Positions 1 to 47,026 of a stretch of 47,026 bases of DNA are shown here, piece by piece. Position 1 is the stretch's first letter; each line of letters begins with the position of its first letter. This DNA is from Verrucomicrobiota bacterium (GTDB taxonomy: Bacteria > Verrucomicrobiota > Verrucomicrobiia > Limisphaerales > VHCN01). The notes beneath the pieces are model-generated. The model worked only from the letters and a program-made list of their open reading frames with translations. It was not told where the DNA came from and did no database searches. The stretch lies in contig VHCN01000022.1 of NCBI GenBank assembly GCA_016871675.1, positions 1-47,026 of the forward strand, given 5' to 3'. Made by a program: the position numbers and the translations under genes.

Positions 1-1
1 G

Positions 2-217
2 GCCGCGGGCGGCGGCATCAAGCCCGGCATCACCCACGGCGAATCCGACGACCTCGCGATGAACGTCGCGAAAGACCCCGTCCACGTTCACGACTTCCAA
101 GCCACACTCCTGCACTTGCTCGGCATTGATCACGAGCGACTGACCTACAAATTCCAGGGCCGCAACTTCCGCCTCACGGACGTCCACGGCGAGCTGGTGA
201 AGGGCATCCTCGCCTGA
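2..217 (+). CDS. DUF1501 family protein, C-terminal end (partial)
   Basis: The reading frame is open from the left edge to a TGA at 215-217, giving 71 residues. The tail has the pattern [20 protein letters not shown] followed by [19 protein letters not shown]. From family knowledge this is the typical C-terminus of DUF1501 proteins, alkaline-phosphatase/sulfatase-fold exported proteins that are abundant in Planctomycetota and Verrucomicrobiota and often sit next to DUF1549/DUF1553 cytochrome-like proteins. The substrate is unknown. A second DUF1501 gene follows 130 bp downstream on the same strand, so this is a tandem pair. The start and the catalytic region lie outside the window. Confidence 0.8.
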
Positions 218-309
218 CCGCGCATCCTCGTCGCCGGGTCCAACTCATCGGTCAGGCGCGTTTCACCCTGCGATTCGCGCAGAAAGTCGCGCGATCCGGC
301 AAAAACGAC

Positions 310-340
310 TTGCCCGATCGTAACGGCACGCGTTTACTAT
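310..340 (+). promoter_or_regulatory. Candidate promoter of the DUF1501 gene, very close to ATG
   Basis: A TTGCCC (310-315) lies upstream of TACTAT (335-340), or TTTACT (333-338) with a 17-bp spacer. The ATG at 348 is only 7 nt after TACTAT, so a transcript starting at the usual distance would have almost no 5' leader. No Shine-Dalgarno sequence is present. This is a consensus match by eye only. Confidence 0.35.
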
Positions 341-347
341 CACTCGT

Positions 348-1718
348 ATGCTCCATCTCCAGAACGGCCCTTGGTCGCAGACCTGCAACGGCGTCTCTCG
401 CCGCAGCGCGCTCAAGGCCGGCTTCTGCGGCTTGCTCGGATTGACCACCGCCGACTTGCTTCGCCTCCGCGCGTCCGGAGCCGCCTCGCGCACCAACAAG
501 TCCGTCATCCTCATCTGGCTCGACGGCGGCCCGAGCCACATGGACACCTACGATCCGAAGCCGGACGCCCCGCTCGAATATCGTGGCCCGTGGAAGGCGA
601 TCGACACAAACGTCCCCGGCATCCAACTCTCCGCCACACTCCCGCTCCACGCGAAGCTCGCGGACAAAATGGTCTTCGTGCGCTCAATGCATCACAAAAA
701 CGGCGACCACTTCGCCGCCGGCCACTGGATGCTCACGGGTCGTTACGGCTCGCACGCAAACGACCTCCCGCAGAAGTATCCCTCCGTCGGCTCCTACATC
801 TCGCGCGTGCGCGGGCCGAACAAACCCGGCGTGCCTGCTTACGTCGGCCTGCCCGCGGCGCAGACGATTTACCTCTTTCCCGGCTACCAAGGCTCGGCGT
901 ATCTCGGCGCGGCTCACAATCCGTTCGACGTGAACACCGCGCAGAAATACCTCGGCGCCACGCAGACCAACATCGAGAAGCCGAAGATCCTCGAAAACGC
1001 CGCCGGCGACACGAATCGCATCCAGGGCCGCGTCAACCTGCTCGGCCAGATTGACCACTTCCGCCGCGACCTCGACCGCAGCGGCACGCTCGACGCAATG
1101 GATGCTTACAACCAGCAGGCCGTTGAACTCGTCCTCGGCAACCGCGCGCGCGAAGCCTTCGACATCGAGAAGGAATCCGCGGCGACCCGCGACAACTACG
1201 GCCGCACCGCGTGGGGCCATTACACGCTCATGGCACGAAGACTCGTCGAGGCCGGCGTCTCCTTCGTCACCGTGGACATGCCGCACTGGGACGACCACTC
1301 GAACATCGAGGTCGGCCACGGCAAGAAACTCGAGATCATGGACAAAGCCGTCGCCGCGCTCATCGGCGACCTTTCCGACCGCTCGATGCTCGACGACGTG
1401 CTCGTGATGGTGATGGGTGAGTTTGGCCGCACGCCGAAAATGAACAACGGCCAACCCGGCATTTCCATCCCCGGCCGCGACCATTGGGGCGACGTGTTCA
1501 GCGTGATGCTTGCGGGCGGCGGCCTGCGCGGCGGACAGGTCGTCGGCGCCAGCAACGACAAGGGAGAATATCCAAGCGACCGCCCCATCGTTCCCGGCGA
1601 CGTCCTCGCGACCGTCTACCACGTCATGGGCATCGACTATCATCAGACCTTCCTCGACAACGCCGGACGCCCGGTCCACATGCTGGAAAAGGGCGAGCCC
1701 ATCCGCGAAGTCATCTGA
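348..1718 (+). CDS. DUF1501 domain-containing Tat-exported protein
   Basis: This is a 456-residue protein. Residues about 18-45 hold a twin-arginine signal (SRRSALKAGFCGLLGLTTAD), which predicts Tat export of a folded protein. The body has DUF1501/alkaline-phosphatase-fold features: VILIWLDGGPSHMDTYDPKP near the N-terminus, MHHKNGDHFAAGHWMLTGRY, HWDDHSN, and a C-terminal VMGEFGRTPKMN with GRDHWG, which resemble metal-ligand motifs. The length matches the family (about 430-480). ATG 348 is chosen because it places the Tat motif correctly. It follows the end of another DUF1501 gene. The enzymatic role is unproven; family context suggests a periplasmic hydrolase or sulfatase-like function. Confidence 0.9.
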   Translation: MLHLQNGPWSQTCNGVSRRSALKAGFCGLLGLTTADLLRLRASGAASRTNKSVILIWLDGGPSHMDTYDPKPDAPLEYRGPWKAIDTNVPGIQLSATLPLHAKLADKMVFVRSMHHKNGDHFAAGHWMLTGRYGSHANDLPQKYPSVGSYISRVRGPNKPGVPAYVGLPAAQTIYLFPGYQGSAYLGAAHNPFDVNTAQKYLGATQTNIEKPKILENAAGDTNRIQGRVNLLGQIDHFRRDLDRSGTLDAMDAYNQQAVELVLGNRAREAFDIEKESAATRDNYGRTAWGHYTLMARRLVEAGVSFVTVDMPHWDDHSNIEVGHGKKLEIMDKAVAALIGDLSDRSMLDDVLVMVMGEFGRTPKMNNGQPGISIPGRDHWGDVFSVMLAGGGLRGGQVVGASNDKGEYPSDRPIVPGDVLATVYHVMGIDYHQTFLDNAGRPVHMLEKGEPIREVI

Positions 1719-1830
1719 CTCTCGGCTCCGCGGAGATTTCGCAGGACGCCCGGCGTGCAGCACCGCGCCGCTCCCTCGAATTTGAATTCCCTTCCGCGCC
1801 GCCACGCGCCATTCTCCGCCCGCGCACCCG

Positions 1831-3195
1831 ATGGAAATCTTTTTCAATTGCCCGCTCTGCGAGATGGAACTCACCGCACCCCTCGACGCCGGGGGCGCCG
1901 AGGCCAAGTGCCCGAATTGCAACAAGCTCAACACCGTCCCCGAGCCGGGGCCCGACAACACCCGTGACGTCCATCACGATGCGGCGGCAGCGGCCGTCGC
2001 TCCGGCCATCGAATCGTTCGAGTCGCCCGCCGGCGCCGAAGCCGACGGCTCCCCTGCCCCGCCGTCGCTTGTCGCTGCGCCCGAACCGCCCTCCGAGCCC
2101 ATCCGCGTCCCCGCCTCCGCCATCCGCACCCGATCTTCGCCGACGCCGCTGACCGTTGCATCCGCACACGACCCGGCCGCGCCGATGGCCGCGACCGACA
2201 CCGCGCTCGCGCAGAAACTCCATCAGGCTTACGCCGCCGTCACCGCCGAGGTCGCCAAGGTCATCGTCGGCCAGGACGCCGTGATGGAGCAAATCCTCAT
2301 CGCGATCTTCGCACGCAGCCACTGCCTGCTCGAGGGCGTGCCCGGCCTTGCCAAGACCTACATGATCAAGACGCTTTCCGAGGCGTTGCACCTTTCATTC
2401 CGGCGAGTGCAGTTCACGCCCGACCTCATGCCCGCGGACATCACCGGCACGGACGTGATTCAGGAAGACCCCATCAACGGGCGCCGCAATCTCATGTTCC
2501 TCAAGGGGCCGATCTTCGCGCAGATGATCCTCGCGGACGAAATCAACCGCTCGCCGCCGAAGACCCAGGCCGCGCTGCTCGAGGCGATGCAGGAACACAG
2601 CGTCACCGTCGGCGGGCAAACCTACAAACTGGACGAACCCTTCTTCGTCCTCGCGACTCAGAACCCGATCGAGCAGGAAGGCACGTATCCGCTGCCCGAG
2701 GCGCAGAAGGACCGCTTCATGTTTCACGTGAAAGTGGACTACCCCACGCGCGACCAGGAACGCGAGATCATCCAGCGCACCACCAGCGCCTACTCGGCGG
2801 ACGTCTCGGCCGTAATCACCGGCGAGGATGTCCTCCAAATCCAGCAGATCGTCCGCAAGGTGCCCGTGCCGGATCACGTCATGGACTTTGTGCTCGACCT
2901 CGTGCGCAAAGCGCGCCCCGCCGGCGACGACACGCTGCCCTTCACGAAGGACCTCATCGCATGGGGCCCCGGCCCGCGCGCGTGCCAGCAACTCGTGCTT
3001 GGAGGCAAGGTGCGCGCGCTCCTGCGCGGGCGCTTCCACGTGAACGTGGACGACATCGAGGCGCTCGCGTATCCCGTCCTCCGGCACCGCATCGTGCCCA
3101 CCTTCAACGCCGAGGCCGAGGGCATCGCCGTGGACGACATCGTCATGCGCATCCTCGAATCCACGCCGAAAGGCGAGGCACAGGCGGTGATTTGA
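1831..3195 (+). CDS. MoxR-type AAA ATPase with N-terminal zinc-ribbon-like extension
   Basis: 454 residues. Residues 1-35 contain CPLC and CPNC pairs (a zinc-ribbon-like knuckle), then about 85 residues rich in Ala and Pro as a linker. From about residue 125 the protein is a MoxR ATPase: Walker [10 protein letters not shown] near residue 169, Walker B ILADEINR near 233, and the sensor region [20 protein letters not shown]. The C-terminal lid ends near [11 protein letters not shown]. MoxR ATPases act as chaperones that insert cofactors or activate von Willebrand-A proteins and are usually followed by DUF58 and VWA genes. Here the next gene is a small lipoprotein, so the usual partners are missing locally. 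The ribbon extension is absent from standard MoxR proteins. No Shine-Dalgarno sequence precedes ATG 1831. Confidence 0.92.
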
Positions 3196-3224
3196 ACGCA
3201 TCCGCCCTTGAGTATTACCACCTG

Positions 3225-3253
3225 TTGACGCCGCGGCCCTGCTTGCCTTAACT
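3225..3253 (+). promoter_or_regulatory. Candidate sigma70-type promoter of the small lipoprotein gene
   Basis: TTGACG (3225-3230, five of six matches to TTGACA), a 17-bp spacer and TTAACT (3248-3253, a weak -10) lie 11 bp before ATG 3265. Transcription would start about 5 nt before the ATG. Confidence 0.4.
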
Positions 3254-3264
3254 CACCGCCGACC

Positions 3265-3612
3265 ATGAGGCTCGCTGTGTTCACTTTCGCGATGACTTGC
3301 ATTCTCGCGAGCTGCGCCAACCCCGGTAAGGACACAAAAAAAGGTCCGAAGCCGCCGCAGCCGCCCGCGCCCGTGGTCACGCCGCTCACGCCGATCCTCG
3401 GGAAGGTCGTGGTCGTCAATGCCGACCTCAAATACGTCGTCGTCGACTTCGCGCTCAGCCGTCAGCCCACGCCGGGCGACCTCTTCGGCGTGTTCCGCAT
3501 GGGAATGAAAGTCGGCGAAGTCCGCATCAACGACCTCTCGACCGCCGCGAACTTCGCCGCGGACATCACCGCCGGCGAAGTGAAAGCCGGGGACGAAGTG
3601 CGGAAGGACTGA
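3265..3612 (+). CDS. Small putative lipoprotein
   Basis: 115 residues. The N-terminus MRLAVFTFAMTCILASCANPG is a lipoprotein signal peptide with lipobox LASC, so Cys17 would be lipidated and the mature protein membrane-anchored. A Lys/Pro-rich linker (KKGPKPPQPP) precedes a compact beta-rich domain of about 75 residues with GKVVVVNADLKYVVVDF, a pattern recurring in small verrucomicrobial exported proteins that resemble a short barrel. No catalytic motif is visible. It lies 69 bp after the MoxR gene but has its own promoter candidate, so it may be a separate unit. The function is unknown. Confidence 0.75.
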   Translation: MRLAVFTFAMTCILASCANPGKDTKKGPKPPQPPAPVVTPLTPILGKVVVVNADLKYVVVDFALSRQPTPGDLFGVFRMGMKVGEVRINDLSTAANFAADITAGEVKAGDEVRKD

Positions 3613-3696
3613 GCGAGGTTTCGCGGTCAGGCGGCGCTCCTCATGGAATCCTCCCGCGACGGGCGTGCACCCGCGAGGCGCCTGCGCGTCGGAGAT

Positions 3697-4014
3697 TCAG
3701 CCGCCCACCTTCGCCTCTTGCCGCGCCGGGTGCTGCCGGTGGTAGGGCGAGCTGAGGTTGAAGTAAATCGCGCACAGCGGCCGGTCGGCATCCGTCGCCG
3801 ACTGGCTCAAGATGATCGTCACATGCCGGTCGAGCGCGATGCCGTGGCGCAATCCCGTCCCGCGCGTCTCGTAGGCACTGATCGCCTTGGCCATCAGATT
3901 GGCGAGCGTGCCTTTGCAATCCTCCGGCGGCTTGTCGAGACAGACCACGAACCGGTCATACGTCGCGATGGCCTCGGCCAACTCCTGCTCAAACATCTCC
4001 GGCGTCAGTGCCAT
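3697..4014 (-). CDS. Conserved-looking hypothetical protein
   Basis: 105 residues starting MALTPEMFEQELAEAIATYD. It has no signal peptide or membrane segment and is predicted soluble and cytoplasmic. The central part (VVCLDKPPEDCKGTLANLMA) is balanced in composition and ends in a strand-rich segment LCAIYFNLSSPYHRQH. The codon third positions are GC-rich like the neighbouring genes, which supports real coding. It lies alone on the minus strand between two plus-strand genes. I do not recognise the family. Confidence 0.6.
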   Translation of the reverse strand: MALTPEMFEQELAEAIATYDRFVVCLDKPPEDCKGTLANLMAKAISAYETRGTGLRHGIALDRHVTIILSQSATDADRPLCAIYFNLSSPYHRQHPARQEAKVGG

Positions 4015-4119
4015 GGCCCGACGTTACCGCGCCCGCCCCGGAAGTAAAACACTTCCTCCGGCGCGAGCCTTCACCTTTGGCTTCACACCCGCCGCACATG
4101 GGAATACGTTCGGCCCACC

Positions 4120-6165
4120 GTGCTGAAGCCGGGAACCTTGATCTTGCTGCTGTGTCCCGTGGTCGCGCTTGCCGCCGACCCGACCCGGCGCGTTCTCGAC
4201 CCGCGCGAGTATCACCTCGGCACGCCGGGGTTCCCCGAGTGGGCCGAGTTCGAAGGCCGCACGCCGCACGGCCGCCGCCTCGATCTCAAATTCCAGGCCG
4301 AACCCGGCGATGCGCGCTTCACGCTGCTCTTCAACCAGCGCGACGTGAAGCACTCCTGGCAGGTCCAGATCAACGGCCGCCGCATCGGCAACCTCGTCAC
4401 CGTCGAGACCCCGCTCGTCCACGCGCTCAACGTCCCGCCCGGGCTGTTGCGCGACGGTGAGAACACGCTCTCCATCGTCCCGCCCACGGCGACGGACGAC
4501 ATCCTCGTTGGCCCATTTCGTCTCGACCCTCGGCCGATTCAGGAAGTGCTCGGCGAATCCGCGCTCGACGTGGTGATCACGGACGCTTCGACGGGCGCGG
4601 GCATTCCCGCGCGCGTGACGATCACCGACGAATCCGACTGCCTCGCCGCGCTTCTGCCCGCGCCGACAAACTCCACCGAGTTCACCACGCGACCCGGCGT
4701 GGCCTACGTGCGCGAAGGCACGGCGCGCCTCAACCTGCCCGCGGGACGATACCTTGTCCACGCCTCGCGCGGTTTCGAATGGAGCGTCAAGGCGCTGCGC
4801 ATCTCCGTGCCGCCGGGTCAGTCGCGCCGCATTCCCCTCGCGCTGCGGCGCGAAGTCCCGACTCCCGGCTGGGTCGCCGCCGACACGCACATCCACACGC
4901 TCACGCACAGCGGCCACGGCGACGCCACGATTGACGAGCGGATGCTCACGATTGCGGGCGAAGGAATCGAACTGGCCGTCGCCACCGACCACAACCACCA
5001 CGCCGACTATTCCGAAGCCGCCGCGCGCACACGCCTCCGCAGCCACTTCACGCCCGTCATCGGCAACGAGGTCACCACCAAGCACGGGCACTTTAACGCG
5101 TTCCCAATCCAGTCCGGCGCGCGCGTTCCCGACTTCAAGCTCGAGAAATGGGGCGACCTGCTCGCGGGCATCCGCGCGACTCCCGGCGTGAAGGTCATCG
5201 CGCTGAACCATCCGCGCGACCTGCACAGCGGCTTCACCCCGCTCGGCCCGACGAACTTCAACGCGCTCACCGGCGCGCCCCTCCGCGCCGCGGCGTTTCA
5301 GTTCGACGCGCTCGAAGTCGTGACCTCCGCCGCGATGCAGAGCGACGCCATGCTGCTGTTTCGCGACTGGTTTGCGCTGCTCAACCACGGCCACCGGCTG
5401 ACCGCGCTCGGGGCGAGCGACACGCACGATGTCTCGCGTTTCATCCTCGGGCAGGCCCGCACCTACATCGCGTGCGATGACCGCGACCCGGCGCGGCTCG
5501 ACATCGCCACCGCCTGCACGAACCTGCTGAAGGGCCGCGCGCTCGTGAGCTTCGGACTGCTCGCGCACATCCGCGTCGAGGACCGCTTCACCGCGGGCGA
5601 CCTCGCCACCAACCTGCCGCCCCAAATCCAGGTGGACGTCACCGTGCTCGGCCCGTCCTGGACCAGCGCGGACCGGCTCGAACTCTTCGCGAACGGCCTC
5701 AAGCTGGCCTCCCGCGAAATCCGGAAAGCCGAAGGCCCGGTCAATGCACGAATGACGTTTTCCCTGCAGCGCCCGATGAATGACTCTCACCTGGTTGCCA
5801 TTGCCAGCGGTCCCGGGATTACAGCGCCATATTGGGAGACGCCGAGGCCGTATCAGCCCAGCTCGCGGGTGTTCACACCACGCGTCCTCGCGGCGACCAA
5901 TCCCGTCTGGCTCGACGCCGACGGCGACGGCAGGTTCACTTCCCCCCACGCGCTCGCCTCCAAACTGATCAAGCAGCACGGCACGGAGCCGGCGAAGCTC
6001 CTGCCGGAACTCGCGCGACTCGACGAGGCTGTCGCGCTTCAAGCCGCCAGCCTCTGCCACGGCGCCGGCGTGCAACTGGAAATGCCCGCCTTCCGCGCAG
6101 CGCTGACGAATGCCCCGCCCGCGGTCCGCCGGGGCTTCGAGGCCTTTGTCGCCAACCTTCGATGA
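4120..6165 (+). CDS. Secreted CehA/McbA-type PHP-domain metallohydrolase
   Basis: 681 residues. The start is a GTG at 4120, chosen because it gives a signal peptide (MLKPGTLILLLCPVVALAAD). Residues about 20-230 are a beta-rich region, probably carbohydrate- or Ig-like. From about residue 250 a PHP domain shows metal-binding motifs: DTHIHTLTHSGHGD, VATDHNHHADY, TTKHGHFNAF, ALNHPRD and GASDTHD. CehA/McbA family members hydrolyse phosphoesters or carbamates; the substrate here is unknown. The C-terminal 200 residues form another beta-rich region. The stop codon overlaps the start of the dihydrofolate reductase gene (ATGA), suggesting coupled translation of two functionally unrelated proteins. 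Confidence 0.88.
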   Translation: MLKPGTLILLLCPVVALAADPTRRVLDPREYHLGTPGFPEWAEFEGRTPHGRRLDLKFQAEPGDARFTLLFNQRDVKHSWQVQINGRRIGNLVTVETPLVHALNVPPGLLRDGENTLSIVPPTATDDILVGPFRLDPRPIQEVLGESALDVVITDASTGAGIPARVTITDESDCLAALLPAPTNSTEFTTRPGVAYVREGTARLNLPAGRYLVHASRGFEWSVKALRISVPPGQSRRIPLALRREVPTPGWVAADTHIHTLTHSGHGDATIDERMLTIAGEGIELAVATDHNHHADYSEAAARTRLRSHFTPVIGNEVTTKHGHFNAFPIQSGARVPDFKLEKWGDLLAGIRATPGVKVIALNHPRDLHSGFTPLGPTNFNALTGAPLRAAAFQFDALEVVTSAAMQSDAMLLFRDWFALLNHGHRLTALGASDTHDVSRFILGQARTYIACDDRDPARLDIATACTNLLKGRALVSFGLLAHIRVEDRFTAGDLATNLPPQIQVDVTVLGPSWTSADRLELFANGLKLASREIRKAEGPVNARMTFSLQRPMNDSHLVAIASGPGITAPYWETPRPYQPSSRVFTPRVLAATNPVWLDADGDGRFTSPHALASKLIKQHGTEPAKLLPELARLDEAVALQAASLCHGAGVQLEMPAFRAALTNAPPAVRRGFEAFVANLR

Positions 6166-6632
6166 AGGCCATCGCCGCCATGGCGGAAAACCGAGTCATC
6201 GGCGCGGGCGATCGCATCCCGTGGCACTTGCCGGACGATTTCAAGTGGTTCAAACGCGCGACCACCGGCCACGTGGTCGTGATGGGACGCAAGACGTTTG
6301 AGTCCATTGGCAGGCCGCTGCCCCATCGCGACACCATCGTGCTGAGCCGCTCCGGCTTCGCGCACCCCGGCGTGCGCACCGTCGCGAACCTCGACGAACT
6401 TCCCGCGCTCACCGCCGGACGCGAGGTCTTCATCTGCGGCGGCGCGGAGCTTTACCGGCTGGCGCTGCCACGCTGCACGGAACTGCTCCTCACCCACGTC
6501 TCCCGCACCGTCGAAGGCGACACGTTTTTCCCGCCGTTCGAGGACGACTTCGACCGCGTCGAGGTCGTGCTCGAACATCCCGAGTTCAAAGTCATCCGCT
6601 ATCGCAACCGCCGGCTTGCGTTGCAGGGTTGA
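6162..6632 (+). CDS. folA: Dihydrofolate reductase
   Basis: 156 residues, the normal length for chromosomal DHFR. It reduces dihydrofolate to tetrahydrofolate with NADPH in the cytoplasm. The motifs are complete: N-terminal AIAAMAENRVIGAGDRIPWH, the acidic catalytic position in LPDDFKWFK, the cofactor motif GRKTFESIGRPLP, and VFICGGAELYR. ATG 6162 is chosen because it begins the conserved first strand and overlaps the upstream stop by ATGA; a longer frame open to 5832 has no DHFR-like sequence. No thymidylate synthase gene is next to it, unlike many folA loci. Confidence 0.95.
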   Translation: MKAIAAMAENRVIGAGDRIPWHLPDDFKWFKRATTGHVVVMGRKTFESIGRPLPHRDTIVLSRSGFAHPGVRTVANLDELPALTAGREVFICGGAELYRLALPRCTELLLTHVSRTVEGDTFFPPFEDDFDRVEVVLEHPEFKVIRYRNRRLALQG

Positions 6633-6682
6633 ACTTCGCCGCGGTCAATGTTCCTATTCGCCCGCCGTTTCCCGGCTCGCTC

Positions 6683-6710
6683 CGACCCGAAATCCGAAAC
6701 ACGAAGCCCG
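6683..6710 (+). repeat. Four degenerate heptamers upstream of the dehydrogenase gene
   Basis: Four consecutive 7-bp units with consensus AAaNcCG: CGACCCG, AAATCCG, AAACACG, AAGCCCG. They end 1 bp before ATG 6712. The period matches a longer heptamer tract upstream of purC. Confidence 0.5.
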
Positions 6711-6711
6711 C

Positions 6712-7713
6712 ATGTCCTGGAACATCCTCATCACCGCCCGCACGCTCGACGAAGTCGGCAAGGGCGCCATCGCCCTGCTCGAGGGCGCCGGTTGCAAGCT
6801 CACGTTTCCGGCAACGTTCGGCCCGCATCCGGCCGAGACGCTGCTGCCGCTGCTCGAGGGCCACGACGCGTGCTTCGCGAGCATGGACAAGTTCACCGCC
6901 GACGTGCTCGCATCGCCTCGCGCCGCGCAGCTCAAGTGCATCTCGCGCTGGGGCGTCGGCTACGACGCGATTGACGTGCCGGCCGCGACGAGGAACGGCA
7001 TCGTGGTCGCGTTCACGCCCGGCCTGCTCAACGACGCGGTCGCGGACTTCGCCTTCGCGCTGCTCTTGGCCGTCGCGCGCAACGTCCACATCGGCCACCT
7101 CGACATGAACAACGGCGTCTGGCGCGGCGCGTGGGGACACGACGTCCACGGCAAGACTCTGGGCATCCTCGGCTGCGGGCGCATCGGGCTGGCCATGGCG
7201 CGGCGTGCGGCGGGCTTCGACATGAAGGTCATCGCGCACGACATCGCGCCGAATCCGGACGCCGCGAAGTTCGGCATCCGGTTTGTGACGCTCGATGAAC
7301 TGCTCGGTCAGAGTGATTTCCTTTCGCTGCACGCCGCGCTCACGCCGCAAAGCCGCGGGCTCATCGGGGAGGCGCAGTTGAGGAAGATGAAGCCGACCGC
7401 CTACCTCATCAACACAGGCCGCGGCGCGCTTGTGGACGAGGCGGCGCTGGCGAAGATTCTCCGCGAGCGTGTCATCGCCGGCGCGGCGCTCGACGCGTTC
7501 GTGCAGGAGCCGCTCCCCGCCGAGAACGTGTTCCGCGGCCTGCCCAACGTGCTGCTCACGCCGCACCTCGCGAGCTTCGCCCGCGGCACCGGCGAGAAAG
7601 TGAGCATGACCGCCGCACAATCCATCGTGGACCTGATGCACGGGAAGCGCCCGGCGATGGTCGTCAACCCGGATGTCTTCAATTCGCCGGCGCTGCGGGC
7701 GAAAGCCAGCTAA
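6712..7713 (+). CDS. D-2-hydroxyacid dehydrogenase (phosphoglycerate dehydrogenase-like)
   Basis: 333 residues. It is a D-isomer-specific 2-hydroxyacid dehydrogenase, a cytoplasmic NAD-dependent oxidoreductase. The NAD-binding motif is GILGCGRIGLAMARRAAGF near residues 145-165. The catalytic Arg is in NTGRGALVDE, Glu in FVQEPLP and His in LTPHLASFARG. It has no C-terminal ACT domain and, at 333 residues, is the short type, so it may act on a sugar-acid intermediate rather than in serine synthesis. The start at MSWNILITART is chosen because the 32 codons upstream are not conserved-looking and overlap the heptamer repeats. It is followed 30 bp later by a HpcH/HpaI aldolase, with which it probably forms an operon. 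Confidence 0.92.
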   Translation: MSWNILITARTLDEVGKGAIALLEGAGCKLTFPATFGPHPAETLLPLLEGHDACFASMDKFTADVLASPRAAQLKCISRWGVGYDAIDVPAATRNGIVVAFTPGLLNDAVADFAFALLLAVARNVHIGHLDMNNGVWRGAWGHDVHGKTLGILGCGRIGLAMARRAAGFDMKVIAHDIAPNPDAAKFGIRFVTLDELLGQSDFLSLHAALTPQSRGLIGEAQLRKMKPTAYLINTGRGALVDEAALAKILRERVIAGAALDAFVQEPLPAENVFRGLPNVLLTPHLASFARGTGEKVSMTAAQSIVDLMHGKRPAMVVNPDVFNSPALRAKAS

Positions 7714-7743
7714 CCCGTCCAACCGCACTCAACAAAGCCTTCC

Positions 7744-8538
7744 ATGAGACCCAACCACGTCCGCGCCAAACTCAAACGCGGCGAAGCCTCCCTCGGCACC
7801 TGGCTCACGCTGCCCGACCCTGTCGCCGCGCGCATGATGGCGCGCGTGGGCTTCGACTGGCTCACCGTCGAGATGGAGCACACGCCGATCGACATCGGGT
7901 GCGCGGCGCAGATGTTCGCCGTCATCGCCGACAGCGGCCCCGCGCCGATGGCACGCGTGCCGTGGAACACGGGCGAGAACTTCAAGCGAGTGCTCGACAA
8001 TGGCGCGTGGGGCGTCGTCACGCCGATGGTCTGCTCGCGCGCCGAGGCCGAGGCCGTCGTCGAGGGCGTGCGCTACCACCCGCTCGGCAACCGTTCCGTC
8101 GGCGGCCAGGCGCACGCGGTGAACTTCGACACCGACCCGGGCACCTATTACGCGCGCGCGAACGAGGAAGTCCTGCTCGTCGTGATGGCCGAGCACGTGA
8201 AGGCCATCGAGAAGGCCGACGAAATCCTGAGCGTCCCGGGCATCGACGCCGTGTTCATCGGCCCGAATGACCTGCTCAACTCGATGGGGAAGAAGCCCGC
8301 GTTTGACAGCGAGGACAAGGAGTTCGTGGACGCGCTCGCGCACATCCGCGCCACGGCGAAGAAACACGGCGTCGCGCCGGGCATCCACGTCATCAACGTG
8401 GAGAGCGCGAAACGCCGGCGGGCGGAGGGATTTCAATTCATCGCCGTGGGAAGCGAAGTGGCCTTCATGCTCGCCGAGGCCCGCAAAACGACCTCGGCGC
8501 TCGGGCTCGAATTGAAGCGGGAAGTGGCGCGCTACTGA
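7744..8538 (+). CDS. HpcH/HpaI family aldolase (2-keto-3-deoxy acid aldolase type)
   Basis: 264 residues, the standard length. These divalent-metal aldolases cleave 2-keto-3-deoxy acids into pyruvate and an aldehyde. Visible motifs: GTWLTLPDPVAARMMARVGF, FDWLTVEMEHTPID, ARVPWN, the metal-ligand Glu in VMAEHVKAIE and Asp in AVFIGPNDL. It lies directly after a hydroxyacid dehydrogenase, and a uronate-isomerase-like gene is 0.5 kb away on the other strand, which fits sugar-acid catabolism. The exact substrate (KDG, HHED or other) cannot be read from the sequence. Confidence 0.92.
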   Translation: MRPNHVRAKLKRGEASLGTWLTLPDPVAARMMARVGFDWLTVEMEHTPIDIGCAAQMFAVIADSGPAPMARVPWNTGENFKRVLDNGAWGVVTPMVCSRAEAEAVVEGVRYHPLGNRSVGGQAHAVNFDTDPGTYYARANEEVLLVVMAEHVKAIEKADEILSVPGIDAVFIGPNDLLNSMGKKPAFDSEDKEFVDALAHIRATAKKHGVAPGIHVINVESAKRRRAEGFQFIAVGSEVAFMLAEARKTTSALGLELKREVARY

Positions 8539-8553
8539 GAGGACCGCGCGCGA

Positions 8554-8590
8554 GGCGTGCCCGTGCGTCCCGCCGCGCGGGCGAGACGCC
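8554..8590. terminator. GC-rich hairpin between convergent genes
   Basis: An inner stem CCCGC/GCGGG (8569-8573 with 8577-8581) sits within outer GGCGT/ACGCC arms (8554-8558 with 8586-8590), in the 58-bp gap between two convergent genes. There is no T tract, so a role as bidirectional terminator is only a suggestion. Confidence 0.3.
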
Positions 8591-8596
8591 GGACGA

Positions 8597-9025
8597 CTAC
8601 GCCTTCACCGTGATCTTCGACCAGTTCAAGTGGTGGCGGGCAGCAAAGGCTGCGAAATCCCGCTCGTGCTCGATCAACACGGCGCGCACCACGGAAGATT
8701 CGTCGGCGAAGCCGTAATCCGGCGTCGAGTCAGGGATCAAGTCCACCTGCCGGTGGGCATACACGAGCGCGAACGTCGCCGCTGCCACGCTGACCAGCGG
8801 GATTTCCAGGTCCGCCCGTTCCACGTAGTCCTCGATGACGTCGGCGAGGAACTCGAGCTGCTCGACGAGGTGCGGAAACTTCGGCGCATGCATCTGCGCG
8901 AACTCGAGCTTGAGCATCGGCAGCTTGCGATGAACGCCCGCGAGGATCTTCGGGGTGATCTGCCCCGCGCCGTGCCGGACGAATTTCAGGATTTCAGCCA
9001 CGGGCGGAGTGTGTGCCCGCGGCAA
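8597..9025 (-). CDS. DUF1232 (YkvA)-like protein
   Basis: 142 residues. The C-terminal part reads VYAHRQVDLIPDSTPDYGFADESSVVRAVL, close to the DUF1232 core pattern (hydrophobic stretch, DLIPD, Pro, Gly, acidic pair). Quoting in parts: VDLIPDSTPDYGFADESS is the diagnostic piece. The N-terminal 80 residues are helical and basic. DUF1232 proteins are small, often membrane-associated and of unknown function. The start at MPRAHTPPVAEILK is the only in-frame ATG of suitable length. It is convergent with the aldolase gene and 28 bp downstream of the uronate-isomerase-like gene on the same strand. The family assignment is moderate because the second Asp of the usual DD is Glu. Confidence 0.6.
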   Translation of the reverse strand: MPRAHTPPVAEILKFVRHGAGQITPKILAGVHRKLPMLKLEFAQMHAPKFPHLVEQLEFLADVIEDYVERADLEIPLVSVAAATFALVYAHRQVDLIPDSTPDYGFADESSVVRAVLIEHERDFAAFAARHHLNWSKITVKA

Positions 9026-9053
9026 GATGAAGACAAGCCTGCGCTCGGCGCGA

Positions 9054-10442
9054 TCAGCTTCGCGACGCCACCCCGGCCGCGGCGGATGGCGTGCGAGCGG
9101 TCACCGGGCGCGGCGCGGGCTTTGCGCCCGCCGGCTCCCCCCGCGCGGGAACGCCGCAGAACCGCTCAAACTCACCGCCAAACAGCGCCTTCACGTCGCG
9201 CTTGATCTCCATGTGCGTCGGCTCCCAGCCCGTCTGCGCGAGGTCGAGATACTTTTCCACGAGCACTTGCGAGATCACGCGGCGCGAGTGGTCCCACTTG
9301 TAAACGATCTGGTCGAGCACGCGCGCGTCCGAGTGCTGCGGCGTCACGGACAGCCCGATCAGCTCGAGCCGCATGCGGGTCATCTCGTTGACCAGGTGCG
9401 GGATGTTGGTGAACCACCAGCAGCCGAACAGGTGCAGGTTGCGGAACTTCCGCGCCGCGACACAGAACTCATGCTGGTTCTCGCGCGAGAGCGCGGTGAT
9501 GAGGAACTTGTTGTCCGGGTGCCCGGCGAAGATCGCTTCGTAGGAGACAACATTGCAGCGGCCGAGGCCGTCGCCGGCGAGGCGCAGTTGCGGGTTCACC
9601 GCGCGGCGCGCGCCGGGCATCATCGCGAACGGCAGGCCGAACTCGCGGCAATGCGGCAGCACCGCCGTGTCCATCAGCCGCGCGCACAAGTGTTCGCCCG
9701 GATACACGAAGTCCGGCGGCAACGACACCATCACGTAACGGGCGTGGATGCGGCGCGACCAGTCGGCGAGGAAACGGCGCACTTCGCCGACCGTGCGGTC
9801 GCTCAGGTCGGAAGATACCTTGTAGCCCCACGCAGCGAGCCTCGGCGCGGTGGTGGGCCAGTCGAGCAACAGCGGATCGATGCGCAGCGCGGCCGTGAAC
9901 CGCTCGTCGCGGGTGAAGCCCTTCTCCCAGACGGCGCGCTCGACGTCGTCGAACGGCGAGTTGGTCATGCAGACGCGGCTGACGTTCGCGATCTCCATGC
10001 ATCGCGTAATGTAGGCGTCGGGCTTCCACCTCGCGAACCACCGGCGGAGTTTGGGCAGGTCGCGCTTCTTCACATCGAGCCCGAGGAGATTCAACGTGGT
10101 AAGCACGCCGCGGCACGCCTCCGACACGGGTGAATGCTGGACGAAAAGCGCGTCCCAGATCAGGTCCGCCTGCCGCGTCTTCGAGAGCGCCCAAAACTTG
10201 TCATACGGCATGTCAAAGTAGCGGAACGCCTCGGCGACGAGGTAGTGATACGTGAGCAAGTCGTCGAGTCCCCACAGCAGCAACCCGCCAAACGCGGGGT
10301 CGTAGAGATGCGTGTGGATGTCGAAAACCTGCGTGTTCGTGACCGCTTTCTCAACCTGGGCGGCGATGGCTTCACGGCGCTCGTCTGGCGTGACTGGGCT
10401 CACGGCGCGCGCAGCATACGAAAGCCCGCGCCGGAATTCCAC
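9054..10442 (-). CDS. Uronate isomerase (UxaC)-like amidohydrolase-superfamily protein
   Basis: 462 residues. The amidohydrolase metal motif HxH is in DIHTHLYDPAFGG (His43 and His45). Further family-like parts are DDLLTYHYLVAEAFRY, an LSRENQHEF segment, and near the C-terminus KWDHSRRVISQVLVEKY. Uronate isomerases interconvert glucuronate/fructuronate or galacturonate/tagaturonate. This sequence belongs to a divergent branch seen in Planctomycetota and Verrucomicrobiota, so the substrate is not certain. The start is uncertain: ATG 10442 lacks a clear ribosome binding site, and the conserved part begins only near residue 20. Neighbouring aldolase and dehydrogenase genes support a uronate role. 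Confidence 0.8.
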   Translation of the reverse strand: MEFRRGLSYAARAVSPVTPDERREAIAAQVEKAVTNTQVFDIHTHLYDPAFGGLLLWGLDDLLTYHYLVAEAFRYFDMPYDKFWALSKTRQADLIWDALFVQHSPVSEACRGVLTTLNLLGLDVKKRDLPKLRRWFARWKPDAYITRCMEIANVSRVCMTNSPFDDVERAVWEKGFTRDERFTAALRIDPLLLDWPTTAPRLAAWGYKVSSDLSDRTVGEVRRFLADWSRRIHARYVMVSLPPDFVYPGEHLCARLMDTAVLPHCREFGLPFAMMPGARRAVNPQLRLAGDGLGRCNVVSYEAIFAGHPDNKFLITALSRENQHEFCVAARKFRNLHLFGCWWFTNIPHLVNEMTRMRLELIGLSVTPQHSDARVLDQIVYKWDHSRRVISQVLVEKYLDLAQTGWEPTHMEIKRDVKALFGGEFERFCGVPARGEPAGAKPAPRPVTARTPSAAAGVASRS

Positions 10443-10529
10443 GGGAAACTGGCCTCACCGCGCGCCGGAACCACCAACCCCATGAGGCAAGCCCGTTCGC
10501 CCGCGCATCGCGAACCGCGCGATCCGGAT

Positions 10530-11486
10530 TCAAGGCCGCGGCGAGGTCCGGAACCACTCGATGAATTTCGGGATGCCGTCCTCGATCTTCACGCGCGGGT
10601 TGTAGTCGAGCCGCGCGCGGGCTTTCGAGATGTCCGCAAACGTGACCGGCACGTCGCCCGGTTGCAATGGCTGCCGGTCGAGCACCGCCTTCCTGCCGAG
10701 CGAAAACTCGAGCAACTCAATCAACCGGCTCAGCGTCACGGTCTGCGATTCGCCGAGGTTGAAGATCTCGAATCCAAACTCGCGCCGCGTGCAGGCGAGG
10801 ATGCCCTCGATCGTATCCGTCACGTAGGTGTAGTCGCGCGCCGTCGAGCCGTCCCCGAAGACCGGGATCGGCTTCCCCGCCTGGATGAGCGACGCAAACT
10901 TGTGGATCGCAAGGTCCGGCCGCTGCCGCGGGCCATACACGGTGAAGAACCGCAGCATCGCCACATCAAATCCGTAAACGTGGTGATACACGTGGCCGAG
11001 CGCCTCACACGCGAGCTTGCTCGCCGCATAAGGCGAGATCGCGCTGAAGATCGGGTCCGACTCCGAGAACGGCACCCTGGCATTCACGCCGTAAACGGAC
11101 GACGAGCTGGCGATGGTGAACTTCTTCACGCCGCGGCTGCGCGCGGCTTCGAGCACGTTCACCGTGCCCTCGACGTTCACGCGCTGGTAAAGTGCCGGCT
11201 CCGCGAGGCTCGGCCGCACCCCGGCGCGCGCGGCGAGATGGATGACTTGGTCGAATCGCTCGCTCCCGAAGAGTTCCTCGACGGCATCGCGGTCGGTGAT
11301 GTCGCCCTGCACGAATGTAAACGGCCGTGCGAGGGCCTGCAGGTTGCGCAACGCCTGCTGCTTGATCGCGGGCGGATAGAAGTCGTTCAAGTCGTCGAAC
11401 GCGCAGACGGAATGCCCCTCGCGCAGCAACCGCTCGCACACGTGCGACCCGATGAAGCCCGCCCCGCCGGTGACCACAACATTCAC
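10530..11486 (-). CDS. NAD-dependent nucleotide-sugar epimerase (UDP-glucuronate 4-epimerase-like)
   Basis: 318 residues, an extended short-chain dehydrogenase. The NAD motif TGGAGFIGSHVCERLL starts at residue 6. The catalytic triad is visible as SSSSVYG and YAASK (Tyr near residue 153). DDLNDFYPPAIKQQ after the second strand and the tail YNPRVKIEDGIPKFIEWFR resemble UDP-glucuronate or UDP-glucose 4-epimerases that supply sugars for cell-surface polysaccharide. The exact sugar cannot be assigned. It lies 87 bp upstream of the uronate-isomerase-like gene on the same strand, so they may be co-transcribed. Confidence 0.92.
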   Translation of the reverse strand: MNVVVTGGAGFIGSHVCERLLREGHSVCAFDDLNDFYPPAIKQQALRNLQALARPFTFVQGDITDRDAVEELFGSERFDQVIHLAARAGVRPSLAEPALYQRVNVEGTVNVLEAARSRGVKKFTIASSSSVYGVNARVPFSESDPIFSAISPYAASKLACEALGHVYHHVYGFDVAMLRFFTVYGPRQRPDLAIHKFASLIQAGKPIPVFGDGSTARDYTYVTDTIEGILACTRREFGFEIFNLGESQTVTLSRLIELLEFSLGRKAVLDRQPLQPGDVPVTFADISKARARLDYNPRVKIEDGIPKFIEWFRTSPRP

Positions 11487-11546
11487 GACGCGACGCTAGC
11501 AAGTCCGGCCGCGCCGTGTCGAGACGCGGGCGTTGTGTCGCTCCAC

Positions 11547-11599
11547 GGTGGAACGCCTCGCGCTTCGAGGCGTCACCGGTCGCAGCGCGACCGGCGCCA
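11547..11599. repeat. Twin-hairpin palindromic repeat, copy 1
   Basis: GGTGGA (11547-11552) is followed by hairpin A (CGCCTCG 11554-11560, CGAGGCG 11566-11572) and hairpin B (CCGGTCGC 11576-11583, GCGACCGG 11587-11594, loop AGC). It lies just downstream of the 3' end of the fusion aminotransferase gene. An inverted, diverged copy is present at 13465-13514, on the other side of that gene. The layout resembles REP/BIME elements. Confidence 0.7.
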
Positions 11600-11607
11600 C
11601 CACGGAC

Positions 11608-13359
11608 TCACGCTGCCCGCAATGCCGTGCGAATCGCCTCCACGATCCGCACATTCTCCTCTGCACTTTTCACCGCGACGCGCAGTGCGTGCGTGCCGAG
11701 TTGCGAGCCCATCGCCGCGGCGTCGCGCAGGAATACCCCGCGGCTGCGGCAGTTCTTCACCACTTCGCCCGCGCGCGGGCCGGACTCGGGCAATTGACAC
11801 AAGACGAAGTTCGCGATGCCGGGCAGCACTTCCAGACCGAGCGCGCGCAAGTCCGCTTCAAGCGCCGTGCGCAGTTGGTGGGTCTCGGCGTAACGCGCCG
11901 CGTAGTAGTCCGCGTCCTGCAAAGCGCGCACCGCGGCGACTTGCGCCGGCAGGCTCACAACCCACGGCGGCGTGATCGCGCGCAACGCCTCGAGCTGATG
12001 CGCGCCCGCGCACAGATACGCCGCGCGCGCCCCGCTGAGCGCGTAGACCTTCGACATGGACTTGCAGACGATCACGTTCCCGGACCGGGCCGCGAAGGCC
12101 TCGAGCGACTCGCCCGCGCCCGCGTAGTCCACGTAGGTTTCGTCCACCCACACGCGCGTGCGCTGCGGCACGCCGAGGAGCAACGCTTCGAGCGCCGCGC
12201 GCGGAATGTTCCGGCCGGTCGGGCTGTTTGGGTTCACAAGCACCACGAGGTCGTAGCGATCCGCGAATGCCGCTTCAAGCCGCGCGAGGTCCACGGCGAA
12301 GCCGTCGCGTCGCGAAAGTGTGAGCCGGTCCACCGTGCAACCGATGACCTTCTCGAGCACATGCGCGTATTCGCCGTAAGTCGGATCGAGGATGAGCGCG
12401 TTCGAGGCGGGCGTGAGCCAGTGGCGCAGCGCGCGGAAGATGAGGTCGGATGAGCCGCCGCCCGGCAGGATGTTCTCGGGCGCGACGCCGCGCGCGTGCG
12501 CGATCGTTTCGATCAAGCCTTCGCAACCCGTCGGCGGCGACGTGCGCAGCAGCCACGGCAAATGCGCGTTCAGCGCGTCGAGCACCGCGGGCGATGGCGG
12601 AAACCACGCGTCCAGCACATCGGCGTTCACAATCGCGTGGCGCCGGTCGAGCGTGTCGAACGTCGGCCCGATGGCGTCGAAAAACGCGCCGCCGTGGAAG
12701 CACGCCGCGGGTTTGCGGAAGGGAAAACTGAGCTGCCAGTCCGTCTTGCCCTCGACGCGGTCGAGCAGTCCGGCGAGTGCCGTCGCCTGCTCGCGCACGG
12801 CGTCCACGGTCGCGTGCAGCACGTCGAAAGTGACCGCCCCGGACTGCACGGAGATGTTCGCGGGCAGGAGGCCGCCGCGCAGGTATAGATCGAGCACTTC
12901 GCGCCGGCCGATGGCCATGATGCGCGTGCCGCCGTGCGATTCCACCCAGCGAAAAGCCGCATACATCAGCAGCACGGCCAATTCGCGCCCGCGATGCGGC
13001 TGCAAAACGGTGAGCAACCGGATTTCATGCAGTCGCGAGTCCACGGCGAATGGCAGCCGCCCGCGCGCGACGTATTTGTCCATCGAATAAGTCCGGCCCG
13101 GTGGCGTGATGCTGATGAATCCCGCGATCTCGCCGTCCGACCTGGCCACGAGATACACGTTGAAATCGTCGAGTGCGTCGCGCAGCCGGCCGGTGGCGTT
13201 GGGCGCATGCTGGCCGAGTTCGCGCGCGAAGACTTCGTGACGGTGACGGTAGATTTCCTCGCGGTCGCGCTCATCGGCGAGGGACAGCGAGAGGCGCGAA
13301 GGCGCGGCGGAGAAACGGCCCGGCTTGGCGGATGGGACAGGAAGCAGTTCAGTTTTCAT
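11608..13359 (-). CDS. Acyltransferase-like (FeeM/GNAT) domain fused to PLP-dependent aminotransferase
   Basis: 583 residues from ATG 13359 (a GTG at 13380 is possible). Residues about 20-200 resemble the N-acyl amino acid synthase/GNAT fold: REEIYRHRHEVFARELGQHA, the ARSDGEIAGFISITPPG strands, and EIRLLTVLQPHRGRELAVLL. Residues about 225-580 are a fold-type I aminotransferase of the histidinol-phosphate type: ILPGGGSSDLIFRAL, LILDPTYGEYAHV, LVNPNSPTGRNIP, VWVDETYVDY and the PLP lysine in CKSMSKVYALSGARAAYLC (Lys437). Both domains look intact. The fusion suggests one enzyme that acylates and transaminates a small amine or amino acid, perhaps for a lipoamino acid or signal. It is flanked by inverted twin-hairpin repeats. 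Confidence 0.85.
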   Translation of the reverse strand: MKTELLPVPSAKPGRFSAAPSRLSLSLADERDREEIYRHRHEVFARELGQHAPNATGRLRDALDDFNVYLVARSDGEIAGFISITPPGRTYSMDKYVARGRLPFAVDSRLHEIRLLTVLQPHRGRELAVLLMYAAFRWVESHGGTRIMAIGRREVLDLYLRGGLLPANISVQSGAVTFDVLHATVDAVREQATALAGLLDRVEGKTDWQLSFPFRKPAACFHGGAFFDAIGPTFDTLDRRHAIVNADVLDAWFPPSPAVLDALNAHLPWLLRTSPPTGCEGLIETIAHARGVAPENILPGGGSSDLIFRALRHWLTPASNALILDPTYGEYAHVLEKVIGCTVDRLTLSRRDGFAVDLARLEAAFADRYDLVVLVNPNSPTGRNIPRAALEALLLGVPQRTRVWVDETYVDYAGAGESLEAFAARSGNVIVCKSMSKVYALSGARAAYLCAGAHQLEALRAITPPWVVSLPAQVAAVRALQDADYYAARYAETHQLRTALEADLRALGLEVLPGIANFVLCQLPESGPRAGEVVKNCRSRGVFLRDAAAMGSQLGTHALRVAVKSAEENVRIVEAIRTALRAA

Positions 13360-13464
13360 GGCGGCGAGAGTAGACGTCACGGCCGCAGCGGCGTGAATTG
13401 AATTTCAGCCGCTGAGCATCGGGAATCCTGATTGCGCGCCGGTGGATGGCGAAGGCCCGAGGCT

Positions 13465-13514
13465 GGCTCCGGTCGCGCTGCGACCGGACGGCTCGCAGCG
13501 CGAGCCGGTCCACC
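13465..13514. repeat. Twin-hairpin palindromic repeat, copy 2 (inverted)
   Basis: Hairpin B (13469-13487, CCGGTCGC, loop GCT, GCGACCGG) is the exact reverse complement of hairpin B in copy 1. Hairpin A (13489-13507) has arms CGGCTCG/CGAGCCG, which differ from copy 1 by paired C-to-G and G-to-C changes that keep the stem. TCCACC (13509-13514) matches the GGTGGA edge of copy 1. Confidence 0.7.
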
Positions 13515-13530
13515 TGCGGCAGCGGCTCGA

Positions 13531-13610
13531 AACCCGGAACCGGGACCTCAGAACTCGAAACTCCGGACTTCGTGGTTCGAACTTTGAACTTTGAACTTTG
13601 AACTTTGAAC
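13531..13610 (+). repeat. Heptamer repeat tract upstream of purC
   Basis: Eleven consecutive 7-bp units in strict register from 13531 to 13607: AACCCGG, AACCGGG, ACCTCAG, AACTCGA, AACTCCG, GACTTCG, TGGTTCG, then four exact AACTTTG units, followed by AAC. The tract ends about 22 bp before the chosen purC ATG. Confidence 0.85.
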
Positions 13611-13631
13611 GCCCCCGCCATCATCGCGGCG

Positions 13632-14537
13632 ATGAATGACGATCCGTTGTTGCAGGTGGAGATTCCCGGGCTGAACAAGCTGCGCAGCGGCAAGGTGCGC
13701 GAGATCTTCGACCTCGGGGACGCGCTGCTGTTCGTCGCGAGCGACCGCATCTCCGCGTTCGACGTCATCATGCCCAACGGCATCCCTCGCAAGGGCGAAG
13801 TGCTCACGCAGGTGTCGAACTTCTGGTTCGACCAGACGGAGAAACTCGTTCCCAACCACCGGCTCGCGCGCGCCGCCGACCCGCTCGCCGTCCCGGCCTT
13901 GGCCGCGCTTCACCCGGGCATCGCCGCGCAGATTGCACGCCGCAGCATGATCGTGAAGAAGGCGGAGCCGCTCGCCATCGAGTGCGTCGTGCGTGGTTAC
14001 CTCGCGGGCTCGGGCTGGAAGGAATACAAATCGCAGGGAACCGTGTGCGGCATCCGTCTGCCCGCAGGCTTGGAGGAATCCGCCGAGCTGCCCGAGCCGA
14101 TCTTCACACCCGCGACGAAGGCGCAGACGGGGCACGACGAAAACATTTCGTTCGACGCCGCGGCGAAGCTCGTCGGCGCGGACATCGCGGGTCGCGCGCG
14201 CGACTTGAGCCTGCACCTCTATAACTTCGCACGCGACTACGCGCGGCAGCGGGGCATCATCATCGCGGACACCAAATTTGAATTCGGAATGTCCGGCGGC
14301 GGGTTGGTGCTGATTGACGAGGTGCTCACGCCCGACTCGTCGCGCTTCTGGCCGGCGGACCGCTACGAGCCGGGGCGCGGCCAGCCGAGCTTCGACAAGC
14401 AGTTTGTGCGCGACTACCTCGAGACGCTCGACTGGAACAAACAGCCGCCCGGCCCCGTGCTGCCCGCGGACATTGTCGCGAAGACGACGGCGAAGTATCT
14501 TGAGGCGTATCAGCGGTTGACGGGGAAGACGCTGTAG
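13632..14537 (+). CDS. purC: Phosphoribosylaminoimidazole-succinocarboxamide synthase
   Basis: 301 residues. SAICAR synthetase joins CAIR and aspartate with ATP in de novo purine synthesis. Family motifs: [37 protein letters not shown], the aspartate/CAIR-site region [26 protein letters not shown] and [13 protein letters not shown]. At about 300 residues it is the longer, yeast-like length class rather than the 240-residue type. ATG 13632 ([20 protein letters not shown]) is preferred over an in-frame TTG at 13605, which falls inside the heptamer tract. No other pur gene is adjacent. Confidence 0.95.
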
Positions 14538-14654
14538 TCTCGGCGGTTTCGAGGGGCGACACACGACATCACCCCGTCTACATGCGCGGCTAGTTTCGCA
14601 GCCACGAATCCCGAGCTTCTCACTTCGACCGCAGTCCGAGTTCCCGAGCCCGCG

Positions 14655-16286
14655 CTAATTCTTCACCCGCGTCAGTTTCATTGACGCGGCGTCGAACCAC
14701 ACCTCGCCTTTGTTGGCGCGAAGCTCGGCGACGAGGACGACTTCAGTGAGTTCGCCAACCTCGAACTCGTGTTCCAGCGTCGTCCACGCGGCGCTGCCGA
14801 AGAGTTTGTTCACGCGCTGTCCCCCGGAGATTCGCAAGCCTGCGCCGGTGCCGGGGTCGCCCGTGTGGGGTTCGATGCCCGCGGCCTTCGCATCGGCGGT
14901 GAAACGATACTTGCCCGGACCGAGCAGCACGGGCGCACGCCACGAGGCGACGGTGGGCGAGCCCTTCGAAGTGATGTGCAGCGTCGCGCGGCCATCCACC
15001 CTGGGCTGCTCGTGCGCGGGGTCGCCGGAATCCTGCCGCGCCTCCCATCTTGGAATCTTCGCGGTGTTGTCGGCGGCAAACTTCATCGGATCGGGCGGCG
15101 GCGAGCCAAGTTGCTGGCCGATGGCACGATGCCGGGCGACGATGCGGTCGCGCAATGCGGCGACCTGCCCTGCGTGGTCTTGCGCGGCGCGCGGGTTGAT
15201 GGCGGCGAGCGCGGGCCGGATGATCGCGTTGAGGTCGTTCACGCGCGCGATGACTTCCTCGAGATTGAAGGCGTTGGTGTAAGCGGCGCGGGCCTGCTGT
15301 TCGTAGAGTTCGCGGCCCTGCGGCGTGGCCATGAAGCCGGACGCGAGCAGGCCGTTGAGCCCGGCGGGCCGGAGCGCGTGATGGCCGCCGCCGAACATCT
15401 GATCCATGCCGTGCGGGAGGAAAACGAATTTGCCGGACTTGGGGTCGTGATACATCCGGTAGTTGTTCCGGTTGTGAACGTAGCCGTCCCAATGGCTCGT
15501 CATGACTTCCATCGCGAGGAACGAGGCGAACCGCGGCGTGTCGAGCAGTTCGGAGAGCCGCAGCCAGCGTTTTTGCGGGTCAGGCTCGCGCGCGGCGTCC
15601 ACAAGCGCCTTGAGGTCGCGCTGCTCGTTGGGGTCCTCGCCGAGGAGCTTCTGCTTCTTGGCGTCGATGTCCTGGCAGAAGCCGCCGTCGTAGAGGTTGC
15701 CGGAAACATCCTCGAAGTAGCGGTGGAGGAAGTCCTTCGCGAATCCCTCGATGGCGACGTAGAAGCCGAGGTCGCGGCCGTTGAACTCAACGCGGGCATA
15801 CGTGGCGAGCGGCGCGGGCACGCCGGCCTTGTCGAACATCCAGCCGCAGACGTTCTCCGTGATGAAGCTCGGGTCCTGCACGGAGTTGTTGAGGTGCAGC
15901 TTCCGCACGCCCATGAGTTTTTGCGTGTCGATGAACTTCCCGAAGCTGAGCGTCAGCGCGGGCTTGTCATCCACTCCGCGGAAACTCCCCGCGCCGCCCT
16001 TGAGGTGGATGCCCGCGTCCTTGGCGAAGAAATGATCGTTCACCGTGACGTCGCACTTCACGTAGGCGCGGTTGTTCTTGCGGAGTTTGGCCAGTTCCTC
16101 CGGCGCAAGCTTGATCACGAACTTGTGCGCATCGGTCGAGGCGAAGAACGAGTCGCGCCCCGTCGGGCCGCGCGGCACCGCCGCGTGGAGCGATGCGACC
16201 CCAAGCAGGAGCGAGGCGACCAAGCCGAAGCGCAACCGGCGCGATGGGAAATCGGTGTTCAAGCGGACGTGACCCGAGATTGCCAC
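14655..16286 (-). CDS. CotH kinase-family secreted protein
   Basis: 543 residues from GTG 16286. The start is uncertain: an upstream GTG at 16382 and a TTG at 16262 are also in frame. GTG 16286 places a signal peptide (RLRFGLVASLLLGVASLHAA) near the N-terminus, predicting export. CotH-like motifs follow: a beta-rich start, IHLKGGAGSFRGVDDKPALT, KLHLNNSVQDPSFITENV, and the kinase-like active site region FVFLPHGMDQMFGG. CotH proteins are atypical kinases; in Bacillus they phosphorylate spore-coat proteins, and secreted bacterial homologues are mostly uncharacterised. The C-terminal 130 residues form a beta-sandwich-like domain (RATLHITSKGSPTVASWRAP) likely to bind carbohydrate or protein. Confidence 0.85.
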   Translation of the reverse strand: MAISGHVRLNTDFPSRRLRFGLVASLLLGVASLHAAVPRGPTGRDSFFASTDAHKFVIKLAPEELAKLRKNNRAYVKCDVTVNDHFFAKDAGIHLKGGAGSFRGVDDKPALTLSFGKFIDTQKLMGVRKLHLNNSVQDPSFITENVCGWMFDKAGVPAPLATYARVEFNGRDLGFYVAIEGFAKDFLHRYFEDVSGNLYDGGFCQDIDAKKQKLLGEDPNEQRDLKALVDAAREPDPQKRWLRLSELLDTPRFASFLAMEVMTSHWDGYVHNRNNYRMYHDPKSGKFVFLPHGMDQMFGGGHHALRPAGLNGLLASGFMATPQGRELYEQQARAAYTNAFNLEEVIARVNDLNAIIRPALAAINPRAAQDHAGQVAALRDRIVARHRAIGQQLGSPPPDPMKFAADNTAKIPRWEARQDSGDPAHEQPRVDGRATLHITSKGSPTVASWRAPVLLGPGKYRFTADAKAAGIEPHTGDPGTGAGLRISGGQRVNKLFGSAAWTTLEHEFEVGELTEVVLVAELRANKGEVWFDAASMKLTRVKN

Positions 16287-16416
16287 GGGTGGGCGAATGT
16301 TCAAGCGCGGTCGCGCCGGGGCCAATCGCCGCGCATTCGCCTTGAGCGGCGCGGGAAAACCTGACAGCCCTCCACGCGTCACGCTTGCGCCGGGGTCGCC
16401 GTAGTCGGGCGGCGGC

Positions 16417-16923
16417 TCACTTCGCCTCCGGCAGCAGCAGCTCCATGTAAATCACGTCGAGCCAGCGGCCGAACTTGAAGCCCACCTGCCGCAGCCGCGC
16501 CACTTCCACGAAGCCGAACTTCGCGTGCAACCGCACGCTCACGTCGTTGTCCGCGTCGATCCCGGCGATGATCGCGCGAAACCCGCGCGCGTTCGCCGCC
16601 CCGATCAACGGCGGCAGCAGCATCCGGCCGATGCCGAGCCCGCGTTTGTCCGCCGCGACGTAAACCGAGTTCTCCGTCGTGAAGCGGTAGCCGGCGCGGT
16701 CGCGGAAACGGTTCAGCGCGCTCCATCCCACAATACGACTCTCGGCATCAGTGGCGACGAACACCGGATAATCCGTCGCCGCGTGGTCGTCGAACCACGC
16801 CTCGCGCTGCGCCAGCGTGGAGATGTCGTAATCGTAAGTCGCCGTCGTGTGCAGGACGGCGTCGTTGTAGATTTCGAGAATGCCCGCACAGTCTTCACGC
16901 ACGGCCGGGCGGACGGTGAACAT
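16417..16923 (-). CDS. GNAT N-acetyltransferase (phosphinothricin acetyltransferase-like)
   Basis: 168 residues from MFTVRPAVREDCAGILEIYN. It has the GNAT layout: ILEIYNDAVLHTTATYDYD and WFDDHAATDYPVFVA, which are typical of the Pat/Bar branch, then NSVYVAADKRGLGIGRMLLP, the acetyl-CoA-binding motif A (R-G-x-G-x-G/A pattern), and HAKFGFVEVARLRQVGFKFG. Such enzymes acetylate amino-group substrates such as methionine sulfoximine or phosphinothricin in the cytoplasm. The natural substrate here is unknown. The start at 16923 is preferred to 16965 because the first 14 codons of the longer frame precede the conserved first strand. Confidence 0.92.
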   Translation of the reverse strand: MFTVRPAVREDCAGILEIYNDAVLHTTATYDYDISTLAQREAWFDDHAATDYPVFVATDAESRIVGWSALNRFRDRAGYRFTTENSVYVAADKRGLGIGRMLLPPLIGAANARGFRAIIAGIDADNDVSVRLHAKFGFVEVARLRQVGFKFGRWLDVIYMELLLPEAK

Positions 16924-17019
16924 GGGCGCGGATTGTGCAGGGGAGCCTCGCGGCGCGCAAGCCACGTGCCGGGTGATGCCTTGGATTGAGAGGGGAAGCG
17001 AAGCACCGTCGCCGCCGCG

Positions 17020-17628
17020 CTACTTCGAGGGCGTCGCGCCCGGGGTTTCGGCCCAGATGCCGAGCTTCGCCGTGCGCGCGTCCATCTCGGCCTTTTCGAT
17101 AAGGCGGCGGATGTCGAACGGCAGCACGTGCGCCACACGTTCGTTGAGCCGTGCCATGCCGGCGGCGACCATGGCGAGGTTCACGTTGTTCGTGCCGATG
17201 TAGGCGATGCCATCGCTCCCCTGCACGCCCTCGGAGTGGAGCACGGCGATGCGCACGGAGTTGGAGACGACGAGCGAGGCGAGGAACTCCCGGCTCAGGT
17301 CGCCCGCGGTGCGCTCCATGCCGGGCGTGCGTTGCACGGGCATTTCCGGAGCGATGATGCCGCTGAGCCGCCAGTTGAACACGCCCGTGGCATCCGTGAG
17401 CTGGAAGGCATCGCCCGTGTAAACGCGCGTCACGCGGCCGCTGACTTCGCCGATGATTTTCTTCTGCTCCTGCTCGGCGGTGAGGACTTCCTTCACCTTC
17501 GCCTCGCCTTCCTTGTAGAGCTTCGCGGCGGGCTTGAGCGCCTCGGGATGAAGCCAGAGCCAGTAGCCGAACGCGCCGATGGCGATCAGCAGCACGACTT
17601 GGAGGATGCGTCGGATGATCTTGAACAT
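17020..17628 (-). CDS. Membrane-anchored SNase-like (thermonuclease-fold) protein
   Basis: 202 residues. One N-terminal membrane segment (VVLLIAIGAFGYWLWLH) anchors the protein. A short charged, helical linker follows, then a staphylococcal-nuclease-like OB fold: SGRVTRVYTGDAFQLTDATG, NWRLSGIIAPEMPVQ, LSREFLASLVVSNSVRIAVL, VNLAMVAAGMARLN and a C-terminal helix AEMDARTAKLGIWAE. The Arg of RLSGI and Glu of APE lie where SNase has its first catalytic Arg and Glu. The second catalytic Arg position is less clear, so nuclease activity is uncertain. The start codon is 6 bp after the stop of the next upstream membrane-protein gene, suggesting an operon. Confidence 0.75.
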   Translation of the reverse strand: MFKIIRRILQVVLLIAIGAFGYWLWLHPEALKPAAKLYKEGEAKVKEVLTAEQEQKKIIGEVSGRVTRVYTGDAFQLTDATGVFNWRLSGIIAPEMPVQRTPGMERTAGDLSREFLASLVVSNSVRIAVLHSEGVQGSDGIAYIGTNNVNLAMVAAGMARLNERVAHVLPFDIRRLIEKAEMDARTAKLGIWAETPGATPSK

Positions 17629-17634
17629 GGTCGG

Positions 17635-18444
17635 TCAGCGTTTCGGCGCGAGCCGGCGAAGCCAGCCGAAGAGCCCGCCATCCGCGCCGGCGGGAGGCGC
17701 CTCCCCGGAGGAACTTCGCCGCGAACCCGCCGCAGGCTTTGCACCGGTCGAAATCGCGGATGAGGGCAGGGTCGGCGGCCGGAACGCCTCGGCCGCAAAC
17801 TCATCGCCGGCTGAAGGTTCGGCCTCTTCCTGATACAGCTTGATGAGCGGATTGCGCTTGAGCGGCGGCGGCGACGCGGCGGGCGGGACGGGAATCGGCT
17901 CACGCATCGGCGTCTCTTTCTTTTCGCGCATCGTGAGCTGCCACATGACCTCGGAATTCGTGTGGGGCGGCGGTGCGACGCCGTGCCGGCGAAGGACCTC
18001 GTGGGCGAGCAGCGCGTTCTGCGCGTTGTCAAAGCGCCAGACTTCCTTGGCGAAGATGCGCTCGAGGCGCGAACCGCGCTTCGCGTGGCGCATGCCGATG
18101 TTGTAAGCCGTCGGCCAGTCGGGGTGGTTGACGGCCTCGACCAGGCAGAAGAACACCGCGAGCCGCCGATGCTTGCGCTTGATGAGCCAGTAAACAAGGC
18201 GCAGCGACTTGTGCTCCTCGACCATGAACGAGCCGCACGTGAGCGTGGCATCGAGCGGCGCCACGACCATCGCGCCGACCGCGGGCGCCCACACGATGCC
18301 GGTGCCGATGGCGAGGATGAGCGACAAGCCCATGTAGTAGGCGGCCGTGGTGTCGGCCGCGCCGCTGCCGGGGCCTTCTTGCGATCCCCGCCACATCACG
18401 AAAACAAGTGCTCCCGTGAAGAGAATGCGCAGGATTGTCAGCAT
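17635..18444 (-). CDS. Hypothetical membrane protein with proline-rich tail
   Basis: 269 residues. Two hydrophobic segments (ILRILFTGALVFVMW and MGLSLILAIGTGIVWAPAVGAM) near the N-terminus are followed by a soluble region of about 100 residues with TPR-like helical spacing (LVYWLIKRKHRRLAVFFCLV, RLERIFAKEVWRFDNAQNAL). The C-terminal third is Pro/Ala-rich and low complexity. It is encoded directly upstream of the anchored SNase-like protein with 6 bp between them. I do not recognise the family; a membrane-associated scaffold role is possible but unproven. Confidence 0.7.
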   Translation of the reverse strand: MLTILRILFTGALVFVMWRGSQEGPGSGAADTTAAYYMGLSLILAIGTGIVWAPAVGAMVVAPLDATLTCGSFMVEEHKSLRLVYWLIKRKHRRLAVFFCLVEAVNHPDWPTAYNIGMRHAKRGSRLERIFAKEVWRFDNAQNALLAHEVLRRHGVAPPPHTNSEVMWQLTMREKKETPMREPIPVPPAASPPPLKRNPLIKLYQEEAEPSAGDEFAAEAFRPPTLPSSAISTGAKPAAGSRRSSSGEAPPAGADGGLFGWLRRLAPKR

Positions 18445-18640
18445 GCATGGCCGCCCGTTCCTCTATGGAACCAGCAGCGGCACAAGCTAACCATCAATCG
18501 ACCACGCGGGCAATCCCCCGCGGCGGGGGGCGCGGCCCACGCGGACGGGTTGCTGAGGCTCACGAAGCAGTTGGACTTCTCCGTTTCCTCCGGTAGCTTT
18601 GGCCCAGCACCGGGACGCGCGAACGCGAATCGAACCCAAA

Positions 18641-18654
18641 CCTCCATCCTCCAT
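18641..18654 (+). repeat. Two tandem heptamers before a start codon
   Basis: CCTCCAT occurs twice in direct tandem, ending 3 bp before ATG 18658. It has the same 7-bp period as the tracts near 6690 and 13570. Confidence 0.45.
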
Positions 18655-18657
18655 TTC

Positions 18658-19632
18658 ATGAAGACTCCACTGCTCGCACTGACCCTAGGCCTCGCCCTGG
18701 CGCCGCGCACGTTCGCGGCGGACGCCAAACCAGAAGCGGGCACTTACCTCACAATCGAGCAAGCCCGCGCGGCCGGGCCTGACATTGACCTGCAGGGTGA
18801 ATACGCCGACGCCAAGCTTGGCGCGCAGGTCATCGCGATGGGCAACGCCACATTTCGCGTCGTGTTCCATCAAGGCGGGTTGCCGGGCGCGGGTTGGGAC
18901 AAGTCCGCGAAGGTCGAGGCCGAGTCCAAGCGTGACGGCGACAACGTGACCTTCACACTACCCGCGGGCGGGAAGGCGACACTCACCAAGGATTCGCTGA
19001 CGGGCATGAACGACCAGAAGCCGTTCACACTGAAGAAGGTCAGCCGCGCGAGCCCGACCCTCGGCGCGAAGCCGCCCGCGGGAGCGGTCGTGCTTTTTGA
19101 CGGCACGAGCTTCGACGCGTTTGCCGGCGGGCATGAGGACGATTTGAAGCGCCGGCTGCTCGCGCCGGGCACGAAGACGAAGCGCGATGACTTCCAAAAC
19201 TTCACGCTGCATTGCGAGTTCCTGCTGCCGTTCAAGCCGCTTGGGCGCGGACAGGGCCGCGCGAACAGTGGCGTCTATATGCAGGATCGTTACGAAGTGC
19301 AGGTGCTCGACAGCTTCGGGCTCAAGGGTCAGAACAACGAGTGCGGCGGGCTCTATTCAAAGACGGCGCCAAGCGTGAACATGTGCTTCCCGCCACTTGT
19401 GTGGCAGACCTACGACATCGAGTTTGCGGCCGCGAAGTTCGACGCCGAAGGGAAGAAGACCAGCAACGCCGTCATCACCGTCCGGCACAACGGCGTCGTC
19501 ATCCACGACAAGCAGGAGATCAACGGCCCCACGGGCGGCGGCAAACCCGAGTCACCGCAAGGCGGCCCCATCCAACTGCAGGGCCACGGGAACCCCGTCT
19601 TCTACCGAAACGTGTGGGTGGTGGTGAAGTAG
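18658..19632 (+). CDS. Secreted DUF1080 (3-keto-disaccharide hydrolase-type) protein
   Basis: 324 residues with a signal peptide (MKTPLLALTLGLALAPRTFA). Residues about 25-135 form an extra N-terminal domain (YLTIEQARAAGPDIDLQGEY). From about residue 140 the DUF1080 fold begins with VVLFDGTSFDAF, then FTLHCEFLLPFKP, GRANSGVYMQDRYEVQVLDS, NNECGGLYSKTAPSVNMC and the end GHGNPVFYRNVWVV. DUF1080 domains are LamG-like, and some members cleave 3-keto-glycosides outside the cytoplasm. ATG 18658 is chosen for the signal peptide; the frame is open far upstream, but that part is the shadow of the minus-strand membrane protein gene. Confidence 0.9.
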   Translation: MKTPLLALTLGLALAPRTFAADAKPEAGTYLTIEQARAAGPDIDLQGEYADAKLGAQVIAMGNATFRVVFHQGGLPGAGWDKSAKVEAESKRDGDNVTFTLPAGGKATLTKDSLTGMNDQKPFTLKKVSRASPTLGAKPPAGAVVLFDGTSFDAFAGGHEDDLKRRLLAPGTKTKRDDFQNFTLHCEFLLPFKPLGRGQGRANSGVYMQDRYEVQVLDSFGLKGQNNECGGLYSKTAPSVNMCFPPLVWQTYDIEFAAAKFDAEGKKTSNAVITVRHNGVVIHDKQEINGPTGGGKPESPQGGPIQLQGHGNPVFYRNVWVVVK

Positions 19633-19874
19633 GTGGGAACCGCAAGGGACGGGCAACCGCGGGATCGGACTTGGCGGGTCGTGCGCGAAGATCAGCACGC
19701 CCGTCGCGCGGGTTTTCACGCACCACGCACCACGCTGCCATCGGCTTACAACCCCGATAGTTCTGCGTCCTCAGTGTTCCACCGGAGGCATTTTGGGATG
19801 GACTTCGCCTTGGGTTGACCTTGAACTTGGCGCTTCCTGAACGCGGGAAGCCGACCGGTGTCGAACCCGTCCAG

Positions 19875-22800
19875 ATGAGCAAGAACCACAAATCCAAGCC
19901 CGCCCAATCCAACGGCACCGGTTCGAACTCGCCCAAGGCGTCCACCACGCAGGCCTCCGGGTCCGTGAACAAGCCCGAGGAGCTTGTCGCCGCGATCAAC
20001 AAGGCCGCCACAGCCCCGTCTAACACAGCCGCGGCGACCGCTCCACCCGCAGCGCTGTTCCGGCGCGTGGACTGGATCACGGCGCTGGCCACGGCGTTGT
20101 TCGTCTTCATCGGCTACCTGCTCACGCTCGCGCCGGACTTGACGCTGGAAGACTCGGGCGAGCTCGCCGTCGCCTCACAATACGCAGGCGTGCCGCACCC
20201 GCCGGGTTACCCCGTGTGGACGCTTTACACCTGGCTCTTCACGGTGCTGGTGCCGTATTCGAACATGGCCTGGCGCGTGGCTCTGGCATCCGCGGTGGCG
20301 GGAGCGGCGACATGCGGCTTGCTCGCGCTCATCACATCGCGCGGCACGAGCATGATTCTGGAGGGGATCGACCAGTTCAAAGCCATGGACCGCAAGCTCG
20401 AGTCGGCGCTGTGCATCGTCGCGGGCTGGCTGGCGGGGATGCTCTTCGGTTTCAACGGCTTCATGTGGAGCCAGGCGGTGATCGTGGAGGTTTACACACT
20501 CAGCACGCTCTCGTTGATGGGCACCATCGTGTGCCTGATGCGCTGGAACCACGCGCCGGAGCAGCGGCGCTATTTGTATTGGGCGTTCTTTCTCTTCGGC
20601 GTGTGCTTCACGAATCACCAGACGCTCATCGTGGCCGCGCCCGGCATCGAAGTGGCCATCCTCCTGCGCAACCGCAAGCTCGGGCGCGACCTGTTTTGGC
20701 TGAACAGCCTGTTCTTCCTCGGCGGCTTGTTCCTCAAGGGTTTTGTCTCTCCGGGATTCATCGGCAACCCGGCCGTGTTCAGCATGTTCCTCATCGTCGG
20801 CATCGCGTCGATCCTCGTCGTGTTGTGGTTCGGCATCGAAGGCGGCACGGAAGGAAAGCTCGCGGCCTCGGCCGTCTACGCGCTGATCGCGCTCTTCATC
20901 TGGGTGGCGTGGTCCAACGCTGTCGGCTCCGAGCAACTCGCTCGGAACGAAGGCTCCCAGGAGCGCATGAACGCCGCGGCAAGCGCGCAGTCGCTCGCGC
21001 TGAAGTTCATGACGTTCTACCAGTTCATTGCGCTGGCCGTCGTGACCTTCGTCATGATGTCCGCGAAGGGTGCGGAAACGGTCCGCGCATGGCTGATGAA
21101 GTCCATGCGGCCCGCGCTGATGATCCTGGTGGTCTTCACCTTCCTCGGCTCGTCGTTCTACTTCTACATGCCCATGGCCGGCATGAGCAACCCGCCGCTC
21201 AACTGGGGCTACCCGCGCACCATCGAGGGCTTCATCCACGCCCTGACCCGCGGCCAATACGAGAAGACCAACCCGACCACGGAGGTCAAGCGCTACCTCG
21301 AGCAGGTCACCATGCTCAAGGAAGGCGCGATGGAGGAATTCACGCCCGTGCTCTGCCTCGTGGCGCTCATCCCGCTCTTCTTCCTCGCGCGCATGAAGCA
21401 GCGCGAGCGCGCGTGGGTGATCGGCCTCGGCTTCATCGGCGCCTGCCTCGCATTCATCCTGATGTTCCTGCTCAATCCCGGGCCCGACCGGCAGAGCCGC
21501 GAGCTGACAAAGGTCTTCTTCACCGCGTCGCACCTCATGCTCGGCGCGTTCATCGGCTACGGCTTCGCGCTGCTCGTCGCGTGGCTCGCGAGCGACTATC
21601 AGAACCGGCGGCGCAGCTTCCTCATCGTCGTGTCCGTGATGGCGGGGCTCGGCTTGTATCAAGGCATCGTCGTGTTCGGCGACACCGGCTTGGTCCGGTC
21701 CCTCCCCCGCAACGAACTGGAGGCCGTGTGGGACTTGGTGACGTCGCTGCCGGCGGAAGAGAGCGCGTTCCCGCAGGACAAGCTCGCGGCGTCCCTCGGC
21801 ATCGCGTGGATGGGGTTGCTGCTGCTCGCGGGACTGGCGTTCCGGCGGCGCGCGCCGGTGGCGGTGCTGCTCGCGGTGTTCGCATTGATGCCCGCGCAGA
21901 CCATCATCGCGCACTGGGCGAAGAACGAGCAGCGCGGCCACCTGTTCGGCTACTGGTTCGGCCACGACATGTTCACGCCACCGTTCCTGAGCCACAAGCA
22001 ACCCGGCAAACCGCTCACCTACGACCCCGTCGAGCGCGAGGAACGGCTGAAGGCAGGCGACAAGTCGGTCTATCCCGAAATGACCCGCGACACCGTGCTC
22101 TTCGGCGGCACGGACCCGGGCCGCTTCTGCCCGACCTACATGATCTTCTCCGAGAGCTTCACCCCCGCGAAGCACAAGCCGCGCGACCCCGCGTTTGACC
22201 GGCGCGACGTCTATATCATCACTCAAAACGCGCTCGCCGACGGCACGTATCTCCAATACATCCGCGCCCACTTCAACCGCAGCGCGCAGACCGACCCGCC
22301 CTTCTTGCAGGGCGCGATCGATCACTTCGCCCAAAGCATTCAGAACCGCGCGATGGGCAAGGACAACCTCAACCTCAAGAACAACAACCTCCCGCACCTG
22401 ACCAATCGCATCGAACGCGCCGTCTCAGTCACCACCGGCTTGCTCAAGCCCATCGTTCGGCCGGTGGACAGTTTCTTCACGGGCATCGGCGACCGCATCG
22501 AGAAGGACCGCCGCATCGGCAACTCATGGTTCAAGGAAAGCGACTTCCCCGGCATGCCCGCGCTCGCCACGCGGCTCACCTCGGCGCAGCAGGACGACGG
22601 CGTCTCCCGGTTCCTCTTCGATCACCTCACACCCGACACCCAGGCCGCGCTGAAGTCCGCGCCGGCCGAGTCGCGCACCCGCCGCCTGCTCGCGCGCGAC
22701 CTGAACGCCCTCATGGAAAAGGAATACCAGGCCGTGCGGCGCGCCCGCGAAATCATGCCCGACCTCGCGGACGCCGAGCGCGACCTCAAGGACATCAAGG

Positions 22801-25004
22801 CACTCATCGCGGGCACATCCGTCACACCGAACCCCGAGCTCGACGCGGAACTGCGATCACGCAACTACTGGCTCAAGGACCCCGCCGCGAAGGAAAAGCT
22901 GCTCAAGGGATTGCTCGAGCGAATCCAAACCGGGCGCGACAAACTCGCGGAAGAGTTGAAGGCCCTGACGAAAGTCCCCGTGCTCTACGAGGCGGGCCGC
23001 TTCGCGGGCGTCACGCTCAGCCCGCGGCTGCAGCGCTTCATCAAGGAAAAACCCTCCGGCTACACCCGCATCCGGCTCAACCGCCAGTTGATCGAGGCGG
23101 CCTACCCGAAACAAATCGCCATCAGCGAGGGCGGCGTTTATCCCGACCTCGAAATCAAGACGCCCTCCATCCCCGACTCGCAGAAGGCGTTCAACGATTA
23201 CGTCGAGGACGCAACACGACGCGCGAAGCACGACAAGGACTTCCCGAACGAGCCGCGCCAGGTGAAGCCCGGCGAGGACATCCGCTGGGAAGGCAACCGG
23301 CTTTCCGTCCAGGGCCAGGTCGCTGTCATGTCCATCAACGGCCTGCTCACGAAGATGATCTTCGACGCAAACCCCGACCACGACTTCTACGTGGAGGAAA
23401 GTTTCCCGCTCGACTGGATGTATCCCTACCTCACGCCCAGCGGCATCATCATGAAGATCAACCGCCAGCCGCTGGCCGAGCTGACGGACGAGATCCTCCA
23501 GCGCGACCACGAGTTCTGGAGCCAGTATTCGCGGCGGTTCATCGGCAACTGGATCACCTACGACACGCCCGTTTCCACGCTCTGCGCCTTCGCCGAGAAA
23601 GTCTACAAGCGGCGCGAAATGGACTCCAAGGTTCTCGAGGGCGACATCCTCAACCTGCCGTCGCTCGCCGCGAAACTCCACGCGCCCGCCAACCCGTTCG
23701 CCACGTTCCTGAGCGGGCAGTTGTCCGAACAGACGCGCCAGTTGCTCAGGGGCGCCACCAACGCGGAGTCCTCAAACCCGATGCTCCGGAAGCTGCTCGC
23801 CGCGGACCTCGACCGCATCATCCGCACCCAGCCCCTTTACGAGCCGCAGCGGTTCGCCGGCACCGTGGTGCATCCCGAAGTGCTGCGGATGGTTTCCGAA
23901 TCCCCGCACGGCAAGGCATTCATCCGGCTCAACCGCCGGCTGCTCGACGACGCATTCCCGACGGAACTCTCGCGCGGATTCGAAGGCGATCCGAAATTCT
24001 CGCGTGACGACGACGGGCAGAAGGCCTTCAGCAAGCTGCGCAGCGCGATCGCCGGCGTCTACTACTGGCGCATCAACCACCACGCGGGCAACCCGGCGCT
24101 TCAGGAGAAGATGATCCGCGAAGCCGAGTTCGCCTTCAAACAGGCTTACGCGTTCTGCCCGTTCAGCCCGGAGGCGCTCTTCCGCTACACGAACCTGCTC
24201 ATCAGCAAGGCCAACATGGAGGCCGGCCGCGGCAACGCCCCGGGCTGCCTCAACCTCGTGGACGACGCCATCCGTCTCGCGCAGACATTCATCCGGCTCG
24301 ACCCGGCGAATCAAAGCGCGCGCGACCTCGAGAGAAACCTCCGCGAGATGCGCAAACAGTTCGACGCCGGAATCACCGCGCAGAACAGGGCGCGCTCGCA
24401 AGTCTCGCAACTCGCGGCGCAACAGCAGGCCAACCCCACGAACTTCCAGGCCGCGCTCCAACTCGTGCAACTCTACGCCGGCATGGGTGACACCAACCGC
24501 GCCTATTCCGTCATGGACCCGTTCCTCATCAGCCCCGGGTCCGATGTCTCGACACTGCTCACGCTGAGCGATCTCTACGGGCGGATGGGCAACACGGCGC
24601 GGCGTTCGCAAGCCGCGCTGAAGGCCGTGCAGGTGGGCGAACACATCCTCACCACGCCGAACCCCGACCCCGCCTCGCTGATGTTGCTCGCCCAAGCCTA
24701 CAACATGGCGTTCGACATGCGGAACTCGAACAGCATCCTGAAACTCGAACAGGTGATGCTGCGCTTCAATCGCGCCGCGCCGGACAATCCCGAGGGACTC
24801 TACGATCTCGCAGCCATCCAGGCGGCGCTCTCGAAGCACGACGAAGCCGTCGCCACGCTCACGCATGCCATCCGGTTGAGCGACGCGCGCCTGCTGACCA
24901 GGGCGACAAACGTCAACGACCTGCGCCGGCTCGCGGGCACTGATGCCCGGTTCGGCCCGCTGGCGACGAATGCCGCATTCCGCCAGGCGCTCGCGCCGAA
25001 GTGA
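19875..25004 (+). CDS. Giant DUF2723 (GT117-like) multispan membrane protein with TPR-like C-terminus
   Basis: 1709 residues from ATG 19875 (an in-frame TTG at 19815 is less likely). After a Ser/Thr/Asn-rich leader, residues about 64-690 hold many membrane spans, opening with the DUF2723 signature PDLTLEDSGELAVASQYAGV and HPPGYPVWTLYTWLF. DUF2723 proteins are relatives of TMEM260 and protein O-mannosyltransferases, so a lipid-linked sugar transfer role at the membrane is plausible. Residues about 700-1380 are soluble and include two diverged copies of a module (residues about 893-1080 and 1261-1365) sharing LYE..RFAG and IRLNR. Residues about 1416-1672 have TPR-like helices. Family members are usually shorter, so the long tail is notable. 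It stands alone with about 240 bp of empty DNA upstream. Confidence 0.88.
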   Translation: MSKNHKSKPAQSNGTGSNSPKASTTQASGSVNKPEELVAAINKAATAPSNTAAATAPPAALFRRVDWITALATALFVFIGYLLTLAPDLTLEDSGELAVASQYAGVPHPPGYPVWTLYTWLFTVLVPYSNMAWRVALASAVAGAATCGLLALITSRGTSMILEGIDQFKAMDRKLESALCIVAGWLAGMLFGFNGFMWSQAVIVEVYTLSTLSLMGTIVCLMRWNHAPEQRRYLYWAFFLFGVCFTNHQTLIVAAPGIEVAILLRNRKLGRDLFWLNSLFFLGGLFLKGFVSPGFIGNPAVFSMFLIVGIASILVVLWFGIEGGTEGKLAASAVYALIALFIWVAWSNAVGSEQLARNEGSQERMNAAASAQSLALKFMTFYQFIALAVVTFVMMSAKGAETVRAWLMKSMRPALMILVVFTFLGSSFYFYMPMAGMSNPPLNWGYPRTIEGFIHALTRGQYEKTNPTTEVKRYLEQVTMLKEGAMEEFTPVLCLVALIPLFFLARMKQRERAWVIGLGFIGACLAFILMFLLNPGPDRQSRELTKVFFTASHLMLGAFIGYGFALLVAWLASDYQNRRRSFLIVVSVMAGLGLYQGIVVFGDTGLVRSLPRNELEAVWDLVTSLPAEESAFPQDKLAASLGIAWMGLLLLAGLAFRRRAPVAVLLAVFALMPAQTIIAHWAKNEQRGHLFGYWFGHDMFTPPFLSHKQPGKPLTYDPVEREERLKAGDKSVYPEMTRDTVLFGGTDPGRFCPTYMIFSESFTPAKHKPRDPAFDRRDVYIITQNALADGTYLQYIRAHFNRSAQTDPPFLQGAIDHFAQSIQNRAMGKDNLNLKNNNLPHLTNRIERAVSVTTGLLKPIVRPVDSFFTGIGDRIEKDRRIGNSWFKESDFPGMPALATRLTSAQQDDGVSRFLFDHLTPDTQAALKSAPAESRTRRLLARDLNALMEKEYQAVRRAREIMPDLADAERDLKDIKALIAGTSVTPNPELDAELRSRNYWLKDPAAKEKLLKGLLERIQTGRDKLAEELKALTKVPVLYEAGRFAGVTLSPRLQRFIKEKPSGYTRIRLNRQLIEAAYPKQIAISEGGVYPDLEIKTPSIPDSQKAFNDYVEDATRRAKHDKDFPNEPRQVKPGEDIRWEGNRLSVQGQVAVMSINGLLTKMIFDANPDHDFYVEESFPLDWMYPYLTPSGIIMKINRQPLAELTDEILQRDHEFWSQYSRRFIGNWITYDTPVSTLCAFAEKVYKRREMDSKVLEGDILNLPSLAAKLHAPANPFATFLSGQLSEQTRQLLRGATNAESSNPMLRKLLAADLDRIIRTQPLYEPQRFAGTVVHPEVLRMVSESPHGKAFIRLNRRLLDDAFPTELSRGFEGDPKFSRDDDGQKAFSKLRSAIAGVYYWRINHHAGNPALQEKMIREAEFAFKQAYAFCPFSPEALFRYTNLLISKANMEAGRGNAPGCLNLVDDAIRLAQTFIRLDPANQSARDLERNLREMRKQFDAGITAQNRARSQVSQLAAQQQANPTNFQAALQLVQLYAGMGDTNRAYSVMDPFLISPGSDVSTLLTLSDLYGRMGNTARRSQAALKAVQVGEHILTTPNPDPASLMLLAQAYNMAFDMRNSNSILKLEQVMLRFNRAAPDNPEGLYDLAAIQAALSKHDEAVATLTHAIRLSDARLLTRATNVNDLRRLAGTDARFGPLATNAAFRQALAPK

Positions 25005-25044
25005 CCGGAGGCCGGCGTTCTTCCCGGAAGCCGCGGCGCCCTGG

Positions 25045-26061
25045 CTACTCCCTGCCCGCCGCCGCGATGAAGGGCTTGAGTTCCTCCATCAACTTCGCGA
25101 AGCCGTCGAGCGTGAGCTGCTGCGCGCCGTCGCTCCACGCCTCCGCCGGGTTCGGATGCACCTCGATGAGCAGCGCGTCCGCGCCCATCGCGACCGCGCC
25201 CTTGCACAGCGAGCCGACGAGGTCCGAGCGGCCCGTGCCCTGGCTCGGGTCCACCACCACCGGGCAGTGCGACTCGCGCTTGATGATCGGCACGGCGGAG
25301 AGGTCGAGCGTGTTGCGCGTGTAGTTCTCGAACGTGCGGATGCCGCGCTCGCAGAAGAGCAGGTTCGGGTTTTCGTTCGAGAGCACATACTCGCCGGCAA
25401 GCAGCCATTCCTCGATGCGCATCGCGAGCCCGCGCTTGAGCAGCACCGGCCGCCCCGTGCGCGCGGCGGCGATGAGCAACTGGAAGTTCTGCGCGTTGCG
25501 CGCGCCGATCTGAAGCACGTCCGAGTATTCGGCCACGAGTTCCGCGTGTTCCTCGGACAGCAGTTCCGTGATCACCGGCAGTCCCGTCTCGCGGCGCGCC
25601 TTGGCGAGCAGCTTGAGACCCTTCAAGCCCAATCCCTGGAATTCGTAGGGCGACGTGCGCGGCTTGAACGCGCCGCCGCGCAGGAGGGTTGCGCCCGCCT
25701 GTTTCACGGCGTGCGCGGTGGCGAGCAGTTGCTTCTCGCTTTCGACGGAGCACGGGCCGGCCATCACCTGCAACTTGCGCCCGCCGATGACCACGCCGCG
25801 GCCGACCGTGACCGTGGAGTTGGCCGGGTGCGCCTCGCGGCTGACGAGCTTGAAGCGCTTCTGAATCGGCGTGACGCTCTCGACCTGCGGCCACGCGGTG
25901 AGCGTCTCGAGGTTGTGGTGCGTGCGCTCATCGCCGATTGCGCCGATCACGGTGCGCTCGACGCCGCGCATCACGTGCGGCCGGTAGCCGAGCTTGCGGA
26001 TTTCGGACAGGACGGCGGACTCCTCCTTGCGGGAGATCCGGGGCTTGAGGACGATGATCAT
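25045..26061 (-). CDS. aroF: 3-deoxy-7-phosphoheptulonate synthase (type I beta)
   Basis: 338 residues. DAHP synthase condenses phosphoenolpyruvate and erythrose 4-phosphate, the first step of aromatic amino acid synthesis. An N-terminal ferredoxin-like regulatory domain (MIIVLKPRISRKEESAVL to about residue 75) precedes the barrel, with VMAGPCSVESEKQLLATAHA, LRGGAFKPRTSPYEFQG, VLLKRG, the metal-binding Cys/His/Glu/Asp region, and RTFENYTRNTLDLSAVP. This is the Thermotoga/Bacillus-type architecture. ATG 26061 is chosen because it begins the regulatory domain; the longer frame to 26121 crosses a terminator-like T tract. The leader holds a possible transcription attenuator. Confidence 0.95.
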   Translation of the reverse strand: MIIVLKPRISRKEESAVLSEIRKLGYRPHVMRGVERTVIGAIGDERTHHNLETLTAWPQVESVTPIQKRFKLVSREAHPANSTVTVGRGVVIGGRKLQVMAGPCSVESEKQLLATAHAVKQAGATLLRGGAFKPRTSPYEFQGLGLKGLKLLAKARRETGLPVITELLSEEHAELVAEYSDVLQIGARNAQNFQLLIAAARTGRPVLLKRGLAMRIEEWLLAGEYVLSNENPNLLFCERGIRTFENYTRNTLDLSAVPIIKRESHCPVVVDPSQGTGRSDLVGSLCKGAVAMGADALLIEVHPNPAEAWSDGAQQLTLDGFAKLMEELKPFIAAAGRE

Positions 26062-26104
26062 GGTGGCTTTCTCTTGGTTCGGAATCGGGACGCCGGGATT
26101 CGAC

Positions 26105-26132
26105 AAAAAAGCCGCAGGCAATCACCTGCGGC
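26105..26132 (-). terminator. Terminator-like hairpin in the aroF leader (possible attenuator)
   Basis: Read on the minus strand, a perfect 8-bp stem GCCGCAGG/CCTGCGGC with a 6-nt loop (26111-26132) is followed at once by TTTTTT (26105-26110). It lies 43 bp upstream of the aroF ATG, inside its 5' leader, where an intrinsic terminator would only make sense as a regulated attenuator, or as the end of an upstream transcript. Confidence 0.75.
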
Positions 26133-26154
26133 ATCGGGATGTTCTGGGTTTAAC

Positions 26155-26244
26155 TCAGCGCAGCCGGGGACGCAGCGGGACGGGACGGAAGCAAAACCCG
26201 CCCGACCCTGCGCGCCAAAATCCAAACCGGGAACCGCTGTTCAC
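26155..26244 (-). CDS. Possible aromatic-rich leader peptide upstream of aroF
   Basis: A 29-codon frame from GTG 26244 to TGA 26155-26157 encodes MNSGSRFGFWRAGSGGFCF and a Pro/Arg-rich end. It contains four Phe and one Trp. Its stop is 22 nt before the terminator-like hairpin, the spacing expected for a ribosome-controlled attenuator. There is no clear Shine-Dalgarno sequence, and only weak CTGCG segments could pair with the terminator arm as an anti-terminator. The peptide is therefore a hypothesis. Confidence 0.3.
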   Translation of the reverse strand: MNSGSRFGFWRAGSGGFCFRPVPLRPRLR

Positions 26245-26313
26245 GGGGCGGACGTTTGCAGAGAGCCGCCGCCCCGTCAATGCCACAGATGCCCGCGTCT
26301 TCTCCGCGCCCGC

Positions 26314-26341
26314 TTGACCCGCGCCGCCGGGCCACTACACT
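26314..26341 (+). promoter_or_regulatory. Candidate promoter of the SurA-like gene
   Basis: TTGACC (26314-26319), a 16-bp spacer and TACACT (26336-26341) precede ATG 26353 by 11 bp. Transcription would start about 5 nt upstream of the ATG. Confidence 0.45.
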
Positions 26342-26352
26342 CGCGCATCGAG

Positions 26353-27327
26353 ATGACACGCGTGCAGGACATCATCGCTTTGTTGGGCACGGCCGTTGGG
26401 CTGACCGCGACCGCCGCAGCCGCGCCGCCCGTCGAGGTCAACCGCATCATCGCAAAGGTGAATGACTCGGTGATCACGGAGAAGGACGTGCGCGGCTTCG
26501 TGGAGCCAACCCTGCGAGTCATCCAACGCCAGTTCGCGAACCAGCCGGGCGTGTTCGCGCAACGGGCCTCGGAGCTGTGGCGCGCCGGAATCGACGAACT
26601 CATCAACCGGCAGCTCGTTCTCGACGACTTCAAGAAGTCCGGCCTGGTGCTGCCGGAGGCTGTCATCGATGACTTCATCGCCTCGCGCATCAAGGAGCAA
26701 TACACGGATCGTGCGACGCTCACCAAGACCCTCCAGGCCGACGGCACCACCTACGAGAGCTTCCGCCAGAACCTGAAGGAGAGCTTCATCGTGGAGCAGA
26801 TGTATCTCCGCAACATCTCCTCGGCCATCATCATTTCACCGTTCAAGGTCGAGACCTACTACCGCGAGCACACGAATGATTTCAAACTGCCCGACCAGGT
26901 GCACATTCGCGTCATCGCGCTCAACAAGGCCGGCCCGGCGGACACGGCGCGCCCGCGCCTTGCTCGCGAACTGCACGGCAAGCTCAAGGAAAACCAGCCG
27001 TTCGCGGACCTCGCGAAAGTCTACTCCGACGGCTCGCAACGGGACGCGGGCGGCGACTGGGGCTGGGTGGAGTTGTCCGTGCTGCGCAAGGAACTCGCCG
27101 ACGCGGCGCGCGGTCTCAAGCCGGGCCAGCACAGCGACGTGATCGAGACGGCGGATGCCTGCTACTTGCTGAAACTCGAAGCCGTCCGGACGTCGCACAT
27201 CAAGCCGCTTGCCGAAGTGCGTGCCGAGATCGAGAGGGTGCTGGCGGATCAGGAGCGGGCGCGCCTTCAAAGGCGCTACATCGAGCGGTTGCGCAAGACG
27301 GCTTTCCTGCGCTACTTCCCGGATTAG
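26353..27327 (+). CDS. SurA-like periplasmic peptidyl-prolyl isomerase/chaperone
   Basis: 324 residues with a signal peptide (MTRVQDIIALLGTAVGLTAT then AAAAPP). The SurA N-domain follows, with VNRIIAKVNDSVITEKDVRG and ELWRAGIDELINRQLVLDDF. A single PpiC/parvulin-like domain (VHIRVIALNKAG to VIETADACYLLKLEAVR, with GGDWGWVELSVLRKELADAA) lies near residues 195-290, and the protein ends in a helix. SurA assists folding of outer-membrane proteins in the periplasm. ATG 26353 gives the signal peptide. It is divergent from aroF, and its stop overlaps the stop of the convergent HU gene by 3 bp. Confidence 0.88.
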   Translation: MTRVQDIIALLGTAVGLTATAAAAPPVEVNRIIAKVNDSVITEKDVRGFVEPTLRVIQRQFANQPGVFAQRASELWRAGIDELINRQLVLDDFKKSGLVLPEAVIDDFIASRIKEQYTDRATLTKTLQADGTTYESFRQNLKESFIVEQMYLRNISSAIIISPFKVETYYREHTNDFKLPDQVHIRVIALNKAGPADTARPRLARELHGKLKENQPFADLAKVYSDGSQRDAGGDWGWVELSVLRKELADAARGLKPGQHSDVIETADACYLLKLEAVRTSHIKPLAEVRAEIERVLADQERARLQRRYIERLRKTAFLRYFPD

Positions 27328-27650
27328 GCGGGCGGCGCGGGAGGCGGCGCGGCGGCGGGCTTCGGCGGGGAGAGCTTCAACACCGACTCGCGCATTTCCT
27401 TGCCGGGCTTGAATTTCACCACCGCGCGCGACGGAATGGGCACGTCACGCTCCGGCGAATTCGGATTCCGCCCGATGCGCGCCTTGCGCACCTTCACCTC
27501 AAACACGCCGAAGTTGCGCAGTTCCACCGTGTCGCCCTTCGCGACGGCTTCCGAGATGTGGTCAAGCGTCTTCTGCACCACGTCGAGCACGTGCTGCTGA
27601 ATCAGCCCGGTTTCTTCGCTGATGCGAACGACGATGTCTCGCTTGGTCAT
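27324..27650 (-). CDS. HU/IHF-family DNA-binding protein
   Basis: 108 residues from MTKRDIVVRISEETGLIQQH. It is a nucleoid-associated protein that bends DNA. The family core is complete: VVQKTLDHISEAVAKGDTVE, LRNFGVFEVKVRKARIGRNP and IPSRAVVKFKPGKEMRESVL. The usual GRNPxTGE reads GRNPNSPERD here, an acceptable variant. A short Pro/Ala tail (SPPKPAAAPPPAPPA) extends past the HU core and is unusual. ATG 27650 is chosen because the longer frame upstream shows no HU similarity and crosses a good promoter candidate. The TAA overlaps the TAG of the convergent SurA-like gene. Confidence 0.93.
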   Translation of the reverse strand: MTKRDIVVRISEETGLIQQHVLDVVQKTLDHISEAVAKGDTVELRNFGVFEVKVRKARIGRNPNSPERDVPIPSRAVVKFKPGKEMRESVLKLSPPKPAAAPPPAPPA

Positions 27651-27701
27651 AATGGGCCGAACAAGTTGCGCTCTCGCTGTAGTGTCTCGCGGCTTGAAGG
27701 T

Positions 27702-27730
27702 GTTGTAACTTCCGGCCCTCCAACGGTCAA
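27702..27730 (-). promoter_or_regulatory. Candidate sigma70-type promoter of the HU gene
   Basis: On the minus strand TTGACC (27725-27730) is followed by a 17-bp spacer and TACAAC (27702-27707). This would start transcription near 27695 and give a leader of about 45 nt before ATG 27650. Confidence 0.5.
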
Positions 27731-27860
27731 GCACGGGGTTTCCCGCGCAAATCCACAAGTCGCAGCCCGCTTCCGCCGGAAACCACCTCGATGCCGCGTC
27801 CCAACGCCGTCGTCCTCCGGGTAACCCCTGCCGTCCGCGGTTCTCCAACCAACTCCGCGG

Positions 27861-29240
27861 TCAGGCCTGCGCCTTCTTCCTGGCCTTGCCCTTCGCCTTG
27901 CCGGATTCGGGCGCGGGGCTGTCGAGCCTGGCGGGGCGGGCGTCGCGATAGCGGTCGAGCGCGGATTGCAACAACTTCACCGCGGCTGCAGCGTCGCCGT
28001 CGAGTCTGCCCGTCTTTGCGTCGATCGGATTCTTCTCCGCGGCGTCCTTCTCGATGTCGAAGAATTCGCCAGTGCGATACAACTTGAAGCGGTGGTTGAA
28101 CGCGAATTCCTTGACCGCAAGTTCCGCGCCCTGTCGTGGCGAATACCACGAGTAAATCCACTCGCGCCGCGTGGACTTCTCGCCGCGCAACTGCGGAAGA
28201 AAACTGCGCCCGTCGATCTGGAGTGCCGCCGGCACCTCGGCTCCCGCCGCGGCGCAAATCGTCGGCAGGATGTCCGTGCTGTCCACGAGTTCGCGGCTGA
28301 CCGTGCCGGGCGCGATCCGGGCAGGCCAGCTCGCGATGAGCGGCACGTGCATGCCGGCGGCCGTGGTCGTTCCCTTGCCTCCGATCACGACGCGGTCGGC
28401 CATGTTGGAAGGCGTGCCGCGCCCGGTGCCGTTGTCCCCGAGGAAAAGAATGAGCGTGTTCTCCCGCAACCCGAGCGCGTCGAGCTTGGCGACGAGCTTC
28501 CCGACAAGCTTGTCCATGTAGGTAACCATGTCGCCGAAGTGCTCGGGCTTGCGGTTCACCGCCTCGCCGACGGCCTTCGGATCCCACGCGTTGCTGTCGG
28601 GAGTGGCCTGGTAGGGGCTGTGCGTGAGCATCATCGGGTAGTAGAGGAAGAACGGCTCGCCCTTCTTGCGGGTGATGAAGTCCAGCGCGTAGTCGTTCAC
28701 GAGGTCGGGGCCGTATTCGCCGTTGCTGTAGTCCTTCTCGAGGCCGTTGATTTCGAGTCCGGGATTCGCGTAGCGCGGCGGCCGGCGCGTGTGCTGCCAG
28801 AGGCAGGCTTCGTCGAAGCCAAACTTGCGCGGCAACGCGGCGTCCTGCCCCAGTTGCCACTTGCCCGCGATGCACGTCGCATAGCCCGCCTGCTTGAGGA
28901 TGTTGCCCAATGTGACCACCTGCGGGTCGAGGTGGCCGAAGCGCACGTAGTTGCGGACGTTGTAAATGCCGGACATGAGTTGCACGCGCGTGGGCGTGCA
29001 GAGCGGTTGCACGAAGCAGTGCGTGAACCGCGCGCCCTTCGCGGCGAGTCCATCGAGCACGGGCGTCTTGTAGGAAGTCCCGCCATTCGCGCCGATCGTT
29101 TCGTAGCCAAGGTCGTCCGCGAGGATGACGATCAAGTTGGGACGCGTCGCCGCGGGGCCGGTGCACGCCAGGCCCAGCAGCAGGGCGGCTACGGCAGTGC
29201 GGAGGAAACAAATGCGATGGAAGGTTGCGATGAAGTTCAT
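27861..29240 (-). CDS. Secreted sulfatase (formylglycine-dependent, arylsulfatase family)
   Basis: 459 residues from [20 protein letters not shown], which gives a signal peptide (a start 27 bp further up is possible). The N-terminal motif is [20 protein letters not shown]. The active-site signature is [11 protein letters not shown], with the Cys to be converted to formylglycine. GKWQLGQD, the metal-site GDNGTGRG and the C-terminal half follow. It removes sulfate esters from an unknown, probably polysaccharide, substrate in the periplasm. The C-terminus ends in a Lys-rich tail ([13 protein letters not shown]). It is a single gene here, about 10 kb from the other sulfatases, with 208 bp of apparently empty DNA upstream. 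Confidence 0.93.
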
Positions 29241-29387
29241 GGAGGCGATTACTCCACGTGGACGCACCGAGGGCTTCGATTGTTACGGAGCGTCACCCGT
29301 CGAGGCCAGTCTTGCGCGTGGCTGGCAAAGGTGCCGAGCGCGAACACGCCCAAGACGAGCGCGAGGGACGGAGCGAGGGAGGAGTCC

Positions 29388-29489
29388 ATGTTTCTGGGTG
29401 CAGCCAGCACGGGAACACCGTTGATCGCGCCTGGTTGCCCGGCTTGGCTTACTGCGGCGCCCCGGGTTTCGGCGCATCGCCCGAAGTGA
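29388..29489 (+). CDS. Possible small ORF with strong Shine-Dalgarno sequence
   Basis: A 33-codon frame starts MFLGAASTGTPLIAPG. It is preceded by GAGGGAGGAG, ending 5 nt before the ATG, while most genes in this window lack such a site. It overlaps the 3' end of the opposite HdrA-like gene. The purine-rich upstream stretch has near-duplicate GAGCG/GAGGGA units, so the match may be by chance. No family is recognised. Confidence 0.2.
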   Translation: MFLGAASTGTPLIAPGCPAWLTAAPRVSAHRPK

Positions 29490-29847
29490 CTTTTCCCCTT
29501 GGCAGGTTCGCCTTCACTTCACCGTTGAATAGCGCGGCGCAGACTTCATCTGCGCTCTGCACGCGCATGTTGAGCACTTCGGCAGCGTCAAGCGGGAGGT
29601 CGGCATGGGCGGTGTGGAACAGCCACTTCACGGCGCGCGGGAAACACGCGGCGATTTTCACCGGCCCGCCGTCGGCGAGGCGCTTGAGCGAAGCATCCTG
29701 CCGCGCGCTCATTTCGCAGAGGTCGGCCACGGCGTCGAACGCCACACCCGAGTCGGCGAGCTTGCGGAGCACGGCCGCCTTCACCTCGGGCGGCACGACC
29801 TGGGCGTATTGGCAGTGACAGTAAAGGATGCGCGGTGCGTCGGCCAT
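29449..29847 (-). CDS. Small cysteine-motif protein resembling the HdrA N-terminal domain
   Basis: 132 residues. The order YCHCQYAQVVPPEVKAAVL (Cys10, Cys12), ADLCEMSA (Cys44) and KIAACFPRAVKWLF (Cys68) parallels the N-terminal region of heterodisulfide reductase subunit A, which has a CHC motif, a central Cys and an AACxPR-type motif and can bind an iron-sulfur cluster. The FAD, ferredoxin and other HdrA domains are absent, so this is a stand-alone module. No hydrogenase or Hdr genes are adjacent. It may be a small redox or Fe-S protein. The match is by motif pattern only and could be distant. Confidence 0.6.
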   Translation of the reverse strand: MADAPRILYCHCQYAQVVPPEVKAAVLRKLADSGVAFDAVADLCEMSARQDASLKRLADGGPVKIAACFPRAVKWLFHTAHADLPLDAAEVLNMRVQSADEVCAALFNGEVKANLPRGKVTSGDAPKPGAPQ

Positions 29848-29971
29848 GCGCGAGAAGGCTACCGGCGTTCAACGCCAATGCCAACGTCGTGTTGCGCCCG
29901 CTGACACACCGCGCGCCACCATTTGCGAGCCCAAACAAACCTGCCGATTTCCAAAAGTCGTGCGTGACCGC

Positions 29972-30000
29972 GTTGCGAAGCTCTGTCACTCTTCATTCAA
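29972..30000 (+). promoter_or_regulatory. Candidate promoter directly upstream of an ATG
   Basis: TTGCGA (29972-29977), a 17-bp spacer and TTCAAT (29995-30000) sit 5 bp before ATG 30006. If used, the transcript would be essentially leaderless. Confidence 0.35.
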
Positions 30001-30005
30001 TCCAG

Positions 30006-30293
30006 ATGCGCCACACGTCACAATCTACGCCCGCCAGTGCCTGCGCGGCGAGGTCGCGCTCGCTCGTGCGGGCGGTCAATCGCGGGCTCAAGGACGGCCC
30101 CGAAGTCGTGCTCGAGACCCGGGACATTCAATCCTTCCTTACCAACGGAGCGGCGGTGGATGGCATTGACGTGATGAGATTGCTGCGGACGCTCGCCACC
30201 CGGCAGCATTGGAACGTGTTCGTCTTCGACCACGGCGCGCTGGTGCGGATCAGCGGGCAGCCGCGTTCGGCGCGAGCCGTTGCCAAGTCTTGA
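30006..30293 (+). CDS. Small hypothetical protein upstream of crcB
   Basis: 95 residues from ATG 30006. The central part (VRAVNRGLKDGPEVVLETRD and DVMRLLRTLATRQHWNVFVF) has an alpha/beta appearance with no recognised motif. It has no signal peptide or membrane segment. It ends 2 bp before the crcB start, so the two are probably translated from one mRNA. The frame is open upstream to 29835, but that part looks non-coding. I cannot name a family. Confidence 0.45.
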   Translation: MRHTSQSTPASACAARSRSLVRAVNRGLKDGPEVVLETRDIQSFLTNGAAVDGIDVMRLLRTLATRQHWNVFVFDHGALVRISGQPRSARAVAKS

Positions 30294-30295
30294 AC

Positions 30296-30697
30296 ATGGG
30301 TGCGGCGGCTTTGTGGGTTTTCATCGGCGGCGGGCTTGGCAGCCTCGCGCGCTGGGGCGTGTCCGCCTGGATGGCCCGCCAGTTCGGGCTCGGTTTTCCG
30401 CTCGGCACGCTCTTCGTCAACGCGACGGGATCCTTCTTCATCGGCCTCGTGGCCGCGCTCACCGGACCCGACGGGCGCTGGCTCGCGCCCTTCTCCTCGC
30501 GGCAATTCATGGTCGCCGGACTTTGCGGCGGATACACCACGTTTTCGTCGTTCAGCCTCGAGACGCTTGACCTCGCGCAGGAAGGCCGCTGGATGACCGC
30601 CGCGCTGAACGCGACGGGTTCGTTCGTGCTCTGCATGCTCGCGGTCTGGCTCGGCCACACGATTGGCATGGCGTTGAACGCCTCGAAGGGCCGGTAA
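30296..30697 (+). CDS. crcB: CrcB/Fluc-type fluoride ion channel
   Basis: 133 residues with four hydrophobic segments, the normal size. CrcB forms a dimeric channel that exports fluoride through the inner membrane. Family motifs: GGGLGSLARWGVSAWMARQF, GTLFVNATGSFFIGL, and the pore-lining GLCGGYTTFSSFSLET. ATG 30296 is chosen to start at the first membrane helix. No fluoride-riboswitch-like sequence was noticed upstream. It follows a small hypothetical gene by 2 bp. Confidence 0.95.
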   Translation: MGAAALWVFIGGGLGSLARWGVSAWMARQFGLGFPLGTLFVNATGSFFIGLVAALTGPDGRWLAPFSSRQFMVAGLCGGYTTFSSFSLETLDLAQEGRWMTAALNATGSFVLCMLAVWLGHTIGMALNASKGR

Positions 30698-30760
30698 CTT
30701 CGAGTCAGCCCGCGCGTCTATCGCGGCGATCTCTGCTTGCCGCCCGGGCGCATTTCCCGT

Positions 30761-30789
30761 TTGTGCGGCGCGCGGCGGTTGTGTGTAAT
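30761..30789 (+). promoter_or_regulatory. Candidate promoter of the PQQ/ABC operon
   Basis: TTGTGC (30761-30766), a 17-bp spacer and TGTAAT (30784-30789, five of six) lie 36 bp upstream of ATG 30826. Confidence 0.45.
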
Positions 30790-30825
30790 CCCGATGAAGC
30801 CGGACCCAGCCGAAAGAACTCCCTC

Positions 30826-33800
30826 ATGAATCCCCTTTCACTCTCGCGATTCGCACGCCACGCCGCGGGCATCCTCGTCACGACCTTCGCGTTCACCATC
30901 AACGCCCCTGCCGCGCCCGGCGACGCCGGCGCCCAGGCGACCGCCCGCGCCATCCTCGATGCCACGGGTGTGAAGGGCGGCTTCGTCGTGCACCTCGGCG
31001 CGCTCGATTGGAATCTTACGGCGGCGCTGCGCGCAAATTCGAGTTACCAGGTTCACGCCCTTTTCAAGGATCCCACGACCGTCGCCGCTGCGAGGCAGGG
31101 CATCCGCCAGCTTGGCGCTTACGGCGACGTCTCGGCGGACGAGTTCAGCGGCGGCTCGCTGCCTTACATCGACAACCTCGTGAACCTCCTCGTCGCGGAA
31201 GACTTGCAGGGGGTGAGCCTCGAGGAAGTCAAACGCGTGCTCGTGCCGAACGGCGTCGCTTACGTGCGGCGGGGCGGCGCGTGGCAGAAGACGGTGAAGT
31301 CGAAGAATCCCGGCCTCGACGACTGGACGCACTATTTTTACGACGCGAAGGGCAACGCCGTCTCCAAGGACACGATCGTCGCGCCACCGGAGCGCTTGCA
31401 ATGGGTCGCAGGCCCGCGCTGGTCGCGACATCACGACCGCATGTCGAGCGTCAGCGCACAAGTCACGAGCGGCGGACGGATGTTCTACATCATGGACGAA
31501 GGCTCGCGAGTCTCGATCCTCCTTCCCGCGAAGTGGAATCTCATCGCCCGCGACGCCTTCAACGGGACGATGCTCTGGAAACAGCCGATTGACGAATGGA
31601 ACACGCACCTCTGGCCGCTCAAGTCCGGTCCCACGCAGCTCTCGCGCCGGCTCGTCGCGGACGGCGACCGGCTCTTCGTCACGCTCGGCATCCGCGAGCC
31701 GGTGACACAGCTCGACGGTGCGACGGGCAAAATCCTCCGCACCTACGAAGGCACGAAAGGCGCCGAGGAAATGCTGCACGTCAACGGCACGCTCTTCGTC
31801 ATCGTGAACACGAACCCGTGGCACCTCGACCAGTTCGCGGTGAAGCAGCAGAGCGACCAGAAGCGCGTCGAGACTGAATTCAACTGGGACGAAAAGCCGC
31901 GCGACCTTCTCGCGGTCGAGGCGGCCTCCGGCAAAATCCTCTGGAAGAAGCCCGCCGCGAAGATCGCACCGCTCACCCTCGCCGCCGACGGCAGGCGCGT
32001 CATCTTCCACGACGGCGACAAGATCATCAGCCTCGACGCCGCGAAAGGCTCCGAGCAATGGGCGAGCACGAAAGCCACGAAGCGGCAGCTTTTCGAGTTC
32101 AACTACGGCCCGCGCGTGCTGCTCACGGGCGACACGGTGCTCTACGCCGGTGGCGACGGCTCCATGAAGGGACTCGACGCCATCTCGGGCAAGGAACTCT
32201 GGACGGCGCCGCACGAGAAATCCGGCTACCGATCGCCCGAGGATCTCATCGTCGCCGGCGGACTCGTGTGGAACGCGGGCACGCTTTCCGGCGGGCAAAC
32301 GGGTGAGTTCAAGGGCCGCGACCCGCGCACGGGCGAGATCAAGCGGCAGTTCGCGCCCGATGTGCCGCCCGGCACCTACTGGTTCCATCACCGCTGTTAC
32401 ATCGCGAAGGCCACGGAGCAATTCCTCATCCCGTCGCGCACGGGCATCGAGTATGTGGACCACGAGAAGAAGCACTGGGACCTCAACCACTGGGTTCGCG
32501 GCGCGTGCCTCTACGGCGTGCTTCCCGCCAACGGACTCACCTACGCCGGCCCGCACAACTGCGCGTGCTATCCCGAGGCGAAGCTCGACGGCATGAACGC
32601 GCTCGCGCCCGGCTCCAACTCGCCGCATCCGGCGCCAGTCTCCGACGAGCAGCGCCTCGTGAAAGGCCCGGCCTATGGCGCGACCATCGCAGGCGTGGCC
32701 GACCCGTTCGACTGGCCGACCTATCGCCACGACAACGCCCGCAGCGGCTACTCCGCGCAACCGCTCGCCGACGACCTCAAGAAGTCCTGGGAACTCCGCC
32801 TCGGTGGACCGCTCTCCGCCGTGACCATCGCGGACGGCAAGCTCTTCGTCTCGCAAGTGGACCGGCACACGCTCCACGCGCTCGACGCTGCAACGGGCGC
32901 GCCCGCGTGGACGTTCACCGCCGGCGGCCGCGTGGATTCACCGCCGACGTATTGGAAGGGCCGCGTGCTTTTCGGGTGCAAGGACGGCCGCGTGTATTGC
33001 CTGCGCGCGAGCGATGGGGCGCTCGTGTGGCGCTTCCAAGCCGCGCCGAATGAGCGGCGGCACTTCGCGTTCGACCAGCTCGAATCGGTGTGGCCCGTGC
33101 ACGGCAGCGTGCTCGTCGAAAACAACGTCGTCAGCTTTGTCTCCGGCCGCAGCGTGTTTCTCGACGGCGGGCTGCGGTTCTTCCGGCTCGACGCCGCGAC
33201 GGGCAAGAAACACGTCGAGCAGGTTTACAACGAGATTGATCCCGAGACCGGACGCGACTTTCAAGAGCGACACAAGACGCTGCAAATGCCCGTCGGCCTG
33301 AACGACATCCTGTCGAGCGACGGCAAGTGGACCTTCCTGCGCTCGCAGAAGATCGCCGCCGACGGCAGGCGCGTGGACATCGGCCCCATCAGCGCCAACG
33401 CGCCCGAACAAGGCGCGGCGCAACAGGGCGATGGCAAGCACATCTTCGCGCCCATGGGTTACCTCGATGACTCATGGTTCCACCGCAGCTACTGGGTTTA
33501 CGGCAAGAACTTCGCCGGTGGCCACAACGGCTACTTCCAGGCCGGCAAAAACACCCCCACCGGGCGCATCCTCGTCTTCGACGACAAGAACGTCTACGCC
33601 TACGGCCGCGAATCGCAGTATCATCGCTGGACCACCACGCTGGAACACCAGCTCTTCTCCACGCCGCGCGACATCGCCGAGACCGTGAAACCGCCGCCCG
33701 TGGACCCAAACGCGACCGCGAGCGCGAAAGGCAAGAAAGGCAAGGCCACTGCCGCGGCCGCCACGACGCCGGGTGCCAGCGGCACGGTGGATTTTCAAAA

Positions 33801-34842
33801 CCCCGCGAAGCTCGATGCAGCCGGCAAGCCGTTCACCATCGAGCTGTGGACGATGCTCGATGGCGCGGATGGCGCTCTCGTTTCGCACGGCGCAGGCTTG
33901 AACGGCTACGCACTCACCGTCACGGGCGGGAAACTCTCGTTCCACATTCGCAGCGCGCAATCGCTCGCCTCAGCCACCTCGAAGGTTGCGCTTTCCGAGG
34001 GCTGGCATCACATCGCGACCGTGCTCGGCGCGGACAAGAAGGTGAAACTCTACGTGGACGGCGCACTCGCGGCCGAAGCCGATTCGCAACTCATCGCAGT
34101 CGCTCCGAAACAGGGCCTGCGCCTCGGCGGCGACACGAGCGCCGTGACCGGCGGCGCGCTGGCAGGTTCGTTCAGCGGCATGCTCGACCAGTTCGCGATT
34201 TATCACCGCGAACTCGGCGCCCAGGAGATTTCCACGCGCGCTGCGATGGCCACGCCCGCGAAGCCCGCGGCGGGAGCCGTGCTGTTCAGCTCATTCGACA
34301 ACGGCGACGCGCGCGACGAATCCGGCAACGGCTTGCACGGCGTATCGGCCGGCGTGGACAGCGGCAAAGGCAAGGTCGGCGGCGCGCTGTGGTTCCGCAA
34401 GGGCCCTGCCGCTGCCCCCGCACCGGCCGTGGCCTCGAATCCCAATCCCGGCGCACAACCCGCGAAGAAAGCCGCGGGCGGCGGCATTTTCTTCAAGCCC
34501 GAATGGGGACGCTACGTGCCCGTCGTCACGCGCGCGATGGCGATGTCCGGCAAGACCATCCTGCTCTCCGGCCCACCCGACGTGCTCGATGAGGAATACG
34601 CCTTCGAGCGCCTCTCGCAAAAGGACACGTCGATCTTCCAACAGTTGAAAGATCAGGACGACGCGCTCGAAGGCAAGAAAGGCGGCCGGCTCTGGGCGGT
34701 CTCGATGACCGACGGCTCCCAGAAGTCCGAGGTGGATTTGCAGAGCCCGCCGGTCTGGGACGGCATGGCGGTCGCCCAAGGCCGCCTCTTCATTGCGAGC
34801 ATGGACGGCGTGGTCCGCTGCTTCGGAGTGCCCAAGAAATGA
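30826..34842 (+). CDS. Secreted methyltransferase-like / PQQ beta-propeller / LamG protein
   Basis: 1338 residues with an N-terminal signal peptide (LVTTFAFTINAPAAPG near its end). Residues about 42-150 look like a degenerate Rossmann-type methyltransferase (ATGVKGGFVVHLGALDWNLT, LEEVKRVLVPNGVAYVRRGG). Residues about 190-960 hold two runs of PQQ-type propeller blades, with repeated motifs such as LDAATGAPAWTFTAGG and ATGKILRTYEG. Residues about 983-1138 are a LamG/concanavalin-like domain (FTIELWTMLDGADG, GWHHIATVLGADKKVKLYVD). A last propeller segment ends with GRLFIASMDGVVRCFGV. It is presumably a large extracellular or periplasmic binding or redox protein. Its stop overlaps the next gene by ATGA. 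The SAM-binding Gly-rich loop looks reduced, so methyl transfer is doubtful. Confidence 0.88.
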   Translation: MNPLSLSRFARHAAGILVTTFAFTINAPAAPGDAGAQATARAILDATGVKGGFVVHLGALDWNLTAALRANSSYQVHALFKDPTTVAAARQGIRQLGAYGDVSADEFSGGSLPYIDNLVNLLVAEDLQGVSLEEVKRVLVPNGVAYVRRGGAWQKTVKSKNPGLDDWTHYFYDAKGNAVSKDTIVAPPERLQWVAGPRWSRHHDRMSSVSAQVTSGGRMFYIMDEGSRVSILLPAKWNLIARDAFNGTMLWKQPIDEWNTHLWPLKSGPTQLSRRLVADGDRLFVTLGIREPVTQLDGATGKILRTYEGTKGAEEMLHVNGTLFVIVNTNPWHLDQFAVKQQSDQKRVETEFNWDEKPRDLLAVEAASGKILWKKPAAKIAPLTLAADGRRVIFHDGDKIISLDAAKGSEQWASTKATKRQLFEFNYGPRVLLTGDTVLYAGGDGSMKGLDAISGKELWTAPHEKSGYRSPEDLIVAGGLVWNAGTLSGGQTGEFKGRDPRTGEIKRQFAPDVPPGTYWFHHRCYIAKATEQFLIPSRTGIEYVDHEKKHWDLNHWVRGACLYGVLPANGLTYAGPHNCACYPEAKLDGMNALAPGSNSPHPAPVSDEQRLVKGPAYGATIAGVADPFDWPTYRHDNARSGYSAQPLADDLKKSWELRLGGPLSAVTIADGKLFVSQVDRHTLHALDAATGAPAWTFTAGGRVDSPPTYWKGRVLFGCKDGRVYCLRASDGALVWRFQAAPNERRHFAFDQLESVWPVHGSVLVENNVVSFVSGRSVFLDGGLRFFRLDAATGKKHVEQVYNEIDPETGRDFQERHKTLQMPVGLNDILSSDGKWTFLRSQKIAADGRRVDIGPISANAPEQGAAQQGDGKHIFAPMGYLDDSWFHRSYWVYGKNFAGGHNGYFQAGKNTPTGRILVFDDKNVYAYGRESQYHRWTTTLEHQLFSTPRDIAETVKPPPVDPNATASAKGKKGKATAAAATTPGASGTVDFQNPAKLDAAGKPFTIELWTMLDGADGALVSHGAGLNGYALTVTGGKLSFHIRSAQSLASATSKVALSEGWHHIATVLGADKKVKLYVDGALAAEADSQLIAVAPKQGLRLGGDTSAVTGGALAGSFSGMLDQFAIYHRELGAQEISTRAAMATPAKPAAGAVLFSSFDNGDARDESGNGLHGVSAGVDSGKGKVGGALWFRKGPAAAPAPAVASNPNPGAQPAKKAAGGGIFFKPEWGRYVPVVTRAMAMSGKTILLSGPPDVLDEEYAFERLSQKDTSIFQQLKDQDDALEGKKGGRLWAVSMTDGSQKSEVDLQSPPVWDGMAVAQGRLFIASMDGVVRCFGVPKK

Positions 34843-35939
34843 AAACGGAGGGAATGGAACCGAAGCAAACGAATGCAACGACGGTCTGGCCGGATTCACT
34901 TCGTTGCCTTTGTCTCCTTCTGTTCCTCCTCTGCCTCTGTCCCGCTTCCGTGGCGCACGCCTGCTCCATCCCCGTCTTCCGCTACGCGCTCGACCGCTGG
35001 CACGCGGACCCGTTTCGCCTCGAACTTCCCGCCGGGTTCAAGCCCGACGACACCCTCGCCAAGTTCTTCCGCAATCTCGGCGCCGATTCTCCGATCAACC
35101 TCGACGTGCAGAACCGCGACACCCCCGGCTCGCATCCGCGGCTGCTTTTTCCTGCGGGCCCGTCGGGTCCGGCCCCACAGCTGTGGGAAGGCAGGCTCAC
35201 TCCCGACACCCTCGCATCCCTCACCGACTCGCCTGCGCGTCGCGAAATCTCGGATCGCATCCTCGCGGGCGAGTCCGCCGTGTGGGTGCTGGTGGAATCC
35301 GGCAATCAGGCGGCCGACGACGCGCTCGTTCTGCGGGTCGAGAAGCGGCTGCGCTTTCTCCAGTCCATCGCGCAGCTGCCGCGCATCGACCCAAGCGACC
35401 CAACAAGCAAGCTCGGCCCCGGCCCCGGGCTCAAGGTAAAGTTCTCGCTCTTGCGCATACCTTCCGCGAACCCGCAATCCGAGGCCCCCTTCCTCAAGAT
35501 GCTCGCCGGTCCAAAACCGAATCCCGCGCTCACAGGCAGTTCGTGGCTCGCCGCCGTGTTCGGTCGGGGCCGCGTGCTCGGCGCATGGCCCGCGGCGGAA
35601 CTGGGTGATGAACAAATCGAGGAGGCGTGCCTCTTCCTGCTCGGCGCGTGCTCGTGCCAGGTCAAACGCCAGAATCCCGGCTGGGACCTGCTGCTCCACG
35701 TGAATTGGGACAAGCAGCTCGCCGCCGCCGAACAACGGAAACTCGAAGCAATTCCCGCCGCTGCCGCGACTCCTCCCGTTGCCGAGCCTGCCGCCGCACC
35801 TGAAACCGTGACCATCAACGCCGAACCCGCTGCCCCGGCGACGGACCCGCGCCCGACTCCGTGGCTCGCACCAGCGGCCGCGGCGTTCGTTGTGCTCGCG
35901 CTTCTGGTCGCGTGGCGGCAACGTTCGGGCGCGCCATGA
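34839..35939 (+). CDS. Exported conserved protein of the ABC operon
   Basis: 366 residues. A signal peptide (LCLLLFLLCLCPASVAHA) precedes a mature start ACSIPVFRYALDRWHADPFR, a motif that recurs, from memory, in planctomycete/verrucomicrobial exported proteins encoded next to ABC transporters. A central alpha/beta region with Cys pair ACSCQVKRQNPGWDLLLHV near residue 265 follows, then a Pro/Ala linker and a C-terminal membrane helix (WLAPAAAAFVVLALLVAW). It is therefore probably a membrane-anchored periplasmic protein. Both ends overlap neighbours by ATGA, indicating tight translational coupling with the propeller protein and the binding protein. No function is assigned. Confidence 0.75.
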   Translation: MKTEGMEPKQTNATTVWPDSLRCLCLLLFLLCLCPASVAHACSIPVFRYALDRWHADPFRLELPAGFKPDDTLAKFFRNLGADSPINLDVQNRDTPGSHPRLLFPAGPSGPAPQLWEGRLTPDTLASLTDSPARREISDRILAGESAVWVLVESGNQAADDALVLRVEKRLRFLQSIAQLPRIDPSDPTSKLGPGPGLKVKFSLLRIPSANPQSEAPFLKMLAGPKPNPALTGSSWLAAVFGRGRVLGAWPAAELGDEQIEEACLFLLGACSCQVKRQNPGWDLLLHVNWDKQLAAAEQRKLEAIPAAAATPPVAEPAAAPETVTINAEPAAPATDPRPTPWLAPAAAAFVVLALLVAWRQRSGAP

Positions 35940-37486
35940 AATCCCTCGCCGCCATCCTGCTCGCGATCGCCGTCGCGCTCGGCGCGATCGCGTTGCTCAA
36001 CCGCAGCGGTTCCTCCGGCTCCGGCTCCGGCCCGACCCCAACCGCGCTGATGGTCTTCTGCGCCGCGGGACTGAAGCCGCCCGTCGAGTCCGCCGCCGAG
36101 GCATACCGGCGTGAAACGGGCGTGCAGGTTCAAATGCAGTTTGGAGGCTCCGGCACGCTGCTCAGCCAGATTCGGGTTGCGAAGCTCGGCGACCTCTACC
36201 TCGCGGCCGACGACGCCGCGATCGCGGACGCCCGCAAGTTCGACACGATCCGCGAAGTCATTCCCCTCGTCCGGCAGACACCCGTGATCGCAGTCCGCGC
36301 GGGCAACCCCAAGTCCATCCGCGCGCTCGCGGACCTGTTGCGCGAGGACGTCCGCGTCGCTCTCGCGAACCCCGAGGCCGCGAGCATCGGCAAGGCAACC
36401 CGCGCGGCTGCGGGCGACATGTGGCCCGCGCTCTCCGCCCGCGCCGCCGTGATGAAGCCCACCGTGACCGAGATCGCCAACGACTTGCAGATCGGCGCCG
36501 TGGACGCCGCAATCGTGTGGGACTCGACCGTGCCACAGTTCAAAGGACTCGGGTCCGTGGCCGTTCCCGAACTGAACCAGCGCGCCGAGAACGCAAGCGC
36601 CGCACTGCTGGTTGCAAGCAAACAGTCGCAAGCCGCGCTCAAGTTCGCTCGCTACCTCGCCGCGCCGGAAAAGGGCGGCGCAATCTTCGAGAAGCACGGT
36701 TTCAAGCCGTTGCGCGGCGACAAGTGGGCCGCGAAGCCCGAGCTCATCCTTTACAGCGGCGGCGTGAACCGCCTCGCGATCGAGAATTTGCTCAAGCAGT
36801 TCGCCGAGCGCGAAGGCACCAGCATCACGACTGTGTTCAACGGCTGCGGCGTGCTTTGCGCGACCATGAAGACGATGGGCGACGCGAGCGCGCCACGATT
36901 TCCCGACGCCTACTACGCGTGCGACCTGTGCTTCGTGCCGCCGGTCGCGGCGTTTTTCCCCGAGGCCGTGATACTGACCGAGACCGACATCGGCATCGTC
37001 GTGAAGAAAGGCAACCCGCGCGACGTGAAGACCCCCGCCGACCTCGCGCAGCCCGCGCTCAAGGTCGGCCTGTGCAATGCGGACCAGTCCACGCTCGGTT
37101 ACATGACGCGCGGGATGCTGAAGTCGTCCGCAATCTGGGACGCCATCCGCAAGAACGTCGTGGTCGAGGTGCCGACGGCGGACTTTCTCATCAACCAGAT
37201 GCGCGCCGGCGGGCTCGACGCCGCCATCGTGTATCGGGTGAACGCGCAACCGCAGGCGGAACACCTCGAGTTCATCCCCATCCAGCACGCGGGCGCGAAA
37301 GCCGTGCAGCCGTTTGCGGTGCGCAGCGGCTCGCCGAACCGCCAACTCGCGACGCGGTTGCTGGAGTTCCTGAAGGCCAATCGCGGCGACTTCGAGGCGG
37401 CGGGCTTTCTCTGGCGCGGCAACGAAGCCCCGGTGAAAAGCAGCGGCATCGAAGTGCCGGCTTGGCTGCGCGAGACGAACAAGTAA
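35936..37486 (+). CDS. Tandem ModA-like substrate-binding protein
   Basis: 516 residues. A signal or anchor helix (LAAILLAIAVALGAIALLN) is followed by two complete type II binding-protein lobes in one chain. Copy 1 (about residues 37-255) has MVFCAAGLKPPVESAAEAYR and QFGGSGTLLSQIRVAKLGDL. Copy 2 (about 265-500) has LILYSGGVNRLAIENLLKQF and then an unusual CGVLC (Cys304, Cys308), ACDLC (Cys329, Cys332) and GLCNADQ (Cys380). ModA proteins bind molybdate or tungstate and are normally single-domain, about 230 residues. The start overlaps the upstream stop (ATGA). The permease and ATPase genes follow. Confidence 0.88.
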   Translation: MKSLAAILLAIAVALGAIALLNRSGSSGSGSGPTPTALMVFCAAGLKPPVESAAEAYRRETGVQVQMQFGGSGTLLSQIRVAKLGDLYLAADDAAIADARKFDTIREVIPLVRQTPVIAVRAGNPKSIRALADLLREDVRVALANPEAASIGKATRAAAGDMWPALSARAAVMKPTVTEIANDLQIGAVDAAIVWDSTVPQFKGLGSVAVPELNQRAENASAALLVASKQSQAALKFARYLAAPEKGGAIFEKHGFKPLRGDKWAAKPELILYSGGVNRLAIENLLKQFAEREGTSITTVFNGCGVLCATMKTMGDASAPRFPDAYYACDLCFVPPVAAFFPEAVILTETDIGIVVKKGNPRDVKTPADLAQPALKVGLCNADQSTLGYMTRGMLKSSAIWDAIRKNVVVEVPTADFLINQMRAGGLDAAIVYRVNAQPQAEHLEFIPIQHAGAKAVQPFAVRSGSPNRQLATRLLEFLKANRGDFEAAGFLWRGNEAPVKSSGIEVPAWLRETNK

Positions 37487-37501
37487 CAGCCTGCGCGCGA
37501 C

Positions 37502-38287
37502 ATGAGCCGGCGGCCCCTTTCCAGTTTCTGGCTTCTCCTCGGCCTCCTCACGGGCGGCTACCTGCTGTTCATCGTCGCGATGCTCGCTGCGACGGCGAGC
37601 TACAGCACTCCGGCGAAACTGTTCGAGGCGCTCGGCTCACGCGAGATCCGCTTCTCCATCGTCCTGAGCCTCGCAACATGCACGGCGAGTGCGCTGCTGT
37701 CACTGCTGCTCGCGGTGCCGGTCGGTTATTTGCTCTCGCGCGGCCGATTCCACGGCAAGGCGCTGCTCGATGCCGCCGTGGACATCCCCATCGTGCTGCC
37801 GCCGATGGTCGTGGGATTGTGCCTGCTCATTCTCTTCCAAACGCCGCTCGGCCGGTGGACCGACGACCACATGCTCCGCTTCACCTACACAGTTTATGGC
37901 GTGGTGCTCGCCCAGTGCGTCATCGGCGCGGCCTTCGCGATCCGCACGATGCGCGGGACGTTCGACCACTTGTCGTCGCGTCCAGAGGACGTGGCGATGA
38001 CGCTCGGTTGCACGCGCGGTCAGGCCGTTTGGCTGGTCAGTCTTCCGGCGGCGAAGCGAGGAATGTTCGCCGCGGCGAGCATCGCGTGGGCGCGGAGCCT
38101 CGGCGAGTTCGGCCCGATCCTCGTCTTCGCGGGCGCGACCCGCATGAAGACGGAGGTGCTGCCGACGTCCGTGTGGCTCGAGTTGAGCGTGGGAAATCTG
38201 GAAGCCGCCGTGGCCGTGAGCCTGCTGATGGTCGCGATGGCGATGCTCGTGCTCGGCGCGGTGCGCGTCGCCGGCGAGCGCGTCTGA
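37502..38287 (+). CDS. ModB-like ABC transporter permease
   Basis: 261 residues with about six membrane segments, including LLLGLLTGGYLLFIVAML and ALLSLLLAVPVGYLLS. The cytoplasmic coupling loop shows the EAA-like motif (EDVAMTLGCTRGQAVWLVSL, with the conserved Gly), followed by AWARSLGEFGPILVFAG, which is typical of molybdate and sulfate permeases. It would form the inner-membrane channel for the tandem binding protein. It starts 15 bp after the binding-protein gene and ends 7 bp before the ATPase gene. The ion is not provable from the sequence; molybdate, tungstate or a related oxyanion is likely. Confidence 0.92.
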   Translation: MSRRPLSSFWLLLGLLTGGYLLFIVAMLAATASYSTPAKLFEALGSREIRFSIVLSLATCTASALLSLLLAVPVGYLLSRGRFHGKALLDAAVDIPIVLPPMVVGLCLLILFQTPLGRWTDDHMLRFTYTVYGVVLAQCVIGAAFAIRTMRGTFDHLSSRPEDVAMTLGCTRGQAVWLVSLPAAKRGMFAAASIAWARSLGEFGPILVFAGATRMKTEVLPTSVWLELSVGNLEAAVAVSLLMVAMAMLVLGAVRVAGERV

Positions 38288-38294
38288 CCGGAAC

Positions 38295-38936
38295 ATGATC
38301 CGCCTCGAAAACATCTCATGGCACGCGGGCGCGTTCCGGCTCGAACACGTGTCGTTCACCGTGCCCGCGGGAAGTTACGGCGTGCTGATGGGCCGCACCG
38401 GTTCGGGCAAGACGACGCTCGTGGAAATCATCTGCGGCCTTCGCACCGCACAGGGCGGACGAGTATTCATCGGCGACCGCGACGTGACGCAACTCGCCCC
38501 CGGCGGACGAGGGATCGGTTATGTGCCGCAGGATGGCGCGATGTTTCCGACGATGACGGTGCGCGAGCAGCTGGGTTTCGCTCTTGCCATCAGGCACAGG
38601 CCCGCCGCCGAAATCGCGGCGCGCGCGAATGAACTTTCCCAGCACCTCGGCATCGCGCACCTGCTCGACCGCAAGCCGGATGGGCTCTCGGGAGGCGAAC
38701 GCCAGCGGGTCGCCCTCGGACGCGCGCTCGCTGCGAAACCCGCGGTGCTGCTGCTCGACGAACCGCTCTCCGCCCTCGACGAGGAAATGCGCGACGAGAT
38801 GGGCGCCCTGCTCAAGCGCACCCAGCGCGAGTTGAAGCTCACGGCGCTTCATATCACGCACAGCAGCCGCGAAGCCGCGCAGTTGGCCGACGGGGTGCTG
38901 AAGCTTGACGGAGGAAAGGTTGTCTCGGACGGATGA
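38295..38936 (+). CDS. ModC-like ABC transporter ATP-binding protein
   Basis: 213 residues. All nucleotide-binding motifs are present: Walker A GRTGSGKTTLVEII, Q-loop region GYVPQDGAMFPTMTV, signature LSGGERQRVALGRAL, Walker B AVLLLDEPLSALDEEM and the H-loop in LHITHSSREAAQL. It lacks the C-terminal regulatory (Mop/OB) domain of full-size ModC, which is usually about 350 residues. It completes the importer with the upstream permease and tandem binding protein. Confidence 0.93.
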   Translation: MIRLENISWHAGAFRLEHVSFTVPAGSYGVLMGRTGSGKTTLVEIICGLRTAQGGRVFIGDRDVTQLAPGGRGIGYVPQDGAMFPTMTVREQLGFALAIRHRPAAEIAARANELSQHLGIAHLLDRKPDGLSGGERQRVALGRALAAKPAVLLLDEPLSALDEEMRDEMGALLKRTQRELKLTALHITHSSREAAQLADGVLKLDGGKVVSDG

Positions 38937-38942
38937 AGGTTT

Positions 38943-39039
38943 CAGTATTCAGTGTTGAGGCGGAGATCAAAACCGCCGGGAGCATCGCCGCGACCGTCGC
39001 CGTCGGGTTCCGGGACTGACTTTCAAACAATGAATACTG
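38943..39039. repeat. 97-bp unit bounded by 14-bp inverted repeats
   Basis: CAGTATTCAGTGTT (38943-38956) and AACAATGAATACTG (39026-39039) are inverted copies with one mismatch. The left edge also shows a 7-bp period (TTTCAGT, ATTCAGT). The interior of about 70 bp is GC-rich and non-coding. It fills most of the gap between the ATPase gene and the ThiF-type gene and resembles a small MITE-like element. No flanking direct duplication was recognised. Confidence 0.55.
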
Positions 39040-39055
39040 CGCCAATCGCCGCCGC

Positions 39056-39841
39056 ATGAGCCTGCCCCAACTGACCGCCGCCGAGCGTGCCACCTACGAG
39101 TGGCAGATGTGGCTGCCCGGATTCGGCGAGACGGGCCAGCGCAAATTGAAGGCGGCCTCGGTGCTCATCTCGCGCGTCGGCGGGCTCGGCGGCATCGTGG
39201 CATATCAGCTTGCGGCGGCAGGCGTGGGCAGACTCGTGCTCGCGCATGCGGGCAACCTCAAGCCGAGCGACCTCAACCGGCAGCTTCTGCAGAAACATGC
39301 GCGCATCGGACTGCCGCGCATCGAGACCCTCGCCGAGCGGTTGAAGGAACTGAACCCGCGCCTCGAGATCGTCGCAGCCGGCGAGAATGTCACGGATGCG
39401 AACGCGCGGTCGCTGGTCGCGCAAGCCGACGTGGTCGTGGACGCAGCGCCGTTGTTCGAAGAACGGTTCGCCCTGAACGCCGAAGCCTTCGCACAGGGCA
39501 AGCCCATGGTCGAATGCGCGATGTTTGCGCTGGAAGCGCAGCTCACCACGTTCATTCCCGGCCGCACCGGCTGCCTGCGCTGCCTCGTCCCCGAGAAGCC
39601 CCCGCACTGGAAGCGCGAATTCCCCGTGCTCGGCGCGGTCTCCGGCACCATCGGCTGCCTCGGCGCGGTGGAAGTGGTGAAGCTCCTCACCGGGCTCGGC
39701 AAACCGCTGGCGGGCGTCCGGCTCGTAATGGACCTCGGCGCGATGGAGTTTCGCCGGCTGAGGTTTGCAGCCCGTGCCGGCTGCCCGGTTTGCGGCGAAG
39801 CGAAGAAATCGCGCCGCATTCGCGCCCGGACTACTTCGTGA
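39056..39841 (+). CDS. HesA/MoeB/ThiF-type E1-like protein
   Basis: 261 residues. The fold matches ThiF-type adenylating enzymes: VLISRVGGLGGIVAYQLAAA, GNLKPSDLNRQLLQ (the Asn-Arg-Gln), NPRLEIVAAGENVTDANARS, DVVVDAAPLFEERFALN, and zinc ligands in CLRC and CPVC. The first Gly of the usual GxGGxG loop is Arg and the acidic pair after the second strand is missing, so ATP binding may differ. From memory, a HesA-like subfamily found near nitrogen-fixation or molybdenum genes has this same variation. Its place right after a Mo-type transporter fits molybdenum-cofactor or sulfur-carrier chemistry. The end overlaps the convergent sulfatase by 11 bp. Confidence 0.85.
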   Translation: MSLPQLTAAERATYEWQMWLPGFGETGQRKLKAASVLISRVGGLGGIVAYQLAAAGVGRLVLAHAGNLKPSDLNRQLLQKHARIGLPRIETLAERLKELNPRLEIVAAGENVTDANARSLVAQADVVVDAAPLFEERFALNAEAFAQGKPMVECAMFALEAQLTTFIPGRTGCLRCLVPEKPPHWKREFPVLGAVSGTIGCLGAVEVVKLLTGLGKPLAGVRLVMDLGAMEFRRLRFAARAGCPVCGEAKKSRRIRARTTS

Positions 39842-41648
39842 GCGTGAGCGTGACCTGGCGCACGTCCATCACGCTCGCGCCGGGAATTTCAAGGGCGCGG
39901 AGCGTGAGGACTCCCCTGCCCCTTTCGAGCTGGATCGTCCCGAGGTTCAGCGGTCGAAACTCCTTCATCTGCGATTCGCCGGGCGGACGGGCGATCGTGT
40001 CCTGGTTCGTGTAGAGCGGTGGGTTCCACACGGCCGGGACTTTTCCCGTGAGCTTGCTGCGGTTGTGGCTCAACTCGACGATCGCCCCGGCGTCGGCCGC
40101 CGTGTGGAGTATGGCCACCTCGTAGTTGCCCGCCGTGGCCACTTCGACATCCCAGGTGATCTTGTCGTCCGCGGATTTCCAGTTCACGAAATAGGAGCAA
40201 TTCGGCGCGCCCGCGCTCCGCCTGATGCCGCCATGCGCGAGGCCGTCGCGCGCGGGAAGCGGCGTGATGGGAAACGTCGCGCCGCCCGCGCCAACGGGAT
40301 GCGGCCGGTCGTCGGGAGGAAGTCCCCCGCCCTTCGTCTTGCCCTTCGCGTTGGGCGCAGGCGCAGTGGTGGGTCCCAGCACATCGCGGCGCCAGTCCGC
40401 AACGGCCGCGGCAAACCTCGCGGCGACCTCGGGTTTCGCCGCGGCAATGTTCGTCGTCTGGCCGGGGTCAGCCGCCATGTCGAAGAGTTCGCCAGAATTG
40501 CTGAGTCGGTATTGCTGGGATCGCGCGCTCACGTTTCCGTTCTGGTGCGAGAAGATGGTGCGGTCCGGCCACGCGCGCCGGCGCGCCCCGAGAAGCAGGT
40601 TGGCGAGGTTCATGCCGTCGAGCGGCTTGTCGCCGGCGCGGGGGATGCCTGCAAGGGCGGTGATCGTGGGCAGCAGGTCGATGGCCCCGGCGATTTCGTG
40701 CACCTTTGTGCCGGGTTGGATGCGGGCTGGAAAACGAATGAAGCAAGTCGAGCGCACGCCGCCCTCGTCCGTCGAGCCCTTGCGGCCCTTCATCCCGCCG
40801 TTCCAACGCCACGAGTTCGGACCGTTGTCGGAGAAGTAGATCACGATGGTGTTGTCCGCGAGCTTGAGTTCATCGAGTCGTTTCAGCACGCGGCCCACGT
40901 TGCGGTCGAGATTTTCGACCATCGCGAGTGCGCAGCGCGTGTGGTCGAGATCCTCGGGGTCGCCGGCCTTCGCGCGCATGCCGACCGGCGAGTCTTTGAA
41001 CCGGTTCCAATCCTCTTGCGGCACGGCCCACGGCGAATGCGGTGTGTTGTAAGGCACGTAGCAGAACAACGGCCTGGCCTTGTTGCGCTCGATGAAGTCG
41101 AGCGCGCGCGAGGTCAGGTCGTCGGCAATGAACCCCTTTCCACGCACCGGTTGGCCATTGTGTTCGAGCGGCGGGTCGAAGTATTCGCCCCAATGGCCCG
41201 AGGTGAAGCCGTGGTATTCATCGAAGCCGCGGGCGTTCGGGTGATACGGCCACTGCGAGCCGTTGTGCCACTTGCCGAACGCCCCCGTTGCGTAACCCGC
41301 GGCCTTGAACGCATCCGCGATTGTTTTCTCGTCTGCGTTCAACCGCTCCAGGCCCGTCGAGACGCCACGCACGCCGCCACGCGGATGGTAGCGCCCCGTG
41401 AGAAACTCCGCGCGCGTCGGCGCGCACACCGGGCACACATAGAACCGGTCGAGCACCGCGCCGCCCCGACCGATGGAGTCGATGTTCGGCGTGCGAAGGT
41501 TCGTGTTGCCGTTCAGCGAGTAATCGCCCCAGCCGGAATCATCCGCGAGAAAGATGACGACATTGGGGCGGGGCGGCGGCTCGACCGGGGCTGCGGACAC
41601 ACCCGGCGCGGCGAGGCAAAGCAGCAGGAGCCATCGAAGTGCGGTCAT
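39831..41648 (-). CDS. Secreted sulfatase with C-terminal carbohydrate-binding-like domain
   Basis: 605 residues with a signal peptide (MTALRWLLLLCLAAPGVSA). The N-terminal metal motif is NVVIFLADDSGWGDYSLNG. The active-site signature is CAPTRAEFLTGRY, with the Cys to become formylglycine. KWHNGSQ and YFSDNGPNSWRWNGG also match the family. Residues about 455-605 are an extra beta-rich domain (FVNWKSADDKITWDVEVATA) resembling the CBM-like domains attached to verrucomicrobial sulfatases. It probably cleaves sulfate esters of algal or animal polysaccharide in the periplasm. It is the last gene of the minus-strand cluster and 21 bp after the next sulfatase. Confidence 0.94.
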   Translation of the reverse strand: MTALRWLLLLCLAAPGVSAAPVEPPPRPNVVIFLADDSGWGDYSLNGNTNLRTPNIDSIGRGGAVLDRFYVCPVCAPTRAEFLTGRYHPRGGVRGVSTGLERLNADEKTIADAFKAAGYATGAFGKWHNGSQWPYHPNARGFDEYHGFTSGHWGEYFDPPLEHNGQPVRGKGFIADDLTSRALDFIERNKARPLFCYVPYNTPHSPWAVPQEDWNRFKDSPVGMRAKAGDPEDLDHTRCALAMVENLDRNVGRVLKRLDELKLADNTIVIYFSDNGPNSWRWNGGMKGRKGSTDEGGVRSTCFIRFPARIQPGTKVHEIAGAIDLLPTITALAGIPRAGDKPLDGMNLANLLLGARRRAWPDRTIFSHQNGNVSARSQQYRLSNSGELFDMAADPGQTTNIAAAKPEVAARFAAAVADWRRDVLGPTTAPAPNAKGKTKGGGLPPDDRPHPVGAGGATFPITPLPARDGLAHGGIRRSAGAPNCSYFVNWKSADDKITWDVEVATAGNYEVAILHTAADAGAIVELSHNRSKLTGKVPAVWNPPLYTNQDTIARPPGESQMKEFRPLNLGTIQLERGRGVLTLRALEIPGASVMDVRQVTLTLTK

Positions 41649-41669
41649 GGTGCGGCAAGGGTTGCGGAC

Positions 41670-43058
41670 TCAATCTTTCGCCACGGCGTCACGGTCGCGC
41701 GCGGAGATCCCGTCGAGGCGGCGTTTCATCTCGGCGAGCATCTCGGGCTTCTCGGCCGCGAGGTTCTTCGTTTCACCGGGATCGGAGGCGAGGTTGAAGA
41801 GTTCCTCGGTCGGTTGCGGCGCGGCCTTGTCCGCGTTGGCCTTCTGCTTGTTCGGACGTTGGTCCACGCCTTTGCGCACGACGAGCTTCCAGTCGCCATG
41901 CCGGACCATCTGTGCGCGGTAACCGGGCTCGGCGGAATAGAGCGTCCGCACGGGCCACGCCTTCTCCTGCTGTGCGAGCACGGGCCAGATATTCGCGCCG
42001 TCCCACTTGAGGTCGCCCTCGGGCTTCGCGCCGGCGAGGGCGCAGAGCGTGGGCATCCAATCCACTGCGTGCAGTGGCGTGTGGATGTCCGCCGGCTTGA
42101 GCTTCGCGGGCCAGTGCACGAGGCCCGGCGTCCGAATGCCTCCCTCGTAAATGGTCGTCTTGTGGCCGCGCCACGGTTTGTTGTCGTTGCCGACTTTGAG
42201 TTTGCCGTAATCGCCCGGATACGGGCCGCCCTGGTTTTCGCTTGGACCATGCGCGCCGTTGTCGCTGACGAAAATCACGAGCGTGTTCTCGCGAACCTGC
42301 CTTCGGTTCAGCGCGGCAAGCACCTGCCCGACGGCATCGTCCAGGTGTGAAGCGCACGCCGCGCGGAGCCGGTCGCCGGGGTCCGCGAGGTGCGAGTTCG
42401 TCTGCAGCCACTTCTCCGGCTCGCCGATCGGCACATGGATCGCCGTGAACGGGATGTAGAGGAAGAACGGCTTCGCGCCGCGCTGCTCGATCCAATTCAC
42501 CGCCTCGCGCGCGATGAGGTCCGTCACATGGCCTTCCTCCTCGATCAGCCGGCCGTTGCGATGCCATGTGCGCTGGAAGGGTCCGTCCTTGTAGAGGTGC
42601 GTGTATGGCGTGACGCCGCCCGCGAGCGAGCCGTAGCCGTGATCGAAGCCGAACTTCTGCGGGCCTTCCTCCGGCTTCGAGCCGAGGTGCCACTTGCCCG
42701 TGATGCACGTGTCGTAGCCGGCTGACTTGAGCGCGCGGGCGACGGTGACGGTGTCCCACGGCAGCGCGCGCGGATTCTGCGCCGCGGTCACGCCGAAGCG
42801 GCTCGCGAACCGGCCCGTCATCAACGCCGCCCTCGTGGGGCTGCACATCGGGTGCACGTAGTGGGCTTCAAGCCGCACGGAGTTGTACGCGAGTTTTTCG
42901 AGGTGCGGCATCTTGTAACTCGATCCGTGCCACGGCACATCAGCCCATCCGAGGTCGTCGGCCATGAACAGCACGATGTTGGGCTGAGTCGCGGCGGACG
43001 CGCTCAACGCCGCAGCGCCAAGCGCAATGACGGTGCGAAGGAATATCGCGGGCTTCAT
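41670..43058 (-). CDS. Secreted sulfatase (arylsulfatase A-like)
   Basis: 462 residues with a signal peptide (MKPAIFLRTVIALGAAALSA). Motifs: NIVLFMADDLGWADVPWHGS, active-site CSPTRAALMTGRF with formylglycine Cys, TGKWHLGSKPEEGPQKFGFD, and the metal-binding SDNGAHGPSENQGG. The C-terminal region carries LFNLASDPGETKNLAAEKPE, the usual end of this subfamily. A good Shine-Dalgarno sequence (AGAGGAAGAA) precedes the ATG, formed by the 3' end of the deleted sulfatase gene upstream, whose TGA overlaps this ATG. It removes sulfate from an unknown glycan. Confidence 0.95.
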   Translation of the reverse strand: MKPAIFLRTVIALGAAALSASAATQPNIVLFMADDLGWADVPWHGSSYKMPHLEKLAYNSVRLEAHYVHPMCSPTRAALMTGRFASRFGVTAAQNPRALPWDTVTVARALKSAGYDTCITGKWHLGSKPEEGPQKFGFDHGYGSLAGGVTPYTHLYKDGPFQRTWHRNGRLIEEEGHVTDLIAREAVNWIEQRGAKPFFLYIPFTAIHVPIGEPEKWLQTNSHLADPGDRLRAACASHLDDAVGQVLAALNRRQVRENTLVIFVSDNGAHGPSENQGGPYPGDYGKLKVGNDNKPWRGHKTTIYEGGIRTPGLVHWPAKLKPADIHTPLHAVDWMPTLCALAGAKPEGDLKWDGANIWPVLAQQEKAWPVRTLYSAEPGYRAQMVRHGDWKLVVRKGVDQRPNKQKANADKAAPQPTEELFNLASDPGETKNLAAEKPEMLAEMKRRLDGISARDRDAVAKD

Positions 43059-43286
43059 TTCTTCTTCCTCTGTTTAGATTTCACGTAGTCGGGCCACTCG
43101 GTTTGCCTGCCCTCGGCACCGGCGAACTTCCACGCGGGCCACGTCCTTCGCGCCGAAACACGCGAGGTCGCCGTAGCCCAAGTCATCGCAAAGCACGAGC
43201 AGGATGTTGGGCGGCGACCCCGGGAAGACCGGCAACGCGGCGGCGCGAACGACCGACGCCAGCAAGACGATCCGGGTTCGCTTCAT
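43055..43286 (-). pseudogene. Internally deleted sulfatase remnant
   Basis: The first about 45 codons encode a signal peptide (MKRTRIVLLASVVRAAALPV) and the sulfatase start NILLVLCDDLGYGDLACFG. The sequence then jumps, near 43138-43146, into another frame encoding a sulfatase-like C-terminal tail (EGRQTEWPDYVKSKQRKK, stop TGA 43055-43057). About 400 residues, including the CxPSR active site, are absent, and the two pieces are out of frame by one. In the remaining frame translation runs to a stop at 43074. It was once a third sulfatase of the operon: its start overlaps the upstream stop by ATGA and its end overlaps the next ATG by ATGA. An assembly collapse is an alternative explanation. Confidence 0.8.
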
Positions 43287-44758
43287 GGATGGCTCGCTTT
43301 CGGAAACTGGGAGCGCAACAGCGCCTCGGCTTCGCGCCGCGCGGCCGCCAGTCGCGGCTCGTCCACCACGTTGACCGTCTCGGCGGGCTCGTCCTTCTCC
43401 TCATAGAGCTCGCGCGCGATGGTCTCGCCGGATTTCCAGTCGCGCCATTCGGTGTAACGCACGCGCGCCGTGCGGACGCTCACGCCCATCGCGCGCGGGA
43501 CTTTCTCGGGTTCTCGATCGAAGTAGGCCGGGCGCGGATGCTGCGTGAACGCGGCGGGCTTGACCGGCTTCGACGGGTCGTTGAGCACGGGAACGAGACT
43601 GTGGCCTTCGAGACCCGGCGGCTTGGGCAGGGCACAAAGGTCCACGAGCGTCGGAAACAGGTCCACCAGCTCCGCGAGCGCGCCCGTGCGCCGGCCCGCG
43701 TGCTTGGAACCGGGTGTCGCAATGAAGAACGGCACGCGCGCGTCGAGCTCGAAGTTGGAAGTCTTGCCCCACTGCGTGTGCTCGCCAAGGTGATAGCCGT
43801 GGTCGCCGACGAAGGTGATGATGGTGCGGTCCGCGGCGCCGCTGCGGTCGAGCGCGTCGAGCACCCTGCCAAGTTGCGCGTCGAGGTAGCTGATGTTCGC
43901 GAAGTATCCGTGGCGAATCTCGGCGACCTGCTCCGGGGTGAACGTGACTTGATTCGGCGGGATGCCGCGCAACTCGCGCCCGTCGTGGAAGGCGATGTCG
44001 GGCGCGCCCGAAGGCCGCGCGGGATTGAGCGGCGGCAGCTTCGCGCGATCGTAAAGGTCCCAGTATTTCTTCGGCGCATTGAAGGGCGCGTGCGGTTTCC
44101 AGAACCCGACGGCGAGGAAGAACGGCCGGTCCTTCACCTCGTCCAGCACACGCACCGCCTCGGCGGCGACGCGCCCGTCGTAGTAAGCCTCGTCCGGCAC
44201 GTCGCGGCATTCGTAGAGCGGCACGGACGTGTATTGGCGCGGCGAGGGCGAGGCGACGTTCGGCGGCAGCGGACCCGTCACGCGCGCATCGTCCTCGCCG
44301 TGCGTGGCGTAGTGCAGGAATTCCGGCGCGCTCCACGAGCGGGCGTCGCCCTTCTCCTTCGTGTGCCAGTTGTGGAAAATCTTGCCGACGCAGCGGGTGT
44401 GGTAGCCGTGCTCCTTGAACCACAGCGGCAGCGTGGTCGCGTCGGGATTCAACTCCCGGAAATGCGTTCCGTTGTTCCAAATCCGCAGCGTGTCGGGCCT
44501 CCGCCCGGTGAGCATCGAGGAACGCGACGGGTTGCAGACAGCCTGCTGGCAATACGCACGGTCGAATTGCACGCCGCGCCGCGCGAGCCGCGTGAGGTTC
44601 GGCGTGAGCGCGGGCGACCCGTAACTGGCGAGGTCCGGGCGAAAGTCATCCGCCATGATGAACAACACATTGGGCTTCGTCGTCGCGCCCACGGAGGTGA
44701 AACCGCCAAGCGCGCAGAGGAGCCCGGCGCGAAGGAACAGAGATGTGGCCGGGCGCAT
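43283..44758 (-). CDS. Secreted sulfatase (iduronate-2-sulfatase-like)
   Basis: 491 residues with a signal peptide (MRPATSLFLRAGLLCALGGF). NVLFIMADDFRPDLASYGSP with Asp-Asp, active-site CNPSRSSMLTGRRPDTLRIW, and the long iduronate-sulfatase-type insert (VGKIFHNWHTKEKGDARSWS, GFWKPHAPFNAPKKYWDLYD) point to the iduronate-2-sulfatase branch. GDHGYHLGEHTQWGKTSNFE follows. Members act on sulfated uronate residues or related glycans. It is preceded by an 11-bp gap after the thioredoxin-like gene and ends by ATGA overlap with the deleted sulfatase, so the cluster is probably one operon. Confidence 0.95.
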   Translation of the reverse strand: MRPATSLFLRAGLLCALGGFTSVGATTKPNVLFIMADDFRPDLASYGSPALTPNLTRLARRGVQFDRAYCQQAVCNPSRSSMLTGRRPDTLRIWNNGTHFRELNPDATTLPLWFKEHGYHTRCVGKIFHNWHTKEKGDARSWSAPEFLHYATHGEDDARVTGPLPPNVASPSPRQYTSVPLYECRDVPDEAYYDGRVAAEAVRVLDEVKDRPFFLAVGFWKPHAPFNAPKKYWDLYDRAKLPPLNPARPSGAPDIAFHDGRELRGIPPNQVTFTPEQVAEIRHGYFANISYLDAQLGRVLDALDRSGAADRTIITFVGDHGYHLGEHTQWGKTSNFELDARVPFFIATPGSKHAGRRTGALAELVDLFPTLVDLCALPKPPGLEGHSLVPVLNDPSKPVKPAAFTQHPRPAYFDREPEKVPRAMGVSVRTARVRYTEWRDWKSGETIARELYEEKDEPAETVNVVDEPRLAAARREAEALLRSQFPKASHP

Positions 44759-44769
44759 AAGGCGATGAG

Positions 44770-46065
44770 TTAGCGGCGATCCTTCGGTTCGAGATACGCC
44801 GTCGGATTGTCGCGCGCGCCACGTGGGTAGAGCTTCTCGGCCGCGGTGGGATTCGCAACGAGCTCGAAGGCGATGCCGAGCGGATAAGCCCCGCGCCGAG
44901 GTGTGATGACGCCATTCGCATCCCGGGGAAGGCCGGACGCCATGCCGAGCGCGACCATGTCAAAGCGCGCAAACTTCCCGGCGCGCCGGTCGAATTCCAG
45001 CAGGCCGAACAAGCGTGGCTCGTAGCTCGACGGTTCGTCACGCCCGGATTCCGTCAGCGACGCGGAGCCGTCGAGCTGCATCGAGAGCCTGTCGGCGCTG
45101 ACCTTGGTGATGGCAAGCGCGAACCTCCCTGCGCCGGGTTGTGACCGTGTGAAGGCCGCGCTTTCGGAAAAGCCGCGGCACGGGTCGAGGTGAAAGCGCA
45201 TCAACCGCAGCGCGAACGAAACCGGGACAGCTTGCGTCTCGCCGACTCGCGGATCCACAGGCACGAGCGCCCGCCACTCGGACTCGGGTATCCACATGAA
45301 GTCGTTGTGCGCCTCGGCGAACCGCTCGGCCGCCGATGTGCCCGTGCCCGCGATGAAGTCAGCGTGTCTGGCGTAGCGAAGAGCACCACTTTCCTCCGCG
45401 CCAAAGTGACGGTTGAACACGCGGATGACGAGCGCGCCCGCGGGCAGCACAAGCGCCGCGCGTTTCGCATCCATCGGACCCGTGACGTCCACCGACAAGC
45501 CACCGGGCTTGCGTTCGCTTTCAGGCAGCGCGTCCCACGACTTGAGCGCCGAGCGGAGGAACTGCTCCATTCCCTGGCCCGGACCGTTGACACTCGTGAG
45601 CCGCCGTCCGTCCGCGGTGACGACGCACACCGAACCGGCCGCCGTGGTCGTGACGGACTTTGTCGCGCGGATGAAGTCACCGTCGGCGTCCTTGTATTCG
45701 CCGGACTCCTTGCGGGCATCGAGTGCGACCGCGATGAAGCGGTCGCGGACGAGTTGCACCACTTCCTCCTTCCAGATGGACGGCGCACGGCCGGCCGAAG
45801 CCGCCGCTCAGCAAACACCGATGGGCGCGCCGCCGGCCCCGGCCCAGATGAGAATGGGCTTGCCCACGGCTGCCGCGCGCTGGCGCGCCTCGGTGAGGCT
45901 GAGCGTCCACGGGATCTGCCAGAATCGCTGCTCGCCGGCCTGCGGGCGAATCTGCCGGTGCAAATAGTCAAATCGCCCAGGCGCGAGCCTGTCCGCCTTG
46001 GCCGCGGCAAAACCGTTCGCGCCATTCAGCGCGATGAGGGCAAGAAGCGCGAATGGATGACGCAT
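44770..46065 (-). CDS. Secreted thioredoxin-like protein with in-frame TGA (possible selenocysteine or nonsense mutation)
   Basis: From ATG 46065 there are 85 codons with a signal peptide (MRHPFALLALIALNGANGFA) and a thioredoxin-fold-like start (ARQRAAAVGKPILIWAGAGG). Then a TGC Cys85 codon is followed directly by TGA at 45808-45810. The same frame continues without any other stop for 345 codons to 44770, giving VVQLVRDRFIAVALDARKES, a thioredoxin-like continuation, and a long C-terminal domain. Read through, the protein has 431 residues with a Cys-Sec pair. Alternatives are a nonsense mutation, a sequencing error, or restart at GTG 45762, which lies behind AAGGAGG. No canonical SECIS hairpin was recognised after the TGA. 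The gene is 11 bp upstream of a sulfatase. Confidence 0.65.
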
Positions 46066-46108
46066 GGCAGGAGCACGGGGTTGCATGGGAAGCGTCCGAG
46101 CGTCGGGA

Positions 46109-46768
46109 TCATTTTGCCGCGACCGGCCCGGCGGCGGCTTGCCAGGCCTTCAAGTCCGACAGCAACAGCGACTCTCCGCGCACCACGAAGCGGTAGCCGG
46201 TCTTGTCCACGTCGAGTTCCGGGTGGCTGGCTTCGAGCTTCGCACCGTTGTCGGCCTGCACGCAGACCTTCGAGCCGTGAAACTCGATGAGCACGGTGTG
46301 CCACTTGCCCGGCGCGAACTTGGCGGCTGTCCTGCCGAGCGGCACGGGCTTGGACGCCGGATCGTTCTTGTCCTTGTCCTTCGTGATGGTCAGCGCCTCC
46401 TCGCCGAGGGCGATGCGGAAGAGGTGGCCCTTCGCGTGGTTGAGGCTCACGTTGAATCCCTTCGCGCCGTCCGCCTTGAAGGAGAAGCTCAGAACCGCGT
46501 CGCGGATCGGGCGGGCAAGCGTCAACACGGCAGCGTGTTCGTCGGACGCCTTTTCCTTGCCGATGACCGCCCCGTCGCGCACCTGCCAGTCGCCCTTGTT
46601 CGCAACCCAGCCCTTCGGGAGCGAAGTCCCGCTGAATTTTTCGTCGGCGATGAGCTTGCCGGGCTTGACGAGCAGGGGCTTGAGGTCGGCGCCTTTCTCC
46701 GCGAACGCGCCCACGGTGAGGAGCGCGAGCGCGGTGGCGGACAGAAGGGCCAGAGTGGTGGGCTTCAT
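46109..46768 (-). CDS. Secreted LamG/DUF1080-like domain protein
   Basis: 219 residues with a signal peptide (MKPTTLALLSATALALLTVG). The domain has the DUF1080-like LamG features DEKFSGTSLPKGWVANKGDW, VLTLARPIRDAVLSFSFKAD, GKWHTVLIEFHGSKVCVQAD and YRFVVRGESLLLSDLKAW. There are no obvious hydrolase residues, so carbohydrate binding is as likely as hydrolysis. ATG 46768 is selected for the signal peptide. It sits between a partial sulfatase and the TGA-containing thioredoxin-like gene in the minus-strand cluster. Confidence 0.82.
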   Translation of the reverse strand: MKPTTLALLSATALALLTVGAFAEKGADLKPLLVKPGKLIADEKFSGTSLPKGWVANKGDWQVRDGAVIGKEKASDEHAAVLTLARPIRDAVLSFSFKADGAKGFNVSLNHAKGHLFRIALGEEALTITKDKDKNDPASKPVPLGRTAAKFAPGKWHTVLIEFHGSKVCVQADNGAKLEASHPELDVDKTGYRFVVRGESLLLSDLKAWQAAAGPVAAK

Positions 46769-46853
46769 GATGAGTGAATGTGAAGTGGTTTGGTTGTCGC
46801 GTAGCCAGACGCCGCACGCTCCCTGAAGGTTGCCGGCGCGCAAACAGGTTGCC

Positions 46854-47026
46854 TCATTTCTTGTTCGTTTTCCCGCCCTTCGGCGCAATCGCCTCCGGGT
46901 CGCTGAAGGGCGGCTTGTCGAAGGTGCTGCCGTCGCCCGTCACGCGCGGGTCGTTCGCATCTTTGAGCAGCTTCATCAGCCGCTCGGACAGTTCGCGCTT
47001 CTTCGCCGCAAACGCCGGGTCTGCGG
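46854..47026 (-). CDS. Sulfatase C-terminal end (partial)
   Basis: The frame is open from the right edge to TGA 46854-46856, giving 57 residues. It includes KRELSERLMKLLKDANDPRV and TGDGSTFDKPPFSDPEAIAP, the usual C-terminus of heparan N-sulfatase/sulfamidase-like secreted sulfatases in this group of bacteria. The active site lies outside the window. It is the first visible gene of the minus-strand sulfatase cluster. The subfamily assignment is weak because only the tail is seen. Confidence 0.7.
   Translation of the reverse strand, partial: ADPAFAAKKRELSERLMKLLKDANDPRVTGDGSTFDKPPFSDPEAIAPKGGKTNKK

Follow-up and report, generated by a model that had tools for sequence, protein, structure and literature searches.

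A putative selenocysteine codon in a thioredoxin-like gene of a Verrucomicrobiota bacterium and the candidate selenoprotein family around it

An in-frame TGA and its surroundings

Does the TGA at positions 45808-45810 on the minus strand terminate a short protein, or is it read as selenocysteine (Sec) inside a longer one? The window, i.e. the whole 47,026-nt stretch of DNA that was analysed, carries on this strand a frame that starts at ATG 46065, encodes a hydrophobic leader and GKPILIWAGAGGAPIGVC, and then reaches the TGA within the motif GAPIGVC-TGA. The sequence-only reading had placed TGC and then TGA in the frame from 46065 with 345 codons open after them, and inspection of the minus strand bears this out, the open codons running to the TAA at 44770-44772. 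With the TGA taken as Sec the gene covers 44770-46065 (minus strand) and encodes 431 residues, in which Cys85 (codon TGC, 45811-45813, minus strand) directly precedes Sec86 and is its putative partner, as judged from the frame and from the homologues. The hydrophobic N-terminus, MRHPFALLALIALNGANGFAAA (46000-46065, minus strand), reads as a probable signal peptide, and the product is hence probably exported.

The TGA might instead be a true stop, followed by a separate 330-residue frame that restarts at a GTG codon. The AAGGAGG motif (45765-45771) and the in-frame GTG (45760-45762) which the earlier reading had offered as a possible restart are indeed both present (45760-45771 on the minus strand as a whole). 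However the closest relative, L023, has no AAGGAGG at the matching place, and this internal start is probably unused; together with the arguments given below, we consider a restart very improbable. Alternatively a standard amino acid, for instance Trp or Cys, could be inserted at the TGA through reassignment or readthrough, and a changed code would give a similar open frame. But the upstream neighbour gene is terminated by a TGA of its own (46109-46111), so TGA also serves as a stop here, and this reading is in our view extremely improbable.

A sulfatase gene begins 11 nt downstream of the selenoprotein gene, as the first of three adjacent sulfatase-like genes (39831-44758, minus strand), a context which is absent in the closest relative. 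In a relative that is about 59-60% identical, the neighbours are DUF1549/DUF1553 and glucose/sorbosone dehydrogenase genes. Across the family we found no conserved neighbour genes beyond family members themselves and off-frame artefacts.

Conservation of the TGA among relatives

We translated the loci with TGA as U and aligned them. A paralogue that is about 37-39% identical and has TGA at the same codon lies on another contig (C63) of the window genome, and the homologue of about 59-60% identity in a second genome has the same TGA. The family is present in 17 of the 320 genomes of the order, namely the window genome and 16 others, and there too the codon is TGA. When 84,980 species genomes were scanned with a profile from a narrower alignment, in which the Sec position was masked as X, 199 relatives were obtained, and the best 80 of these 199 come from Planctomycetota, Verrucomicrobiota, Armatimonadota, Poribacteria and one Chloroflexi MAG, with TGA at the Sec column in 80/80. 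In a Planctomycetota sample the family was found in 85 of 294 genomes, nearly always with one in-frame TGA. A phylum-wide search in the window's own phylum returned four genomes only, two of them with plain CHWC DUF255 proteins, and no homologue was found in the plasmid collection.

In the final tally of 130 distinct loci, the window excluded, the column is Sec in 125, Ser in four, Asp in one and Cys in none. A TGA kept at one codon, with the coding sequence conserved on both sides, in 125/130 homologues is far beyond chance. It is specifically TGA, rather than any stop, that is kept in these 125 relatives across several phyla, which argues against a true stop with a restart. The same observation bears on a sequencing error or a pseudogene, where the TGA would be an artefact or a sign of decay: an assembly of this metagenome type can contain errors at single bases, but the TGA recurs in the paralogue and in 125 independent relatives, and the homologues refute this explanation, whose probability we regard as next to nil. 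Cys forms at the Sec column are the usual support for a selenoprotein, although they do not strictly define one. The earlier suggestion that relatives should show either Cys or TGA at this column was thus borne out for TGA and failed for Cys, while the ordinary residues that would have spoken against Sec are confined to five of the 130 relatives.

The commonest motif is GHPLGCTU-NNG, with the variants GAPIGVCU, GAPAAGCU, GHPLCAGU, GHPLCNTU, GHPLANTU and DDTRCU. A divergent subfamily (L038, L044, L046, L048 and L175) carries DDTRCU-VFAG, or GDTRCU in L046, with TGA at the column. A Cys lies at -1, -2 or -3 from Sec in 121 of the 125 Sec relatives (-2 in 109, -1 in eight and -3 in four); among the remaining four, L171 (GHPCAVVU) has it at -4, and the other three lack a Cys in the four residues ahead of Sec. 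The Cys-Sec pair proposed from the window thus holds in so far as an upstream Cys near Sec is usual, but not as a fixed CU, the arrangement being mostly CxU and sometimes CU or CxxU. The second Cys of a CxxC motif (Sec+3) is absent in all 125. The few full-length Planctomycetota copies without the TGA have Asp (GHPLGTGD) or Ser (GHPLGATS, GNPLG..APS), and all five Ser/Asp relatives also have no nearby Cys. Sec and non-Sec copies stand in tandem in G825 (L171; contig C37, 8500-12500) and on one contig, a few kilobases apart, in G876 (C321); in both cases the non-Sec copy is without a nearby Cys.

SECIS hairpin and selenocysteine machinery

The sequence-only reading had seen GC-rich hairpins just after the TGA and none at the usual SECIS distance. 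This does not hold, as a hairpin at 45778-45796 (minus strand) fits the published rules for bacterial SECIS elements, i.e. a loop of 3-9 nt, a stem of 4-16 bp, a G within the first two loop positions, a distance of 16-37 nt from the UGA and an MFE of at most -7.5 (PMC13188914). Its loop CGUGC (45785-45789) is 5 nt long with G at position 2 and lies 18 nt after the UGA, and the hairpin has -8.8 kcal/mol when isolated with 3 flanking nt. The stem, 4 bp and a further 2 bp past a C.U mismatch, is weaker than most family hairpins. For this single gene the hairpin does not stand out clearly from synonymous resamples, of which 28% are as stable, and over 57 nt the minimum-energy fold of the window differs from the SECIS hairpin. 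The close relative L023 has the hairpin with all seven pairs.

Across the family, with positions numbered from the T of the TGA (position 0), the stem is formed by 14-20 and 26-32 and encloses a loop of five bases, usually CGUGN. Over 96 genes the mean pairing is 5.93 of 7, versus 4.37 when synonymous codons were resampled according to the usage of the gene in question, and 2.2-3.2 in shifted partner registers. In 79/96 genes the loop Arg is encoded by CGT, a codon that makes up only 14% of the Arg codons downstream. By parsimony on the protein tree, double compensatory changes account for 8/10 at pair 17-29, 6/12 at pair 19-27 and 3/4 at pair 20-26. Pairs 17-29, 20-26 and 14-32 link third codon positions, 14-32 being weak with many unpaired states. 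Thus the bacterial SECIS check that had been proposed gives a fitting hairpin in the window, and pairing and covariation across the family. A hairpin with compensatory changes after the TGA argues against a stop with a restart, and pairing specific to Sec decoding argues against reassignment. In the LANTU/LCNTU subfamily (L036, L040, L041, L042 and L047) the register fits poorly, with 4-5 of 7 pairs at these loci and 4.0-4.3 of 7 for the LANTU and LCNTU groups, and their SECIS may be shifted or longer. An Rfam scan of the region gave sub-threshold matches only, which we take as chance.

The window genome (3.6 Mb, 97% complete) encodes all four components whose presence had been proposed as a check. 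selB lies on contig C27 and scores 311.8 bits across the whole frame (cut-off 242), tRNA-Sec with a TCA anticodon (UCA in the RNA) scores 68.6 bits (cut-off 47) and selA 472 bits, and selD carries an in-frame TGA of its own, consistent with a Sec-containing SelD. selC, selD and selA are clustered (G000, contig C44, 19072-21659; L009, L017 and L018), with selB elsewhere on another contig. Among the 320 genomes of the order, 91 have selA; it is present in 15 of the 17 family genomes and in 76 of the 303 others (Fisher p 2e-7, with kinship ignored), and the two family genomes without it are 73% and 50% complete. This higher frequency of SelA in family genomes than in their kin again argues against reassignment. 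Of ten further family genomes, nine also have selA, and the exception is a Chloroflexi MAG. In this Chloroflexi-labelled MAG, where a Sec family member (L117) is present and no selA was found, the contig is possibly misbinned or the genome incomplete.

Based on the conserved codon, the hairpin and the machinery, the TGA at 45808-45810 is very probably a selenocysteine codon and the gene a selenoprotein gene.

Predicted fold, relation to known families and proposed mechanism

The AlphaFold2 model, built with 51 sequences (pLDDT 82, pTM 0.86), places residues 46-182 (45520-45930, minus strand) in a thioredoxin fold, which a stop with a restart would cut in two. VIA-align gives Z 12.2 to 3f9u, the C-terminal domain of a DsbD-like protein, and Z of about 10-11 to AGR3, ERp19, DsbH and the Thioredox_DsbH protein 7tkv. 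Pfam Thioredoxin_7 matches the window protein weakly, with 14.7 bits against a gathering score of 27, and a PDB sequence search gave nothing credible. Profile alignment to the two CHWC DUF255 proteins from the phylum-wide search matches the Sec column to the first Cys of CHWC. The place where a thioredoxin-like redox motif had been expected from the sequence thus lies in a predicted thioredoxin fold, with Sec at the first-Cys position.

The C-terminal domain (residues 205-431; 44773-45453, minus strand) is predicted to be beta-rich (pLDDT 84, pTM 0.83) and has conserved Arg, His, Asp and Glu residues in the pattern R-x-x-R-x-H...D-x-x-R-G-E. It has no match in Pfam, and its best VIA Z among PDB structures is 7.0, a level that may mean only a common arrangement. 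Since there is no confident fold match, we make no fold-family claim for this domain.

None of the scanned members passes the cut-off of any Pfam or NCBIfam model. The nearest models are those of the VPGUxxT families NF041383 and NF041382, which resemble ours in having a thioredoxin-like domain with an active-site Sec; 11 and 2 of 25 members, respectively, match them weakly, with a best E of about 1e-3. But member L025 reaches only 17.6 bits with NF041383, whose cut-off is 275, the window protein gives no match, and our family differs in its motif GHPLGCTU-NNG and its extra C-terminal domain. The Thioredoxin_7/DsbD C-terminal-like and Thioredox_DsbH (DUF255) proteins share the predicted fold and are the closest structures, with our Sec at the place of their first CxxC Cys. 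In contrast to Thioredoxin_7/DsbH, the present family lacks the second Cys (125/125) and has an added upstream Cys and the extra C-terminal domain. A 2026 catalogue lists CxU/CU selenoproteins, such as UshA-like NF041198, thioredoxin-like Sec.1 PF13192 and KCU-star NF033934 (PMC13188914). Like our family these have a Cys shortly before Sec, presumably as a redox pair, but the scanned members gave no profile match to them, and the Cys position varies in our family. Trx7/PDZ (NF041199) and GOS_C (NF045500) are also selenoproteins with a Thioredoxin-7 or thioredoxin-like fold, but yielded no match with an E of 1 or lower and have the motifs CxxU and UxxC. Neither the motif nor the architecture described here appears in the May 2026 catalogue, which covers 119 families and subfamilies of prokaryotic selenoproteins (PMC13188914). 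We found no paper naming the motif, although a supplementary list in PMC4807772 may include a Planctomycetes member. As the members fall below the Pfam and NCBIfam cut-offs, are absent from the catalogue and are named in no paper that we found, we call this a new family, and our best reading from sequence is that it would be a Sec-obligate thioredoxin-like selenoprotein family.

We propose that SelB and tRNA-Sec would decode the TGA at 45808-45810, guided by the SECIS inside the coding sequence, and that the exported product would have two domains, an N-terminal thioredoxin fold followed by the beta-rich domain. Sec would occupy the position of the nucleophilic first Cys of CxxC, and its selenol could attack a disulfide, a peroxide or another oxidised group. 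A selenenylsulfide between Sec and the upstream Cys (Cys85 here), replacing the missing second Cys of CxxC, is somewhat favoured as the next step. It would not be universal, as a Cys is missing from the four residues before Sec in 3/125 Sec relatives. An external thiol system would then reset the selenenylsulfide, and the C-terminal domain may position a substrate or partner through its conserved residues. For thioredoxin-fold proteins that carry Sec in place of the first Cys, we know of no description of a shifting upstream Cys as the resolving residue.

An alternative hypothesis could be that the protein is a selenoprotein whose thioredoxin domain is a non-disulfide enzyme or binds a metal or selenium, in which case Sec and the upstream Cys would serve as ligands. 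The drift of the Cys among -1, -2 and -3, the missing second CxxC Cys in 125/125 and the joint loss of both residues in the non-Sec relatives, which keep the fold region, would fit such ligands. But the first-Cys position of a thioredoxin fold, where Sec is found here, is the classic site of a redox nucleophile, and the three Sec relatives without a Cys in the four residues before Sec do not fit a ligand pair either. We consider this alternative rather unlikely.

Returning to the redox proposal, the fuller picture would be a new family, widespread in Planctomycetota and Verrucomicrobiota, in which Sec is obligate, never replaced by Cys and lost only together with its partner Cys, and in which a shifting upstream Cys resolves the reaction; we hold the chances of this whole picture to be about even. 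The non-Sec copies would be non-redox leftovers, in some cases located in tandem with a Sec copy. The absence of Cys forms suggests either a reaction in which Cys fails or a family limited to Sec-decoding lineages.

Gene callers that take TGA only as a stop would cut the genes of this family, which occurs in about 29% of the sampled Planctomycetota genomes and whose members are likely annotated there as short fragments. Families that use Sec and have no Cys forms can help to address why selenium is retained, and the tandem Sec and non-Sec copies, together with the drifting Cys partner, provide natural variants for testing this retention directly.
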